Shown here piece after piece: positions 1-64,000 of a stretch of 64,000 nt of DNA. The stretch comes from Rhizobacter sp. (lineage in GTDB: Bacteria; Pseudomonadota; Gammaproteobacteria; Burkholderiales; Burkholderiaceae_C). The notes beneath the pieces were generated by a model. That model was not told the DNA's origin. It searched no databases and saw only the letters and a program-made list of their open reading frames with translations. Position 1 is the first letter of the stretch. Every line of letters begins with the position of its first letter. The position numbers were made by a program, and so were the translations under genes. Location of the stretch: positions 1 through 64,000 of the forward strand of contig JAMLIM010000001.1 in assembly GCA_023954175.1 (NCBI GenBank), in the 5' to 3' direction.

Positions 1-34
1 GAATGAGCCGGCCGCCTAGCCGGTGCCGATAGTC

Positions 35-1366
35 TCAGGCGCGCAGGCTGTCGGCAAGGCGCTCGGCGCAGGTTCGGGCCTGCACCGCGTCACGCGCCTC
101 GACCATCACGCGCAGCACCGGCTCGGTGCCCGAGGCGCGGATCAGCACCCTGCCGTCGACCCCGAGTTCGCGTTCGACCCGCTCCTGCTCTACCCGCAGC
201 GCGGGCTTGGCCGACCAGTCTTCACCGCGCGCGATGCGCACGTTGATCAGGGTCTGCGAGAAGAGCGTGACATCGGCGAGCAGTTCCGGCAGCGTGCGAC
301 CGCTGCGCCGCACCGCCATCAACACCTGAAGCGCGCTGATGATGCCGTCGCCCGTCGTGTGCTTGTCGAGTGCAAGCAGATGCCCGGAGCCTTCGCCCCC
401 GAGCGTCCAGCCGCGCGCATTGAGGTCCTCGAGCACGTAGCGATCGCCGACCTTGGCGCGCACCAGGGGCACGCCGCGCGCGCCCAGCGCCTGCTCGACG
501 CCCAGGTTCGTCATCAGCGTACCGACGGCGCCGGGCACGCTCTGGCCGCGCGCCAGGCGGTCTGCCACCATCACGTAGAGCAGTTCGTCGCCGTTGTAGA
601 GGCGGCCCGCCTCGTCCACCAGTTGCAGCCGGTCGGCGTCGCCATCGAGCGCGACGCCGTAGTCGGCGCGGTGGTCCTTCACCGACTGCAGCAGCGCCGT
701 GGGTGACGTGGCACCGAAGCCGGCGTTGATGTTGATGCCGTCGGGCGCGCAGCCGATCGCGACGACTTCGGCGCCGAGCTCGTGGAAGACGTCCGGTGCC
801 ACCTGATAGGCGGCGCCGTGGGCGGCATCGACGACGATGCGCAGGCCCTTCAGGGTCTGGTCGCTGCCGATCGTCGCCTTGCAGAACTCGATGTAGCGGC
901 CGCGCGCGTCCTCGAGCCGCCGCGCCTTGCCGAGGTCGGTCGAGCCGACCCATTGGGCGTCTTCGGCCAGCGCGTCCTCGACGCGATGCTCCCAGACGTC
1001 GGGCAGCTTCTCGCCGCTGGCCGAGAAGAACTTGATGCCGTTGTCTTCGAACGGGTTGTGCGATGCGCTGATGACGACGCCCAGATCGAGCCGCAGCGCG
1101 CGCGTGAGGTAGGCGACGCCGGGCGTCGGCAAGGGCCCGGTGAGCAGCACGTCGACACCGGCCGAAGCGAAACCGGCCTCGAGCGCGGATTCGATCATGT
1201 AGCCCGAGATGCGGGTGTCCTTGCCGATCAGCACCGTGGGGCGCTCGGTGTCGAGGCGCAGCACGCGGCCGACCGCATGGCCCAGGCGCAGCATGAAATC
1301 GGCGGTGATCGGGCTCTGGCCGACCGTGCCGCGAATGCCGTCGGTGCCGAAGTAGGTTCTTGTCAT
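35..1366 (-). CDS. glmM: phosphoglucosamine mutase
   Basis: This enzyme interconverts glucosamine-6-phosphate and glucosamine-1-phosphate in the cytoplasm, on the way to UDP-GlcNAc for peptidoglycan and lipopolysaccharide. The protein has 443 residues, the normal length. It opens with the family signature YFGTDGIRG, carries the phosphoserine loop ISASHNP (catalytic Ser near residue 102), the metal loop DGDADR near residue 240, and a C-terminal phosphate-binding RASGTEP. The ATG overlaps the folP stop by four bases (ATGA), so the two are translationally coupled, with folP upstream. The glmM-folP-ftsH order is common in proteobacteria. Identity is secure. Confidence 0.97.
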
Positions 1367-2232
1367 GGATAGGGAGGCGGCTCGTGCACCGCGTCGGTGG
1401 ATGCGTCATTGTCGCGCGCCGCACGCCATACCTCGAGCGCATCGACCGTCTCTGCGACATCGTGCACACGAACGATGGCGGCGCCGTTGTCGACGGCGGC
1501 GAGCGCGGCGGCAATGCTGGCCGCCAGCCGATCGCCGACCGCCTTGCCGGTGAGCACACCGAGCGTCGATTTTCTCGACCAGCCGACCAGCAGCGGATAG
1601 CCCGGCGCGAGCAGTTCGCGCTGGCGCCGCAGCAGTTCGAGGTTGTGCCCGGCAAGCTTGCCGAAGCCGATGCCCGGATCCAGCACGATGCGCCGTGCGT
1701 CGACGGCGCGGTCTCGCAGCGCCTTCGCGCGCGCGGCGAGAAACGCGGTGACTTCGGCGACGACGTCGCCGTATCGAACGTCGCCCTGCATGCTGCCCGG
1801 AACGCCCCGCATGTGCATCAGGCACACGCCGCAGGTGGGATGGCTGGCGACGGCGTCGAGGGCGCCCGGCGCCTGCAAGGCCAGGATGTCGTTGACGATG
1901 TCGGCGCCGAGTGCCAGGGCCGCGCGCATCACTTCGGGTTTGCAGGTGTCGACCGAGACCGGTACACCGAGCGTCAGCGCGCCGCGCAGCACCGGCAGCA
2001 CGCGCGCCAGTTCGTCCGCCACGGAGACGGGCAAGGCGCCCGGACGGCTCGACTCACCCCCGATGTCGAGGATGTCGGCGCCCTCGCGCACCAGGCGTTC
2101 GCAATGCGCGAGGGCTTGCGTGGCCGTCGCATGCGCACCGCCGTCGGCGAACGAGTCGGGCGTCACGTTGACGATGCCCATCACGCGCGGACGCGCGAGA
2201 TCGATCGCGTGGCGTGTGGTCTGCCAGATCAT
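1363..2232 (-). CDS. folP: dihydropteroate synthase
   Basis: Condenses 6-hydroxymethyl-dihydropterin pyrophosphate with p-aminobenzoate to give dihydropteroate in folate synthesis. The 289-residue protein has the pterin-binding signature [14 protein letters not shown] near residue 20, the [11 protein letters not shown] stretch, a [10 protein letters not shown] strand, and the conserved LDPGIGFGK and GWSRKS segments that hold the substrates. It lies between ftsH (upstream) and glmM (downstream, 4-base overlap). Identity is secure. Confidence 0.97.
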
Positions 2233-2264
2233 GGGCCGTGCGCTTCAGCAATGCGGGCCGCAAA

Positions 2265-2290
2265 GCAGAGCGGGGCCGAAGCCCCGCTGC
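2265..2290 (-). terminator. rho-independent-type hairpin after ftsH
   Basis: Between the ftsH stop and the folP start there is a strong G+C hairpin. Arms GCGGGGC and GCCCCGC pair around a four-base loop, extended by GCAG/CTGC across a one-base bulge. On the minus strand the stem is followed by a short T run (TTTG). The weak T tract makes it an attenuator-like or stabilising hairpin at least as much as a full terminator. Confidence 0.5.
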
Positions 2291-2309
2291 ATGCCGCGAG
2301 CGGCGGAAC

Positions 2310-4208
<1,899 letters not shown>

Positions 4209-4356
4209 CGCGGCTCCTTCCTGCCTACGAACACCGGGCGCACATGAAGGCACGCCGTATCCACGGTATCTGGGGACGATTCTAGTCGAGTCAAGCTGTG
4301 CAGCCCTCCCATTGCGGCAGTGGCAAGGCGCGTGCCGGCCGAGGTCTGCAGGACTC

Positions 4357-5040
4357 TCATCGAGGGGTATCGACCGGACGCCCCGTTCGCTTGAGACCCC
4401 TGCCGACGAGGAAGGTTTCAGCCGATTTGTCGCGCGAGGCCTTCGGCTTGATCGGTTTGACCAGCTTGAAGGTCTGCTTCAGGCGCTCGACGATCTGGCT
4501 GTACCCGCTGCCGTGAAAGGCCTTGCAGACGAGGGCGCCCTGCGCGACGAGGTGTTGTTCGGCGAACTCGACCGCGAGTTCCACCAGATGCGCCATCCGC
4601 GCCGCGTCCGAGCTCGCGATGCCCGACAGGTTGGGCGCCATGTCGGAGACGATCAGATCGACCGCGCGCCCGCCGAGCCGGTCTTCGAGCTGCCGCACGA
4701 CGGCCTCGTCGTGAAAATCGCCCTGGATGAAGTCCACGCCCTCGATCGGCTCGAAGTCGAGCAGGTCGAGCGCGATGATGACGCCGTTCTGTGCGCCGGC
4801 GGCCGCGCCCTTCGGCGCGAACCTGCGCCGCAGATACTGGCTCCACGCGCCCGGCGCGGCGCCGAGATCGACGACGAGCTGCCCCGGGCGGACCAGACCC
4901 AGCGTCTCGTCGATCTCCTTGAGCTTGTAGGCGGCGCGCGCGCGGTAGCCTTCCTTTTGCGCCAGCTTGACGTAGGGATCGTTGAGGTGGTCGTTCAACC
5001 ACGCCTTGTTGAGCTTCTTGCCTTTGGACTTGGCCTTCAT
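4357..5040 (-). CDS. rlmE: 23S rRNA 2'-O-ribose (U2552) methyltransferase
   Basis: Methylates the 2'-OH of U2552 in the A loop of 23S rRNA during late 50S assembly. The 227-residue protein contains the SAM-binding motif [13 protein letters not shown], the catalytic region SDMAPNLSG, and the [12 protein letters not shown] segment with the conserved lysine of the K-D-K-E tetrad. The start ATG ([11 protein letters not shown]) has a GAGG purine stretch upstream; a longer open frame exists but its N terminus has no family resemblance. It lies upstream of ftsH and is divergent from yhbY with only 33 bp between, a conserved arrangement. Confidence 0.96.
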
Positions 5041-5073
5041 CCGCACACCTCGCGCTGCCACGATAATCGACGG

Positions 5074-5550
5074 ATGACCGCGATCGAACTCCGCCCCGCG
5101 CAGCGCAAGGACCAGCGCGCGCTTGCCCACCACCTCGACCCGGTCGCCATGATCGGCGGCGACGGCCTGACGCCTGCCGTCGTGCGCGAGATCGACCATG
5201 CGCTCAGCGCCCATGGCCTGATCAAGGTGCGCGTGCTGTCGGACGACCGCGCTGCGCGCGAGGCGATGCTCGCCCAACTCGCCGACGAGCTCGGCGCCGC
5301 GCCCATCCAGCACATCGGCAAGTTGCTCGTGCTGTGGCGGCCGATGCCGCCGAAGGAGAAGCTGCCGCGCGAAGACCGCGGCGCAGGCCCGAAAGTGGTC
5401 AAGGTGCTCAAGTTCTCCAAGAGTGGCAATCACCGACCGCAGGTGAAGAAGATCAAGGTGCTGGGCAACCAGCGCGTCGCCGCCGGCGGCGAGCTCAAGC
5501 GTGCCCGCAAGCGCGTGACGACGAGCCCGAAGAAAGCCGCATCGCGATAA
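5074..5550 (+). CDS. yhbY: YhbY-type RNA-binding (CRM domain) protein
   Basis: CRM-domain protein that associates with pre-50S ribosomal subunits. The first about 95 residues match the YhbY fold: an [31 protein letters not shown] start, an [13 protein letters not shown] helix-strand, and [12 protein letters not shown] near the end. The total of 158 residues exceeds the roughly 97 typical of the compact enterobacterial form; the extra C terminus is very basic (lysine-rich, ending [12 protein letters not shown]) and probably binds RNA. The ATG at 5074 is within the promoter-sized gap divergent from rlmE. Confidence 0.9.
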
Positions 5551-5565
5551 GGATTTTGGCCGCCT

Positions 5566-6075
5566 TCAGCGCGGCCCCAGACGCCATGCAAGCGCCAGGA
5601 CCAGCAGCGTCTTGAGGCCGAAGAACGCGACCGAGACGGCGTGCAGCGTGCCGAAGCCGACGCCGCCCTGCCCCGCTCGCGCGGCCTCCATCATCGGCTG
5701 CAGCGCGAAGTAGCCCGCCACGGTGCAGAACAGGGCGCCGAAGACGAGCAGCACGTCCCCGCTCATGACCGACCCCCGGCCCAGTGCCGCGACGCTGCGC
5801 GCCTGCCGGCGAACGATGAGATAGAGGACGACGGCGAAGCCGACGCTCGCGTTCGCCTCGTAGGCGAGCACCCGGCTCGCGACCTTGCCCGCTTCGGGCG
5901 CCACCAGCACGGCAAACGGCGCCCGCGTCGCGATCGCCGCAACGCAGACCAGCATCCCTGCCCAGAGTCCCGCCAGCAGGCAGCCGGCGCGGTCTTGCCA
6001 GCGCGTCGGCCGCGCCGTGTCCGACGCCGCCTCAGATATAGCGGACCTCGACGATCTCGTAGCGCCTGACGCCAC
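5566..6075 (-). CDS. DUF4149 membrane protein
   Basis: Small integral membrane protein of unknown function, of the DUF4149 type commonly found beside greA in Betaproteobacteria. Four hydrophobic segments are visible, beginning with [19 protein letters not shown] and ending with [17 protein letters not shown]. The frame opens at an ATG 44 bases inside greA; no better ATG, GTG or TTG is seen nearer, so the start is uncertain and the true N terminus may be shorter. It is read downstream of greA on the same strand and likely shares its transcript. Confidence 0.75.
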
Positions 6076-6508
6076 CCGGCGCCTGCACGTCGGCGACGTC
6101 GCCGGCGGCGCGGCCGATCATCGCGCGCGCGATCGGCGAGCTGATCGAGATCAGGCCCTGCTTCAGGTCCGCCTCGTCGTCGCCGACGATCTGGTAGGTC
6201 ACCTTCGCGCCACTGTCTTCATCCTCGAGATCGACCGTCGCGCCGAACACCACGCGGCCGTCGGCGTTCAGGTTGGCCGGATCGATGATCTGCGCTGCCG
6301 CGAGCTTGCTTTCGATCTCGAGGATCCGCCCTTCGACGTGCCCCTGCTTGTCCTTGGCCGCCTCGTACTCGGCGTTTTCGGACAGATCCCCGTGCGAGCG
6401 CGCCTCGGCGATCGCTGCGATCACCGCGTGGCGTTCGACGGACTTCAGCTGGTGCAGCTCCTGCTTGAGCTTTTCCGCGCCGCGCAGCGTGAGGGGAATC
6501 GTGGCCAT
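6032..6508 (-). CDS. greA: transcription elongation factor GreA
   Basis: Secondary-channel factor that stimulates cleavage of backtracked RNA by RNA polymerase. At 158 residues it has the family's normal size. The N-terminal coiled coil carries the basic [20 protein letters not shown] stretch and the acidic tip [15 protein letters not shown]; the C-terminal domain contains the FKBP-like [19 protein letters not shown] segment. The ATG at 6508 gives the standard MATIPLT start. It lies downstream of carB, an arrangement (carAB-greA) widely conserved in proteobacteria. Confidence 0.97.
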
Positions 6509-6659
6509 GACAAGATCGAATGAAGTAAGAGGATTGAAACAGGAGAAGCCAGGTGAGTGGCGCCGCGCGCCGGTCGGCAGGCGCCGCACGCGAGCACCAA
6601 TGTCAAACCGCCGCCCACTCCCGAACGACGAGAGCTTTGGCGGCGGTGAGGTGCCAAGT

Positions 6660-9927
<3,268 letters not shown>

Positions 9928-9944
<17 letters not shown>

Positions 9945-11133
9945 GGTGCTTCTCGGGTTGCGCAGCGCGGATCAGGTCGATGAACCGGTCGAAGAGGTAG
10001 CCGATGTCGTGCGGGCCCGGCGAGGCTTCCGGATGCCCCTGGAAGCCGAACGCCGGACGGTCGGTGCGCGCCATCCCCTGCAGGGTGCCGTCGAACAGGC
10101 TCACGTGGGTCGGGCGCAAGCTGGCCGGCAGGCTCGCCTCGTCGACCGCGAAGCCGTGGTTCTGGCTCGTGATCGAGACACGTCCCGAATCGAGGTCCTT
10201 CACCGGATGATTGGCGCCGTGGTGGCCGAACTTCATCTTGAAGGTGCGCGCGCCCGACGCGAGCGCCATGAACTGGTGACCGAGGCAGATGCCGAAGGTC
10301 GGGATGCCGCGCTCGATCAGCGTGCGGGTGGCCGCGATCGCGTAGTCGCACGGTTCGGGGTCACCCGGGCCGTTGGAGAGGAAGATGCCGTCCGGTGCAA
10401 GCGCGATGACTTCCGCCGCCGGGGTCTGCGCCGGCACCACCGTCAGGCGGCAGCCGCGGCTCGCGAGCATGCGCAGGATGTTGCGCTTGACGCCGAAGTC
10501 GTAGGCCACGACGTGAAAGCGGGGCGCCGTCTGCTGGCCGAAACCCGGGGCTGCACCGCGGTCGAGGGACCATTCGGTCTGCGCCCATTCGTAGCGCTCG
10601 TGCGTGCTGACGACGCGCGCCAGGTCGAGGCCGGTCATGCTCGGCGCCGAACGTGCGCTGGCGATCGCGGCCTCGCGGTGCGACGCCGTCAGCGCCTCGC
10701 CCGCGCGCAGCGCGAGGATGCAGCCGTTTTGCGCCCCGCCCGTGCGCAGGATGCGCGTCAGGCGCCGGGTGTCGATCTCGGCGATCGCCACCGTGCCCCG
10801 CTCGGCCAGGTACGCGGCGAGGGTCTGCGTGCTGCGAAAGTTCGACGCCCGCAGCGGCAGGTCGCGCACGATCAGGCCGGCGGCCTGGATGCGGTCGGAC
10901 TCTTCGTCCTCCGGGTTGACGCCCGTGTTGCCGATGTGCGGATAGGTCAGCGTGACGATCTGACGGCAGTAGCTCGGGTCGGTCAGGATCTCCTGATAGC
11001 CCGTCATCGAGGTGTTGAAGACCACTTCGCCGACCGTCTGGCCCGCCGCGCCGATCGAGACGCCCTCGAAAACGGTGCCGTCGGCAAGTGCGAGCAGGGC
11101 AGGAACTTGCAAGGGCAGCAGTGGCGGCGGCAC
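9928..11133 (-). CDS. carA: carbamoyl-phosphate synthase small (glutaminase) subunit
   Basis: Class I glutamine amidotransferase that feeds ammonia to CarB. The N-terminal domain begins [15 protein letters not shown], and the catalytic Cys sits in [15 protein letters not shown] with the His-Glu pair in [12 protein letters not shown] chose the GTG at 11133 because GGAG lies at a good distance upstream (protein about 401 residues). The open frame continues further but the extra N terminus is arginine-rich and unlike CarA; a start a few codons further downstream is also possible. First gene of carAB; a TACAAT hexamer lies about 150 bp upstream. Confidence 0.95.
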
Positions 11134-11443
11134 GCTTTTCTCCGAACTTGTGCGCGCCCGGCGCTGCAGGGAGCGCACGAAACCGGAAAGGGGGACTGGC
11201 CGGGTTTCGCCGGAGCCCGGACCGCCGTCGGCGTCGAGCGGCGTGCGGGCCGCCAGGCGGCGGTGAATGGGGGTCAACCGCGAAATTGTAGCCGAGCGCG
11301 GCCCTGCCGCCCGGCGCCAACGGGCGTTCGTCAAGGGGCGCCCCGTGGCGCTCGAGGCCCGGATTCTCGCGAAAACGGCCAGGGAACTACAATGGGCCCG
11401 GCAGGATCACACCCTGCGTAATTTCCCCCACTCTGGAGGCTTC
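11134..11443. promoter_or_regulatory. divergent carA / bax1-like intergenic region
   Basis: This 310-bp stretch separates carA (minus) from the Bax inhibitor-1 gene (plus). It holds a -10-like TACAAT on each strand: minus strand at 11290-11285 for carA, and plus strand at 11388-11393, 51 bases before the plus-strand ATG. I found no convincing -35 boxes and no clear PyrR- or ArgR-type operator. Long open frames that cross it are composition shadows. Confidence 0.35.
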
Positions 11444-12142
11444 ATGAATCAAACCCTGCAACCTGTCTACGCCGGCCGTACCGGCAGCGCCGACGTCGTT
11501 GCTCAGCGCAACCGCGTGCTGCGCAACACCTACTGGCTGCTGGCGCTGTCGATGATCCCGACCGTGCTCGGCGCCTGGATCGGCGTCGCCACCGGCATTT
11601 CCGCCGCGATGTCGCCCGGCATCAGCCTGGTGGTGTTCCTGGTCGGTGCGTTCGGTCTGATGTTCGCGATCGAGAAGACGAAGAACTCGGCGGCCGGCGT
11701 TCCGGTGCTGCTCGCCTTCACGTTCTTCATGGGGCTGATGCTGTCGCGCCTGATCGGTGCGGTGCTCGGGCTTGCCAACGGCACCGGTCTGATCATGACC
11801 GCATTTGCCGGTACCGGCGTCGTGTTCTTCGGCATGGCGACGCTGTCGACCGTGATCAAGCGCGACCTCAGCAACATGGGCAAGTGGCTCTTCATCGGCG
11901 TCATCATGCTGCTGGTGGCGGGCATCGCGAACGTGTTCATCCAGTCGGGCCCGCTGATGATCACCGTGGCCGTGCTGGCGATCGGCATCTTCTCGCTGTT
12001 CATCCTGCACGACCTGAAGCGCGTGCGCGACGGCGAAGAGACGAACTACATCACCGCGACGCTCGGCGTCTACCTGAGCCTGTTCAACGTGTTCCAGTCG
12101 CTCCTCGCGCTGCTGGGCATCTTCGGTGGCAGCAGCGACTGA
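11444..12142 (+). CDS. Bax inhibitor-1 / YccA family membrane protein
   Basis: Seven-helix inner-membrane protein of the Bax inhibitor-1/YccA group; the E. coli relative YccA modulates FtsH activity. The 232-residue protein has seven hydrophobic segments starting at TYWLLALSMIPTVLGAWIGV and the family's C-terminal signature FILHDLKRVRDGEETNYITA, containing the conserved acidic residue pair. The ATG follows TGGAGG at a good distance. The gene stands alone and is closed by a strong hairpin. The presence of ftsH in the same window is suggestive but the genes are not linked in an operon. Confidence 0.9.
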   Translation: MNQTLQPVYAGRTGSADVVAQRNRVLRNTYWLLALSMIPTVLGAWIGVATGISAAMSPGISLVVFLVGAFGLMFAIEKTKNSAAGVPVLLAFTFFMGLMLSRLIGAVLGLANGTGLIMTAFAGTGVVFFGMATLSTVIKRDLSNMGKWLFIGVIMLLVAGIANVFIQSGPLMITVAVLAIGIFSLFILHDLKRVRDGEETNYITATLGVYLSLFNVFQSLLALLGIFGGSSD

Positions 12143-12162
12143 AGTCGATCCACGCTCTTCGG

Positions 12163-12186
12163 AAACGGGGCCTTCGGGCCCCGTTT
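12163..12186 (+). terminator. intrinsic terminator after bax1-like gene
   Basis: A perfect 10-bp stem (AAACGGGGCC / GGCCCCGTTT) closed by the stable TTCG tetraloop begins 20 bases after the stop codon. The A/T ends of the stem supply the U tract on either strand, so it could also end transcription of the convergent rlmD gene. Confidence 0.85.
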
Positions 12187-12227
12187 GCATTGACGGCGCC
12201 GGTTTGCCGATCCGCCCGGACGCGCCG

Positions 12228-13640
12228 TCAGCCCACGCCGGCGTGATCCGGTGGCGCCCGATCGAAGACGGCGATGCTCTCCACATGCGCCGTATGCGGG
12301 AACATGTTGACGACGCCCGCAGCGGCGCAGCGATAGCCCGCCTCATGCACGAGCAGCCCCGCGTCGCGCGCCAGGGTCGCCGGGTTGCAACTGACGTAGA
12401 CGATGCGGCGCGGCGGCACCCAGCCCGGCGCCTGCGCGGGGTCGGCATGCAACTCCGCAAGCGCCTTGACGAGCGCGAAGGCGCCTTCGCGCGGCGGATC
12501 GACAAGCCATTTGTCGGCCGCGCCATCGCGGGCGAGGACCTGCGGCGTCATCTCGAACAGATTGCGCGCGACGAACCGGACGCGCCGGCCGAGGCCGGGA
12601 TGCGCCGCTTCGTTCAGTTCGGCATTGCGGCGCGAGCGCGCGACGAGTGTCTCGCTGCCCTCGACGCCGAGCACCTCGCGCGCGCGCGTCGCGATCGGCA
12701 GCGTGAAGTTGCCGAGGCCGCAGAACCAGTCGATCACCCGTTCGTCGGACCGGGCATCGAGCAGGCGCAGCGCGCGCCCGACCAGCACCTCGTTGATGCG
12801 CGGGTTGACCTGCGTGAAGTCGGTCGGCGCAAAGGGCATCGTCAGGTCGAACTCGGGCAAGGCATAGGCCAGGTGCGGTCCTTCGGCGTCGGCGTCGGCG
12901 CTGTCGGGGAGCAGCGTGACGCTGTCCGGGCCCTTCGCTTGCAGCCACCATTGAACGCCGTGTTCACGCGCGAACGCGCGCAGGCGTGACAGATCGGCCT
13001 CGACCAGCGGCTCGAGGTGACGCAGCACGAGTGCGGTCACCTCGTCACCGGCGGCAAGTTCGATCTGCGGCAGGCGATCGCGCTGCGCCATCGAGAAGAT
13101 CAAGTCGCGCAGCGGCACCAGCAGTGCGCTCACGTGCGGCGGCAACACCGCGCAGCTCGTCATGTCCGCCACATAGCTCGACTTGCGCTCGTGAAAGCCG
13201 ACCAGCACGGCGCCCTTCTTGTGGACGTGGCGCACCGAGAGCCGGGCGCGAAAGCGATAGCCGGTGCTCGGCCCCTCGATCGGGCGCAGCATGCGGTCGG
13301 TCCGCAGCTTGGCCAGATGCCACAGGCTGTCTTCGAGCACACGCTGCTTGACGGCCACCTGCGCCGAAGGGTGCAGATGCTGCACCTTGCAGCCGCCGCA
13401 CGCGCCCGCATGAAGGCCGAAGTGCGGGCACACAGGGCGCACGCGCTGCGCGCTCTCGCGCCGCAGCGCGATCATCGTCGCCTGCTCCCAGTTGTTCTTG
13501 CTGCGCGAGACCTGTACCCGCACCTCTTCGCCCGGCAGCGCCCCGTCGATGAAGACCACCTTGCCCTGCGCATTGCGCGCCACGCCGCGCCCTTCGAGAT
13601 CGAGCGATTCGACCGTCAGCCATTCGTCCTTGTCCGTCAT
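12228..13640 (-). CDS. rlmD: 23S rRNA (uracil-1939-C5) methyltransferase
   Basis: SAM-dependent RNA methyltransferase with an N-terminal TRAM domain and a 4Fe-4S cluster. In the 470-residue protein the cluster cysteines are seen in the VCPHFG...ACGGCKVQH region near residue 80, the SAM-binding loop in [14 protein letters not shown], and the catalytic cysteine in [12 protein letters not shown] near the C terminus. The ATG at 13640 ([19 protein letters not shown]) is the TRAM start; the longer frame upstream is arginine-rich and not family-like. Single gene, convergent with the bax1-like gene. Confidence 0.94.
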
Positions 13641-13737
13641 GGGGCGGATTATCCGGGGCGCGTGCGGTGGCCGGATTTCGGCGGCGGCCGGTCGCTCATG
13701 CACAATCGGTGCCCGCCGCTCGTCAACGCCAGGCCAG

Positions 13738-14094
13738 ATGAAAACAGTCGCCCTCCTCGTCGCCGTCTTCGGCCTGCTGTTCGCCGGCACGGCGCCGGCC
13801 CAGATCCTGAGCGAAGTGGCGGCGTCGCCGATCTCGCGCTTCAACGCAGCCGACAACCGGCTGCTGCTGGGCGCGATCGACAAGGCCTTGAGCGAGAACG
13901 CCAACGGCGTCGAGCTCGCCTGGAAGAGCGAGCAGACACCGGCGCGCGGCAGCGTCACGCCGCAGCGCAGCTTCGATGCCGACGGCATGCAATGCCGCGA
14001 CGTGCTGATCGCCAACGAGTACCGCTCGCGCAAGGCACAAGGCGTGCACACCTTCTGCCGCGACGCTGCGGGCGCCTGGAAGCTGCGCTCCTGA
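13738..14094 (+). CDS. exported RT0821/Lpp0805-type surface protein
   Basis: A 118-residue protein with a clear signal peptide ([21 protein letters not shown], cleavage after APA-Q) and one mature domain of the RT0821/Lpp0805 surface-antigen type: a segment around residues 80-117 with [13 protein letters not shown] and [14 protein letters not shown], two cysteines that could form a disulfide. The function of the domain is unknown. It precedes the AI-2E transporter gene by 40 bp. Confidence 0.7.
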
Positions 14095-14134
14095 GCGCGC
14101 GGCACTTCGCATCGACCGTCCACCATTGAATCGC

Positions 14135-15220
14135 ATGCAGCCCGTGCAAAAGCCCCAAGGCGACCTGGTACGCACGACGCTCGGCGTGCTGGCCATCGGC
14201 GCGCTCATCATCACGTCGTTGTGGATCCTGCGGCCCTTCCTGGCCGCGACGATCTGGGCAACGATGATCGTCGTCGCCACCTGGCCCCTGCTGCTGTGGT
14301 TCCAGGCGCGGTTGTGGGGTCGGCGTGTCCTGGCGGTGGCGGTGATGACGTTGCTTTTGCTGCTTCTCTTCGTCGCGCCGCTGATGCTCGCGATCGGGAC
14401 GATCGTGCAGCACTCGGCAGCGATCGTCGGCGCGGCGAAGACGCTCATCAACTTCCGGCTGCCGGCGCCGCCGGACTGGTTGGGCGGCCTGCCCTTCGTC
14501 GGCGAGATGGCGGTCAGCGCCTGGGACCAGCTTGCCTCGGCCCGGCCGCAGGATCTGATCGCACAGATCACGCCCTACGCCGATGACATCGCCAAGTGGT
14601 CGGTCTCGCAGGCCGGCAGCCTTGGCGTCCTCTTCGTCCAGTTCCTGCTGATCGTCGCGCTCGCCGCGCTGATGTATGCGAGTGGCGAAACCGCGGCCCG
14701 GGCGGTGCGCCAGTTCGGCGAACGCCTCGCCGGCAAGTACGGGGTGATCGCCGTCACCCTCGGGGGCCAGGCGATCCGCGGTGTCGCGCTCGGCGTCGGC
14801 GTCACGGCGGTGATTCAATCCGGCATCGGCGGCATCGGGCTGGCGCTCGCGGGCGTGCCGCTTGCCGGACCGCTCACGGCGCTGATGCTGATGCTGTGCA
14901 TCGCCCAGCTCGGCCCGGGCCTGGTGCTGGTTCCGGCCATCGCCTGGGTCTACTGGACGGGCGACACCCTGTGGGGCACGGTGCTCCTCGCGCTCGGGAC
15001 CGTCGCGATGACGATCGACAACTTCGTGCGGCCGGTGCTCATCCGGCGCGGCGCGGACCTGCCCCTGCTGCTCATCTTTGCCGGCGTGATCGGTGGCCTG
15101 CTCGCCTTCGGCCTGGTCGGCATCTTCGTCGGGCCGGTCGTGCTCGCGGTCGCCTACACCCTGGTCGGCGCCTGGATCGCAGACGCCGGCGCCCTTGCGG
15201 CCGGCGACGCCGAGCGTTGA
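14135..15220 (+). CDS. AI-2E family transporter (PerM-type membrane protein)
   Basis: Polytopic inner-membrane protein of the AI-2 exporter/PerM family; substrates of individual members range from autoinducer-2 to ions and are rarely known. The 361-residue protein has about eight membrane segments, with the pair [20 protein letters not shown] / [16 protein letters not shown] at the start, a central soluble region, and the conserved [13 protein letters not shown] near the C terminus. I chose ATG 14135; a TTG three codons earlier is possible. Likely cotranscribed with the preceding exported protein. Confidence 0.82.
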
Positions 15221-15267
15221 ACGCCCCGCCTGCGCCATCTTGACTTCACCTCGGCGCACTGCAAGCA

Positions 15268-15585
15268 TTGCGCGTCACCGACGCCTTCGTTGAGCCCACC
15301 GAGATGTCGCACCAGCTGATCGTTCTGCCCGATGACACGGCCAGACCGCTGATCGAAGCGATTGCGGGGGCGACGAAGTCGCTCAACATCCGCATGTTCC
15401 TGTTCACCGACACGACGCTGCTCGATGCGGTGATCGCCGCGCACCAGCGGGGCGTCAAGGTGCGCGTGATGCTCAACCCGGCGCGCCGCAGCGGCGAGTC
15501 GGAGAACGAGGAGTCGCGCAAGGCGCTCGTCGATGCGGGCGTCGAGGTGCGCGACAGCAATCCCGCGTTCGCGCTGACGCATCAT
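15268..15585 (+). pseudogene. phospholipase D-like protein, 5' fragment cut by IS630-type insertion
   Basis: The first about 105 residues of a PLD-superfamily protein are readable: LPLIEAI-type helix, KSLNIRMFLFTDTTLLDAVIAAHQRGVKVRVMLNP, then VDAGVEVRDSNPAFALTHH, where the first H-x-K-x4-D motif should begin. The frame runs into the terminal repeat of the insertion at the first His of the motif, so no catalytic motif is complete. The sequence on the other side of the element does not continue a PLD domain, so more than a simple insertion happened. The start codon is uncertain; an in-frame ATG lies at 15304. Confidence 0.75.
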
Positions 15586-15645
15586 ACCAACTCGCGTTCA
15601 ATAGATTAGATATGATGTCACTCCACGCAACTCCAGGAGGCGTGG

Positions 15646-16170
15646 ATGAAGAGTCTGATCGTTGGCGACAAGCCCACCGTGGCGCGCTTGGCCGAGCGGC
15701 TCAAGCGGGCCGCAAGTCACGCCGAGTACCAGCGGATCCAGTGCGTGCTGATCCGCGCCACGCTGGGTAGCTCGGCGGCGCAAATTGCGCAGTTGCTTGG
15801 ATGGTCCACGGCCACGGTGCATGTGCTGCACTCGCGCTGGGCCAAGGAGGGCGACGCGATCTTCGAACTTCGCGGTCGCGGTGGTCGGCGCCACCAGTAC
15901 CTGAGCGTCGAGCGCGAGCAGGCGCTGTTGGCGCCGTTCGTGGAGCGGGCCCAGGCCGGTGGGATGCTCAGCGTCGGCGAGATCCAGCAGGCCTACGAGG
16001 AGCACACGGGCATGCAGGTCGCACCCTCCACGGTCTACCGGCTGCTGGACCGGCACGGTTGGCGCAAGGTGGTGCCCCGCCCGAGGCATCCCAAGGCGGA
16101 TGTTGCGGCGCAGGCCGCGTTTAAAAAAACTGCGCCGCGCGGTACGCCAAGAGGTCGATCGCCAGGCTGA
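15646..16170 (+). CDS. IS630 transposase, N-terminal DNA-binding ORF
   Basis: The 174-residue first frame contains two helix-turn-helix regions (SSAAQIAQLLGWSTATVHVLHSRW near residue 45 and the second around SVGEIQQAYEEHTG) that bind the terminal repeats. It is preceded by a good ribosome site (AGGAGG). The family-like sequence continues to AAFKK at 16128, exactly at an A7 run (16123-16129); beyond it this frame turns arginine- and proline-rich and stops. A shift of one base (loss of one A in mRNA, or +1) leads into the catalytic frame. Confidence 0.85.
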   Translation: MKSLIVGDKPTVARLAERLKRAASHAEYQRIQCVLIRATLGSSAAQIAQLLGWSTATVHVLHSRWAKEGDAIFELRGRGGRRHQYLSVEREQALLAPFVERAQAGGMLSVGEIQQAYEEHTGMQVAPSTVYRLLDRHGWRKVVPRPRHPKADVAAQAAFKKTAPRGTPRGRSPG

Positions 16171-16711
16171 ACGGGGGCGCGCGGTGCGCCTGATGTTCCA
16201 GGACGAGGGCCGCTTCGGCCTGCTGGGCACGCCGCGGCGGTGCTGGGCGCCGCGCGCAATGCGCCCGATCGTTGGCGCACGCCTGGAGCGCAAGTACATC
16301 TACGCCTTCAGCGCCGTCAGCCCGCACGACGGCGTCATGGACAGTCTGGTGCTGCCCTGGGTCAACGCCGAAACGATGTCGATTTTCCTCGCCGAGATCG
16401 CGCAGCGTCACCCCAGCGAGTTCGTCCTCATGGTCATGGACCAAGCTGGCTGGCACCTCGCCGGCGAACTGCGCGTGCCGCAGAACATGCGCTTGATGTT
16501 TCTGCCCGCCTACAGCCCGGAACTCAACCCGGCCGAGCACCTGTGGGAGGCGCTACGCGAAGACTGCTTCGCAAACCACGTGTTCAGGGACCTCGACCAC
16601 GTCGAGCAAGCGCTCACCGAAGGCCTGGTCGCACTGGAATCCAACCCACTCCGGACTCGCTCAATGACAGGGTTCGGGTGGATTACTTCTATATCTTTGA
16701 ACGCGAGTTAG
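16121..16711 (+). CDS. IS630 transposase, DDE catalytic ORF (expressed by frameshift)
   Basis: The second frame carries the DDE catalytic domain: first Asp in LMFQDEGRFGL, second in FVLMVMDQAGWH, Glu in YSPELNPAEHLWEAL. It has no convincing start of its own near the domain boundary; the coding sense begins at the A7 run, so a fused protein of about 350 residues by slippage or +1 frameshifting is expected. Two-frame IS630 elements with A-run slippage are known. It ends at the right terminal repeat. Confidence 0.82.
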   Translation, partial: LKKLRRAVRQEVDRQAERGRAVRLMFQDEGRFGLLGTPRRCWAPRAMRPIVGARLERKYIYAFSAVSPHDGVMDSLVLPWVNAETMSIFLAEIAQRHPSEFVLMVMDQAGWHLAGELRVPQNMRLMFLPAYSPELNPAEHLWEALREDCFANHVFRDLDHVEQALTEGLVALESNPLRTRSMTGFGWITSISLNAS

Positions 16712-16734
16712 TATAACAGCATCAGCCGAACCAC

Positions 16735-17331
16735 GTGCTGATCCGCGTCTCGAAATCGCGCACTTGGCCAGAGGACATCGCGCTGAATGAAGCGACGCGC
16801 GAAGTCGAAGACCTTCTGGATCGGCTGTCGCTGATCGACAACCATCGAGTCATCGGCGTGCGCTACACCGGATATCAAGACGACAAAGGCACGCCACACC
16901 AGCCGCGCCAACGCGGTGACAGTACCTGTAATCTCACGGCCGGACTTTCGGATCCACTCACCTACTACGCGCTTGAGCGCCAGAGTCGACTGCTCGCTGG
17001 AAAGCTGAACTCCGGGCTTACCCGGCTTCACCGAACTGCGCAGGGAATGCCGGATGGCATCGGCAAGTATTTGTTGCTCTACGGTGCGCTTCAAGTCATG
17101 TACGGTGACACGCAGGCGAAGGTCGACGCCGAATTGCTAAAGCGGCGTCCTGACACCCTGTTGATGCAAGGCAAGCGAAGACCTGAAACGATTGTGAGTC
17201 ACGTGCGAAATCTCATTGCGCACCCCGAAGGCGACATTGATATTCAAACTATTGCACGTCAAGCCGAAGCCTACTGTCCAATGCTCAGCGAGATCGTGAG
17301 AGATGAACTCATTCGCCAAGTTCAGTCTTGA
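16735..17331 (+). pseudogene. HEPN-like gene, probably 5'-truncated by the IS
   Basis: The open frame begins immediately after the IS end (a TAA formed at the junction sits 7 codons before the first GTG) and encodes 198 residues. Near the C terminus VRNLIAHPEGD fits the R-x4-6-H signature of HEPN ribonuclease-type domains (Arg 158, His 163), in an all-helical context. G+C content is visibly lower than in the neighbours. The N terminus has no recognisable start signals, so truncation is likely, though translation from the GTG cannot be excluded. The stop is followed by an attC site, so this was an integron gene cassette. Confidence 0.55.
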
Positions 17332-17336
17332 GGGCA

Positions 17337-17394
17337 GTCTAGCCCGTCGTTCCAGCCGACCGCTTTCGGCGGCGGCTGAGTTCCAACGTTACGC
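17337..17394 (+). repeat. integron attC recombination site
   Basis: This 58-bp site begins with an R''-like GTCTAGC and ends with R'-like GTTACGC. Between them are two inward arms (TTCCAGCCGACCGC and GGCGGCGGCTGAGTTCC) that fold into the imperfect hairpin typical of attC sites; the layout resembles the aadA-type attC sites as I remember them. It lies six bases after the stop of the HEPN-like gene and about 60 bp before the next gene in the same orientation, the normal cassette geometry. No integrase gene is present in the window. Confidence 0.75.
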
Positions 17395-17454
17395 CGCGCG
17401 GCAAGCAAGTTGCACTCGCACACTGCCGCTTCAGTCCTTCACCGCCGAACAACA

Positions 17455-17850
17455 ATGCTCAGAACTTCATTCTTCCTGACCGTGGTAGCGGGACTTGTGT
17501 TCGTCGCCTCAGGGGTCGGAGCTGCGCCCACGAACAAGTGTGTGGTTGACGGCAGGGTGACCTATCAGCAAAGCCCCTGCCCATCTGACCAGGTTCGGAA
17601 GCCTCCGACCATTCAAGAGCTGAACGCCGAAGAGAAGACGCGACGTGCAGCGGCGGCGCAAGCATCCCCAGAAAAGGTTGCGCCCGCGACGCCGCACGCG
17701 TCCAACGGGTTCAGTTGCGACGGGCGACAGTACTGCTCGCAGATGAAGTCATGTGCCGAAGCAAAGTATTTCCTTGCCAACTGCCCCGGGGTGAAGATGG
17801 ACGGTGACAGGAATGGCGTCCCATGCGAGCAGCAGTGGTGCGCTCGCTAG
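17455..17850 (+). CDS. exported DUF4124 / excalibur-domain protein (cassette gene)
   Basis: A 131-residue exported protein. A signal peptide (LRTSFFLTVVAGLVFVASGVGAA) is followed by a DUF4124-like segment (NKCVVDGRVTYQQSPCPSD), a charged linker, and a C-terminal excalibur domain, with SCAEAKYFLANCPGVKMDGDRNGVPCE matching the DxDxDGxxCE calcium-loop pattern with paired cysteines (longer string split by the linker at residue 115). It sits directly downstream of the attC site in cassette orientation. Function unknown; probably a small calcium-binding periplasmic protein. Confidence 0.75.
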   Translation: MLRTSFFLTVVAGLVFVASGVGAAPTNKCVVDGRVTYQQSPCPSDQVRKPPTIQELNAEEKTRRAAAAQASPEKVAPATPHASNGFSCDGRQYCSQMKSCAEAKYFLANCPGVKMDGDRNGVPCEQQWCAR

Positions 17851-17980
17851 CGCCAACATGATGTCGATGCCCGACTTGTCGTCGGTGGCCTCGCTTCAAC
17901 GACTGGCACGCTGATCGATCGAACGAATGGCGCGAACTCATCGCCAGAGATCTCGATCGGCGCCCTATCGAATCTCGCCC

Positions 17981-18072
17981 TGGTGCCCGGGACGGGGATC
18001 GAACCCGTATGCCCTCTTGCGAGAGGCGGCGGATTTTAAGTCCGCTGTGTCTGCCAGTTTCACCACCCGGGC
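17981..18072 (-). tRNA. tRNA-Leu (UAA anticodon)
   Basis: On the minus strand a full class II tRNA is read: acceptor stem GCCCGGG pairing with CCCGGGC, D arm with TGGTGAAACTGGCAGAC, anticodon stem-loop GCGGACTTAAAATCCGC with anticodon TAA, a long variable arm (CCTCTCGCAAGAGG), T arm GGGTTCGATCCCC, discriminator A and an encoded CCA at the 3' end (17983-17981). The accessory patch with the IS and attC lies on its 3' side, as expected of a tRNA used as an insertion hot spot, though I see no direct repeat of the tRNA 3' end. Confidence 0.96.
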
Positions 18073-18227
18073 GGGTGCCGGATGGATTGTCGGCGACGCG
18101 GACTGCAGGCATGCGGCTTGGCATCGTACTCAGGGCATCGGGGCACCGTCGGCGCGTCGGAACTCGTCGTGGGGCACCGGCACGATGCTGAAGACATAAG
18201 GCACACTTTCAGGTAATATCGTGGCCC

Positions 18228-18515
18228 ATGAAGCCGTTTCGGTGGGCGCCCGAGAAGAACGACTTGCTCAAGAATGAGCGCGGCGTCTCGTTTGAGGAGA
18301 TCACCGTGGCGGTGGAGGCCGGCGGCCTGCTCGAGATCGTGCCGCATCCCAGCCCGGCACGGTATCCGCGGCAGAGCATCATGGTCGTTGAGGTCGGCGG
18401 CTACGCGTATCTGGTTCCGTTCGTCGAGGAGCAGGAGTGCTTCTTCCTCAAGACCATCATTCCCAGCCGCAAAGCCACACGCGACTTCATCGCGAAGGAG
18501 TCTGATGATGTCTAA
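18228..18515 (+). CDS. BrnT-family toxin (putative)
   Basis: A 95-residue protein opening FRWAPEKNDLLKNERGVSFEEI, the typical beginning of BrnT-like RNase toxins (W-P-K-N...L..RG.SFEE). The end, FLKTIIPSRKATRDF, also fits the family (strand with K-T-I-I-P-S-R-K). The next gene overlaps it by 8 bases and encodes a ribbon-helix-helix partner. Mechanism (RNA cleavage) is inferred from family membership. Likely autoregulated by the antitoxin, as in other BrnTA pairs. Confidence 0.75.
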   Translation: MKPFRWAPEKNDLLKNERGVSFEEITVAVEAGGLLEIVPHPSPARYPRQSIMVVEVGGYAYLVPFVEEQECFFLKTIIPSRKATRDFIAKESDDV

Positions 18516-18840
18516 GCTCGATCCCTACGAACGCGAAGTTCTTGAGGCCTACGAATCCGGCAAGCTCAAGCCGGCGGCAAGCAAGACGCAGTTGCAGCGC
18601 CTGCGCGCCGCGGCGCGTGCCACCGCGATCAAGGACCGGAGGGTGAACATCCGCCTCTCGTCTGTCGATCTGCTCGATATTCAGGCCAAGGCGCTCGAAG
18701 AAGGCATGCCGTACCAGACGCTGATCGCGAGCGTTCTGCACAAGTACGTGACCGGCAGGCTTGCGGAAAGGGAGCCGTCGGCCGCAGCCGAAAGCAGGCG
18801 CCAGACGCGTTCAACCGGACGGCCCGCGGCCGCCGGTTGA
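18508..18840 (+). CDS. CopG/BrnA-like antitoxin
   Basis: The 110-residue partner of the preceding toxin. It has an N-terminal region with repeated helices and a ribbon-helix-helix-like segment near residue 50 (RRVNIRLSSVDLLDIQAKAL, then GMPYQTLIASVLHKYV), which would bind the operon promoter and neutralise the toxin. Of two adjacent ATGs I chose 18508 because AAGGAG is then seven bases away. The C-terminal 25 residues are disordered and arginine-rich. Confidence 0.75.
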   Translation: MSKLDPYEREVLEAYESGKLKPAASKTQLQRLRAAARATAIKDRRVNIRLSSVDLLDIQAKALEEGMPYQTLIASVLHKYVTGRLAEREPSAAAESRRQTRSTGRPAAAG

Positions 18841-18903
18841 CTCCACCTCAAAGGCTTGCTTGTTGTTCAGGGGAGGACAAGCCCTGAAGCATCGCGTCGC
18901 GCG

Positions 18904-20244
18904 TCAGAACTTGCGCCCCCAGCCGATGCCGAGCGAGAACTCGCGCATGCTGATCGTCTCGGACCCCGCAACCGGCGCCGGGAACACGTTGTTGAAGAGG
19001 GACGAGCCGGTGACGGAATTGCGCTGCGCGTACATGAACGCACCGCTGATCTCGTCCGCCTTGCTCGGCGCGAAGGTGAAGCCCAGGGTGTAGTGGTTCT
19101 TCACGACGCCCGGCGCGATGATGTTGAAGGTCACGTCCTGTGACTGGATCGGGTTGCCGCCGATGTCGATGCCGGCGCGCAAGGTCCACTTGTCGTTCAT
19201 CGCGTAGGCGACACCGAGCTTGAATACGTTGATGTCCTGCCAGCCGAAGCCGGGGCCGTTGTCTGCGCCGAGCGGCGCCGGCGGGTTCGGCGCGCTCGGG
19301 TTGCCGACGGACGCGATCTGGCTGTAGTAGATGCGCTGGTAGTCCGCCGCGATCGTCCACTGGCTGTTGGGCGTGAGCGCGATGCCGAGGCTGAAGTTCA
19401 TCGGGATGTCGAAGTCCCCCTGCTCGGCGAAGAGGCCGCTGTACTTGTCGAACTTGCCCATGTAGACCTTGGTCGAATAGGTCGCGCCGAGCGCAACCAT
19501 GTCCGACACGCGGCCCTGCCAGCCGATGCGCAGGCCGGCGCCGTAGGCGGTGTCAGTGCCGTTGTTGGTGACGTGACCCGGATCGCTCGTGAAGGGCGGG
19601 AAGCCCGGCGCGTTGTCGAAGGCCTGCAACCCGTAGGCCTTGAAGCGCTGGTAGCCGAGCAGCACCGAAGCGCCGATCGCGTTCCTGTCGTTGAGCTTGT
19701 AGGCCATCGTCGGCGCGATGATGAGCTGCGACATGTTCACCCCCAGCGTGCCGCTGCCGCACAGCATGTTGGCCGGCCCCGCGCCGCAGTTGAAGTTGCC
19801 CTGCGGGTAGTTGGTGTTCATGCCGCCATTGCCGTAGACCGACACGCCGAGCGAGAGCGCGCTGTTGATCATCGCGTTGTAGCCGAACTCGGGTATTGCG
19901 AAGTCCTGGCTGCCGCTGTCGACCTTGCCGTTGAGCGAGGGGATGCCGGCGCCGCTGCGCTCGGCGTAGCGCTCCGGGTGGAACCAGGTCAGCCCGAGGT
20001 CCATGCGCGGGCCGACCCAGACCATGCTCGCCGGGTTGTTGGCGCCGCCGAAGGTGTCCTGCGCGAGCGCGGTGGACACGCCGCCCATGCCGGCCTGCTT
20101 CACGCCGTAGCCGTGCGCGAAGTAGCCGTTGGTGGCGTGGGCAGGCATCACCGCAGCGCACGCGGCGGCGGCGGCACTTGCCAGCGCGAGGCGGCGCGCA
20201 CCGGCGACGCGAGGAAGATCTCTGATGTGTCCTGTGGATTTCAT
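18904..20244 (-). CDS. FadL/OmpP1-family outer-membrane transport protein
   Basis: Outer-membrane beta-barrel for hydrophobic substrates. The 446-residue precursor has a signal peptide ending AVMPAHA, then the mature FadL-type start TNGYFAHGYGVKQAGMGGVSTALAQDTFGGANNPASMVW, which forms the N-terminal hatch (string shown in family comparison, key residues N-G-Y-F...G-x-G...NNPA). The C terminus ends in an aromatic (SLGIGWGRKF), as needed for barrel insertion. Typical substrates are long-chain fatty acids or aromatics; the substrate here is not inferable. Single gene. Confidence 0.88.
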   Translation of the reverse strand: MKSTGHIRDLPRVAGARRLALASAAAAACAAVMPAHATNGYFAHGYGVKQAGMGGVSTALAQDTFGGANNPASMVWVGPRMDLGLTWFHPERYAERSGAGIPSLNGKVDSGSQDFAIPEFGYNAMINSALSLGVSVYGNGGMNTNYPQGNFNCGAGPANMLCGSGTLGVNMSQLIIAPTMAYKLNDRNAIGASVLLGYQRFKAYGLQAFDNAPGFPPFTSDPGHVTNNGTDTAYGAGLRIGWQGRVSDMVALGATYSTKVYMGKFDKYSGLFAEQGDFDIPMNFSLGIALTPNSQWTIAADYQRIYYSQIASVGNPSAPNPPAPLGADNGPGFGWQDINVFKLGVAYAMNDKWTLRAGIDIGGNPIQSQDVTFNIIAPGVVKNHYTLGFTFAPSKADEISGAFMYAQRNSVTGSSLFNNVFPAPVAGSETISMREFSLGIGWGRKF

Positions 20245-20325
20245 GGCGGGTCTCCTTGGATTGAGTGATGACGCTCGCCGGAATATCGCCGGCGCGATGA
20301 ACGGAAGCCTAGCGCCGCGCGCGAC

Positions 20326-20952
20326 CTACCAGCGCGCCATCAGGCGCCCCTTGACGACCTTGCATTCCCATTGCGTCAGGGCCTTGTCGCCGATGCGAAT
20401 GCATGCACCGGTGCGGATGTCGAACGCCCACTGGTGCTTGGGGCAGGTCAGCGTCGCGCCTTCGAGCGCGAGGTGCGGAATGTCGGTCGTCTGGTGCGGG
20501 CAGCGGCTGTCGAAGACGCGCCAACCCTTGCCGTGGCGGTGAACGAAGAGGCCGCGGCCGTCGCATTCGACGCGACGCGTCTCGCCCGCCTTGAAGCCCT
20601 TGGTCGCCAGCACGTCGTGCCATTCGCCGGCGGCGCCGAGCGCGGCCGGCTGGAACGCTGGCAGGCCCATCGCGAGGATGATGTCCACCGCCCAGACGAT
20701 CTTCGCCAGGCCGAGCGCCGGAAACGCCATCAGCAGCGCATCGAGCACTTCCGCCGGCGTGCAGCCTTCGCGCAGCGCGCGGCCGAGGTACTGGCGAAAG
20801 CCGCGCTCCGTCTGCGCATGCACCTTGGTGATCAGCGAGATCAGCGCGCGCGTCTTCGGATCGAGCTGCTTGCCGCAGTCCTTCAGAAACGCGAAGTAGT
20901 GCCCCATCGCCTCGGGACGGGCCTTGACGAGGTAGTTCAGTGCGTCGCTCAT
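20326..20952 (-). CDS. carboxymuconolactone decarboxylase-like / Rieske ferredoxin fusion
   Basis: A 208-residue protein with two domains. Residues 1-105 form an AhpD/carboxymuconolactone decarboxylase-like helical domain (DPKTRALISLITKVHAQTERGF, then GCTPAEVLDALLMAFPALG) without the redox CxxC of AhpD. Residues 115-208 are a complete Rieske [2Fe-2S] domain with ligands Cys151, His153, Cys170 and His173 (CPH...CPKH). The fusion suggests an electron-transfer role for the helical domain. The gene stands alone, preceded by a perfect palindrome and a -10-like element that it shares with dsrA and soeA, linking it by inference to sulfur oxidation. Confidence 0.85.
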   Translation of the reverse strand: MSDALNYLVKARPEAMGHYFAFLKDCGKQLDPKTRALISLITKVHAQTERGFRQYLGRALREGCTPAEVLDALLMAFPALGLAKIVWAVDIILAMGLPAFQPAALGAAGEWHDVLATKGFKAGETRRVECDGRGLFVHRHGKGWRVFDSRCPHQTTDIPHLALEGATLTCPKHQWAFDIRTGACIRIGDKALTQWECKVVKGRLMARW

Positions 20953-21043
20953 GCGGCCGTCACCCCTTGCTGAGAAACGTGAACCAGGCCGGCGCGGACG
21001 GCACGGGACTCTTTGGCATTAGCGTGCATCGTCCGGAAGGCGT

Positions 21044-21085
21044 CTATTACCGCGAAGGAGTGGCGGCTCTAGCCCATTCGGGCTA
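21044..21085 (-). promoter_or_regulatory. candidate promoter with TAGCCC-N4-GGGCTA operator (Rieske fusion gene)
   Basis: A perfect inverted repeat TAGCCCATTCGGGCTA lies at 21070-21085. On the minus strand it is followed after 20 bases by TAATAG (21049-21044) within CGGTAATAGACGC. The same element pair occurs before soeA (CGGTGATAGACGC), and a close palindrome at the same spacing before dsrA. The repeat therefore occupies the -35 position, as an activator site would. Predicted leader about 90 bases. Confidence 0.5.
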
Positions 21086-21226
21086 TGCAGCACGCAACGC
21101 CCTTTGCGATACTGCAGCGCCCGCCTGCTCAACGCGCTCTGCGACTCCCCGAACCGTGCCCAGCATCGAACCCGCCGACCGCGAACGCGTCACACGACCC
21201 CCGCGTGAACGAAGCGGCGCCCCGGC

Positions 21227-21739
21227 ATGAAGCTGTGCATCGTCTCGGACAGCCACGACCGCGCGCCGATGCTCGCGGCGGCGGTCGCTGCCGGGCGTGA
21301 CGCAGGCGCGCAGGCCGTGCTCCACTGCGGCGACCTGATCGGTGCGATGACGCTGCGCCCGCTGCTCGCGCTCGGCCTGCCGGTGCACCTCGTGCATGGC
21401 AACAACCTGGGTGACGCGCAGGCGCTCTGGTCGCTGTGCCGCGCCTCCAACGGGCTCATCAACTACCACGGCGCGGACGCGACGCTCGTGCTCGGCGGCC
21501 GCAGCCTGTTCGCAACGCACTACCCGCACTATGCGAAGGGCATGGCCTGCACCGGCGAGTACGACATCGTCTGCTGCGGCCATCTGCACGAAGCGTCGAT
21601 CGCCGAACAGGTCAACGTCAAGGGCGGCAAGACGTGGCTGCTGAACCCCGGCACGGTTGCCGCACTCGGCGCGCCCGCGACCTGGATGCTCGCCGACCTC
21701 GAGCAACTGCACTTCGAGGTGCGGCCCGTTCCCGGCTGA
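21227..21739 (+). CDS. YfcE/MJ0936-type metallophosphoesterase
   Basis: Cytoplasmic phosphodiesterase of the calcineurin-like superfamily, 170 residues, normal for the YfcE group. Metal ligands are visible in order: SDSHD at residues 7-11, HCGDL near residue 38, GNN near 62, H in FATHYPHY, and CGHLHEASI near 120, then NPGTVA. YfcE members cleave phosphodiester bonds in vitro; the natural substrate is unknown. Divergent from the Rieske fusion gene, with 274 bp between them. Confidence 0.85.
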   Translation: MKLCIVSDSHDRAPMLAAAVAAGRDAGAQAVLHCGDLIGAMTLRPLLALGLPVHLVHGNNLGDAQALWSLCRASNGLINYHGADATLVLGGRSLFATHYPHYAKGMACTGEYDIVCCGHLHEASIAEQVNVKGGKTWLLNPGTVAALGAPATWMLADLEQLHFEVRPVPG

Positions 21740-21804
21740 CGGCGCACGCGGGTGCTTCATCGCGCGCGCGGGAACGACAACGGCAACAAGTGCAGCCGCC
21801 CCGG

Positions 21805-22596
21805 CTAACCGGGCTTGCCCAGATCCTTGCGCAGTTGCTTGCCGACGGTCAGCATGAAGCGCAGCGTGTCCTGCGTTTCCGGGTCGCGCAGCATGCTCCA
21901 CAGGCCGCCGAAGCCACCCGGTGAAGCAGGCGCAGTGCGGCTGGTCGCCGCCGCCGCGTCGATCGACTCGAGCGTCTCCTGCAGCATCGCGAGGCGGCTC
22001 TCCAGCTTCGGCAGCGTCGCCGCGATCCGCTCCAGCGCGCCGCTGCCTTGGAGGTTCTCGAGCATCTTGACGATGTCTTCGGCACCGCCGCGGCTGAAGC
22101 GGTCGAGCAGCGACAGGCCGTTGCCCAGGGTGTCGGTCAGGCGGCCGACCATCTCGTCGGTCAGCGCGTCCTCGGCCGAACCGTAGACGCGCGCGAGCTT
22201 GACGAGGCGGTCCAGGTCGCCGTTGTTGACCATCTCGGCGATCGCCGGAATCGCGCGCGCGAGCCCGGCGCGGTTGACCTGATCCATCAGCGCGAGGCCG
22301 TCGCCCGCCGCCTGCGTCAGGCGGCCGATCATCTCGTCTGTCAACGCGTCCTCGGACGCGCCGTAGACGCGCGCGAGCTTGGCCAAGCGATCCAGGTCCC
22401 CGTTGTTGACGAGTTCGGTCAAGGCCGGGATCGCGCGCCCGAGCCCGGCGCGGTTGACCTGATCGAGCAACTCCATCGTGCTGCCCGCAGAGGACGCGAG
22501 GCGGCCGACCATCTCGTCGCTCAGCGCGTCGCGCGCCGCGGCGATCACGCGCTCGACCTCGACATCGACCGCATGCGTTTCTGTCCGATCGTTCAT
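21805..22596 (-). CDS. DUF1641 protein with three internal repeats
   Basis: A 263-residue soluble protein of the DUF1641 type. It contains three near-copies of a 54-residue block, each running through DEM[VI]GRL, then LLDQVNRAGL.RAIPA..E.VNNGDLDRL.KLARVYG.(A/S)EDALTDEM; copies begin about residues 26, 80 and 134. The last 70 residues differ and include a helix ending GKQLRKDLGK. DUF1641 proteins accompany sulfide:quinone oxidoreductases and formate dehydrogenases in other organisms, but their role is unknown. Here it lies 10 bp downstream of the SQR-like gene, so it is probably an accessory of that enzyme. Confidence 0.8.
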   Translation of the reverse strand: MNDRTETHAVDVEVERVIAAARDALSDEMVGRLASSAGSTMELLDQVNRAGLGRAIPALTELVNNGDLDRLAKLARVYGASEDALTDEMIGRLTQAAGDGLALMDQVNRAGLARAIPAIAEMVNNGDLDRLVKLARVYGSAEDALTDEMVGRLTDTLGNGLSLLDRFSRGGAEDIVKMLENLQGSGALERIAATLPKLESRLAMLQETLESIDAAAATSRTAPASPGGFGGLWSMLRDPETQDTLRFMLTVGKQLRKDLGKPG

Positions 22597-22606
22597 GTCG
22601 GCTCCT

Positions 22607-23740
22607 TCACAGCAGGCCGCGCGCGGAGATCCAGTAGAGCTTGTTGTAAGCCATCTTGAACCAGTGCACCGCCTTCGTCGGCGGCTTCGGGTCGGGCGGG
22701 TTCAGGTAGTCGAACATCGCGTAGGTCGCGCGATCCTTGCCGGCCTCGATGAAGCAGAACACCTTGCCGTCGTAGTCGCGCACCGGCGCGCCGAGCTTGT
22801 AGAGCGCGGCGATGTTCTCTCCCAGCGTGTCGGCCTCGAAGTGCGCCGTCGAGCCGGCCTTGCTGATCGGGATGTTGGTCGTGTCGCCGAGCACGAACAC
22901 GTTGGTGCGGCCTTCCATGTTGAGCTGCTGGCGATTGGTCGGAATCCAGCCGCCGGCGCCGAGCTTGTTCTTCTCGATCACCTCCATGCCGCGGTGCGCC
23001 GGGATCGAGATCAGCAGGTCGTATTGCGTCTCGGTGCCCTCCTCGCCGCGGATCACCTTCGCCGCGCCGTCGACCTCCTTCAGGTTGAACAGCGTCTCGT
23101 ACGTGATGCCGAGGCGGTCGAACTCGGGCGCGGCCCACTTGGCGACGTTCTCGAGCGAGTGCACGCGGCCGATCGGGTAGGTGTAGTGCAGCTTCACCTT
23201 GTCCGCCATGCCGCGATCCTTGAAGTAGTCGTGCAGCATGAAGGTGATCTCGAGCGGTGCCATCGGGCACTTGTGCGGCACGCCGACTGCAATCACGACG
23301 CGCCCGCCCTGGAACTCGCGCAGCGCGTGGAACATCTTGAGCGCCGTCTCCTCGGTGTAGAAGGTGTGCGAGTTCTCGGCCAGGCCGGGGATCAGCTCGG
23401 GCGCCGCGCGCGAGCCGGTTGCGATCGCGAGCACGTCGTAGTCGAAGGTCTTGCCGCTCTTGGTCTTGACGCGGTTGTCGTCGAGCATGAACTCCTCGAC
23501 CGGATCGACGTGCAGCGCGATGCCGGGCTCGAGCAGCGAGGCCTGGTCCTTGTACAGCTCGTCGGGTGTGATCCGGCCGAACGCGAGGTAGAGCAGGCCC
23601 GGCTGGTACATGTGCTTCTCGGATGCGGTCAGCATCGTGATCTTCACCTTGCCGGAACGCAGCTCGGGCGTCAGCCTGCGCGCCAGGTTGTTCGCCAGGA
23701 TCGTGCCACCCATGCCACCGCCAATGATCAGGATCTTCAT
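22607..23740 (-). CDS. sqr: sulfide:quinone oxidoreductase-like flavoprotein
   Basis: FAD-dependent pyridine-nucleotide-disulfide fold protein (377 residues) expected to oxidize sulfide to polysulfide with transfer of electrons to quinone at the membrane. It has the N-terminal dinucleotide motif LIIGGGMGGTILANNLA, ATGSRA in the middle, Cys158 in HKCPMAPLE, VFVLGDTTN near the FAD, and Cys329 in VFCFIEAG. These two cysteines match the redox pair of SQRs; the third cysteine seen in some classes is absent. The C-terminal helices (WFKMAYNKLYWISARGLL) fit membrane attachment. Third gene of dsrE2-tusA-sqr-DUF1641. Confidence 0.82.
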   Translation of the reverse strand: MKILIIGGGMGGTILANNLARRLTPELRSGKVKITMLTASEKHMYQPGLLYLAFGRITPDELYKDQASLLEPGIALHVDPVEEFMLDDNRVKTKSGKTFDYDVLAIATGSRAAPELIPGLAENSHTFYTEETALKMFHALREFQGGRVVIAVGVPHKCPMAPLEITFMLHDYFKDRGMADKVKLHYTYPIGRVHSLENVAKWAAPEFDRLGITYETLFNLKEVDGAAKVIRGEEGTETQYDLLISIPAHRGMEVIEKNKLGAGGWIPTNRQQLNMEGRTNVFVLGDTTNIPISKAGSTAHFEADTLGENIAALYKLGAPVRDYDGKVFCFIEAGKDRATYAMFDYLNPPDPKPPTKAVHWFKMAYNKLYWISARGLL

Positions 23741-23779
23741 TGCTTCTCCTTTTGTCTAAGCAGACACGCCGCTGCTGGG

Positions 23780-24010
23780 CTACTTCGTCTTCTTCACCGT
23801 GATGTGCCAGACACCGGCCTCCTCGCGCGAACCGAGGTATTCGTGCCCGACCTTCTTGACCCATTCGGGAACGTCGTCTGCCGAGCCCTTGTCGGTGGAC
23901 AGCAGTTCGAGTTCATCGCCGATCTCGGCGAGCTTGATCCAGCCGATGAGTTCCATCAGCGGGCCGGGGCAGTAGCTGCCACGTGCATCGATCACCTTCT
24001 TCTCGGCCAT
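23780..24010 (-). CDS. tusA: TusA/SirA-family sulfur carrier
   Basis: A 76-residue sulfurtransferase with the family's two-layer fold and the persulfide-bearing cysteine in DARGSYCPGPLMEL. TusA proteins accept sulfane sulfur from rhodaneses and pass it to DsrE-type proteins and DsrC in sulfur oxidizers. It lies between a DsrE2-like gene and the SQR-like gene, so it probably takes sulfur produced by sulfide oxidation. The ATG at 24010 (MAEKKVIDARG) is well placed. Confidence 0.9.
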   Translation of the reverse strand: MAEKKVIDARGSYCPGPLMELIGWIKLAEIGDELELLSTDKGSADDVPEWVKKVGHEYLGSREEAGVWHITVKKTK

Positions 24011-24030
24011 GTCGGGTACCCGCCGTTGTT

Positions 24031-24423
24031 CTAGAAAGTAAAGACCTGCGTGCCCTTGGCGTCGTGCAGGAACTTGGTGAGGCCGAGCGCCGCGCCGAAG
24101 TAGGACGGCAACATGTCGCTCTCGATTTCCAGCACGTCCATCGCCATCGAGCACGGAAACACCTTGGCGTCGCCGAGTTCGACCGCCTGCTCGATCAGGG
24201 TCCGAAAGCCGGGGATCTTCTTGCCTTCCATCAGCTTGCCGAAGGCGCCTTCGGCCGGCGGCGTCTCGTCGCTGCCCTTGACGAAGAAGGCGAGCGAGTT
24301 CATCGACAGGAACACGCTCACCTCGTTGCCGCTGACGGCGCCGACCGAAGCGAACATCGCCGCCATCTGCAGCCGCTCGCGCGTTCCGGAAACGACGACG
24401 ATGTTGATCTTGCTGGCTTCCAT
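24031..24423 (-). CDS. DsrE2-like sulfurtransferase
   Basis: A 130-residue protein of the DsrE/DsrF superfamily. The N terminus KINIVVVSGTRERLQMAAMF is a strand-loop-helix, SVFLSMNSLAFFVKG the second pair, and the probable active cysteine lies in VFPCSMAMDVLEI near residue 93, where DsrE2 proteins have it. Such proteins relay persulfide sulfur between TusA and the DSR pathway. First gene of the operon with tusA, sqr and DUF1641; an FNR-type box lies 86 bp upstream. Confidence 0.85.
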   Translation of the reverse strand: MEASKINIVVVSGTRERLQMAAMFASVGAVSGNEVSVFLSMNSLAFFVKGSDETPPAEGAFGKLMEGKKIPGFRTLIEQAVELGDAKVFPCSMAMDVLEIESDMLPSYFGAALGLTKFLHDAKGTQVFTF

Positions 24424-24766
24424 GGCGCCCCATTCCTTCACGTCAGACCGCGAGCACTGCGCGTGCGCCCGGATGTGATGTTTGTAGACCGCGCCGCAGG
24501 GCGGACCGTTGATACGAGTCAATGTCTTCCGCCGTTGGCGCGGCCTGTTGGCGACATCGTCCCCCAACCACGCAGCACGGTCAACCGCGTCAGCCCCGAT
24601 ATCCGGTCGATCAAGTCGCGCCCGGATCAGCGCAGCTTATGGAGGCATAGATACTTTTTGCCGGCGAACCCGATGGCCGCCTGTAGCATCGGCCGCGAGC
24701 AGCCCCGGGCGGGCTCATCCTTTGGACCGCGCGCACGAGTCCCGACCTCGGCGCAGGGAGGAAACG
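24424..24766. promoter_or_regulatory. divergent regulatory region between dsrE2-tusA-sqr and aprMBA
   Basis: This 343-bp stretch has no gene. On the minus strand it holds an FNR-type palindrome with a -10 hexamer at correct distance for dsrE2 (listed separately). On the plus strand GGCATAGATACT at about 24643-24654 is a -10-like region for aprM. An imperfect AGCCC-N5-GGGCT lies at 24702-24716 but its spacer is one base longer than in the dsrA/soeA motif and it lacks a -10 element after it. Confidence 0.5.
24509..24522 (-). promoter_or_regulatory. FNR/ANR-type binding site for dsrE2-tusA-sqr
   Basis: Minus strand TTGACTCGTATCAA differs by one base from the FNR consensus TTGAT-N4-ATCAA. A -10-like TACAAA begins 29.5 bases from its centre, so the box sits at about -41.5, the class II activation position. 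This suggests oxygen-dependent control of the sulfide-oxidation operon. Confidence 0.6.
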
Positions 24767-25606
24767 ATGTTTGCCAGCAATCCGTTCGCCGAGATCTCGG
24801 CCTCCATTGCCCCCGCCGTGATGCAGTGGTATGTCGTCGCGATGATCGTGCTCGTCATCGCGGGGACGCTCTTCGACGTCATCCACAAGGGCAGCGCGAA
24901 GTACTTCTTCGAGAACATGCGCAGTTCCAAGGGCAAAGGCGCGCGCCCGGTCGGCGGTGGTGAGTTGATGTCGATCGCGGTGCAGACCGGCGTCGTCGAT
25001 GTCCTCACCTCGGGCGAGTTCTGCAATCAGCGCCGTCGCCTTGCGCACCTGCTGACGATGTACGGCTTCGTGCTCTACCTCGTGACGACGGTCATCATGA
25101 TCTTCGGCTACCCGACGCCGGCGACACCGGCACCGGCGATCGTTGCGGCACTGTGGTGGCTCGGCGCGCTGATGGTGTGCGTCGGCGGCTACTGGTTCTG
25201 GTTCTTCATCCGCGTGGACGTCGCCGCGGAGGGCAAGCCGGCGCTGCGCGTGATGCGCGCCGACCTGTTCGTCATCTCGCTGATGGTGAGCGCAACGCTC
25301 GGCCTGATCTGGGCCGCCCTGCAGGTCAACGGCAGCGCCGGTGCGGGTCTCTTCTTCGTGCTCTACATCATCGCGACGACGGTGCTGTTCGCCGGTGTGC
25401 CGTGGTCGAAGTTCGCGCACATGTTCTTCAAGCCCGCGGCGGCGTTCGAGAAGAGAGTGTCCGAGGCCAACGGCACCGCCGCGAACCTGCCGACGCAGAC
25501 GCGTGATGATCCCGAGCAGCAGCAACGACACTCGATGGAACTGCTGCGCGACGCCCCGATGAACATGGGGCTCGGCATCAAGCGCGAAGCGCCGCGCCAC
25601 TACTGA
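24767..25606 (+). CDS. aprM: AprM, membrane partner of APS reductase
   Basis: A 279-residue inner-membrane protein with five hydrophobic segments (for example QWYVVAMIVLVIAGTLFDVI and MYGFVLYLVTTVIMIFGY). Conserved histidine/arginine stretch FCNQRRRLAHLLTMYGF lies in a quinone-facing position. AprM occurs in sulfur oxidizers that lack the QmoABC complex and is thought to pass electrons from AprBA to quinone. The ATG at 24767 follows GGGAGGA; the longer open frame is a composition artefact. First gene of aprM-aprB-aprA. Confidence 0.9.
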   Translation: MFASNPFAEISASIAPAVMQWYVVAMIVLVIAGTLFDVIHKGSAKYFFENMRSSKGKGARPVGGGELMSIAVQTGVVDVLTSGEFCNQRRRLAHLLTMYGFVLYLVTTVIMIFGYPTPATPAPAIVAALWWLGALMVCVGGYWFWFFIRVDVAAEGKPALRVMRADLFVISLMVSATLGLIWAALQVNGSAGAGLFFVLYIIATTVLFAGVPWSKFAHMFFKPAAAFEKRVSEANGTAANLPTQTRDDPEQQQRHSMELLRDAPMNMGLGIKREAPRHY

Positions 25607-25655
25607 ATTGGCAAGCAGCCCGCAAGTTCTCTTGGGCAAACAAGGAGCCTGAACA

Positions 25656-26135
25656 ATGCCTACCTTCGTCTACATGACGAGGTGCGACGGATGCGGACAC
25701 TGCGTCGACATCTGTCCCTCGGACATCATGCACATCGACAAGACGTATCGGCGCGCCTACAACATCGAGCCCAGCATGTGCTGGGAGTGCTATTCCTGCG
25801 TCAAGGCGTGCCCGCAGCATGCGATCGACGTGCGCGGATACGCCGACTTCGCGCCGCTCGGGCACAGCGTGCGTGTCCACCGCGACGAGGAGAAGGGCAC
25901 GATCGCCTGGAAGATCAAGTTCCGCAACGGCACGGAAAAGAGCTTCCTGTCACCCATCACGACCAAGCCCTGGGGCACGGCGATCCCCAAGCTCGCGGAC
26001 GTTCCGGGGCCGACCCAGGAAATGCGCGACGGACATCTGCTGTACAGCGAGCCGAAGACCATCCGCATGGATGACGGCGGCCTGCATACGCTCGAGTCCG
26101 CCGGCCTCAAGATGAAGCAGGGGGTGTACTACTGA
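25656..26135 (+). CDS. aprB: adenylylsulfate reductase beta subunit
   Basis: Iron-sulfur subunit of dissimilatory APS reductase, here working in the oxidative direction (sulfite + AMP to APS). The 159-residue protein carries two 4Fe-4S motifs, CDGCGHCVDICP at residues 10-21 and CWECYSCVKACP near residue 47, followed by the C-terminal tail that wraps around AprA. The stop overlaps the aprA ATG by one base (TGATG), which supports equal production of both subunits. Confidence 0.97.
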   Translation: MPTFVYMTRCDGCGHCVDICPSDIMHIDKTYRRAYNIEPSMCWECYSCVKACPQHAIDVRGYADFAPLGHSVRVHRDEEKGTIAWKIKFRNGTEKSFLSPITTKPWGTAIPKLADVPGPTQEMRDGHLLYSEPKTIRMDDGGLHTLESAGLKMKQGVYY

Positions 26136-28003
26136 TGGCTTACGAAACGATCGTCGAAGACGGCATCGATATCCTGATCGTCGGTGCGGGCCTGGGCGGC
26201 ACGGGTGCCGCCTGGGAGGCCCGGTTCTGGGGGCAGGACAAGAAGATCGTGATCGCCGAGAAGGCCAACATCGACCGCTCCGGCGCCGTCGCCCAAGGTC
26301 TGTACGCGATCAACTGCTACATGGGCACCCGCTGGGGCGAGAACAAGCCGGAGGACCACGTCCGCTACGCCCGCATCGACTTGATGGGCATGGTGCGCGA
26401 AGACCTGTTGTTCGACATGGCGCGCCACGTGGATTCCACCGTGCACCAGTTCGAGGAGTGGGGCCTGCCGATCATGAAGGACCCGAAGACCGGGCGCTAT
26501 CTGCGCGAAGGTCGTTGGCAGATCATGATCCACGGCGAGTCCTACAAGCCGATCGTCGCCGAGGCGGCCAAGAAGTCGGCCGACAAGGTCTTCAACCGCA
26601 TCTGCGTCACCCATCTGCTGATGGACGAGAGCAAGGAGAACCGGATTGCCGGCGCCGTCGGCTTCAACGTGCGCACCGGCAACTACCACGTCTTCAAGGC
26701 CAAGGCCGTGATCTGCGGCGCAGGCGGCGCGTCCAACATCTTCAAGCCGCGCTCGGTCGGCGAAGGCTCCGGCCGCACCTGGTATGCGCCGTGGTCGTCC
26801 GCGTCCGCCTACGGGCTGATGATCGACGCCGGCGCCAAGATGACGCAGATGGAAAACCGCATCGTGCTGGCGCGCTTCAAGGACGGCTACGGCCCGGTCG
26901 GCGCCTACTTCCTGCACCTGAAGACGTATACGCAAAACGGCCTCGGCGAGGAGTATGAATCGAAGTGGTTCCCCGAGCTGCAGAAGATGGTCGGCAAGGA
27001 ATACCTCGATCCGGAAGCCTCGCACCTGACGCACCGGCCGATCCCGACCTGCCTGCGCAACCATGCGTTGATCAGCGAAGTCAACGCCGGCCGCGGCCCG
27101 ATCCACATGGTGACGATGCGCGCCTTCCAGGACCCGCACCTGGAAGAAGTCGGCTGGGAGAACTTCCTCGGCATGACGGTCGGCCAGGCGGTGCTGTGGG
27201 CCGCCACCGACGTCGACCCGAAGCACGAAAACCCGGAGCTGACGACCTCCGAACCCTACGTCATGGGCTCGCACGCGACGGGATCGGGCGCCTGGTGCTC
27301 CGGCCCCGAGGACGTCTCCCCGCCCGAATATTTCTGGGGCTACAACCGCATGACGTCGATCGAAGGCCTGTTCGGCGCCGGTGATGCGGTCGGCGGCACG
27401 CCGCACGCCTTCTCGTCCGGCTCGTTCACCGAAGGGCGCCTGGCGGCGAAGGCGGCCTGCAAGTACATCGACGACGGCAAGGCCGAAGGCATCGTCGTCT
27501 CCGATGCGCAGATCACGCGCCGCCGGGCCGAGATCTACAAGCCGATGGAGCACTACAAGACCTACCGCAATGCGATCGTCGCCGGCTCGGTCAATCCGCA
27601 CTACATCAACCCAAAGCAGGGCCTGGACCGCCTGCAAAAGCTGATGGACGAGTATTGCGGCGGCGTGACCGTCAACTACATGACGAACGAGAAGCTCTTG
27701 AACATCGGCCTCAAGAAGCTCGCGATCATGGAGGAAGACCTCGAGAAGCTCGCCGCCGAGGACATTCACGAACTGTTGCGCGCGTGGGAACTCAAGCACC
27801 GTCATCGCGCCGCCGAGTGCGTGACGCAGCACACGCTGTTCCGCAAGGAGACCCGCTGGCCCGGCTACTACTACCGCGGTGACGCGATGAAGGTGGACGA
27901 CGAGAACTGGCACGTGCTGACCGTCTCGCGTCGTGACCCGAAGACCGGCGAATACACGATGGAGAAGGCGCCTTGCTATCACCTTGTTGCGGATGACGAA
28001 TAG
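26135..28003 (+). CDS. aprA: adenylylsulfate reductase alpha subunit
   Basis: FAD-containing catalytic subunit (622 residues). The dinucleotide-binding motif is DILIVGAGLGGTGAAWEA near residue 10, followed by FAD-contact residues in RSGAVAQGLYAINCY and in ICGAGGASNIFKP, and substrate-site residues in HLTHRPIPTCLRNHA. C-terminal helical domain includes HRAAECVTQHTLFRKETRWPGYYYR (shown for its arginines). Cytoplasmic; partner of AprB and AprM. With Sat it forms the ATP-conserving sulfite oxidation route. Confidence 0.98.
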   Translation: MAYETIVEDGIDILIVGAGLGGTGAAWEARFWGQDKKIVIAEKANIDRSGAVAQGLYAINCYMGTRWGENKPEDHVRYARIDLMGMVREDLLFDMARHVDSTVHQFEEWGLPIMKDPKTGRYLREGRWQIMIHGESYKPIVAEAAKKSADKVFNRICVTHLLMDESKENRIAGAVGFNVRTGNYHVFKAKAVICGAGGASNIFKPRSVGEGSGRTWYAPWSSASAYGLMIDAGAKMTQMENRIVLARFKDGYGPVGAYFLHLKTYTQNGLGEEYESKWFPELQKMVGKEYLDPEASHLTHRPIPTCLRNHALISEVNAGRGPIHMVTMRAFQDPHLEEVGWENFLGMTVGQAVLWAATDVDPKHENPELTTSEPYVMGSHATGSGAWCSGPEDVSPPEYFWGYNRMTSIEGLFGAGDAVGGTPHAFSSGSFTEGRLAAKAACKYIDDGKAEGIVVSDAQITRRRAEIYKPMEHYKTYRNAIVAGSVNPHYINPKQGLDRLQKLMDEYCGGVTVNYMTNEKLLNIGLKKLAIMEEDLEKLAAEDIHELLRAWELKHRHRAAECVTQHTLFRKETRWPGYYYRGDAMKVDDENWHVLTVSRRDPKTGEYTMEKAPCYHLVADDE

Positions 28004-28060
28004 CCACCTGCCCCGGCAGACGCTCGCACTGCCCGCCCGCCTGCCGCACGCGGAGCCGCC

Positions 28061-28468
28061 ATGTCGTTTGTCGTGAGCCCCGGGAATCCAGCCGCTGCCG
28101 GCCATGCAGAACCGCGTGTGAACATCATCGACAAGACCGACGAGGAGATCCGGGCGATTGCGGACCTGTTGTGGCGCGACCTCGTCAAGCACTCGAACGA
28201 AGGCAAGTACGGCGACTTCGTCAAGAACTTCTCGACGTCCCTGGCGCTGGCCATGAATCAGGTCGTCGCGGGCCACCAGTTCGCAAACAGCGAACTCGCG
28301 AGAAGCCTGTCCGCCGACATCGACCCGCTCGGCATCATCCGCCGCGGCGAGCACGTGACCGTGCTCTACCGACAGCGCAGCACCCGGAAGCCGGGCGAAT
28401 GGCTCGGCCGCCTCGTGCTCGGCTACGAAGGCGGCGTCGTCAAGATCTTCGGTGCCTCCATCTTCTGA
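28061..28468 (+). CDS. conserved small protein downstream of aprA, unknown function
   Basis: I do not recognise this 135-residue protein. It is soluble, with no signal peptide; after a proline-rich start it has a helical stretch (KTDEEIRAIADLLWRDLVKH), a middle segment rich in Asn and Ala (NFSTSLALAMNQVVAG), and a beta-rich end with GEHVTVLYRQRS and LVLGYEGGVVKIFGASIF. It begins 57 bp after aprA on the same strand, so it is probably cotranscribed with aprMBA. The real start could be the GTG at 28118 (VNIIDKTDEE). Confidence 0.6.
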   Translation: MSFVVSPGNPAAAGHAEPRVNIIDKTDEEIRAIADLLWRDLVKHSNEGKYGDFVKNFSTSLALAMNQVVAGHQFANSELARSLSADIDPLGIIRRGEHVTVLYRQRSTRKPGEWLGRLVLGYEGGVVKIFGASIF

Positions 28469-28485
28469 GCGCGTACGGATTCGAC

Positions 28486-28995
28486 ATGGGTGAAACCATC
28501 CGCGACGGCAAGTTCGTCGAGCTGACCTACAAGGTGACCGACGGGAAGTCGAAGCACGTCCTCACCCGGGTCGACTTCCCGTTGGGCTATGTCCACGGCC
28601 ACAATGAAATCCTGGCGCCGAGCGTGCACAAGCAGCTCGAGGGCAAATCCGCCGGCGATGTGATCGAAGTGCCCATCGATGGCAACCAGATCTTCGGCCC
28701 GCGGGACGAATCGCTCGTCTTCACCGATGACATCGAGAACGTCCCGGAGGAGTACCGCAAGCTCGGCGGCTCCATCCTCATGGAAAGCAACACGGGCCAG
28801 ACGCGCAGCTTCATCGTGACGTGGATGGACGACGAGAAGCTGACGGTCGATGGCAACAACCCGCTCTGCGGCAGGGCCGTCGTCTTCACGCTCGAGATAC
28901 TCACCGTGCGCGACGCGACGGCGGAAGAGACACAAGCCGGCGGGGCGATCCTCGCCGATGCGGCGATCGACCCATCCCTCCTGCGCCCGGTTTGA
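28486..28995 (+). CDS. SlyD-like FKBP-type peptidyl-prolyl isomerase
   Basis: A 169-residue protein with the SlyD-type arrangement: an N-terminal FKBP half (DGKFVELTYKVTDGK), an inserted-flap region starting near PLGYVHGHNEILAPSVHKQLEGKSAGD, and a return to FKBP with NPLCGRAVVFTLEILTVRDA (the GxxLxF-type strand). It lacks SlyD's histidine-rich metal-binding tail. It might help fold apr or dsr proteins, an inference from its place 17 bp after the previous gene in the apr transcript. Confidence 0.75.
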   Translation: MGETIRDGKFVELTYKVTDGKSKHVLTRVDFPLGYVHGHNEILAPSVHKQLEGKSAGDVIEVPIDGNQIFGPRDESLVFTDDIENVPEEYRKLGGSILMESNTGQTRSFIVTWMDDEKLTVDGNNPLCGRAVVFTLEILTVRDATAEETQAGGAILADAAIDPSLLRPV

Positions 28996-29077
28996 GCCGG
29001 GGCGCTGAATGACGCCGGTTCATCTCGACCGCAATGCCCTGCCCCCACAATTCCGACTTCACGCAAAGAGGCGACCC

Positions 29078-29236
29078 ATGAGCGAGCACAAACCCGACAC
29101 CAAGGTTCCGGACGGCCAGACGCGCTTCTTCACGACGCGCCCGATGGCGCCGAACGAAAAGGGCTTCGTGGGGTTCGAAACCGTCTGGAAGCCGTTCCAG
29201 AAGGAAGTCGAGTACAAGACGCCAAAGCGGCCGTAG
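29078..29236 (+). CDS. small hypothetical protein (52 aa)
   Basis: A 52-residue soluble protein with good ribosome site AAAGAGG. It is charged at the ends and has an aromatic core (TRFFTTRPMAPNEKGFVGFE, then VWKPFQKEVEYKTPKRP). I do not recognise it. It lies 82 bp after the SlyD-like gene in the same direction and is followed by two short hairpins, so it may be the last gene of the apr transcript. Confidence 0.5.
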   Translation: MSEHKPDTKVPDGQTRFFTTRPMAPNEKGFVGFETVWKPFQKEVEYKTPKRP

Positions 29237-29276
29237 CGCCGCTTGGCGCCATTGCGGGGGCGCCCGTTTCCGGGCG
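29235..29276 (+). terminator. possible double hairpin ending the apr transcript
   Basis: Two adjacent small stems: GCGCC-GCTT-GGCGC (29236-29249) and CGCCCG-TTTC-CGGGCG (29261-29276). There is no U tract after either, so if they terminate transcription they do so weakly or with Rho. Confidence 0.3.
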
Positions 29277-29360
29277 AGGTGTGGACGGACAAGGTGCGTC
29301 CGTTCGTTGAAGCCGCTCTGTCTGGAGCAAAATCCGTCGACCTTTGCTCCGGGTAATTGC

Positions 29361-29507
29361 ATGTTCAAGTCGGCCTGTCTCGCATTCCTCTTTCTGGTGA
29401 CCGGCTGCGCCGGCACCTCGCAACCGCGACAGGCTTCGGGCTGCATCCCCGGCGATCCCAGCGGCCCTGCTGCGTGCCAGGCCGCGACCTATGCCAAGGC
29501 CCGCTGA
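29361..29507 (+). CDS. small lipoprotein (48 aa, putative)
   Basis: A short frame with a convincing lipoprotein signal: FKSACLAFLFLVTGCAG, lipobox LVTGC with Cys 15. The mature part is only about 34 residues with two more cysteines. Function unknown. It has weak initiation signals, and might be a remnant like the RIO kinase fragment next to it. Confidence 0.4.
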   Translation: MFKSACLAFLFLVTGCAGTSQPRQASGCIPGDPSGPAACQAATYAKAR

Positions 29508-29589
29508 AGCGCAACGCCGCGTGTGACGCGATCCGCAGTCCCTGCGGCGCGACCAAAGCTCACCACCGCCCGGAACCGAAGCGCGCAGT

Positions 29590-29740
29590 TCGGCTGCGAA
29601 GCGGCCGAGGAAGCTGCGCAGGTTGCCGCAGCGGACGATGAAGACCGTCGCCCCTTGCCGCTCATCAACTGGCGCTGGACGCTGTTGACAAGGCCTTCGT
29701 CGATCAGGCTCTGCAGGCATCGGGCTGCTTTCTTGCATGC
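29590..29740 (-). pseudogene. decayed RIO-type serine kinase fragment
   Basis: On the minus strand, QSLIDEGLVNSVQRQLMSGK (29713-29654) is the typical N-terminal part of bacterial RIO1-like kinases. The sequence then changes frame at 29651 to ATVFIVRCG, continuing the family pattern (LMSGKEA-VYVVRCG), and after a deletion the sense is lost at about 29607. At least one frameshift and one deletion are therefore present and no kinase motif survives. It fills part of the 295-bp gap before the LysR gene. Confidence 0.55.
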
Positions 29741-29802
29741 CCTCTCCACTGCGGTGGGCGCTGTGCTTCAATTCAGCGGTCTGCACTTTCCGGGGCGCAT
29801 CG

Positions 29803-30747
29803 ATGGCAGATCGCCGTCTTCAAGTTTTTCACGCGGTTGCGAAGCAGCTCTCGTTCACCAAGGCGGCCGAGGCGCTATGCATGAGCCAGCCTGCGGTCAC
29901 GGCGCAGATCCGGCAGTTCGAGGAGCAACTCAACACGCGGCTCTTCGACCGCGGCCACGGGCGCATCACCTTGACCGCGGCCGGTCGGCTCGCGCTCGAA
30001 TACGCCGAGCGCATCCTCGACATCTCGGCCGAACTCGACCATCGGCTGCAGAGCATGAGCGGGCAGATCGCCGGCTCGCTGCTGATCGGCGCCAGCACGA
30101 CGATCGCCGACTACCTGCTGCCGCGCGTGCTCGGCGCGTACAAGGCGCGCTACCCCGCCGTCGTGCCGCAGCTCTTCGTCGCCAACTCCGAATCGGTGCA
30201 GAACCGTGTCGCCGAGCGCAGCCTCGACATCGGTTTCATCGAAGGCGACTCGCACCTGCCGCTGCTCGCGGCGGACGTCTGTTGCGAGGACGAACTGCAG
30301 GTCACCTGCGCACCGTCCCATCCGCTGGCGACACTCGAATCGGTGACGCCCGAGACGCTGACGCACCACGCCAACATCAGTCGCGAGCCGGGCTCGGGCA
30401 CGCGCGAGGTCATCGATCACTATCTGCAGACGGCCGGCGTCGCGCCCGACACGCTGCAGCGCGTGATGGAGCTCGGCAGCCCGGAGGCGTTGAAGGGCCT
30501 GCTTGCGACCGGGCTCGGTTACTCGATCATGTCGCGCGCAACGGTCGTCAACGAGATCCGCCTCGGGCAGCTGGTGCAGGTTCCCCTCGCGCCGCGCCTG
30601 ATTCGCAGCATGTCGGTCGTCTATCCGAAGGAGCGGATCCACTCGCAACTGATGAACAGCTTCCTGAGCTTTGCGAAGGAGCACCTCGGCGCAACGCCGC
30701 TGGCCGAGGTCGACAGTGAGCGGGCGCGGGATCGCGCGCGTGCATGA
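29803..30747 (+). CDS. LysR-family transcriptional regulator
   Basis: A 314-residue LysR regulator. The N-terminal winged HTH is clear (LQVFHAVAKQLSFTKAAEAL, then MSQPAVTAQIRQFEEQL), followed by the two-subdomain effector-binding region with PSHPLATLE near residue 180 and GYSIMSRATVV near 245. The general type (close to CysL/CbbR-like regulators) is consistent with control of sulfur or carbon genes, but the target is not inferable. It lies between the apr and soe-sat loci, convergent with sat. Confidence 0.88.
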   Translation: MADRRLQVFHAVAKQLSFTKAAEALCMSQPAVTAQIRQFEEQLNTRLFDRGHGRITLTAAGRLALEYAERILDISAELDHRLQSMSGQIAGSLLIGASTTIADYLLPRVLGAYKARYPAVVPQLFVANSESVQNRVAERSLDIGFIEGDSHLPLLAADVCCEDELQVTCAPSHPLATLESVTPETLTHHANISREPGSGTREVIDHYLQTAGVAPDTLQRVMELGSPEALKGLLATGLGYSIMSRATVVNEIRLGQLVQVPLAPRLIRSMSVVYPKERIHSQLMNSFLSFAKEHLGATPLAEVDSERARDRARA

Positions 30748-30843
30748 AGCGGGGCGACGATCGCTCGACCGCCCGCGGGCGCAACGAGCCCGCGATGATG
30801 GCCGTCGGCGTCATGAACCCGGGCTGACGGCCGCGGTCGATCC

Positions 30844-32022
30844 CTACGAGGATGCGTCCAGCGACGTGTAGTAGGCGCGAAGGATCTCGAGCACCTCGGG
30901 CCGGCTGAACTCGGGAGGCACTTCGGAGCCCTCCGACAGCCATTTGCGCAACTGCGTGCCCGAGACCTGCAGCCGATCGGCATCGTCGTGCGGGCAGGTG
31001 CGCCCCGTCGCCATGCCGCCGCAGCGGTAGCACCAGAACGCGATGCCGATCCGAAGCGGCTGCGTCTGCAGCGCATCCTTCGGGATCGTATCGAAGATGT
31101 GGTGCGCGTCGAACGGGCCGTAATAGCTGCCGACGCCGGCGTGATCGCGCCCGAGGATCTGGTGCGAGCAGCCGTAGTTCTGGCGAAAGAGCGCGTGCAG
31201 CAGCGCCTCGCGCGGGCCGGCGTAGCGCATGTCGAGCGGGTAGCCGGCCTGCACCACCGTCTTGCCGACGAAGTAGTGGGCCGTCAGCGCGCCGATCGCT
31301 TCCGTGCGCACCTCGGCCGGGATGTCGCCCGGCTTCAGCGCGCCGAGCAGCGAGTGCACGAGCACGCCGTCGCAGACCTCGATCGCGATCTTGGCGAGGT
31401 ATTCGTGCGAACGGTGCATCGGGTTGCGCGTCTGGAACGCGGCGATGCGCGACCAGCCGAGCGACTCGAACAGCGCGCGCGTCTGCGTCGGCGTCTTGTA
31501 GAGATCGCCGTACTTCTCGGGGTAGCCGCCGGTGGAGAGCACCTTGACCGCACCCGCCAGGTTCACCTCGCCTTGCGCCATGACGAGCGCGACACCGGGA
31601 TGGGCGGTGTCAGTCGTCTTGAAGATGGAGGTGCATTCATGCGCCTTGTCGATCGCGTACTTTTCCGACACCCGCAGCGTCGCGAGGATCGAGTCGTCGT
31701 CAGGATCGACGAGCGCGATGTCGTCGCCGATCGCAATCGCCGCCGCGCGCGCGGCGTCGGCCGACAAGGTGATCGGGATCGGCCAGAACAGGCCCGACGC
31801 GGTCGCCATGCGGTCGCACACGCCCTGCCAGTCGGCCTGCGTCATGAAGCCTTCGAGCGGCGTGAAGCCGCCGATGCCGAGCATCAGCAGATCGCCCTTC
31901 TCGCGCGAGCTGACCGGCAGGCGCTTGAGCGACGCCGCGCGGCGCCGTTCGACGCCAAGCGCCTCGCCTTCGAGCAAGAGTGGCCGCAACGCGCCGCCGC
32001 CGTGGGGATCGACCAGAGCCAT
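30844..32022 (-). CDS. sat: ATP sulfurylase (dissimilatory type)
   Basis: Catalyses APS + pyrophosphate to ATP + sulfate in the oxidative direction. The 392-residue homo-oligomeric type is shown by [13 protein letters not shown] (the nucleotide-binding QTRNPxHRxH) near residue 190, [12 protein letters not shown] near 285, and a short zinc-binding stretch [17 protein letters not shown] near 345. The ATG at 32022 is preceded by AAAGGA. Last gene of the soeABC-sat operon, 23 bp after soeC, which links the APS route and the direct sulfite route in one transcript. Confidence 0.96.
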
Positions 32023-32045
32023 CTTGTCCGTCCTTTCGAGTGTTG

Positions 32046-33026
32046 TCAGGTGACCGCCTGGTAGTAGAGATTTTGCGGATGGTTCGCCTGCGCGAAGAAG
32101 AACCAGCGCTCGGCGATGAGGCCGACGTACTGCGTCGCGAACGCAAGTGCGAGCACGGCGGGCGACGCACGCCACGAACCGGCCGCGAGCAGCAGCACCG
32201 GCAGCGCGAAGGCGAGCAGCAGGAAGACCCACTTCACGCCGCGCAGCGCGCCCGCCGAGCGGCCGTGAAAGAACTCGCGCGTGTTGAACGAGCCGCCCAT
32301 GAAGCCCATCGACTTCTGCACGATGCGCGGATGCTTGATGCCGATCGCGGTCTGCAGATTCGACATCGGTTTCAGCCGCGCATTGCGCACGAGCGACGCG
32401 ATGCGCGCGGCGGCGCCGAGCAGCGTGAGCGCGATCGCCCAGCCGGCGAGAAAGCGCATCAGTTCCGGCGCCGCCCATGACGCGAACGCGGCGGCGAGCG
32501 TGAAGCCCGATGCCGCGCCAAGCAGCGTGTAGTTCACCACCGTCAGCGGCGTCGCCCATTCGCGCAGGAAGCGCACGCCCGCATAGATCATCGCGGTGCA
32601 GACGAAGAGCGCCGCGGCGACGAGCGTGCCGAGCACACCGAGCGCGAAACTGGCGTCGATCACGATGCCCTTGCCCAGGGTCACGAGCGCCGGCGCGATA
32701 TCGAGCAGGTGCGCAACGCCATACCCGAACACGAGGCCCATGAACGCCGGCAGCACGATCACCTCGCGCGACAGCCACGAGGTGCGCCACATCGTGGCCG
32801 TGCGCCAAGCGCGCTCCGGCCGGCCGAGGTGAAAGAACGACGCGATCAGCCCCGCGACCAGCAAGACGAGCGCAGCCAGGCTGCCGTGCGCGTAGAACAG
32901 ATGCGCGTCCGGCGCCGGCAGCAGGCCGAACAGCGCGTAGACCTGCACCGTGAAGAGCGCCAGAAACAGACCCTGCCCGGCACCGACGAGCGTCGTGAGC
33001 AGGATCACCGACCAGGCGGGGTTCAT
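32046..33026 (-). CDS. soeC: SoeC, DmsC-type membrane subunit of sulfite dehydrogenase
   Basis: A 326-residue quinone-interacting membrane anchor of the DmsC type with eight predicted membrane segments (for example [26 protein letters not shown] and [22 protein letters not shown]). The [11 protein letters not shown] loop after the second helix is typical of SoeC/DmsC. It transfers electrons from SoeAB to the quinone pool. It follows soeB by 13 bp. Confidence 0.93.
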
Positions 33027-33039
33027 CGTGCTGCGCCCG

Positions 33040-33771
33040 CTACCAGGACATGACGTCGTCGAGCGACGGTTCGGACTTCGCCGGCTTCGGCAACAGGCCG
33101 TCCTTCTTCAGCGGATTGTCGGCGCGCGCGAGCTCGTCCTCGTGAATGTGCATCGGCGTCCTGCGCCGCGGCAGATAGTGGTTCGCCGGATGGGTGCCCC
33201 ACTCGGGCATCAGGGCATAGCCGGCGTTCTCCCGGATCGCGACCGATACCTCCGAGTCCGGGTCGTGGATGTCGCCGAACAGGCGTGCGCTGGTCGGGCA
33301 CGCGATGACGCAGGCCGGGCGCCGCTCGGCGGCGGGCAGCGCGGCGTCGTGGATGCGATCGACGCACAACGTGCACTTCGTCATCACCTTGCGCTCTTCG
33401 TCGAACTCGCGCGCGCCATAGGGGCAGGCCCAGCTGCAGTACTTGCAGCCGATGCACTTGTCGTAGTCGACGAGGACAATGCCGTCCTCGGCGCGCTTGT
33501 AGCTCGCGCCCGTCGGGCACACCGGCACGCAGGGCGGGTCCTCGCAGTGCAGGCAACTCTTCGGGAAATGCACCGTCTGCGTGTTCGGGTACTCGCCGAC
33601 CTCGAAGGTCTGCACGCGGTTGAAAAAGGTGCCGTTCGGGTCCGCGCCATAGGGGTTCAGATCGGCGAGCGCGCCGGCCGAACCCGAGGTGTTCCACTGC
33701 TTGCAGCTCGTCACGCAGGCGTGGCAGCCAACGCAGACGTTGAGGTCGATGACCAGCGCGAGCTGCGTCAC
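33040..33771 (-). CDS. soeB: SoeB, four-cluster iron-sulfur subunit of sulfite dehydrogenase
   Basis: The 243-residue electron-transfer subunit has four cysteine groups: CVGCHACVTSCKQW near residue 13, CLHCEDPPCVPVCP near 73, CIGCKYCSWACP near 105 and CTLCVDR...CVIACP. The start is a GTG (VTQLALVIDLN) with GGAG eight bases upstream. The whole initiation region is repeated five times upstream as overlapping minicistrons, so access of ribosomes to this start probably depends on coupled translation from soeA. No Tat signal, consistent with the cytoplasmic SoeABC type. Confidence 0.95.
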   Translation of the reverse strand: MTQLALVIDLNVCVGCHACVTSCKQWNTSGSAGALADLNPYGADPNGTFFNRVQTFEVGEYPNTQTVHFPKSCLHCEDPPCVPVCPTGASYKRAEDGIVLVDYDKCIGCKYCSWACPYGAREFDEERKVMTKCTLCVDRIHDAALPAAERRPACVIACPTSARLFGDIHDPDSEVSVAIRENAGYALMPEWGTHPANHYLPRRRTPMHIHEDELARADNPLKKDGLLPKPAKSEPSLDDVMSW

Positions 33772-33803
33772 AGCGAGCGCTCCAATGGCACGAGCTGGGT
33801 CAC
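33768..33803 (-). CDS. minicistron 5 (VTQLVPLERSL)
   Basis: Fifth 11-codon frame; its TGA overlaps the soeB GTG (33771-33769) by GTGA, and its GGAG serves as the soeB ribosome site. This couples soeB to the whole chain and through it to soeA. Confidence 0.5.
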   Translation of the reverse strand: MTQLVPLERSL

Positions 33804-33835
33804 AGCGAGCGCTCCAGTTGCACGAGCTGGGTCAC
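33800..33835 (-). CDS. minicistron 4 (VTQLVQLERSL)
   Basis: Fourth 11-codon frame, identical at the peptide level to minicistron 3, with GTGA overlaps at both ends. Confidence 0.45.
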   Translation of the reverse strand: MTQLVQLERSL

Positions 33836-33867
33836 AGCGAGCGCTCCAGTTGCACGAGCTGCGTCAC
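33832..33867 (-). CDS. minicistron 3 (VTQLVQLERSL)
   Basis: Third 11-codon frame; the same design as its neighbours with GTGA overlaps at both ends and an internal GGAG for the next start. Confidence 0.45.
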   Translation of the reverse strand: MTQLVQLERSL

Positions 33868-33899
33868 AGCGATCGCTCCAGTTCCACGGGCTGCGTCAC
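33864..33899 (-). CDS. minicistron 2 (VTQPVELERSL)
   Basis: Second 11-codon frame of the chain; GTG start overlapping the previous TGA by four bases, TGA overlapping the next GTG. Contains GGAG eight bases before the next start. Confidence 0.45.
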   Translation of the reverse strand: MTQPVELERSL

Positions 33900-33931
33900 A
33901 GCGAGCGCCCCCATTTCACGAGCCGGGTCAT
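33896..33931 (-). CDS. minicistron 1 (MTRLVKWGRSL) between soeA and soeB
   Basis: An 11-codon frame whose ATG overlaps the soeA stop (ATGA, 33931-33928) and whose TGA overlaps the GTG of the next minicistron (GTGA). It has only a weak GGGGG in front of the next start. It begins a chain of five such frames. Reading is exact from the sequence; translation is inferred. Confidence 0.5.
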   Translation of the reverse strand: MTRLVKWGRSL

Positions 33932-36843
33932 GGCGTCACCTTTCCGCCCGCCATCCAGCTGCGCTTCTTCGGCGCCGCGCCCATGCCCGGCGCGGGCTGC
34001 AGCGCCTCGAACTGCGGCCAGGTCTGCTGCGGCTCGCCGGCCTCGGCCGGATAGATGCGCACCCGCACGTCGTACCACGCGGCCTGGCCGGTGACGGGGT
34101 CCGAGTTCGAGATGCGCGCGCCGTCGTCGCCGATCAGTTCCTCGCTGATCAGGTGGTTGAGCAGGAAGCCGCGCTGCGACTCGTTGGCGTCGGGCGCGAG
34201 GTTCCACGCGCCGGCGGCCTTGCCGATCGCGTTCCAGGTCCAGACCGTACCCGGCTCGACCGCCTCGGAGTAGCTTGCGATGCAACGCACCTTGCCCCAC
34301 GGCGACTCGACCCACATCCAGCCGCCGTCAGCAATGCCGTACGCGCGTGCCACCGCCGGGTTGAGGTGCAGGTGGTTGTGTGCGTGGATCTGGCGCAGCC
34401 AGGCGTTCTGCGAATCCCAGGCGTGATACATCGCCATCGGGCGCTGCGTCACCGCCGCGAGCGGGTAGCGCGCGCGGTCGGTGCGCTGCGCCTCGAGCGG
34501 CTCGTAGTGAAACGGCAGCGGGTCGAAGAACTCGGCGATGCGCGCCTTCAGGTGCTCCGGCGGCTTGCGCGAGATGCCCCTTCCCTGCGCCGCGAGGCGG
34601 AACTTCTGCAGCACCTCGGAGTACAGGTGGATCAGGATCGGCTCGGCGTAGCGCTGGATGCGGTTGCGCTGCGACCATTCGAGATAGCCCTTGTTCCAGT
34701 TGCGCATGTACTGGTAGGAGGGCGGCAGCTTGTACTGGTAGACGCAGTTGTTCTGGGCGTACATCTCCCACTGGCGCGGGTTCGGCTCGCCGCGCATGAA
34801 CTTCTCGCCGCCCTTGCCGCGCCAGCCGGCCAGGAAGCCGATGCCCGAACCGGGTTCGGTCTCGTAGTTGACGACGAAGTCAGGGTAGTCGCGGAACCTG
34901 CGCGAGCCGTCGGGCCGCACGAAGGCGGGGAAGCCGAGCCGCCCTGCCAGCTCGATCAGCACCTCCTGGAACGGCTTGCACTCGCCCGTCGGCGGCAGCA
35001 CCGGGATGCGCACCGAATCGACCGGCCCCTCGAACTCGGAGATCGGCCGGTCGAGCATCGACATCACGTCATGCCGCTCGAGGTACGTGGTGTCGGGCAG
35101 CACGAGATCGGCGAATGCCGTCGTCTCCGACTGGAACGCATCGCAGACGACGAGAAAGGGGATCTTGTACTCGCCGCGCTTGTCGCCATCGACATGCCTG
35201 TCGTTGAGCATCCTGCGGACCTCGGACGTGTTCATCGTCGAGTTCCACGCCATGTTGGCCATGAAGATCATCAGCGTGTCGATCGGGTACGGGTCGCCGC
35301 GCCACGCGTTGGTGATGACGTTGTGCATCATGCCGTGCACCGACAGCGGGTACTCCCACGAGAACGCCTTGTCGATGCGCACCGGCGCGCCGTCGTCGTC
35401 GACGAAGAGGTCGTCCGGCTCGGCCGGCCAGCCGAGCGCGAGGCCGTCGAGCGGCGTGTTCGGCCGGATCGCGAGCGGCGTGTTGGGCGTCTTCGCGCAC
35501 GGCGGGATCGGACGCGGGAACGGCGCCTTGTGGCGAAAGCCCCCCGGCCGGTCGATCGTCCCAAGCAGGCTCATCAGGATCGCGAGCGAACGGATCGTGT
35601 GAAAGCCGTTGGAGTGCGCCGCCAGGCCCCGCATCGCGTGGAACGCGACCGGGTTGCCGGTGACGGTCGCGTGCTCGTGACCCCAGACGTCGGTCCACGG
35701 GATCGGCAGCTCGATCTTCTGGTCGCGCGCGGTGATGCCCATCTCGTGCGCCAGGCGGCGGATCACGTCGGCCGGGATGCCGGTGATGCCTTCGGCCCAC
35801 TCGGGCGTGTAGGCTTCGACGCGCTCCTTCAACAACTGGAACGCGGGCTTGACCGGCGTGCCGTCCGGGAGCTTGAAGTCGCCGAGCAGGAAGGGGTCGC
35901 AGCCCTCGGTGTGGGTGACGACCGGCCGGTTGCTCGCGCGGTCCCACCAGAGCTTGTTCTGCGGGTCGAAGCAGCCCTCTTCTTCCGGCACCTCGGTGCG
36001 CACGAACATGCCGAACTCGTCGTGCACGTCGTCCAGGTTCACGAGCTGGCCGGCGTTGGTGTAGCGCACGAGGAAGTCGCGGTCGTACAGGCCGAGCGCG
36101 ATCAACTCGTGGATCAGCGCCAGCAGCAGCGCGCCATCGGTGCCGGGGCGGATCGCAATCCATTCGTCGGCGATCGCCGAGTAGCCGCTGCGCACCGGGT
36201 TGATCGAGATGAAGCGCCCGCCGTCGCGCTTGAACTTCGCGATCGCGATCTTCAGCGGGTTGCTGTGATGATCCTCCGCGGTGCCGATCATCACGAACAG
36301 GCGCGCGCGCTCGAGATCCGGGCCGCCGAACTCCCAGAACGAGCCGCCGATCGTGTAGATCATCCCGGCCGCCATGTTGACCGAGCAGAAGCCGCCGTGC
36401 GCCGCATAGTTGGGCGTGCCGAACTGGCGCGCGAAGAGGCCGGTGAGCGCCTGCATCTGGTCGCGCCCGGTGAAGAGCGCGAACTGCTTCGGGTCGGTCG
36501 CGCGCAGGTGGCGCAGGCGATCCTCCAGCATGGCGAAGGCTTCGTCCCACGAGATCGGCTCGAACTCGCCCGCGCCGCGCTCGCTGCCGGGCTTGCGCCT
36601 GAGCGGCCGGGTGAGGCGCGCCGGCGAGTACTGCTTCATGATGCCCGACGAGCCCTTCGCGCACAGCACGCCCTTGTTCAGCGGATGCTTCGGGTTGCCT
36701 TCGATGTAGCGCACCTCGCCGTCGCGCAGATGGACGCGGATGCCGCAGCGGCAGGCGCACATGTAGCAGGTGGTCGTCTTGACCTCGACCGTCGCGCCGG
36801 GCAGTGGCTTGGCGAGCGGATCGTGCAGCGGGGGGGCTGGCAT
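33928..36843 (-). CDS. soeA: SoeA, molybdopterin subunit of cytoplasmic sulfite dehydrogenase
   Basis: A 971-residue enzyme of the DMSO-reductase family that oxidizes sulfite to sulfate with bis-MGD molybdenum cofactor. Near the N terminus CYMCACRCGIRVHLRDGE plus a later C in GVLCAKGSSG hold a 4Fe-4S cluster; cofactor-contact segments include NPVRSGYSA and GFLLNHLISEEL. There is no Tat signal, so the enzyme is cytoplasmic, as known for SoeABC of purple sulfur bacteria. The stop overlaps the first minicistron by ATGA. First gene of soeA-soeB-soeC-sat, with the palindromic operator candidate 110 bp upstream. Confidence 0.94.
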   Translation of the reverse strand: MPAPPLHDPLAKPLPGATVEVKTTTCYMCACRCGIRVHLRDGEVRYIEGNPKHPLNKGVLCAKGSSGIMKQYSPARLTRPLRRKPGSERGAGEFEPISWDEAFAMLEDRLRHLRATDPKQFALFTGRDQMQALTGLFARQFGTPNYAAHGGFCSVNMAAGMIYTIGGSFWEFGGPDLERARLFVMIGTAEDHHSNPLKIAIAKFKRDGGRFISINPVRSGYSAIADEWIAIRPGTDGALLLALIHELIALGLYDRDFLVRYTNAGQLVNLDDVHDEFGMFVRTEVPEEEGCFDPQNKLWWDRASNRPVVTHTEGCDPFLLGDFKLPDGTPVKPAFQLLKERVEAYTPEWAEGITGIPADVIRRLAHEMGITARDQKIELPIPWTDVWGHEHATVTGNPVAFHAMRGLAAHSNGFHTIRSLAILMSLLGTIDRPGGFRHKAPFPRPIPPCAKTPNTPLAIRPNTPLDGLALGWPAEPDDLFVDDDGAPVRIDKAFSWEYPLSVHGMMHNVITNAWRGDPYPIDTLMIFMANMAWNSTMNTSEVRRMLNDRHVDGDKRGEYKIPFLVVCDAFQSETTAFADLVLPDTTYLERHDVMSMLDRPISEFEGPVDSVRIPVLPPTGECKPFQEVLIELAGRLGFPAFVRPDGSRRFRDYPDFVVNYETEPGSGIGFLAGWRGKGGEKFMRGEPNPRQWEMYAQNNCVYQYKLPPSYQYMRNWNKGYLEWSQRNRIQRYAEPILIHLYSEVLQKFRLAAQGRGISRKPPEHLKARIAEFFDPLPFHYEPLEAQRTDRARYPLAAVTQRPMAMYHAWDSQNAWLRQIHAHNHLHLNPAVARAYGIADGGWMWVESPWGKVRCIASYSEAVEPGTVWTWNAIGKAAGAWNLAPDANESQRGFLLNHLISEELIGDDGARISNSDPVTGQAAWYDVRVRIYPAEAGEPQQTWPQFEALQPAPGMGAAPKKRSWMAGGKVTP

Positions 36844-36927
36844 CGGCGGCAGTCGGGTGGGCGGCCACGCGGCTGCGCGACCGGAGTCGTTTGCAACCCG
36901 ATTAGGCGCAAGGGTCGGCCGCAGCGT

Positions 36928-36970
36928 CTATCACCGGGACGGGTAATGGGCGCGTAGCCCAAATGGGGAC
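36928..36970 (-). promoter_or_regulatory. candidate soeA promoter with TAGCCC operator
   Basis: In the 192-bp gap between soeA and the sensor kinase, TAGCCCAAATGGGGAC (36955-36970) has one good arm and one degenerate arm of the palindrome seen before dsrA and the Rieske fusion gene. On the minus strand, 21 bases further, CGGTGATAGACGC contains the -10-like TGATAG (36933-36928); the same 13-base string, with one change, is present before the Rieske fusion gene. Confidence 0.45.
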
Positions 36971-37035
36971 TTGCGCCGGTGCGGTATGGCGGCCGAAGCC
37001 CGAGACAAGCTCGCCGATGAGGTACCCTCGGCCTT

Positions 37036-38238
37036 ATGTACGTCGACGCGAAGATGAACGCCGCTGCAATGCCGACTTCGGTCAGCAGGCCGAGTGCATC
37101 CGACGCCGGCTTGCTGGCCGAGATCGCGGCCGGGCTTTCCGCCGACAGCGACATGGGCGCGCTGCTGCAGCGCTTCCTGGAGCCGATCGTGCGTCTGGCC
37201 GGGGCGAGTGCGGGCGCGGTGCGCGTGCTGTCCGACGCCGGCGATCAACTCGTGATGGTGAGCAGCATCGGCCTGCCTGGCGGCACCGCCGGCAGCGAGC
37301 ATGCGGTGGACCGCCATTGCGGCCATTGCGGCGCCGCCGCCGACACCCAGACACTGGTCTGGGCCGCGGACATCGACGACTGCAACAGGCGCACCGGCCC
37401 CGGCTTCTTCGGCAACGACTGCAGGCGCCTGCTTGCCGTTCCGCTGCAACACCGCGGGCGCGTGCTCGGCGTCTACAACCTCTTCTATGCCGAAGGCGAA
37501 GAGCCGACCGCAGAGATCCGCGGCGTGCTCAAGACGATCGGCGAGCTGATCGGCCTGGCGATGAACAACGCCGCGCTCGAGGCCGAGACGCTGCGCACGC
37601 GCCTGACGCACGAGCGCCAGGCGATGGCCGCCGAGGTGCACGACTCGATCGCGCAGACGCTCACCTTCGTCAAGATGCGCCTGCCGCTGCTGCAGGACGC
37701 GCTGCGCGCCCACGACGACGACAGGTCGCGGCGCTACCTGGGCGACGTGCGCGAGGCCGTCGGCGAGGCCCATCTGAAGCTGCGCGAGATCATCACCCAC
37801 CTGCGCACCCGCATCGATCCGCGCGGCCTGGACAGCGCGCTGCAGACGCTGGCGACGCGGTTTCGCCAGCGCAGCGGCATCGAGCTGATCTACCGCAACG
37901 CGGCGACCGGGCTCAAGCTGCCGGCCGAAGTCGAGACCGATGTCTTTCACATCGCGCAGGAGGCGCTCGCCAACATCGAAAAGCACTCGGCAGCGCGCCA
38001 CACCTGGCTCACGTTCGACACCGCGCCGGGCGGCTTCGAGATCCGGATCGAGGACGACGGCATCGGCCCGTCGACGATCGACGAGCAGACCGACGACGGC
38101 TCGCACTTCGGCCTCGGCATCATGAGCGAGCGCGCGCAGCGACTCGGCGGCGAGCTCACCGTCGCCGCGCGACCCGCGGGCGGCACGCGGGTGCGGCTGG
38201 CGTTTCCCGCCGCCGCAACGACGGAGGCGAGGCCATGA
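37036..38238 (+). CDS. cytoplasmic sensor histidine kinase (GAF, HisKA_3; NarX-like)
   Basis: A 400-residue kinase without membrane segments. Residues about 25-185 form a GAF domain with several cysteines (HCGHCGA, DDCNRRTGPG..DCRRL), which could sense redox state or bind a cofactor. The dimerisation/phosphoacceptor helix is MAAEVHDSIAQTL with His202, of the NarX/DegS type, and the ATPase domain has FHIAQEALANIEKHS, EDDGIG and FGLGIMSERAQRLGG. The stop overlaps the response regulator ATG by four bases. Divergent from soeA, so a role in controlling sulfur genes is a reasonable inference. Confidence 0.88.
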   Translation: MYVDAKMNAAAMPTSVSRPSASDAGLLAEIAAGLSADSDMGALLQRFLEPIVRLAGASAGAVRVLSDAGDQLVMVSSIGLPGGTAGSEHAVDRHCGHCGAAADTQTLVWAADIDDCNRRTGPGFFGNDCRRLLAVPLQHRGRVLGVYNLFYAEGEEPTAEIRGVLKTIGELIGLAMNNAALEAETLRTRLTHERQAMAAEVHDSIAQTLTFVKMRLPLLQDALRAHDDDRSRRYLGDVREAVGEAHLKLREIITHLRTRIDPRGLDSALQTLATRFRQRSGIELIYRNAATGLKLPAEVETDVFHIAQEALANIEKHSAARHTWLTFDTAPGGFEIRIEDDGIGPSTIDEQTDDGSHFGLGIMSERAQRLGGELTVAARPAGGTRVRLAFPAAATTEARP

Positions 38239-38897
38239 CGGAAGCGCCGCTCAAGATCGTGCTGGTCGACGACCATTCGTTGTGCCGCAACGGCCTGACC
38301 GACCTGCTGCAGCAGCGCGGCGGCATGCAGGTGGCGGCCTCCACCGGCGACCCGACGCTGGTCGTCGACATGCTGCGCGAGCACGCGCCGAGCCTGGTCG
38401 TGCTCGACCTGCGCATGCCGACGACCGACGGCCTCACCCTGCTGCGCCAGATTCGCGCCGAGGGCCTGGACACGCCGGCGCTGTTCCTGACGATGAGCGA
38501 TTCGCAGGACGACCTCGCCGCCGCGCTGCGCGCCGGCGCACGCGGCTACCTGCTCAAGGACATGGAGCCCGAGGACGTCGTCGTCGCGATCGACCGTGCG
38601 GCGCGCGGCGAGATCACCGTCGCGCCGGCGATGACGGCCAAGCTCGCGCAACTGCTGCGCTCCGGCGACAAGGCGAGCGACCGACGCGACCTGCTCGCGA
38701 CGCTGACGGCACGCGAACGCGAGGTGCTCGAGCATCTGGCGCGCGGCGAGAGCAACAAGATCATCGCGCGCGCGCTCGACATCAGCCACGACACCGTCAA
38801 GCTGCACGTGCGCCACATCCTCGCCAAGCTCAATCTGAGCTCACGCGTCGAAGCCGCCGTCTTCGCCGTCGAGGCGCGCGCGATCGAGGCGCGCTGA
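38235..38897 (+). CDS. NarL/FixJ-type response regulator
   Basis: A 220-residue regulator: receiver domain (acidic pair DD at 12-13, phosphoacceptor Asp58 in VVLDLRMP, Lys in YLLKDM near 111) and a LuxR-type HTH at the C terminus (LTAREREVLEHLARGESNKIIARALDIS, split here by its turn after residue 175). It is coupled to the sensor kinase by ATGA. NarL-type proteins bind inverted heptamers; the palindrome found before dsrA, soeA and the Rieske fusion gene is a possible target. Confidence 0.9.
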   Translation: MTEAPLKIVLVDDHSLCRNGLTDLLQQRGGMQVAASTGDPTLVVDMLREHAPSLVVLDLRMPTTDGLTLLRQIRAEGLDTPALFLTMSDSQDDLAAALRAGARGYLLKDMEPEDVVVAIDRAARGEITVAPAMTAKLAQLLRSGDKASDRRDLLATLTAREREVLEHLARGESNKIIARALDISHDTVKLHVRHILAKLNLSSRVEAAVFAVEARAIEAR

Positions 38898-38908
38898 GGC
38901 GCCGCGCT

Positions 38909-39724
38909 TCAGCTCGGCGCTTTGTCGCTGCCTGGCGCCGCGGCGGCGGGCGGCGCACCTGTCAACGCACTCGCGTGTCGTCCCACCAGGCCGCTGAGCA
39001 GATCCATCGGCAGCGGCAGGATGAAGGTGGACGCCCGGTCGCCGGCGACCTGCGTCATCGTCTGCAGGTAGCGCAGCTGCATCGCCTCGGGCTGAAGCGA
39101 GAGCATCTGCGCCGCCTCGAGCAGCGCCGCGGCGGCCTGCTTTTCGCCTTCGGCGTGGATCACCTTGGCGCGGCGTTCGCGTTCGGCTTCGGCCTGGCGG
39201 GCGATCGCGCGGATCATCGATTCGGTCAGGTCGACCTGCTTGATCTCGACGTTGGTCACCTTGATGCCCCAGCCGGCCGTCTGCGCGTCGAGAATGCGCT
39301 GCACGTCCATGTTGAGCTTCTCGCGCTCGGCGAGCATCTCGTCGAGCTCGTGCTTGCCGAGCACGACGCGCAAGGTGGTCTGCGCGAGCTGGCTGGTGGC
39401 CACGAGGTACTGCTCGACCTGGATGATCGCCTTTTCCGCATCGACGACGCGAAAGAAGACGACGGCGTTGACCTTGACCGATACGTTGTCGCGCGAGATC
39501 ACGTCCTGCGGCGGCACATCGAGCGTCACGATGCGCAGATCGACGCGCACCATCTGCTGGATCCCGGGGATCACGAGCACCAGCCCCGGGCCCTTGACCT
39601 TCCAGAAGCGGCCGAGCTGGAAGATCACGCCGCGCTGGTATTCGCGCAGGATGCGCAGCGAACTGAAGACCAGGATCAAGAGCAGCATCACCACGCCGGC
39701 AAGCCCGAACGGTAAGTCGAACAT
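38909..39724 (-). CDS. slipin / stomatin-like SPFH membrane protein
   Basis: A 271-residue SPFH-domain protein with one N-terminal membrane segment ([17 protein letters not shown]) followed by the stomatin core: [31 protein letters not shown]-like stretch and a coiled coil with [19 protein letters not shown]. Forms membrane microdomain assemblies. The gene's ATG overlaps the NfeD stop by one base; slipin-NfeD pairs are a conserved operon in bacteria and archaea. Confidence 0.93.
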
Positions 39725-41118
39725 CACACTTCTCCTTGAGTTTCGGGCGCGTATGAATCGGCCAGGACTGCGAGCAGCAGGCCATCGCGCCCGGTCACGT
39801 GCACCGCCTGCCCGACCTGCAACGGCGATGCACTGCGCACCTCCCAGCTTTCGCCGCGCAGTTGCGCCCAGGCGCGCGCACCCTCGACCTGCACGATCTC
39901 GCCGCGCAGGCCGACGAGATCGTCGAGGCCGCCGACAAGCGGGCGGCCGCGCGCGCGCATCGCCATGCTGCCGCCGAGCAGGACGACGATCGCCGACCCC
40001 GCCGCGAGCGCCAGGACCAGCCACAGCGGGACGCCGAAGCCCGGCTGCGCCTTGTCGAACAGCAGCACGCCGCCGGCAATGAATGCGACGACACCGCCGG
40101 CACCGAACGCGCCGAAGCTCGGCGCATGCAGCTCGGCCGCGAACAGCAGCATGCCCAGCAGCAACAGGCCGAGGCCGGCATAGTTGACCGGCAACATCTG
40201 CAGCGCATACAGGCCGAGCAGCAGACAGATCGCGCCGGCGGTGCCGGCAACGCCGAAGCCGGGCGAGGCGAACTCGAAGATCAACCCGTAGATGCCGATC
40301 ATCATCAGCACCAGCGCGAGGCTCGGGTTCGCGATCACCGACATCAGCCGCTGGCGCCAGTCGGGCAGCAGCACCTGCGTCGTCAGCCCGCGCGTGTGCA
40401 AGGTCTCTTCCTGATCGCGCACGCGCACGGTGCGGCCATCGATCTGGGCCAGCAGGTCCGGCACGTTGGCAGCCACGACGTCGATCACGTTGTCCTTCAG
40501 CGCCTCGGCGGCCGTCAGGCTCACCGCCTCGCGCACCGCGCGTTCGGCCCACTGCGCATTGCGCCCATGCTTTTGCGCCAGGCCGCGGATGAACGCCGCC
40601 GCGTCGTTCACGCTCTTGGCGGCCATCGCGTTTGCCGGCTGCTCCTGCTTGATGCCGCTCGCCGCCGACGCCGGCGCGGCCGGCGGCTCGCCACCGCCGA
40701 ACCCGATCGCGACCGGCGTCGCGGCGCCCAGCGTCGTCGCCGGCGCCATCGCCGCGATCTGCGCCGCATACAGGATGTAGGTGCCGGCGCTCGCCGCGCG
40801 CGCGCCCTCGGGGCTCACGTACACGACCACCGGCACGGGCGACGCGAGCATCGCCTGGATGATCTCGCGCATCGCGCTGTCCAGCCCGCCGGGCGTGTCG
40901 AGCTCGATCAACACCAGCGGCGCGCCCTGCTCGCGGGCCTGCTTGAGGCCGCTCAGCACGTAGTCGGCGCTGCCCGGGCCGATCGCATCGTGCAACTGCA
41001 GCACGAGCACCGGCGCCGCCGAGACGAGTGCCGATGTCAGCAGCAGCCAGGCCGACAACGCGAGGCCGCGCGCATGTGACGCCTTCACTACCCGCAGCAG
41101 CCGGTGCAAGATCGACAT
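39724..41118 (-). CDS. nfeD: NfeD-type membrane-bound serine protease (slipin partner)
   Basis: A 464-residue long-form NfeD. A signal/anchor is followed by a ClpP-like protease domain with [12 protein letters not shown], the catalytic serine in [13 protein letters not shown] near residue 112, and a lysine in GIKQ-type positions further on. Then come four or five membrane helices and a C-terminal OB-fold ([21 protein letters not shown]). The start ATG follows GGGGAGG. Paired with the slipin gene downstream; the protease is known to cut slipin C termini in related organisms. Confidence 0.9.
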
Positions 41119-41392
41119 GGCCTCCCCGGTTCGCACGCCGACCGTCCGTGGATGGCGGCCGAAGCGTCGGTACACGATACACGCATAGCCTTGCCGGCAG
41201 CGGCCGCAAGGCGATCGACCTTGCTGCACACCCGTCTACCGTGCGGCCGGCGAAGCGCCTGCGGTCATGCATGCCACAACGAGCGTGCGCAGACCCGCCA
41301 CCTCGACACGGGCTCGACGTGCGCTGCGGCGCGCAGCCAGGCATTCATCGCCGGCGCCGTCAACGCCGGCCCCTCGGACTGCCGGCGCGGCC

Positions 41393-42610
41393 TCAGGTGT
41401 CTGCGGGCTGCTGGTCGTTGCGCCTGAACACGTGCTTCATCACGAAGTCGGGCGTGATCGTCTCGCCGCTGAGCAGCATCGCGATCAGCTCGCCGCCCAG
41501 CACCTGCGGCGAGATGACCACGTCGGGTTGCGCCAGCTTGACGCGGGCGAGGTTCGCCGAATCGTTCACCGCCGCTACCGTGCGAGCGCTACCGCCGAGC
41601 GCCTTCACTGCCAGGATGACGAAGGCGTTCTCCGAATCGTCGACCATCATCGCCAGCACCGCCTCGGCACGGTGCGCACCGGCCTCCTGCAGCACCTCGA
41701 TGTTGCTCGGGTCGCCCACCACGAGGTCGGCATCGCCTTCGCGCGGCTCGGGGTTGGCAGCTGCGTTGCGCACGATGCGCGTCACCGGATGGCCGCGACG
41801 CGCCAGTTCGCGCGCGGTGTTGATGGCCAGCGGCCCGTTGCCGATGACGACGAAGTGGTTCTCCCGATTCATGCGCGCCCCCTTGCGATTGACGATGCGT
41901 TGCAGGCTGTTGCTGATCATCGGCTTGATGACCGCGGTCAGCGACGTGGCGAACACCGCCACGCCAAGCACGATGATCGAGACCGCGAACAGCCTGGCCT
42001 CGGTCGTCTGCGGCACGATGTCGCCGTAGCCGACCGTGGCCATCGTCACGAACGCGTAGTAGTACGCGGTGACCAGGTCGGCGATGGGCGGCTTGAAATC
42101 CTGCCCCAGGTAGAAAGCCCCGAAGGTGGCATAGGTCAGCAGCATCACCACCGAGGTCACGGCGAAGAGCGTGCTGGCAGCGACGCTGCTGCGATCGAAC
42201 TGGCGCCAGGCGATGAGCAGGGCCACCATCATCAGCGCGAAATACAACAGCAGCACGTGGCTGCTGATATGCCGGCCCAGCACCAGGCTGACGACGGCTG
42301 TCGATACCAGCAGCAGCGCCATCGTCCACGCCAGACGCGAGCGCCACAGCAGCCCGACGGCCATGATCAGCATGCCGCCGCCGATGATCAGCGACGGCAA
42401 CATCCGCGGCGGAACGTCGACGCCGGAATGCTCCACCGCCTCCACGTACTGCAGCCATTGGTCGCCGAGGCTGAATTGCAACAGCAGCAGGCCGCCGGCC
42501 GCCAAGGCGAGCGCCAGCGGAACGTGCGGAAACCAGTATTCGCCGTACATCAACGCGTACCAGCGACGCCGCAACGCCCGCAGGCGCGCGAGAAACGGAA
42601 GCTCGATCAT
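41393..42610 (-). CDS. potassium channel with RCK (TrkA-N) domain, Kch-like
   Basis: A 405-residue ion channel. Six membrane helices are visible in the N-terminal half, the pore filter is TVGYGD at residues 192-197, and the cytoplasmic RCK/TrkA-N domain begins NHFVVIGNGPLAINTARELA near residue 250. This is the Kch-type voltage-gated-like architecture. It lies downstream of the dsr operon but is separated by 105 bp, so it may be independent. Confidence 0.92.
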   Translation of the reverse strand: MIELPFLARLRALRRRWYALMYGEYWFPHVPLALALAAGGLLLLQFSLGDQWLQYVEAVEHSGVDVPPRMLPSLIIGGGMLIMAVGLLWRSRLAWTMALLLVSTAVVSLVLGRHISSHVLLLYFALMMVALLIAWRQFDRSSVAASTLFAVTSVVMLLTYATFGAFYLGQDFKPPIADLVTAYYYAFVTMATVGYGDIVPQTTEARLFAVSIIVLGVAVFATSLTAVIKPMISNSLQRIVNRKGARMNRENHFVVIGNGPLAINTARELARRGHPVTRIVRNAAANPEPREGDADLVVGDPSNIEVLQEAGAHRAEAVLAMMVDDSENAFVILAVKALGGSARTVAAVNDSANLARVKLAQPDVVISPQVLGGELIAMLLSGETITPDFVMKHVFRRNDQQPADT

Positions 42611-42715
42611 GGCCGCAAGGTGCTGCTGTGCATGCCCGATGGTACCGAGCAGCGCCAGGGCTACCGCCGCAGCGATACGGCCGCTACCGGACGCGCCGGA
42701 TCGCGGTTCGAAGGC

Positions 42716-43069
42716 TCAGTGCTCGCCCTTGGTCCGCAGCAGGCCCGCGAGGCGGTTGCCCTGCTTCTGCGGCCCGCCGCGCGGGAAGAGGTCGTGCAGG
42801 TGGTGGTTGCTGCCGCGCTCTGCGTCCCACACCTTCGTGAAGTGGCGGATCATCACGCGCACCTGCGGCTGCACCGCATGTTCCTGGTAGTAGGCGCGCA
42901 GGAAGCGGATCACCTCCCAGTGGGCGTCGGTCAACGTCAGGCCCTCCTGGCGGGCGAGCGCCTGCGCGAAGCTCTCCGACCAGTCGTCGAGGTTGAGCAG
43001 ATAACCTTCGCTGTCGGTCGCGATGAGCTTGCCATCGACCGGGATGCTGTGTCGGGTTGCAGTCTTCAT
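42716..43069 (-). CDS. DsrC/TusE-like protein lacking all cysteines
   Basis: A 117-residue homologue of DsrC: GKLIATDSEGYLLNLDDWSESFAQALA, then DAHWEVIRFLRAYYQEHAVQPQVRVMIR (both family hallmarks, split by the helix turn). The C-terminal arm, which in DsrC carries two redox cysteines, reads GGPQKQGNRLAGLLRTKGEH; the protein contains no cysteine at all. It can therefore not carry persulfide and is more likely structural or regulatory, as proposed for some RspA/DsrC-like paralogs. Last gene of the dsr operon, 16 bp after dsrN. Confidence 0.88.
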   Translation of the reverse strand: MKTATRHSIPVDGKLIATDSEGYLLNLDDWSESFAQALARQEGLTLTDAHWEVIRFLRAYYQEHAVQPQVRVMIRHFTKVWDAERGSNHHLHDLFPRGGPQKQGNRLAGLLRTKGEH

Positions 43070-43085
43070 GGGTCTGGCGGCGCGT

Positions 43086-44582
43086 TCATGCCGCGCAAGT
43101 GTCGATGAGGTGGGAACGCGCCCGCCCGGGCTCACGCCGAGCGCGCACGAAGGCGACGAAGCGCGGCGCCCAGTGCGTCCCGGCCGCGCTGCGCAGGTGC
43201 GCGTAGGACGCGAGCAGGTTGCCGCGCACGATGCCGTCGTTGCTGCCGTCGATGCCGTGCCCGCGCTCGACGCGATACGCGAAACGCGTGTCGGGGTCGA
43301 GATCCACCAGGCTCGAATGATGGAACTCGTGGCAGCGCAGCAGCATGGCGCCCGCCGCGTCCGCGCTGGACTCGGCGACATGCGGCCACGGCATGGCCGC
43401 CGTCTCGCGCAGATGCACGTAGCCGCGGCCCTGCGGGCGCGCGTGCATCAGCGCGTCGCCGGGAATCGCGCCGACCATCTGCGCCGTCCGCCCGCGCCAC
43501 GTGATGCTGCGCGCGAGGTACATCAGCCCGCCGCACTCCGCGTAGGCCGGCAGCCCGGCCGCGAGTGCATTGCGGAGCGCGCCGCGCAGCGCGACGTTGG
43601 CTTCGAGTTCATCGAGGAAGGCCTCCGGAAAGCCGCCGCCGATGAAGAGGCCGTCGACCGCAGCCGGCAGCGCTGCGTCATGCAGCGTGTCGAACGGCAG
43701 CAGTTGTGCGCCTGCCGCTTCGAGTGCGGCGAGATCGTCCGGGTAGTAGAAGCCGAAGGCGCGGTCGCGGGCGACCGCGATACGCAGCGGCGCGGCGCGC
43801 GACGCGGCTGGCGGCGCGGCATCCACGCGCGCTGGCGCAACGACGACGCCGCGGCGGGCGCCGCCTGCCGCGCCGGCGTCGGCCGGCCAGTCGCCCGCCG
43901 ATGCGGCAAGCGCGCGCACGCGTGCCAGGTCGACCTGCTCGCCGACGATGCGGCCGATCGTGGCCACCCGCGCCTGCACGTCTTCCACCTCCGCGCACGG
44001 CATCAGGCCGAGATGGCGTTCGGACACCGCAAGGCGTTCGTCCTCGGCGACCGCGCCCAGCACCGGCACGTCGGTGTAGTGCTCGATCACGGCGCGCAAT
44101 TTGGCTTCATGGCGCGAGCCGCCGAGCCGATTCAGGATCACGCCACCGATGCGGATGCCGGGCTCGAACGCCTGGTAGCCGAGGATCAGTGGCGCGATGC
44201 CGCGCGTCATGCCACGCGCATCGAGCACGAGCAGCACCGGCAGGCCGAGCCGCATCGCAAGCGCCGCGTTGCTGTTGCTGCCGTCGAGCGCAAGGCCGTC
44301 GTACAGGCCCTTGTTGCCTTCGACAAGGGCCAGTTGCGCATCGCCCAGCGCACCGCTGAAGCAGCCCGAAAGCGCCGCATCGTCCATCAGATAGGCGTCG
44401 AGGTTGTAGCAATCACGGCCGGCGGCGCGCGCGAGCCACATCGGGTCGATGTAGTCGGGCCCCTTCTTGAACGGCTGCACGCGCAGGCCCTGCGCGCTGA
44501 GCGCAGCGCACAGGCCGAGCGAAATCGTCGTCTTGCCCGACGACTTGTGCGCGGCGGAGACGAGCAGGCGGTCGATCTTCAT
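43086..44582 (-). CDS. dsrN: DsrN, siroheme (cobyrinate-type) amidase
   Basis: Glutamine-dependent amidase that converts siroheme to siroheme amide, the cofactor of DsrAB. The 498-residue protein has the CobB/CbiA layout: P-loop LVSAAHKSSGKTT at the N terminus, PFKKGPDYIDP, and a C-terminal glutamine amidotransferase domain with the catalytic Cys in YAECGGLMYLA and H in CHEFHHS. The ATG overlaps the dsrP stop by four bases. Confidence 0.93.
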   Translation of the reverse strand: MKIDRLLVSAAHKSSGKTTISLGLCAALSAQGLRVQPFKKGPDYIDPMWLARAAGRDCYNLDAYLMDDAALSGCFSGALGDAQLALVEGNKGLYDGLALDGSNSNAALAMRLGLPVLLVLDARGMTRGIAPLILGYQAFEPGIRIGGVILNRLGGSRHEAKLRAVIEHYTDVPVLGAVAEDERLAVSERHLGLMPCAEVEDVQARVATIGRIVGEQVDLARVRALAASAGDWPADAGAAGGARRGVVVAPARVDAAPPAASRAAPLRIAVARDRAFGFYYPDDLAALEAAGAQLLPFDTLHDAALPAAVDGLFIGGGFPEAFLDELEANVALRGALRNALAAGLPAYAECGGLMYLARSITWRGRTAQMVGAIPGDALMHARPQGRGYVHLRETAAMPWPHVAESSADAAGAMLLRCHEFHHSSLVDLDPDTRFAYRVERGHGIDGSNDGIVRGNLLASYAHLRSAAGTHWAPRFVAFVRARREPGRARSHLIDTCAA

Positions 44583-45763
44583 GCTGCGGCCTTGCCGGCA
44601 TCGACCGGCGGCATGAAATCGAGCACGCGCACGCCCGCCGCAGTGATCACGAAGGCGGCGCCGACCCCGCCGATGCCGAGCAGCCACTCCGGCAGCGAGG
44701 GTGTGTAGGGCGAAATGGCGCCGTCGGCGAAGCTGCTGCTCGCGACGTAGCCGGGAAAGATGTCGAGCGGGAACGCCTGACCGCCGACGATGAAGACGTA
44801 CAGCCAGGCGAAGGCACCCAGCACGACGAGCCCCGCGGCGATCAGCGTGGCGCGCGCGCCGGGCGGATCGGGGCGCAGCAACAGGATCAACGGCAGCACG
44901 CTGCCGACGAGCACGTAGCCGCCCCAGAACAACCCCGGGAAGATGCCGCCGTCGAAGAGGATGAAGCGCTCGAAGGCCTGCTGGCGCGCGAAATACAGGT
45001 TCGTCACATGATGGACGGCGACGAAGAACAGCGCGGTGGCGACGAACACGCCGAGCAGCCGCGCCATGCGGCGCTCGATCTCGGGCGCGGCGCGCCGGCC
45101 GTTCCAGGCGAGCATCGCGGCCTGCACGACGAGGAACACCGCCAGCCCCCAGGTGAGCGACATGACGATGAACAAGGGCGCGAGCAGCGCCGAGCCGTAG
45201 GCCTGACGGGCGACGAGGAAGGCGAAGATCGATCCGGTGCCGGTCGTCAGCACGAGGCGCCAGATCAGCACCGCGATGCCGGCGGGCCGCGTCCAGACAT
45301 TCATGCGCCGCTCGAACATCGTCCACAGGTAGACCAGCGCAAGGCCGACCATGCCCGAGTAGAGAAACACGTTCCACGCGAACACCGAGCTGAAGTTGTA
45401 GTGCGTCGCGGCGACGATGACGCGGTCCGGCCGGCCGAGGTCGAGCATCAGCACCATCAGGCCGCCCGCGAGCAGCGCGATGCACAGCAGCGCCGAGAGC
45501 CGCGCCCACGGCTTGTACGCGGCCTGCCCGAAGACGGACGCGACCGACGCCACGTTGAGCACGCCCGATGCAGCGACGATCATGAAGATCGCGAACACAT
45601 GCGGCAGGCCCCAGACGACCTGGTTCGTCATGCCGGTCACGATGTGGCCGCGCGACTCCATGAAGTGGGCGGCGGCGAGGCCGAGCGCGGCGACGACGCC
45701 GCCGAGCGCGAGCAGCAGCCAGTAGTTGCGGCTGTCGCTTCGGCTGTCGGCAAGGTGGTGCAT
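44579..45763 (-). CDS. dsrP: DsrP, NrfD-type membrane subunit of DsrMKJOP
   Basis: A 394-residue NrfD/PsrC-type protein with about ten membrane helices that exchanges electrons with the quinone pool. Typical features are the LGRPDRVIVAATHYNFSSVFAWN loop (split at residue 128) after helix three and HHVTNLYFARQQAFERF near residue 265. The ATG shares its A with the dsrO stop. Confidence 0.94.
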   Translation of the reverse strand: MHHLADSRSDSRNYWLLLALGGVVAALGLAAAHFMESRGHIVTGMTNQVVWGLPHVFAIFMIVAASGVLNVASVASVFGQAAYKPWARLSALLCIALLAGGLMVLMLDLGRPDRVIVAATHYNFSSVFAWNVFLYSGMVGLALVYLWTMFERRMNVWTRPAGIAVLIWRLVLTTGTGSIFAFLVARQAYGSALLAPLFIVMSLTWGLAVFLVVQAAMLAWNGRRAAPEIERRMARLLGVFVATALFFVAVHHVTNLYFARQQAFERFILFDGGIFPGLFWGGYVLVGSVLPLILLLRPDPPGARATLIAAGLVVLGAFAWLYVFIVGGQAFPLDIFPGYVASSSFADGAISPYTPSLPEWLLGIGGVGAAFVITAAGVRVLDFMPPVDAGKAAA

Positions 45764-46515
45764 CACAGGCCCTCGTAGCGCACGCCAGGATCGAGCTGCA
45801 GATCGGCGCGCAGCGGCCGGCTCGTCACCTCGCGCACGCGGCGCGCAATCTCGCTTTGCGGATCGTTCAGGTCGCCGAACACGATCGCGCCGTGCCCGGC
45901 CTGACTGCAGGCCTCGGCACACGCGGTCGTCTTGTCGCCGCGGTCGATGCGGTGCACGCACAGCGTGCAGCTCTCGACCGTGCCCTTGCCGCGCGGCACG
46001 TCGGGCAACTGGTTCGTGATCTCATCGTGCACGAAGGAGCGCGCCTTGTAGGGGCAGGCCATCATGCAGTAGCGGCAGCCGATGCAGCTGTGCCGATCGA
46101 CGAGCACGATGCCGTCGGCCCGCTTGAACGAGGCGCCTGTCGGGCAGACGTCGACGCAGGGCGGCTCGGCGCAGTGCTGGCACATGACGGGCAGCGAGGC
46201 GGTGCGCCCGGTCGCGACCTGCCTGAGCTCGACCTTGCGGATCCATTGCGAATCGGTGGGCGAGGTGCCGCCGCTCAAGCCGTTTTCCTTGTTGCAGGCG
46301 GTGACGCAGTCGTTGCAGCCGGTGGCGCACTTCGTCATGTCGATCAGCATGCCCCAGCGCACCTTGGGGCTCGCGCCGGGTGTTGCCGCCTGCGCAACTT
46401 CGATCAGGCGGATGCCGGGGGCGAGCATCACGCCGGCGATGCCGGCCGCGGCGACGCCGAGAAAGCCGCGCCGCGAACCCGTGCGTTGCTCGCCCTGGGT
46501 TTCGCGTTCGCTCAT
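45763..46515 (-). CDS. dsrO: DsrO, periplasmic iron-sulfur subunit
   Basis: A 250-residue ferredoxin-like subunit with a Tat signal (GSRRGFLGVAAAGIAGVML) for export. Four cysteine groups follow: CATGCNDCVTACN near 63, CQHCAEPPCVDVCP, CIGCRYCMMACP and CTLCVHR...CAEACS. It mediates between DsrJ and DsrP. Overlaps: four bases with dsrJ, one with dsrP. Confidence 0.95.
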   Translation of the reverse strand: MSERETQGEQRTGSRRGFLGVAAAGIAGVMLAPGIRLIEVAQAATPGASPKVRWGMLIDMTKCATGCNDCVTACNKENGLSGGTSPTDSQWIRKVELRQVATGRTASLPVMCQHCAEPPCVDVCPTGASFKRADGIVLVDRHSCIGCRYCMMACPYKARSFVHDEITNQLPDVPRGKGTVESCTLCVHRIDRGDKTTACAEACSQAGHGAIVFGDLNDPQSEIARRVREVTSRPLRADLQLDPGVRYEGL

Positions 46516-46919
46516 TTCTTCCGGGCGACGCTCGTCGCTGGCTTGGCGCTGTGGCATTCGAAGCAGTCGATCTTGACGGCTGCGTAGCTGTGGCAGCTCT
46601 GGCAGAAGTCGCCCGGCGCGGCGGCGACACTGCCCGTCTTCGTGCTCGCGTGGCAATCGATGCAGCCCTTGAGGCTCGCCGTCGCGCCGCGGATGCCGCC
46701 ATGCACCGTTTCATCGCGCTGGTGCTTGAGCATGCCCGGGTGGTCGCGGCGCATCGTCGCCGGGTCGGCGATGCAAGTCGTGCCGGCGCGCGCCGACTCG
46801 ATCGTCGGCAGCGGCACGCGCGAGTCGCCCGAACTGCCCGTCTGCGCCGAGGCGGTCAACGCACCCAGCGCGACGGCCAGCGTGGCAGCCAGCGACAGCG
46901 TGCGCGCGAACCACCTCAT
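46512..46919 (-). CDS. dsrJ: DsrJ, triheme cytochrome c
   Basis: A 135-residue periplasmic cytochrome with a signal peptide ending TASAQ and three CxxCH sites: CIDCH (86-90), CQSCH (106-110), CFECH (119-123). Cys49 in GTTCIADP corresponds to the unusual cysteine heme ligand described for DsrJ. Part of DsrMKJOP. Confidence 0.95.
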   Translation of the reverse strand: MRWFARTLSLAATLAVALGALTASAQTGSSGDSRVPLPTIESARAGTTCIADPATMRRDHPGMLKHQRDETVHGGIRGATASLKGCIDCHASTKTGSVAAAPGDFCQSCHSYAAVKIDCFECHSAKPATSVARKK

Positions 46920-46926
46920 CGCGTGG

Positions 46927-48885
46927 CTACTCCCCGAGCCCCATCTGGATGTAGCCGGTCGGGCAGACGTCCTTGCAGATGTGGCAGCCGATGCACTTGG
47001 TGTAGTCGGTATCGACGTAGCGGCCGGTCGTCGACTGCGACTTCTTGACCTTGAACACCGCCGTCTGCGGGCAGTAGACGACGCAGTTGTCGCACTCGAA
47101 GCACAGCCCGCAGCTCATGCAGCGCTTGGCCTCGGCGATCGCCTCGGCTTCCGTCAGCGGCAGCACGCGCTCCTCGAAGTTGTTCAGCGCCTGCTCGGCG
47201 GTGAGCGTCACCATCTTGCGCTTGTTGCGCGCGTTGTACGGGAAGTGCCCGAGGAAGAGCTCCTCGTGCGGGATCACGTAGCGGTCCGAGCGGTTCTCGA
47301 AATTGTGGATCGCGACGTTCTTGCTGTCGGTGCCCCAGATCGGTTCGTGCACCGCGTCGATCGGCAGGCCCTTCTCGATCAGCTTGCGGTTCAGGTCCCA
47401 GGTGTGGACGTCGATCTTCGGCCGCTTGCCGAGCGGCTCGCCCTGCAGGTGGCGGTCGATGCCTTCGGCGGCGATCGCGCCGTGCCCGATCGCGGTCGTC
47501 AGCAGGTGCGGGCGCACCACATCGCCGCCGACGAACATGCCCGGCTGGCCCTGGACCTGGTAGTTCTTGTCGGCCGCGATGCCGCCGCGGCCGTTGTCGA
47601 GCGACTCGAGCCCGGTGAAGTCGACCGCCTGCCCGATCGCCGAGACGATCAGGTCGGCCGGGATGTCCTCTTCGGTGCCCTCGATGTTCTTGATCTCGAG
47701 CTTGCCGCCGGCGATCTTCGCCTCGCACTGGATCACCCGGAGCGCGACCGCGCGGCCGCTCGCATCGCACAGTACCGCGACGGGGGCGAGGCCGCCGCGG
47801 ATCGCGATGCCTTCGGCCAGCGCATGCTCGACTTCGTGTCGGCTCGCCTGCATCTTGTCGATCACGAAGATCGAGGTCAGCGTCACTTCGGCGCCCTGGC
47901 GCGCCGAGACGGCGGCGACGTCGTGCGCCGTGTGGCCGGCGATCACGTTCTCGGGCCGATCGCTCTCGTGCACCTGATCGATGTGGCCGAGGCGGCGGGC
48001 GACGGTCGCGACGTCGATCGACGTGTCGCCGCCGCCGACGACGACGACGCGCTTGCCGACGTGCAGCATGCGGCCGTCGTTGAACGCCTTCAGGAACGCG
48101 GTCGCGGTGACGCAGTTGGGCGCCTGCGCGCCCTCGACCGGCAGCGGCCGGCCGGATTGCGCGCCGAGGCCGAGGAACACCGCGTCGAACTGCTCGCGGA
48201 TCTCGTCCATCGCCACATCGGTGCCGATGCGCACGCCGGTGCGCGCCGTGACGCCGAGGTCGAGGATGCGTTGGATTTCGGCGTCGAGCACCTCGCGCGG
48301 CGTGCGAAAGCCGGGGATGCCGTAGCGCATCATGCCGCCGAGCAGGGCCCGCTCGTCGAAGATCGTCACCGCGTGGCCCTTGCGCGCGAGCTGGTAGGCG
48401 GTGGAAAGCCCCGCCGGCCCGCCGCCGATGACGGCGACCGTCTTGCCGCTCGACTGCTCCGGCTTGGGAAAGGCGAGCTTGTTCGCGATCGCGTACTCGC
48501 CGAGGAAGTGCTCGACCGAGTTGATGCCGACGAAGTCCTCGACCTGGTTGCGGTTGCAGCCCGATTCGCAGGGCGCCGGGCACACGCGCCCCATCACGGA
48601 GGGGAACGGATTCGCCTCGGTCAGCCGGCGCCACGCGTACTCCTGCCACGGCACGCCGGCGGGGGGCTTCTCGATGCCGCGCACGATGTTGAGGTAGCTG
48701 CGGATGTCCTCGCCCGACGGGCAGCTCGCCTGGCATGGCGGCGAACTCTGGATGTAGGTCGGGCACTTGTGCGAATGGTCGGCGTCGAAGATTTCCTCTT
48801 GCCAGGCCAGCGGCTTGTGGTCGCCGTCCTTGTAGCGCCGGAAGTTCAGCTTCCTCGCGGTCACGGTCTCTGGGATTGCAGCCAT
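46927..48885 (-). CDS. dsrL: DsrL, iron-sulfur flavoprotein NAD(P)-dependent oxidoreductase
   Basis: A 652-residue protein related to the small subunit of glutamate synthase. It has an N-terminal cysteine region (CPTYIQSSPPCQASCPSGED), a first dinucleotide fold VAVIGGGPAGLSTAYQLA near residue 150, a second VVVVGGGDTSIDVATVA near 285, and a C-terminal double-cluster ferredoxin (CMSCGLCFECDNCVVYCP; CIGCHICKDVCP). It takes electrons from DsrAB during sulfur oxidation. Presence of dsrL with dsrEFH, and absence of dsrD, mark the oxidative DSR pathway. Confidence 0.95.
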   Translation of the reverse strand: MAAIPETVTARKLNFRRYKDGDHKPLAWQEEIFDADHSHKCPTYIQSSPPCQASCPSGEDIRSYLNIVRGIEKPPAGVPWQEYAWRRLTEANPFPSVMGRVCPAPCESGCNRNQVEDFVGINSVEHFLGEYAIANKLAFPKPEQSSGKTVAVIGGGPAGLSTAYQLARKGHAVTIFDERALLGGMMRYGIPGFRTPREVLDAEIQRILDLGVTARTGVRIGTDVAMDEIREQFDAVFLGLGAQSGRPLPVEGAQAPNCVTATAFLKAFNDGRMLHVGKRVVVVGGGDTSIDVATVARRLGHIDQVHESDRPENVIAGHTAHDVAAVSARQGAEVTLTSIFVIDKMQASRHEVEHALAEGIAIRGGLAPVAVLCDASGRAVALRVIQCEAKIAGGKLEIKNIEGTEEDIPADLIVSAIGQAVDFTGLESLDNGRGGIAADKNYQVQGQPGMFVGGDVVRPHLLTTAIGHGAIAAEGIDRHLQGEPLGKRPKIDVHTWDLNRKLIEKGLPIDAVHEPIWGTDSKNVAIHNFENRSDRYVIPHEELFLGHFPYNARNKRKMVTLTAEQALNNFEERVLPLTEAEAIAEAKRCMSCGLCFECDNCVVYCPQTAVFKVKKSQSTTGRYVDTDYTKCIGCHICKDVCPTGYIQMGLGE

Positions 48886-48899
48886 TTGTCGGTCCTCTT

Positions 48900-50396
48900 T
48901 CAGTTCGGCTCACCGAGCCGAATGGCCTTGCTCACGAGCTGATGGACGCCGCCGATCATGCTCATGTCGAAGCCGTAGTACGGCAGCACCTTGGAAAACT
49001 GCGCCTTGCAGATGGCGCAGATCGCCGCCATGAAATTGACCCCATGCGCATCGACGACGTGCTTCAGCGCCTCCATGCGCGGCAGCGCGCCCTTCACGCG
49101 CACTTCCATCAGGTCGTCGGTCAGCAGTCCGCCGCCACCGCCGCAGCAGAAGGTCGCCTCGTGCGTCGTGCCGGGGGACATGTCGTGGAAGTTGTTCGCC
49201 ACCGCCTTGATGATTTCGCGCGGGATCACGAACTGCCCGCCCGGCATGCTGCCCATGCGCGAGGCGCGCGCGACGTTGCACGAATCGTGGAAGGTGATGA
49301 TGCGGTCGTCGTTCTTTTCCTTGTCGAACCTGAGCGCGCCCTGCTGGATCAGGTCGTAGGTGAGCTCGCAGATGTGCTGCGGCACCGGGTAGCGTTGATC
49401 GAGCCAGTCGAAGGGCCCGATCAGCGTGTTCCAGTAGCTGTAGGCGACGCGCCAGGCGTGGCCGCATTCGCCGACGACGATGCGCCGGACGCGCAGCCGC
49501 TCGGCCTCCTCGCGCACGCGCAGCGAGATCTTCTTCATCTGCTCGTAGTTGCCGATGAAGAGCGCGAAGTTGGCCGCCTCGCTCGCCGTCGAGCTCAGCG
49601 TCCAGCTGATGCCCGCCGCGTGGAAGACCTTGGCGTAGCCGATCAGGCTCTCGACGTGCGGCTCGGAGAAGAAGTCGGCCGACGGCGTGATCAGCAGCAC
49701 CTCGGCGCCCTCGACGTCGAGCGGGAAGCGGACGTCGAGCCCGGTCTCTTCGAGCGTGTCCTCTTCGAGCCCGGCGAGCGTGTCGGCCAGTGCCGGCTCG
49801 GGGATGCCGAGGTTGTTGCCGATGCGGTGCACCTTGCCGATGATCTCGTTCGCGTACTTCTGGCCGAGGCCGACCGAGTCCATGATCTCGCGCGCCGCCA
49901 TCGTCACCTCGGCGGTGTCGATGCCGTAGGGGCAGAAGACGCTGCAACGGCGGCACTCGCTGCACTGGTTGTAGTAGCTCCACCAGTCGTCGAGCACGGC
50001 CTTCGTCATGTCGGTCGCGCCGACGAGCTTCGGGAAGTGCTTGCCGGCGAAGGTGAAGTAGCGCCGGTAGACGCCGCGCATCAGGTCCTGGCGCGCGACG
50101 GGCATGTTCTTCGGGTCGCCGGTGCCGAGGAAGTAGTGGCACTTGTCGGAGCACGCGCCGCAGTGCACGCAGGCGTCCATGTAGACGCGCAGGCTGCGGT
50201 ACTTGCCGAGCAGCTCGCCCATCTTGGCGACGGCACGATCCTCCCAACCGTCGTTCAATTCACCCGGAAAGCCGATGGCCGTCTGGATCGCCGGCGACGC
50301 GATGAACGGCTTGCTGTGCGCCATCGCGCCCGCCCGCACCAGCGGGATCACCGGGTACGGCTTGAGCGCGGGGGTCTCGAACTTGGCGGCGGCCAT
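48900..50396 (-). CDS. dsrK: DsrK, HdrD-like iron-sulfur subunit
   Basis: A 498-residue cytoplasmic subunit related to heterodisulfide reductase HdrD. Two 4Fe-4S motifs (CVHCGACSDKC near residue 75; CSECRRCSVFCP near 125) are followed by CCG-type domains (HDSCNVARA; FCCGGGGGLL; AICAICKAQF), which hold the special cluster reacting with DsrC disulfide. I chose the ATG at 50396 (MAAAKFETPAL). It lies 13 bp after dsrM. Confidence 0.95.
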   Translation of the reverse strand: MAAAKFETPALKPYPVIPLVRAGAMAHSKPFIASPAIQTAIGFPGELNDGWEDRAVAKMGELLGKYRSLRVYMDACVHCGACSDKCHYFLGTGDPKNMPVARQDLMRGVYRRYFTFAGKHFPKLVGATDMTKAVLDDWWSYYNQCSECRRCSVFCPYGIDTAEVTMAAREIMDSVGLGQKYANEIIGKVHRIGNNLGIPEPALADTLAGLEEDTLEETGLDVRFPLDVEGAEVLLITPSADFFSEPHVESLIGYAKVFHAAGISWTLSSTASEAANFALFIGNYEQMKKISLRVREEAERLRVRRIVVGECGHAWRVAYSYWNTLIGPFDWLDQRYPVPQHICELTYDLIQQGALRFDKEKNDDRIITFHDSCNVARASRMGSMPGGQFVIPREIIKAVANNFHDMSPGTTHEATFCCGGGGGLLTDDLMEVRVKGALPRMEALKHVVDAHGVNFMAAICAICKAQFSKVLPYYGFDMSMIGGVHQLVSKAIRLGEPN

Positions 50397-50409
50397 CTCG
50401 ACGGCCCGG

Positions 50410-51138
50410 CTACTTGTCGAGCGCCGCGGCCCAGGCGGCGATGTGGCGCGATTCGCGCGGCGTATCCGCCTGGTTGCGCGTCGGGCTGAAGAAGAGGCCC
50501 GGCGCATGCATCAGCTTGCTGATCGGAAACACGATCATCAGCAACGCGACGAGCGCGAGATGCACGAGCAGCACCGGGTCGCCGGGCAGCGGCTGGACGT
50601 CGAGCCGCATCAGGCCGAGCATGAAGGCCTTGACCGCGACGATGTCGGTATGCCGCACGAAGCGCATGCCCAGGCCGGTGAGGCCGATCGCGATCAGCAG
50701 CGCGAGGTGCAGGTGGTCCGACGGCGTCGAGATGTAGCGCACCCGATCGACGAACCAGCGCCTTGCCCACAGCCCCGCGAGGCCGGCGACCATCATGAAG
50801 CCGGCATAGGTGCCGAAAGGCTGGATCCAGACGATCACGTCCCACACCGGCTGCTGGAAGTAGCGCAGGTGGCGCAGCAGCACGAGCAGCAGCCCGGCAT
50901 GGAACATCCAGCCGAAGATCCACGTCCACTTGCTCGACTTGAACAGGCTCTCGAAGAACACGACCTCGCGCGTCATGCGCAGCGCGACGCCGGACGCCGT
51001 CGTCGGCGCCGGCGTGGTCGGGATCTTCAGCGGCGCCGGCGCGCGCGCGTAGACGCGGATCTTCAGCGCGACGCCGACCACGAGGACCGCGGTCGCGACA
51101 TAGAACAACGCGGCGTAGGCGATCGAGAGCGCGGTCAT
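50410..51138 (-). CDS. dsrM: DsrM, diheme cytochrome b subunit
   Basis: A 242-residue membrane protein of the NarI type with five helices. Histidines that can ligate two b hemes lie in GWMFHAGLLLVLLRHLRYF, SDHLHLALLI and VHLALVALLMIVFPISKLMH. Transfers electrons between the quinone pool and DsrK. Confidence 0.94.
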   Translation of the reverse strand: MTALSIAYAALFYVATAVLVVGVALKIRVYARAPAPLKIPTTPAPTTASGVALRMTREVVFFESLFKSSKWTWIFGWMFHAGLLLVLLRHLRYFQQPVWDVIVWIQPFGTYAGFMMVAGLAGLWARRWFVDRVRYISTPSDHLHLALLIAIGLTGLGMRFVRHTDIVAVKAFMLGLMRLDVQPLPGDPVLLVHLALVALLMIVFPISKLMHAPGLFFSPTRNQADTPRESRHIAAWAAALDK

Positions 51139-51207
51139 GGCGTGATCGGCGCAAACGCTTGCGCGGCGCGTGGGTTCGGGACGCGCTCGCGATGCACGTC
51201 GGGGTGC

Positions 51208-51540
51208 CTAGACGCAGCCCGTCGGCTTGGGCAGCCCGGCGATCTTGCAGGCCTGCTTGGCCGGACCGTAGGGGAACAGCTCGTAGAGGTACTTGCTGTT
51301 GCCCTTGTCTGCGCCGAGCTGCTTGCCGATCGCCTTCGTCAGCACGCGCACCGCGGGCGCGATCTGGTACTCGTTGTAGTAGTCGCGCAGGAAGTTCACG
51401 ACCTCCCAGTGGTTCTCCGACATGTCGACGTTCTCGGTCTTCGCGATCGCCTTGCCGATGTCCTCGGTCCAGTCCGAGAGATTGACGAGATAGCCCTCCT
51501 CGTCGGTTTCGTAGGTCGTGCCGTTGACTTCGATGCCCAT
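51208..51540 (-). CDS. dsrC: DsrC, sulfur-carrier protein
   Basis: A 110-residue full-length DsrC with both functional cysteines in the C-terminal arm, Cys98 and Cys109 (ACKIAGLPKPTGCV). It accepts sulfur from DsrEFH and delivers it as persulfide/trisulfide for DsrAB and DsrMKJOP. Start ATG at 51540 with AAAGGGAGAC in front. Compare with the cysteine-free paralog at the end of the same operon. Confidence 0.97.
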   Translation of the reverse strand: MGIEVNGTTYETDEEGYLVNLSDWTEDIGKAIAKTENVDMSENHWEVVNFLRDYYNEYQIAPAVRVLTKAIGKQLGADKGNSKYLYELFPYGPAKQACKIAGLPKPTGCV

Positions 51541-51596
51541 GATTTCGTCTCCCTTTGCGGATAAGTAGCGCGGATGAATGACTCGGATGAATGGCC

Positions 51597-51896
51597 CTAC
51601 AGCCAGGTTTGGTTGTTCGTGTGCTCGGCGACCAGGTCGACGAAGCCGGCGTAGTCGATCGTGGTGACGCCCTCGGTCAGCCGCGCGCCCAGACCGCGCG
51701 CCGCGGCGTCGGGCTGCAAGACATACACCTTGTGCTTCGCGAGGGCATCGGCGATGCCGGACGCCTGCGCGGCGGCCGCGGTCGCGGCATAGACGGCGTC
51801 CTCGATCAGGAGCACGGCCGAGCCCGGCTGCGCGAGACGCAGGCAACTCTGCAGCGACGAGGTCTGCGCGTGCGAGCGGTTGACGATATGGAGCAT
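51597..51896 (-). CDS. dsrH: DsrH, subunit of DsrEFH
   Basis: A 99-residue TusB/DsrH-type subunit of the hexameric sulfurtransferase DsrE2F2H2. LHIVNRSHAQTSSLQSCLRL has Cys18 at the position where DsrH of purple sulfur bacteria has its conserved cysteine; GSAVLLIEDAVYAA follows. Cytoplasmic. Confidence 0.94.
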   Translation of the reverse strand: MLHIVNRSHAQTSSLQSCLRLAQPGSAVLLIEDAVYAATAAAAQASGIADALAKHKVYVLQPDAAARGLGARLTEGVTTIDYAGFVDLVAEHTNNQTWL

Positions 51897-51912
51897 GGTT
51901 CTTCGGGTTCCG

Positions 51913-52269
51913 TCAGAAGGAAAGCACGACGTCCTGCTCGGCCATCAGCGCCGCCATCTCGGCGCTGCCGAGCACTTCGACCGGCACGATCAGGTCGTCC
52001 TCGCTCAGGCCGCGCGCGTCCATCGACTCACGCTCGACGTAGAGCTTTTCCACGTCGTAGCCTTCGAGCGCGCGGTAGGTCTTGGAGTGGTTCTTGATGC
52101 CGATGCCCTGCGTGTCCTGGCCCTTCACGAGTTCGTAGACGCCGTCGTCGAGGAAGACGAGGCTCACGTCCTGATCGAAGGTGGCAGCGATCAGCACGAC
52201 TTCGAGGCTCTCGAGCGCGAAGATCGTGCCGTAGGGCGCGCGGCGGTTGACGAACATGAACTTCTTCAT
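51913..52269 (-). CDS. dsrF: DsrF, subunit of DsrEFH
   Basis: A 118-residue TusC/DsrF-type subunit: KKFMFVNRRAPYGTIFALES, then VSLVFLDDGVYELVKGQDTQ. It has no cysteine at the DsrE active position, as is normal for DsrF. Lies between dsrE and dsrH with short gaps (21 and 16 bp). Confidence 0.94.
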   Translation of the reverse strand: MKKFMFVNRRAPYGTIFALESLEVVLIAATFDQDVSLVFLDDGVYELVKGQDTQGIGIKNHSKTYRALEGYDVEKLYVERESMDARGLSEDDLIVPVEVLGSAEMAALMAEQDVVLSF

Positions 52270-52290
52270 CGGTCGCTCACTGCCTCCACG

Positions 52291-52650
52291 TCAATCACCG
52301 AAGGTCACGAAGCGGTCGGCCTTGATGCCGCTGTCGACCAGCTGGCCGAGGCCCGAGATGCGAAAGCCCGGCGCGAGCACCTCGTCCTTGATGCCGCGGC
52401 GCAGTGCGGCGGCGACGCAGACGACGAGATCGACGCCGTGCTCCTTGTTCAGCGCCGACCAGCGGTTCACGATGTGGCGGTCGTCCTGCGGCGGTTCGGT
52501 CAGGCGCGTCGAGTTGTAGACGCCGTCGTGATAGAAGAAGACGCGCTGCACCTCGTGGCCCTTTGCGATCGCCGCGGCCGCGAACTGGTACGCCGAGTCG
52601 CTCGCCTGGTGGGTGTAGGGACCGGTGCCGACGAGCAGGCCGAATTTCAT
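52291..52650 (-). CDS. dsrE: DsrE, catalytic subunit of DsrEFH
   Basis: A 119-residue TusD/DsrE-type sulfurtransferase. Cys78 in VDLVVCVAAALRRG is at the same residue number as the active cysteine of the purple sulfur bacterial protein. KFGLLVGTGPYTHQASDSAY is the usual N terminus. I start at MKFGLL (52650); an ATG three codons earlier also exists. Confidence 0.95.
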   Translation of the reverse strand: MKFGLLVGTGPYTHQASDSAYQFAAAAIAKGHEVQRVFFYHDGVYNSTRLTEPPQDDRHIVNRWSALNKEHGVDLVVCVAAALRRGIKDEVLAPGFRISGLGQLVDSGIKADRFVTFGD

Positions 52651-52666
52651 CGCTTGCACACCGGGT

Positions 52667-53746
52667 TCAGAAGCGGATGTGGGTCGACGCGTTCAGGCTC
52701 GAACGCGAACCGCGCCAGTCGTCGATCAGGTACTTGGTGAACGGCAGGTCGCACTTCTCGAAGAAGCGCGGCCAGCCGATGCGCTCGACCCAGTCCGACA
52801 GCCGCTCCCACGCACGCGCGTCGGCCTTGTAGGTGTAGAGGATCTTCTTCACGATCTCGGACACCTCCGGCCAGCGCGGCGGGTTGTTCGGGATGCCCGA
52901 GGCGACCATCTTCATGAAGGTCGGCTTGCCGCGCGCGTTGGAATTCTTGCCGCCGACCCAGATCGCGAACTTGGAATGCTCGGGGTCGTTGATCTGCATC
53001 GGCGGGCACGGCGGGTAGCAGGCGCCGCAGCAGATGCATTTCTTCTCGTCGACCTCGAGCGTCGGCTTGCCGTTGACCATTGCCGGGCGGATCGCTGCCA
53101 CCGGGCAGCGCGCGACGACCGCCGGGCGCTCGCAGACGTTGGCGACGAGGTCGTGGTTGATCTTGGGTGGCTTGGTGTGCTGGATGACGATCGCGATGTC
53201 GGCCTGTCCGCCGCAATTGATCTCGCAGCACGAGGTCGACATGTGGACGCGATTGGGCATGTCCTCGCGGACGAACTCCGCGTACAGATCGTCCATCAGC
53301 GCCTTCACGGCGCCCGATGCATCGGTGCCCGGAATGTCGCAGTGCAGCCAGCCCTGGGTGTGCGAGATCATCGACACCGAGTTGCCGGTGCCGCCGACCG
53401 GAAAGCCACTTTCGGTCAGCGCCGAGATCAGCGGCGCGACCTTGTTCTCGTCCGCCACCATGAACTCGATGTTGGAGCGGATCGTGAAGCGCACATGGCC
53501 GTCGGCGTAGGTGTCGGCGATGTCGCACAGCTTCCTGATCGTGTGCACGTCCATCTGGCGCTGGGTACCGGCGCGCACCGTCCAGACCTCGTCGCCGCTG
53601 TGCGACACGTGGTGCAGGACGCCGGGGCGCGGCCTGTCATGCCACTTCCAGTTGCCGTAGTTCGCCAGCAGCGTCGGATGCATGTACTGCTTGTTGTCGG
53701 GCACCCCGCTCTCGATCGGGGTGCGCATCTTGGTGGCGGTGTTCAT
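52667..53746 (-). CDS. dsrB: reverse dissimilatory sulfite reductase beta subunit
   Basis: The 359-residue catalytic subunit holds siroheme amide and 4Fe-4S. Siroheme-cluster cysteines are seen in MSTSCCEINCGGQ near residue 180 and in ERPAVVARCPVAAI, and a ferredoxin domain in CICCGACYPPCPPM near residue 245. It follows dsrA by 17 bp. The accessory genes around it show that the enzyme works in the oxidative direction. Confidence 0.97.
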   Translation of the reverse strand: MNTATKMRTPIESGVPDNKQYMHPTLLANYGNWKWHDRPRPGVLHHVSHSGDEVWTVRAGTQRQMDVHTIRKLCDIADTYADGHVRFTIRSNIEFMVADENKVAPLISALTESGFPVGGTGNSVSMISHTQGWLHCDIPGTDASGAVKALMDDLYAEFVREDMPNRVHMSTSCCEINCGGQADIAIVIQHTKPPKINHDLVANVCERPAVVARCPVAAIRPAMVNGKPTLEVDEKKCICCGACYPPCPPMQINDPEHSKFAIWVGGKNSNARGKPTFMKMVASGIPNNPPRWPEVSEIVKKILYTYKADARAWERLSDWVERIGWPRFFEKCDLPFTKYLIDDWRGSRSSLNASTHIRF

Positions 53747-53763
53747 CGCAGGGCTCCTTGCGC

Positions 53764-55059
53764 TCAGGCCGCGGCCTTCTTGGCGTTGATGCGTGCGACT
53801 TCGTCGTCCCAGCCGTCGGTGCGCACATAGGGGTTGGTGCGCGGCGTGGCGACCATGTTCGGGTCGATGTCGACGCCGATGCCTTCGAGGAAGTTGACGA
53901 GCCCGATGCGTTCGATCATCTCGCCGGTGCGCTCGTGCTCGAGCGCGTTCTCGGCGAAGAAGTCGATCGCGCGTTGCCCGAGGTCGACCAGCGCCTCGTA
54001 GTCCTCGTCGGTCTTGAGCGGCATGAAGGGCACGACGACGGTGCCCATCAGGTCGCCGATCTTGAGGGTGCGCTTGCCGCCGATCAGGATCGTCGCGCCG
54101 GTGTCGGTGCCGTGCGCGAGCGCGCCCGTCATCACGTTGATGCAGTGCATGCAGCGCACGCAGTTGCTGTTGTCGATCTCGAGCGCATGGGTGTCGCTGA
54201 CCTTCACGCTGGAGATGCTCGGCCCGGTCGCAACGTCCTTGACTTCCTTGAGCATGATCGTCTTCGTCGGGCAACGCGTGACGACGTTGTTGACGAGCTC
54301 GTTCATGCCGTGCTTTTCGAACCACTTGCGCGCGAGTTCCTCGTCGGTGCGCATGTTGTCGCGCCAGGTGCCGATGACGGCCATGTCCGAGCGCTGGATC
54401 GAGTTCATGCAGTCGTTGCTGCAGCCGCTGAACTTGAACTTGAACTTGTACGGCAGCGCCGGGCGGTGGATGTCGTCGAGGAAGGTGTTGATAACCTGCC
54501 GGTGCGCGCGCCCTTCGTCGTAGCAGCTCTGCTCGCAGCGCGCCGCGCCGACGCAGCTCATCGAGGTGCGCACCGCCGGGCCGGCGCCGCCGAGGTCGAA
54601 GCCGAGCTCGTTGATCGCGTCGAACGCGTCCTGCACCTTGTCGGACTTCGCGCCCTGGAACATGATGTCGCCCGACTGGCCGTGAAAGGCGATCAGCCCC
54701 GAGCCGTGCTCCTCCCAGATGTCGCACATCTTGCGCAGCACGTCGGTGTTGTAGTGCATGCCCGCGGGCGGCTGCACGCGCAGCGTGTGGAACTCCGCCG
54801 CGTCCGGATAGACCGGCTCGCCCTTGTCGTTCTTGAGTTCGGTGAAGCGCGGGATGACGCCGCCGCCGTAGCCGAACACGCCGACGGTGCCGCCCTTCCA
54901 GTAGCCCTTCTTCGTCTGGTAGGACGTTTCGAGCTGACCCATCAGGTCGACCATGTAGTCCTTGTCCTTTGCCAGACGCTTGAGTCCGGTCACGAAGCTC
55001 GGCCACGGCCCCCCTTCGAGCTGGTCGAGCATCGGCGTGTCGTGCGGTTTCTTGGCCAT
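53764..55059 (-). CDS. dsrA: reverse dissimilatory sulfite reductase alpha subunit
   Basis: A 431-residue subunit with siroheme-cluster cysteines in TSMSCVGAARCEQSCYDEG and FKFSGCSNDCMNSI, and a ferredoxin domain whose CVRCMHCINVM lies near residue 310. First gene of the 14-gene operon dsrABEFHCMKLJOPN-dsrC-like, nearly all members of which overlap or are spaced by under 25 bp. A palindrome and a -10-like element lie 125-165 bp upstream. Confidence 0.97.
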   Translation of the reverse strand: MAKKPHDTPMLDQLEGGPWPSFVTGLKRLAKDKDYMVDLMGQLETSYQTKKGYWKGGTVGVFGYGGGVIPRFTELKNDKGEPVYPDAAEFHTLRVQPPAGMHYNTDVLRKMCDIWEEHGSGLIAFHGQSGDIMFQGAKSDKVQDAFDAINELGFDLGGAGPAVRTSMSCVGAARCEQSCYDEGRAHRQVINTFLDDIHRPALPYKFKFKFSGCSNDCMNSIQRSDMAVIGTWRDNMRTDEELARKWFEKHGMNELVNNVVTRCPTKTIMLKEVKDVATGPSISSVKVSDTHALEIDNSNCVRCMHCINVMTGALAHGTDTGATILIGGKRTLKIGDLMGTVVVPFMPLKTDEDYEALVDLGQRAIDFFAENALEHERTGEMIERIGLVNFLEGIGVDIDPNMVATPRTNPYVRTDGWDDEVARINAKKAAA

Positions 55060-55300
55060 GTCTCGTCTCTCCTTGCAGGCTGCCAGTTGGCGTGGGGCGC
55101 TCGGTCGCCGTACGATCCCATCGTTTCGACCGAATCGGCGCTGCGACGCCGCGCGCGGCCATCACCTTCCTCGGGTAGCTGAAGATAGACCGTTGAGCAC
55201 GACGCGCCATCACCCGAATGGGCTATCCATCGGTCCCCCGTACCGGGTATGGACGGGGTGCGCGCTCGGCGCGCTCAATGCCCTCTTGCGAAAGGACCCG
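55060..55300. promoter_or_regulatory. divergent promoter region of dsrA and the Cas6-like operon
   Basis: The 241-bp gap holds TCACCCGAATGGGCTA (55210-55225), the shared palindrome with one degenerate arm. On the minus strand a -10-like TCTATC (55189-55184, within CGGTCTATC) follows after 20 bases, matching the spacing before the Rieske fusion gene. A GC-rich inverted repeat ACCCGGTACGGGG-like lies at about 55232-55246. No clear plus-strand promoter for the rightward operon is visible, but the palindrome is central and could serve both. Confidence 0.5.
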
Positions 55301-55531
55301 ATGACGCGCCTGACTGCGTTGGCCAAACTGCACGCGCCGCTCGGTGGACAGGAGATCGAGCTGCAGCAGATCGACTTCGACGGCGGCGGCATGAGCCTGT
55401 TGCGCACCCGCATCCGGGAAAAGAGCCGCTTCACCGTGTTCGACATCGACCCCGTCACCGCGCGGCTGTGGGGCGAGGCCCTGCTGCGATGGGCCGACGC
55501 ACGGGCTGACGAGGCGCCGGCGCGGGAGTGA
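55301..55531 (+). CDS. conserved small protein, first gene of dsr-divergent operon
   Basis: A 76-residue soluble protein I cannot name. It is alpha/beta with TALAKLHAPLGGQEIELQQI, DFDGGGMSLLRTRIREKSRF and an end helix. Start chosen at the ATG with AAAGGA four bases before it. Its stop is within the ribosome site of the Cas6-like gene, so the two are coupled. The context is the only clue to its job. Confidence 0.65.
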   Translation: MTRLTALAKLHAPLGGQEIELQQIDFDGGGMSLLRTRIREKSRFTVFDIDPVTARLWGEALLRWADARADEAPARE

Positions 55532-55533
55532 GC

Positions 55534-56145
55534 ATGCCTGGCGACGACCCGATGCCCACGATGATCGACGTCGCGTTCCCCCTCTGCGGGCGCGCCCTGC
55601 CGCGCGACCACCGGCGCGCGCTGACCGAGGCGCTGGAGGGCGCATTGCCGTGGCTGGCCGCGCTGGCGCATGCCTGGCTGCACCGCGTCAACGTCGCGGC
55701 GGGTGACGGCGCGCTCGCGCTGCTGTCCGGGCGCTCGCGCCTCATGCTTCGCCTTCCACGCTCGCGGGCGGATGACGTCAATGTGCTGGCCGGGGTCGAG
55801 TTGACGATCGGGACCCAGCGCGTGCGCCTGGGCGAACCGCGACGACGCGAGCTGCTGCCCCATTCGACGCTGTATTCGCACCTGGTCGCCGAAGACACGG
55901 CCGACGAGATCGCCTTCCTGAACGCGGTCGCCGGCGAGCTCGTCGCCCTCGAGGTGCGCGCCCGCCCCGTCTGCGGGCGGCGGCAGGCGGTCGACGATGG
56001 CAGGCTCGCGGGCTTCAGCCTGATGCTCGACGGGCTCAGCCCGGAGGCGTCGCTGCGCGTCCTCGAAACCGGCCTCGGCATCGAGCGGCGCCTGGGTTGC
56101 GGGCTCTTCGTGCCGCACAAGTCGGCCGTCGCGGTCGGCGCCTGA
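55534..56145 (+). CDS. Cas6-like endoribonuclease (Cmx6/MYXAN type)
   Basis: A 203-residue protein with the Cas6 fold pattern: IDVAFPLCGRALPRDHRRALTEAL at the start of the first ferredoxin-like half, RSRLMLRLP strand, SLYSHLV-type middle segment, and at residues 180-190 the glycine-rich loop GLGIERRLGCG, which fits the Cas6 consensus G-phi-G-x5-G-phi-G exactly, then LFVPHK. It most resembles the short Cas6/Cmx6 type of myxobacterial I systems. No CRISPR repeats and no other cas genes are in the window. I chose ATG 55534 (GGGAG five bases before); a GTG two codons earlier overlaps the previous stop. Confidence 0.75.
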   Translation: MPGDDPMPTMIDVAFPLCGRALPRDHRRALTEALEGALPWLAALAHAWLHRVNVAAGDGALALLSGRSRLMLRLPRSRADDVNVLAGVELTIGTQRVRLGEPRRRELLPHSTLYSHLVAEDTADEIAFLNAVAGELVALEVRARPVCGRRQAVDDGRLAGFSLMLDGLSPEASLRVLETGLGIERRLGCGLFVPHKSAVAVGA

Positions 56146-56181
56146 CCCCGCACTTCGGCAGTCGATCCGGCACTTCGCACG

Positions 56182-56835
56182 ATGAGCACGACCCCGAACA
56201 CACCGGCGATGCGCGTCAAGAGCCACTGGTTCAAGCCGGGGGCCGAGAAGTCGCCCGCCGAGCAGGCGAGCGCGATGGCCTTCATCACGTGGCGCGTCGC
56301 ACAGCAGATGCTCAAGCGCATGCGCGGCGCGGATTTCGACATCGACGCCGGCACGCCCTACTTCGCCTTCATGCGCGAGGTGCTCGTGTTCCTGATCGCG
56401 CTCACCGACCGCATCGCGGCGGCGCGTCTTGCGCCGGCCGAGCGTGCCGAGTTCACCGTCGCCTTCGTGAATCACCTCGCGCGCACGCTGCAGGGCAACG
56501 AGGACGATCTGCTCGGCCCGCCGCCTGCCGGTGCACCGCCGCACGGCGACACCTTCATCGACCTCGTCAACGAGGTCACGCAGCACTACGCCGAGTTCGG
56601 CGCCGACCCCGACTCGACGGGCGATGAAGCCGGCTTCCAGCCCGATTTCGCCTTCGTGCGCTATCTCGGCCACCGGCTCGAGCCGACGCTGCCCGCGAAG
56701 GACAGGCGCTGGGTCATCGATCAGGTCATGGCGGCGGAGGCGCCGGACGCGATCGGCGTCGTGCAGCGCGCGATGCGTGACCTCTACGACGCAACGCCGC
56801 GCCGCGCGCGGCGCGCCTCGATGAGCGGGGATTGA
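56182..56835 (+). CDS. conserved hypothetical protein (217 aa)
   Basis: A helical soluble protein I do not recognise. Visible blocks are VKSHWFKPGAEKSPAEQASAMAFITWRVAQ (split at residue 27), a helix KRMRGADFDIDAGTPYFAFM, and a C-terminal half with RYLGHRLEPTLPAKDRRWVIDQVMA. No cysteine, no signal, no nucleotide-binding motif. It starts 36 bp after the Cas6-like gene. An N-terminal conserved-looking part suggests a specific family. Confidence 0.65.
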   Translation: MSTTPNTPAMRVKSHWFKPGAEKSPAEQASAMAFITWRVAQQMLKRMRGADFDIDAGTPYFAFMREVLVFLIALTDRIAAARLAPAERAEFTVAFVNHLARTLQGNEDDLLGPPPAGAPPHGDTFIDLVNEVTQHYAEFGADPDSTGDEAGFQPDFAFVRYLGHRLEPTLPAKDRRWVIDQVMAAEAPDAIGVVQRAMRDLYDATPRRARRASMSGD

Positions 56836-56840
56836 CGCCC

Positions 56841-57818
56841 GTGTCCGCCGTCCTGCCCCAGACTGCCGCCGGCGTCACCGGCCGCGTGTTCGAGCTCGAG
56901 GCCGACGCGGCGTACCGGCGCTGGCGCGACTGGAAGCTGGCACGTCGCGCGCGCGATGCCGATGCACTCACGGTCGAAGTCGCCGACCCGCGGGCGCTGA
57001 GCGCCGCCGAGCGCGAGGCGCTGCTCGCACGCATCGCGGCGTCGAACATGGCGCTCTACCGCTCGCCCATCCGGCACGAGGACAAGCGCCTGCCGCGCGC
57101 ACTCGGCGCCCAGCTCGGCCTGCACCGGCTCGACGCCAACTGGCTCGCCGACGAAGACGGCATCTCGAGCATCGCGGTGTCGGATCGCAGCGATGCGGGC
57201 GGCCGCGGCGGCTTCATCCCCTACACCGATCGGGCGATCCGCTGGCACACCGACGGCTACTACCACCCGCAGCAGCGCCGCATCCACGCGATGATCCTGC
57301 ACTGCGTGCGCCCGGCACAGCGCGGCGGCGGCAACGCGCTGCTGGACCACGAGCTCGCCTACATCACCCTGCGCGATGCGTCGCCCGACCACATCCGGGC
57401 GCTGATGCAGCCCGACGCGATGACGATCCCGGCGCGCGAGGACGAGGGCGGCGTCGCCCGCGCAGCGCAGAGCGGGCCGGTGTTTTCGATCGATGCGCAG
57501 GACCGGCTGCACATGCGCTACACGGCGCGCACCCGCAGCATCGAATGGAAGGACGATGCCGCGACGCGCGCCGCCGTGGCCTGCCTCGAGGCGCTGCTCG
57601 TGGGCGACTCGCCGTCGATCGTTCGCCTGCGGCTGGACGCGGGCATGGGCTTCGTCGGCCACAACGTGCTGCATGAGCGCAGCGCGTTCGTCGACGATCC
57701 GGCGCATCCGCGCCTGCTCTACCGTGCGCGCTTCCTCGATCGCATCGCGAACCCGAAGGACGACCCCGACAACGACACGCCGGCGCAGGCCGCCGCTGCC
57801 TCATGGCGCAATGGGTGA
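56841..57818 (+). CDS. TauD/TfdA-family Fe(II)/2-oxoglutarate-type dioxygenase
   Basis: A 325-residue oxygenase-fold protein. The metal-binding H-x-D lies in IRWHTDGYYHP near residue 135, and the distal His with a nearby Arg in VGHNVLHERSAFVD near residue 275. TauD members hydroxylate sulfonates or other small molecules, but sulfonate binding cannot be read from the sequence. The start is uncertain: GTG 56841, or a TTG three codons earlier that overlaps the previous stop. The following reductase gene overlaps it by 16 bases, so the pair may work as oxygenase and electron donor. Confidence 0.8.
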   Translation: MSAVLPQTAAGVTGRVFELEADAAYRRWRDWKLARRARDADALTVEVADPRALSAAEREALLARIAASNMALYRSPIRHEDKRLPRALGAQLGLHRLDANWLADEDGISSIAVSDRSDAGGRGGFIPYTDRAIRWHTDGYYHPQQRRIHAMILHCVRPAQRGGGNALLDHELAYITLRDASPDHIRALMQPDAMTIPAREDEGGVARAAQSGPVFSIDAQDRLHMRYTARTRSIEWKDDAATRAAVACLEALLVGDSPSIVRLRLDAGMGFVGHNVLHERSAFVDDPAHPRLLYRARFLDRIANPKDDPDNDTPAQAAAASWRNG

Positions 57819-59290
57819 CGGTCTGGCGCGCGGCGCAGCTCGTCGGCGTGCCGCGCGGCGTGCTGCAGCAGCGCGTGCGAACCGGCGAGGTCGTGCTTGC
57901 CGACGGTCTGGTGTCGACCGAACAGCTGCTCAAGCTCTACCCACAGGCCGAACTCGAAACCTCGGGCATGTTCGAGCGCGTCACGCAGATCCGCGAGGAG
58001 GCTTTCGGCCGGCGCGTGCGCGAGCGCCTGCTGCCGAGCCAGGACGTGCTTGCGCAACGCCTCTTCGCGCAAAGCCGCGAACTTGCCGACGTGCAGCGCC
58101 ATCTGCAGCGCTACCACGCGCTCGTCATCGCGCTGCGCGAACGCCTGCGCGAGATGCGCGCTGGTGGCGGCACCGAAGGCGATGCCGACGACCCCCGGTT
58201 GCTCGAACTGGAGCGCCAGCTGAACGACGGGCTGGCGCTGGCGCTGGCCACCGAACCGGTCGATGTACTGGACGTCATGGATGACATGCTCAAGGTGATG
58301 TCGGCGCAGGTCACGCTGCGCCCGAGCGGGCATCAATTCGTGGTCGAGGGCCACCTGACGCTGCTCGAGGCCGCGCTGCGCGCCGGCGTCAAGCTCAACT
58401 ATGGATGCGGCAACGGCACCTGCGGCATGTGCAAGCTGCGCGTGACCTCGGGTCAGGTGGCGCGCACGATGCCCTCCGACTACCCGTTGTCCGAGTCCGA
58501 GAAGGCGCAGGGCTACGTGCTGGCCTGCGCGCACACCGCGGCCAGCAGCGAGTTGACGGTCGAAACGCTCGAGGCCGGCGGCCCGGCCGACATCGCGCAG
58601 CAGACCATCGTCGCCAGCGTGCGCGCGACGAGCCCGCTCGGCGCGGACACGATGCGCCTGCACCTGCAGACGCCGCGCAGCCACCGCCTGCGCTTTCTCG
58701 CCGGGCAATCCGTCACGCTCGGCCTGGCAGAAGGCGAGAACCTGCGCGCGAGCCACCCGATCGCGAGCTGCCCCTGCGACGACCGCAACCTGCACTTCTA
58801 CATCGCACGCGACGACGCCGACCCGATCGCCGCGCGCCTGTTCGCTGGCGGGCTCAGGCCGGGAACGGCCGTCACGCTGTGGGGGCCGAGCGGCGACTTC
58901 GTGCTCGCCGACGCACCGCATCCGCTCGTCTTCGCCGCCTGCGACACCGGCTTCGCGCCGGTCAACAGCCTGATCGAACACGCCGTGTCGCTCGACGAAT
59001 CACCCTCGATCGCGCTCTTCTGGCTTGCGACCCGGCCGGACGGCCACTTTCTCGCCAACCAGTGCCGCGCCTGGTCGGAGGCCTTCGACAACTTCGAGGT
59101 CACGCTGTCGAACCATGCGGATGCGACAGGCGGCGCCAGGGAGATGGCGGCGGCGATGCGCGCCGACCTGTTCGACATCGACTGCGCGTTCTACATCGCC
59201 GGGCCGGCCGCGTTCGTCGAAACGTTGCGCGGTGAACTCGTTGGCGCCGGTGTGCCGCGTGCGCAGATTCATGCAGAAGTCCTTGCATGA
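57803..59290 (+). CDS. 2Fe-2S ferredoxin/FAD reductase with DNA-binding-like N-terminal extension
   Basis: A 495-residue fusion. Residues 1-60 resemble a MerR-like or Xis-like helix-turn-helix (WVTVWRAAQLVGVPRGVLQQ), 60-125 a coiled coil, 175-260 a plant-type ferredoxin (YGCGNGTCGMCKLRV, then LACAHT), and 265-495 an FNR-type reductase (RASHPIASCP for FAD, WGPSGDF, ACDTGFAPVNSLIEH for NAD(P)H). The ferredoxin-reductase part resembles CDP-6-deoxy-glucoseen reductase-type and oxygenase reductases. It overlaps the TauD-like gene (16 bases) and the S24-like gene (4 bases). Confidence 0.82.
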   Translation: MAQWVTVWRAAQLVGVPRGVLQQRVRTGEVVLADGLVSTEQLLKLYPQAELETSGMFERVTQIREEAFGRRVRERLLPSQDVLAQRLFAQSRELADVQRHLQRYHALVIALRERLREMRAGGGTEGDADDPRLLELERQLNDGLALALATEPVDVLDVMDDMLKVMSAQVTLRPSGHQFVVEGHLTLLEAALRAGVKLNYGCGNGTCGMCKLRVTSGQVARTMPSDYPLSESEKAQGYVLACAHTAASSELTVETLEAGGPADIAQQTIVASVRATSPLGADTMRLHLQTPRSHRLRFLAGQSVTLGLAEGENLRASHPIASCPCDDRNLHFYIARDDADPIAARLFAGGLRPGTAVTLWGPSGDFVLADAPHPLVFAACDTGFAPVNSLIEHAVSLDESPSIALFWLATRPDGHFLANQCRAWSEAFDNFEVTLSNHADATGGAREMAAAMRADLFDIDCAFYIAGPAAFVETLRGELVGAGVPRAQIHAEVLA

Positions 59291-59649
59291 ACCGAGCGCA
59301 ACCGCAAACCCCCGTCGACGCCATGCAGGAGAACCACTGCAGCGGCGGCGAATCGTTCGCGCTGCAGGTCCTCGGCGACGACATGGCGCCCGAGTTCAAC
59401 GCCGGCGAGATCATCATCGTCGAGCCCGACGGCCTCTTGAAGGACGGCTCCTTCGTCCTTGCGCGCCACGGCGAGGAATGGCTGCTGCGCCAGTTGTGCC
59501 GCACAGGCGAAGCCTGGCGCCTGCGCGCGCTCAACCCGGCCTGCACCGAACTGCCGGAGATCGCGTTACCGGACCTCACGGCGATCCATGGAGTCGTCAT
59601 CCAGAAGGCGGTGCCGGGCCGGCGCAAGCTGAGCAAGTTCTACGTCTGA
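59287..59649 (+). CDS. S24/LexA-like domain protein without catalytic residues
   Basis: A 120-residue protein with the S24 peptidase fold: FALQVLGDDMAPEFNAGEII corresponds to the SGDSMxPxxxxGD region of LexA/UmuD, and VLARHGEEWLLRQL to the strand with the catalytic lysine. The serine is replaced by Asp (GDDM) and the lysine by Arg, so no self-cleavage is expected. It has no HTH; perhaps it is a ligand or protein-binding module. Coupled to the reductase gene by ATGA. Confidence 0.75.
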   Translation: MNRAQPQTPVDAMQENHCSGGESFALQVLGDDMAPEFNAGEIIIVEPDGLLKDGSFVLARHGEEWLLRQLCRTGEAWRLRALNPACTELPEIALPDLTAIHGVVIQKAVPGRRKLSKFYV

Positions 59650-59671
59650 CGCCCACAATCCGACTACGACC

Positions 59672-59893
59672 ATGCCCTACTACGTCTTCAACGTGAAACC
59701 GATGGCGCAGCTCGAAAAGCTCGGCGAGTTCGATGCCTTCAAGGAGGCGTCGGCCTTCGCCAAGGCGCAGCGCGCACAGGACAGCGCAGAGCGTCCGCGG
59801 CGGATCAAGGTGATGTTCGGAGAGCATCAACTCGCCGCCGAGGACTTGCTGAGCCAGGTGCGTGAGCCGCGGCGCGAGGGTGACGATGAATAG
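59672..59893 (+). CDS. small conserved protein (73 aa), unknown
   Basis: A 73-residue soluble protein beginning MPYYVFNVKPMAQLEKLGEFDAF (split at residue 12), then AFAKAQRAQDSAERPRRIKVMFGEHQLAAEDLLSQV. The pattern (short strand Y-Y-V-F-N-V, helix, strand I-K-V-M-F, helix) suggests a small alpha/beta fold. It lies 22 bp after the S24-like gene. I cannot assign a function. Confidence 0.65.
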   Translation: MPYYVFNVKPMAQLEKLGEFDAFKEASAFAKAQRAQDSAERPRRIKVMFGEHQLAAEDLLSQVREPRREGDDE

Positions 59894-59979
59894 CGTGCGA
59901 GCGCTGCGCGCGCCGCGTGCGACGAATGCGACGAGCGGCCTGCCGCGTGCGACGCACCGCGGTCGATGATCTGAATGCG

Positions 59980-60432
59980 ATGGAAGATGCACCACCCGTT
60001 TCTTGCTGCGCCGGCACCAGCACAAGCGCCTGCGTCTTCGGCAAGGCACTGCTGTCGCGCACGCTGAGCTGCGAGCTCGCCGCACGCAGGACGCGCGGCG
60101 AACAGGAAGTGCTCGAATGCACCTCGCCGGTGGCGCGCATCAACTGCGACACGCTGGCCGCACTGCTGCACGAGCGCTCGCGCTTCGCGCTGCGCCTGCC
60201 CGGGCCGGGTCGGCCGCTGATGCACCAGCAGGCGATGCGCCTGCAATGCGGTGGGCTGACGGCGATGCGCGAGCTGCTCGGCGTCGCCGAGCGCGACGTG
60301 CATCGCCTCGTCGCAGCGGCGCACGAACGCCACGCCAGCCTCACCGAACTGCCCTGGGAGCCGCTCGTCGCGGCGATCGCCGCATGGACACCGCGCAGGC
60401 GCGCGGCGAGTCAAGCCAGAAGCGGCAGGTGA
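59980..60432 (+). CDS. conserved hypothetical protein (about 150 aa)
   Basis: An uncharacterised protein with conserved-looking cysteines in PPVSCCAGTSTSACVFG, and CTSPVARINCDTLAALLHE, ending in a helix-rich part with LMHQQAMRLQCGGLTAM and WEPLVAAIAAW. The four or five cysteines could bind metal. I start at ATG 59980; GTG 59917 and ATG 59926 are possible but add an arginine-rich leader. Its stop overlaps the GTG of the next gene. Confidence 0.55.
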   Translation: MEDAPPVSCCAGTSTSACVFGKALLSRTLSCELAARRTRGEQEVLECTSPVARINCDTLAALLHERSRFALRLPGPGRPLMHQQAMRLQCGGLTAMRELLGVAERDVHRLVAAAHERHASLTELPWEPLVAAIAAWTPRRRAASQARSGR

Positions 60433-61502
60433 ACGCCGCCGACCGCGCCCGCCTCGTCGCGGCGGTGCAGACGAACTGCCACATCGCGGATGCGCGTCAC
60501 GCTGCCGACATGACGCTGTGCATCTATCTGCTGCAGATGCGCGAGTACTTCCGCTGGGAGCGCGCTGCGCCGTTCGGCGCCGTGCTCGCACGCGACGAGG
60601 TCGGCGCGTGGATCGCCGAACGCGAGAAGCTCTGGTCGTCGCTGGAAGACGCGCCCTTCGTCGCCCTGCCCTGCCCCGGTGCGGCCACAGCGCTCGACGC
60701 CTTCGACGTCGCGGCGATGAACCGCGCCCTGCTGCCGGCGGGACTGTTGTACGGCGCGGGGTTCGCAGCCAGCGATCGGCCGGTGTTCTTTCTGGCCGAA
60801 CTGCACAGCGCATCGCAGCGCGACGGCCTGGCGGTGCTGAGCGCCGGGCGCGAACTGGCGCGTGGCCTGCTCGCCCCACCGGCGGCGCTCGACGCGGCGG
60901 CGCAGGCGCCAGCGATCGTGCTGCGGCGCGAAGCCGTCGCCCGCTGGGGTTGGGAGAAGTTCGAGACCTACGCCCTGCGCCGCGCCGCCGGCAGCGCACT
61001 GCACGCTGCCGTCGAGGCCTATGGTTTCGAGCGCGGGTTCGACGCCGCCCTGCCGCGCTGGATCGCCGAACAGGGCGAAGCGATGGTGCTGCACGAGATC
61101 GGCGAGCACCGTGCCGGTGAACTGCTCGGCGCGCAGTGGGGCGCCTTGCGCCTGTCGCTGCCGACACGCCGCGGCGACCTCTATGCACGCGCGGTGCGCG
61201 ACCAGTTGGCCGACTTCCTCGTCACCCTGCCGACGCTGCTGGAGCGCGATGCGACGGCGTCGATCCACGTCTGGTTCGCCAACTACGACGGCGTGCGCGA
61301 ACTGCTGTTCCCCGCGCTGAAGGTCGCCTACGCCGCCTGGCGCGCAGGCGACGGCGGACGTGCGCTGCGCGACGCCATCGCCGCGGGCGAGGCGCACTTC
61401 ACGCGCCTGGCGAGGCAAGCGCTGCGGCTGCATGCCGAGGGGCGGGGCGGCGCCGCGATCGAGCGCCTGCTGACTGCGCAGGAGGCGACGCTCGCGCACT
61501 GA
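60429..61502 (+). CDS. conserved protein of the type seen as Sfum_1244 family, unknown function
   Basis: A 357-residue soluble protein. Near the N terminus ADMTLCIYLLQMREYFRWE is followed by W-IAEREKLWSSLE, then a long mixed region with YGAGFAASDRPVFFLAELH and WGWEKFETYALRRA; near residue 210 AMVLHEIGEHRAGELLG contains H-E-x2-E-H, a metal-binding-like pattern. I associate it, from memory, with proteins labelled Sfum_1244 family; that match should be checked. GTG start coupled to the previous gene by GTGA. Last gene of the dsr-divergent run. Confidence 0.6.
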   Translation: MNAADRARLVAAVQTNCHIADARHAADMTLCIYLLQMREYFRWERAAPFGAVLARDEVGAWIAEREKLWSSLEDAPFVALPCPGAATALDAFDVAAMNRALLPAGLLYGAGFAASDRPVFFLAELHSASQRDGLAVLSAGRELARGLLAPPAALDAAAQAPAIVLRREAVARWGWEKFETYALRRAAGSALHAAVEAYGFERGFDAALPRWIAEQGEAMVLHEIGEHRAGELLGAQWGALRLSLPTRRGDLYARAVRDQLADFLVTLPTLLERDATASIHVWFANYDGVRELLFPALKVAYAAWRAGDGGRALRDAIAAGEAHFTRLARQALRLHAEGRGGAAIERLLTAQEATLAH

Positions 61503-61591
61503 CGCCACGCATCGACGCCACGCATCGACGCCGCGCGCCGTCGTGGGACGTCGGACGTGAACTGCGCGCGACCCGCCGCCTGCTTCGCGCG

Positions 61592-62170
61592 CTACGGCGC
61601 CTGCTTCTTGAGCGTCATCGCGCCGCGGATGTCGCCGACGCGATAGCTGGTGGCGCGGTCCTCCGGATAGAGCGCCGCGAGCTTGGCCTTGACCGCCGGG
61701 CTGAGCTGTTCGACCGGGCCATGGCAGGCCAGGCAGAGCTCGCCGGTCGGCAACGCACGCATGTAGCGCCACACCGTCTTGCCGTCTTCCTGCACCGCCT
61801 CGTAGCGCTCCAGCTTGGCCGCGGGCTCGTGGGCGGCGGCGCGGCGGTCGAAGTCCTCCAGTGCCGCACGTTCCCAGGCATCGGGGACCGCCTTCGGGTT
61901 GCGATTGCGCAGGCTGACGCGCTTCACGCTCCATCCGGTCTGCTCCGACGCCGCGCGCGCGAGTGCCGGCGCCTGCACCTGGCAGGCCGCGATCGCGCCC
62001 TCGGGGCCGGACTTCGCGATCTCCGCCTGCAGCACCGCGAGCAGCTTCGGCGGGACCGCCGTCGAAACACCGCGCGCCTCGACCACCCAGGATTCTTCCG
62101 CGGCGCGGGCGGGCATCGCAGCCGCACACAGCGCCAGTGCGGCCCATGCCGCCGAGGTTCGCATGTTCAT
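61592..62170 (-). CDS. DUF3365 periplasmic heme protein
   Basis: A 192-residue exported protein: signal peptide ending MPARA-AEE, a DUF3365/Tll0287-like sensor-type domain (QAEIAKSGPEGAIAACQVQAP, VKRVSLRNRNPKAVPD) and a c-type heme site CLACH near residue 147. Such domains bind heme with exposed iron and often sense gases or redox state. It overlaps the YeeE/YedE stop by four bases (ATGA), so it belongs to the same transcript. Confidence 0.85.
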   Translation of the reverse strand: MNMRTSAAWAALALCAAAMPARAAEESWVVEARGVSTAVPPKLLAVLQAEIAKSGPEGAIAACQVQAPALARAASEQTGWSVKRVSLRNRNPKAVPDAWERAALEDFDRRAAAHEPAAKLERYEAVQEDGKTVWRYMRALPTGELCLACHGPVEQLSPAVKAKLAALYPEDRATSYRVGDIRGAMTLKKQAP

Positions 62171-63282
62171 TCCGATTCCGCCTTCCAGAGTATGAGTTTG
62201 AGTGTCGCGACCGAGCCGGCGACGATCGCGCCGGTTGCGATGAAGGAGCCCATCGCCAGCGTCGACAGCCCCGAGATGCCCTGCCCGATCGTGCAGCCGA
62301 GCGCCGTCACGCCGCCAAAGCCCATCAGCACGGCGCCGAAGAGCTGGTTGCGCAGGTCCTGCAACGAAGCGAAGCCCTCCCAGCGAAAGCTCCCGCTCGT
62401 CAACGCATGGGCCGCCGAGCCGGCAACGACGCCGATCACGCTGGCAATGCCGAAGGTCACGTGCAGCGAGGCGTCGGTCCAGAGCATCAGGAGTTCGAGG
62501 CTGAACGCGAGCGGCGCGATGAAGCTGAGCGATTCGATGGTGCGCGTATTGGTCGCGAAGTAGACCGTTTCCAGCGTCTCCGGGTTCTCGCCGTAGCCGA
62601 GGTGGCCGGACACGTACCAGCCGGCGACGACGAGCGCGCCCAGCACGACGCCGGCCATGACCTGCAACCCGTTGGCGCAAAAGCGGGCGTCCTTGAAGAC
62701 GAACGCGAGCAAGGCGATCGTCACCACGACCGCCGCGATGGCGAGCCCCAGTTTCGCATCCACGCCGGCCACCTTCGCGAGCGCCGTGCCCAGGCCTTGA
62801 TCAGACCAGCCGCGCTCGCCGAGGTTGATGTTGAACGGATCGAGCAGCGTCGCGCGCCACTGGCCGAACAGCCCCTTGAGCGTCATGTAGGCAGCGATCG
62901 CGGCAAAGGTCAGCACGACCATCGAGCGCACGCTGCCGCCGCCGGCGCGGATCAGGTTCTTGTTGGCGCAGCCGCCCGCGAGGGTCATGCCGACGCCGAA
63001 CGCGAGGCCGCCGACGATCAGCGACAGCCAGGGCAGCACCGGGCGCTGGGTGACCGACTTCGAGAGGTCGACCCACCCGGCGTAGGACAGCACGCTCGCG
63101 CCGACGACCGCGACCGCGACCGCGAGCAGCCACATGCGCAGGCGCCCCCAGTGGCCCATGTTGACGACATCGGAGAGCGCACCCATGGTGCAGAAGTTCG
63201 CCTTCGCGCCGACGAAGCCGAAGACGAACGCGATCGCGAATCCGCCGGATGCGACGAGCGCGGCGAGGCCGGCCACCGTCAC
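62167..63282 (-). CDS. YeeE/YedE-family sulfur transport protein
   Basis: A 371-residue inner-membrane protein with about nine helices. Three conserved cysteine sites that line the path in YeeE-type thiosulfate carriers are present: KANFCTMGALSD, LAGGCANKNLIRAGGGS, LGCTIGQGISG. The GTG start follows GAGAGG. It lies between a DsrE2 gene and the DUF3365 gene, so it probably imports thiosulfate or another sulfane compound for the TusA/DsrE2 relay. Confidence 0.9.
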   Translation of the reverse strand: MTVAGLAALVASGGFAIAFVFGFVGAKANFCTMGALSDVVNMGHWGRLRMWLLAVAVAVVGASVLSYAGWVDLSKSVTQRPVLPWLSLIVGGLAFGVGMTLAGGCANKNLIRAGGGSVRSMVVLTFAAIAAYMTLKGLFGQWRATLLDPFNINLGERGWSDQGLGTALAKVAGVDAKLGLAIAAVVVTIALLAFVFKDARFCANGLQVMAGVVLGALVVAGWYVSGHLGYGENPETLETVYFATNTRTIESLSFIAPLAFSLELLMLWTDASLHVTFGIASVIGVVAGSAAHALTSGSFRWEGFASLQDLRNQLFGAVLMGFGGVTALGCTIGQGISGLSTLAMGSFIATGAIVAGSVATLKLILWKAESE

Positions 63283-63294
63283 GCGCTCAACCTC

Positions 63295-63765
63295 TCAGAT
63301 GAACAGGCAGACGTCGGTGTCGCCGGCAAACTGCAGGAAGGTCGCCGCACCGCCGTAGTCGATCCCGTCGATGAAGTCCGTCTTCTTGAAGTCGAACAGA
63401 TCGACGGTCATCTGGCAGGCGATGAACTTGACGTCGGCCTCGAGGCAGAGCGAGCGCAGTTCCTCGAGCGAGGCGACGCCCTTCTTCTTCATCTTGCCCT
63501 TCATCATCTTCGTCGCCATCGCTTCCATGCCGGGCATCATGCGCAGCGTGACCGGCATCGGCATCGGCATCGGCATCGCCGGGTTCGCGAGCGGACTGAT
63601 CCTGATGTCGCTGATGTCCTTGCGCAGCAAGGTCAGGCCGTAGAAGGTGAAGAAGACCTGCACCTCCCAGTCGAGCGCGGCCGCGGTCGAAGCCAGGATC
63701 AGCGGCGGGTACGCCATGTCGAGCGCGCCCTTGGTGGCGATGATCGCCATTTTCTTGGTCGTCAT
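63295..63765 (-). CDS. dsrE2: DsrE2-family sulfurtransferase
   Basis: A 156-residue DsrE2 protein. The N terminus KKMAIIATKGALDMAYPPLIL is typical, the active cysteine lies in KFIACQMTVDLF near residue 116, and the C-terminal strand has TDVCLFI. A methionine- and proline-rich segment (AMPMPMPMP) is encoded by four exact GGCATC hexamers. It relays sulfur with TusA. Different in sequence from the DsrE2-like protein at 24.0-24.4 kb. Confidence 0.92.
   Translation of the reverse strand: MTTKKMAIIATKGALDMAYPPLILASTAAALDWEVQVFFTFYGLTLLRKDISDIRISPLANPAMPMPMPMPVTLRMMPGMEAMATKMMKGKMKKKGVASLEELRSLCLEADVKFIACQMTVDLFDFKKTDFIDGIDYGGAATFLQFAGDTDVCLFI
63554..63577. repeat. hexanucleotide microsatellite (GGCATC x4) inside dsrE2
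   Basis: Four perfect tandem GGCATC units encode alternating Met-Pro in the DsrE2 protein. Since the unit is six bases, gain or loss of copies keeps the reading frame. Confidence 0.8.
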
Positions 63766-63795
63766 GCAACCTCCGTTGGGGCTCGCAGGATGGGG

Positions 63796-64000
63796 TCAGG
63801 CCTTCTTGCGAATGTAGAAGACGTGCTTGCTGTTCTCGGTGTTCGTCGCCAGCAGCGCATGCCCGGTTTGTTCGGTGAAGGCCTGCATGTCGGCCACCGA
63901 GCCAGGATCGGTCGCGACCACCTTGAGCACCTGGCCCGGGCCCATGTCGGCGAGCGACTTCTTGGTCTTCACGATCGGCAACGGACACGACAGTCCCGAG
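63796..64000 (-). CDS. tusA: TusA-family sulfur carrier, 5' end outside window
   Basis: The C-terminal 67 residues are visible. The catalytic motif is partly shown by LSCPLPIVKTKKSLADMGPGQ at the window edge (C-P-L-P), followed by LKVVATDPGSVADMQAFTEQTGH (a TusA strand-helix), ending YIRKKA. It is read just upstream of dsrE2 (30 bp gap), giving tusA-dsrE2-yeeE-DUF3365 in one direction. The start codon and a few residues are beyond position 64000. Confidence 0.9.
   Translation of the reverse strand, partial: SGLSCPLPIVKTKKSLADMGPGQVLKVVATDPGSVADMQAFTEQTGHALLATNTENSKHVFYIRKKA

Follow-up and report, generated by a model that had tools for sequence, protein, structure and literature searches.

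Among the described systems closest to the array reported here are the mycobacterial interspersed repetitive units (MIRUs), which are described as seemingly mobile repeats that insert at start codons, with an internal open reading frame (ORF) coupled to the following gene at -4 (PMC12548453). MIRUs lie at 41 locations in one genome (PMC2734929), and the gap between senX3 and regX3 contains, depending on the strain, either three 77-bp MIRUs or two of 77 bp plus one of 53 bp (PMC4213456). One proposed role of MIRU-type repeats is to make translation differ between the genes of an operon (PMC2734929, citing a 1997 paper), and the senX3-regX3 MIRU region is reported to have promoter activity, with regX3 expression independent of senX3 (PMC4213456). 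Reinitiation downstream of a stop codon has been described as sensitive to distance: in three E. coli gene pairs a gap of 38 nt left it 80-90% lower or absent, about 20 nt from stop to start almost abolished it in six pairs from two species, and in two pairs the final 15 nt of the gene in front were enough (PMC10666635). The same source reports that short overlaps are enriched among genes for subunits of heteromeric complexes (PMC10666635). Dependence on a Shine-Dalgarno motif differs from pair to pair, and the efficiency of coupling is said still to need quantification in diverse bacteria and archaea (PMC6728339).

The window (the whole 64,000-nt stretch of Rhizobacter sp. DNA that we analysed) contains three adjacent minus-strand genes encoding a molybdopterin oxidoreductase of 971 residues (soeA-like, 33928..36843; Pfam PF00384, PF04879 and PF01568), a 4Fe-4S protein of 243 residues with a GTG start (soeB-like, 33040..33771; PF13247) and a DmsC-type membrane anchor of 326 residues (soeC-like, 32046..33026; PF04976). 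Both gene order and Pfam domain content matched SoeABC (molybdopterin A, 4Fe-4S B, DmsC/NrfD-like C). NCBIfam searches gave no model at cut-off for soeA or soeB among the matches listed (the best 25 of 26 and 25 of 39, respectively), the best listed score for the soeA product being to PhsA (227.8 of 694 bits), and they gave no family for the soeC product. The soe names are our working assumption, resting on the initial annotation of this DNA and on gene context, in that the ORF 3' of soeC is presumably ATP-sulfurylase-like; it is probable that the soeA and soeB products are subunits of a sulfite-oxidising enzyme.

Between soeA and soeB we found five tandem 32-bp units (33772..33931, minus strand; consensus GTGACCCAGCTCGTGCAACTGGAGCGCTCGCT), which TRF reported as a period of 32 with 5.4 copies and a score of 253 at 33759-33930. 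The initial annotation had read this array as soeA-ATGA-1-GTGA-2-GTGA-3-GTGA-4-GTGA-5-GTGA-soeB, and that reading was correct: the ORF coordinates confirm five overlapping 11-codon minicistrons, all on the minus strand, with the products MTRLVKWGRSL* (minicistron 1, 33896..33931), VTQPVELERSL* (2, 33864..33899), VTQLVQLERSL* (3, 33832..33867, and likewise 4, 33800..33835) and VTQLVPLERSL* (5, 33768..33803). Every joint is a -4 nt stop/start overlap, from the TGA stop of soeA, which overlaps the ATG of minicistron 1, to the TGA of minicistron 5, which overlaps the GTG of soeB. Some details needed correction. GTG opens minicistrons 2-5 as had been claimed, but unit 1 opens with ATG. The GGAG placed eight bases ahead of each next start is present 8 nt 5' of the soeB GTG (33780..33783, minus strand) and ahead of minicistrons 5, 4 and 3 (33812-33815, 33844-33847 and 33876-33879, minus strand), but in unit 1, ahead of minicistron 2, the corresponding bases are GGGG (33908-33911, minus strand). 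The units had also been called copies of the soeB initiation region, and here the match to the soeB reading frame covers their first 13 nt, the remaining 19 nt being the Shine-Dalgarno part that precedes soeB. Minicistron 1 may resemble the start of MazE/AbrB-type antitoxins, a likeness that we take as chance because units 2-5 are without it. The source genome is a 3.9-Mb draft in 148 contigs, and the true unit number could differ from the assembled five; a five-fold assembly echo of a single unit is unlikely because the units differ from one another, with 13 differences from their consensus. A search of the same genome at E 0.001 placed the array at one location. Elsewhere in the window, a 180-bp tandem repeat at 22136-22530 lies within a 263-aa ORF (21805-22596, minus strand) and yields a 60-residue internal repeat.

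Taken alone, the array is weak evidence of function, because the ladder is automatic, chance chains exist and the base differences avoid breaking the chain no more than expected of random ones. As 32 is 2 mod 3, any 32-bp repeat with an RTGA and no further stop will form such a ladder. In random 64-kb sequence matched to the window in composition, six of 20 strands had an RTGA chain of at least five ORFs (5-40 codons), so the length of the chain is not extraordinary by itself; the extraordinary features are its exact seating from the soeA stop to the soeB start and the repeat itself. When the 13 differences were scattered at random the chain survived in 14% of trials, and selection on the chain as judged from the array's own base differences was thus not significant (P 0.14; 0.33 excluding unit 1).

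For comparison we assembled relatives of soeB, taking the best 80 of 547 from named genomes and others from genomes of the window's genus, family, order and class plus three further families. Sampling went deeper in the families of G665 and G645 because of the carriers there, and the sample is enriched for carrier families; by our count 24 matched places were left out, 20 of them the weak tail of one search. From 372 loci we examined 359, setting aside twelve motif loci and a duplicate of the window, and these gave 345 parsed soeA/soeB junctions (14 were unparsed), or 318 after removal of near-identical ones. The most frequent joint among these 318 non-redundant junctions was a -4 overlap to the aligned soeB start (149); the distance was -1 in 10 and some other value below 8 in 15, the aligned position held no start codon in 55, and inserts of at least 8 nt separated the genes in 89. 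Minicistrons of 11 codons in a strict stop/start chain were found at 21 of the 318 junctions, with the window counted, and locus L130 had GTG units of the same period plus a 31-codon bridge. The initial annotation had proposed counting the units in close relatives, where the number does vary (0, 1, 2, 3 or 5 minicistrons). Chains with more than one minicistron were those of the window (five), of L127, L219 and L089 (three each, the L089 chain having a sequence unlike the other units) and of L230 and L224 (two each); the ladder ORFs had lengths of 14, 11 and 11 codons in L127, 34, 13 and 11 in L219, and 11 and 11 in L230.

Aligned in 23 rows (22 loci, with L130 entered twice), the 32-nt units showed a common pattern of RTGAC.CAGCTCG, a variable middle, GGAG, and GC.CGC 5' of the next start. 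Bases 26-27 and the wobble position 30 were conserved, whereas the middle and the residue of codon 9 varied. Because the wobble position is kept while the codon 9 residue changes, the conservation looks like that of a start region rather than of a peptide.

The inserts themselves allowed a test of reading frame, for which we used inserts of at least 8 nt with a start codon overlapping the soeA stop (60 of the 89; 37 ATG, 14 GTG and 9 TTG). The start-to-start distance P was 2 mod 3 in 46 of the 60 (binomial 8e-12, kinship ignored) and 1 or 0 mod 3 in seven each, and a complete stop/start chain led to soeB in 50. The window (P of 160 nt, 1 mod 3) is one of the seven with that remainder, and is chained via its five units. 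With length-jittered dinucleotide shuffles as the reference, 31 of 32 inserts of 8-59 nt were chained where 9.9 were expected, as were 18 of 27 inserts of 60-400 nt where 4.3 were expected (6.2 with length fixed); at fixed length the expectation for the short inserts rose to 27.4 for the same 31 (P 0.017). The signal in short inserts is almost wholly one of length, and in long inserts one of open frame too. Even the 538-nt insert of L139 was chained, and with multiples of 32 excluded 29 of 38 inserts were chained against 7.9 expected. Kinship was handled by grouping of the inserts alone, and at 60% identity 20 of 27 groups were 2 mod 3 (binomial 2e-5), with the first member chained in 23. Bridging ORFs also crossed unlike inserts with perfect inverted repeats (30 codons with a 21-bp repeat in L040, 27 codons with 22 bp in L044), and ORFs ending on the soeB start spanned further inverted-repeat inserts in L071 (37 codons, 18 bp) and L240 (43 codons, 14 bp). 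The ten unchained inserts were the short one of L052 and the long ones of L023, L101, L149, L190, L215, L231, L283, L285 and L313. This pattern suggests selection for an unbroken chain of translation from soeA to soeB, and the termination-reinitiation that the initial annotation had envisaged from one gene to the other is backed by the comparison, in that inserts keep the stop/start chain far above chance.

Inserts that follow other soeA stops, i.e., those without an overlapping start, showed no excess of the bridging frame (14, 6 and 9 of the 29 at 0, 1 and 2 mod 3, respectively), and three of them were chained, against 0.7 to 1.5 expected. Likewise there was no such excess in 173 soeB/soeC gaps after ordinary stops (62, 60 and 51 at 0, 1 and 2 mod 3). 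For soeB/soeC inserts on overlapping starts, 12 of 23 were 2 mod 3 (P 0.048), and the chain effect may not be confined to soeA/soeB, the soeB/soeC junction being perhaps weakly alike. The 55 junctions with no start codon at the aligned position were left out of the frame test, and 28 of them had an in-frame SoeB extension of at least 4 codons starting on the soeA stop; the 0 mod 3 class is under-counted because of these, and the comparison of 2 with 1 mod 3 still stands at 46 to 7. Such an in-frame extension from the soeA stop is also a way of translating continuously, at 0 mod 3. In these 28 loci (e.g., L027, L351 and L372) the N-terminal extension of SoeB was 5 to 58 codons long, and several extensions resembled WLKDLL...GETLAKQLALVIDL.

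A FastTree phylogeny covering 312 of the 318 junctions required no fewer than 19 changes of state to account for the 22 carriers, which implies frequent gain, loss or transfer. L187, with one unit, and L236, with none, are separated by a tree distance of 0.02, and L127, with three minicistrons, lies 0.04 from L126 and L220, which have none. With repeats of up to 13 bp, loss by recombination would be easy, and unit number has probably changed by recombination between repeats. The soeB start read CAGCTCGC in 17 of 22 loci with 11-codon units compared with 34 of 149 plain overlaps (Fisher 1e-6), and one genus includes loci whose minicistron start, judged by eye, is more like the soeB start of relatives lacking units than their present soeB start is, as if the insert had brought a new soeB start along. 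The exact motif GGAGNGCTCGCNRTGA had three matches in the window's own genome, all within the array. We considered a mobile element and rejected it, as the exact 16-base unit motif was not scattered in 15 genomes (it was present in five), a narrow test in that the exact motif also misses the soe units of several carriers; outside soe it had three matches in two genomes, one at the joint of two ORFs and none in tandem units. Spread on plasmids was considered and set aside; plasmid records with SoeB relatives numbered 13, the best four among the 10 listed being those of Paraburkholderia and Burkholderia (79-81% identity). SoeB had no match at E 1e-40 in four other genomes of the window's genus (G001-G004), and the operon looks patchy within the genus.

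From the comparison of junctions, we think it likely that the array acts as a ribosome relay preserving the translational coupling of soeA to soeB. In scattered relatives, 32 nt or some other insert lies between the two genes, and the start codon on the soeA stop opens a minicistron whose own stop falls on the start of soeB; the window has five such units in tandem. A ribosome ending soeA would restart on the overlapping ATG, translate 11 codons, terminate on the TGA inside the next GTGA and restart again, and so on until soeB, with the GGAG or GGGG eight bases ahead presumably helping each restart from the second start on. The peptides would be by-products, and the chain would be kept by selection because soeB would otherwise be uncoupled from soeA. 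As reinitiation is distance-dependent, an untranslated gap of 156 nt should uncouple soeB, and a chain of 11-codon ORFs should not. RNA structure was tried as an explanation and rejected, the 22 carriers lying near 156 plain overlaps (mean -9.67 versus -8.50). The fold of the window's soeB start region was strong (-15.1 kcal/mol for 40 nt), and start-codon accessibility within the array was not distinctive. We found no known RNA family in 33000-34600 at E 1, and a simple scan of 33600-34200 gave no sigma-70-like promoter and no terminator.

The initial annotation had gone further than coupling and proposed a copy-number attenuator, a special case of the relay in which a share of ribosomes is lost at each restart and the unit number, tuned by slippage, sets the SoeA:SoeB ratio. 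In its favour, the minicistron number in strict chains varies (0, 1, 2, 3 or 5), even between close loci, and inside the window's array the starts are GTG codons with a short core; against it, the three subunits form one complex and fresh ribosomes may load at inner units, and we regard the attenuator as a tentative proposal at best. We hold similarly low expectations of a neutral tandem repeat, a reading on which the soeB start region was multiplied by slippage and the ladder follows from arithmetic, as a side effect of a 32-bp unit that contains RTGA. The automatic ladder at 2 mod 3, the not unlikely survival of the chain under the observed differences (0.14) and the chance chains in 6 of 20 random strands would all fit this origin for the window taken singly, but the relatives speak against it, in that their inserts stay chained although they vary widely in length and are unlike in sequence (29 of 38 with multiples of 32 excluded, against 7.9 expected).

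It is improbable that soeB starts independently of soeA, with the units serving as spare ribosome-binding sites or as carriers of promoters. Every start except the first does have a GGAG or GGGG core 8 nt ahead of it, conservation in the units of 22 loci takes in the GGAG core and the bases preceding the start, and the report that regX3 is expressed independently of senX3 across its MIRU region (PMC4213456) cautions against regarding such repeats as couplers only. Spare sites, however, need no frames that end on the next start, so the frame bias of the inserts contradicts them, and the simple scan of 33600-34200 offered no sigma-70-like promoter that the units might carry. A function of the 11-residue peptides themselves seems very improbable: similar peptides do recur (TQL...E.SL or SR), but their middle and codon 9 residues vary while bases 26-27 and the wobble base 30 are conserved, a conservation pattern by which we ruled this candidate out, and many bridges have unlike sequence and other lengths.

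We also scanned the order (379 genomes) for other arrays, with a pattern of four RTGA spaced at a period of 32, which gave matches in 14 genomes including the window's. Sorted by eye, seven of these had arrays of shorter units (8 or 16 bp, some irregular; G092, G367, G372, G395, G548, G618 and G639), four had single or imperfect matches (G456, G473, G493 and G502), and two, G436 and G315, had further arrays of 32-bp units; the reversed control pattern was found in at least four genomes among the matches listed. The G436 array (L386, near 1500-1640) is a 32-bp tandem array with GTGA and no evident coupled junction. In G315 (L382:726-1688, minus strand) the space between an rsmG-like ORF and a parA-like gene, names that are our working assumption from the sequences, holds tandem 32-bp copies of the parA-like gene's start region. 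Here the rsmG-like stop is followed by 14 nt, a 32-codon ORF and two 11-codon minicistrons, with ATGA joints leading to the parA-like start, and one copy has lost its TGA, the longer ORF reading through it. Relatives of this ladder were not found, the family comprising that one genome. A length of 32 nt is about one ribosome footprint. It is possible, though we hold the idea only loosely, that tandem copies of start regions form a general, fast-evolving relay of independent origins, which would couple at any unit number and leave downstream output tunable; if so, start-region arrays would arise independently in different operons, as between soeA and soeB and at the G315 parA-like gene.

Across many species, the inserts at this single junction amount to a natural experiment, one that indicates selection for unbroken translation between two subunit genes and so provides independent evidence for termination-reinitiation and against long post-termination scanning. 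A ladder of equal steps would also make the efficiency of a single restart measurable, from the decay of output with unit number.

The initial annotation knew of no described case of such a ladder between subunits of an enzyme, and this needs qualifying: the architecture is already known in kind, because MIRUs have been described with an ORF coupled at -4 and with tandem copies in variable number (PMC12548453, PMC4213456). Among open-licence papers, our literature search found no 32-bp ladder built in part from the downstream start, at an enzyme-subunit junction and with comparative evidence of selection on the chain. Like MIRUs, the soe units are short repeats at a gene junction with an internal ORF at -4 to the downstream gene, although they also overlap the upstream stop; both occur as tandem copies in variable number, MIRUs between strains and the soe units among relatives (0 to 5 minicistrons), and by our arithmetic the MIRU lengths of 77 and 53 are 2 mod 3, as is 32. 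The two differ in that MIRUs are scattered and seemingly mobile whereas the soe array has one place in its own genome, and in that the first 13 nt of a soe unit copy the start of the following gene. Compared by length and architecture, the soe unit is also shorter (32 bp versus 40-100 bp), and its array lies in another phylum, between genes for enzyme subunits. The senX3-regX3 units differ further in that transcription there is reported not to depend on the gene in front (PMC4213456). Each joint of the soe ladder is an overlap of the kind found in pairs coupled at -4 nt (ATGA), but here six such joints stand in series, four of them between minicistrons. With short upstream ORFs the soe minicistrons would share a product that is perhaps just a restarting ribosome (PMC12548453); those ORFs are described as feeding a gene from the front, whereas the soe minicistrons, inside an operon, would pass ribosomes from gene to gene.
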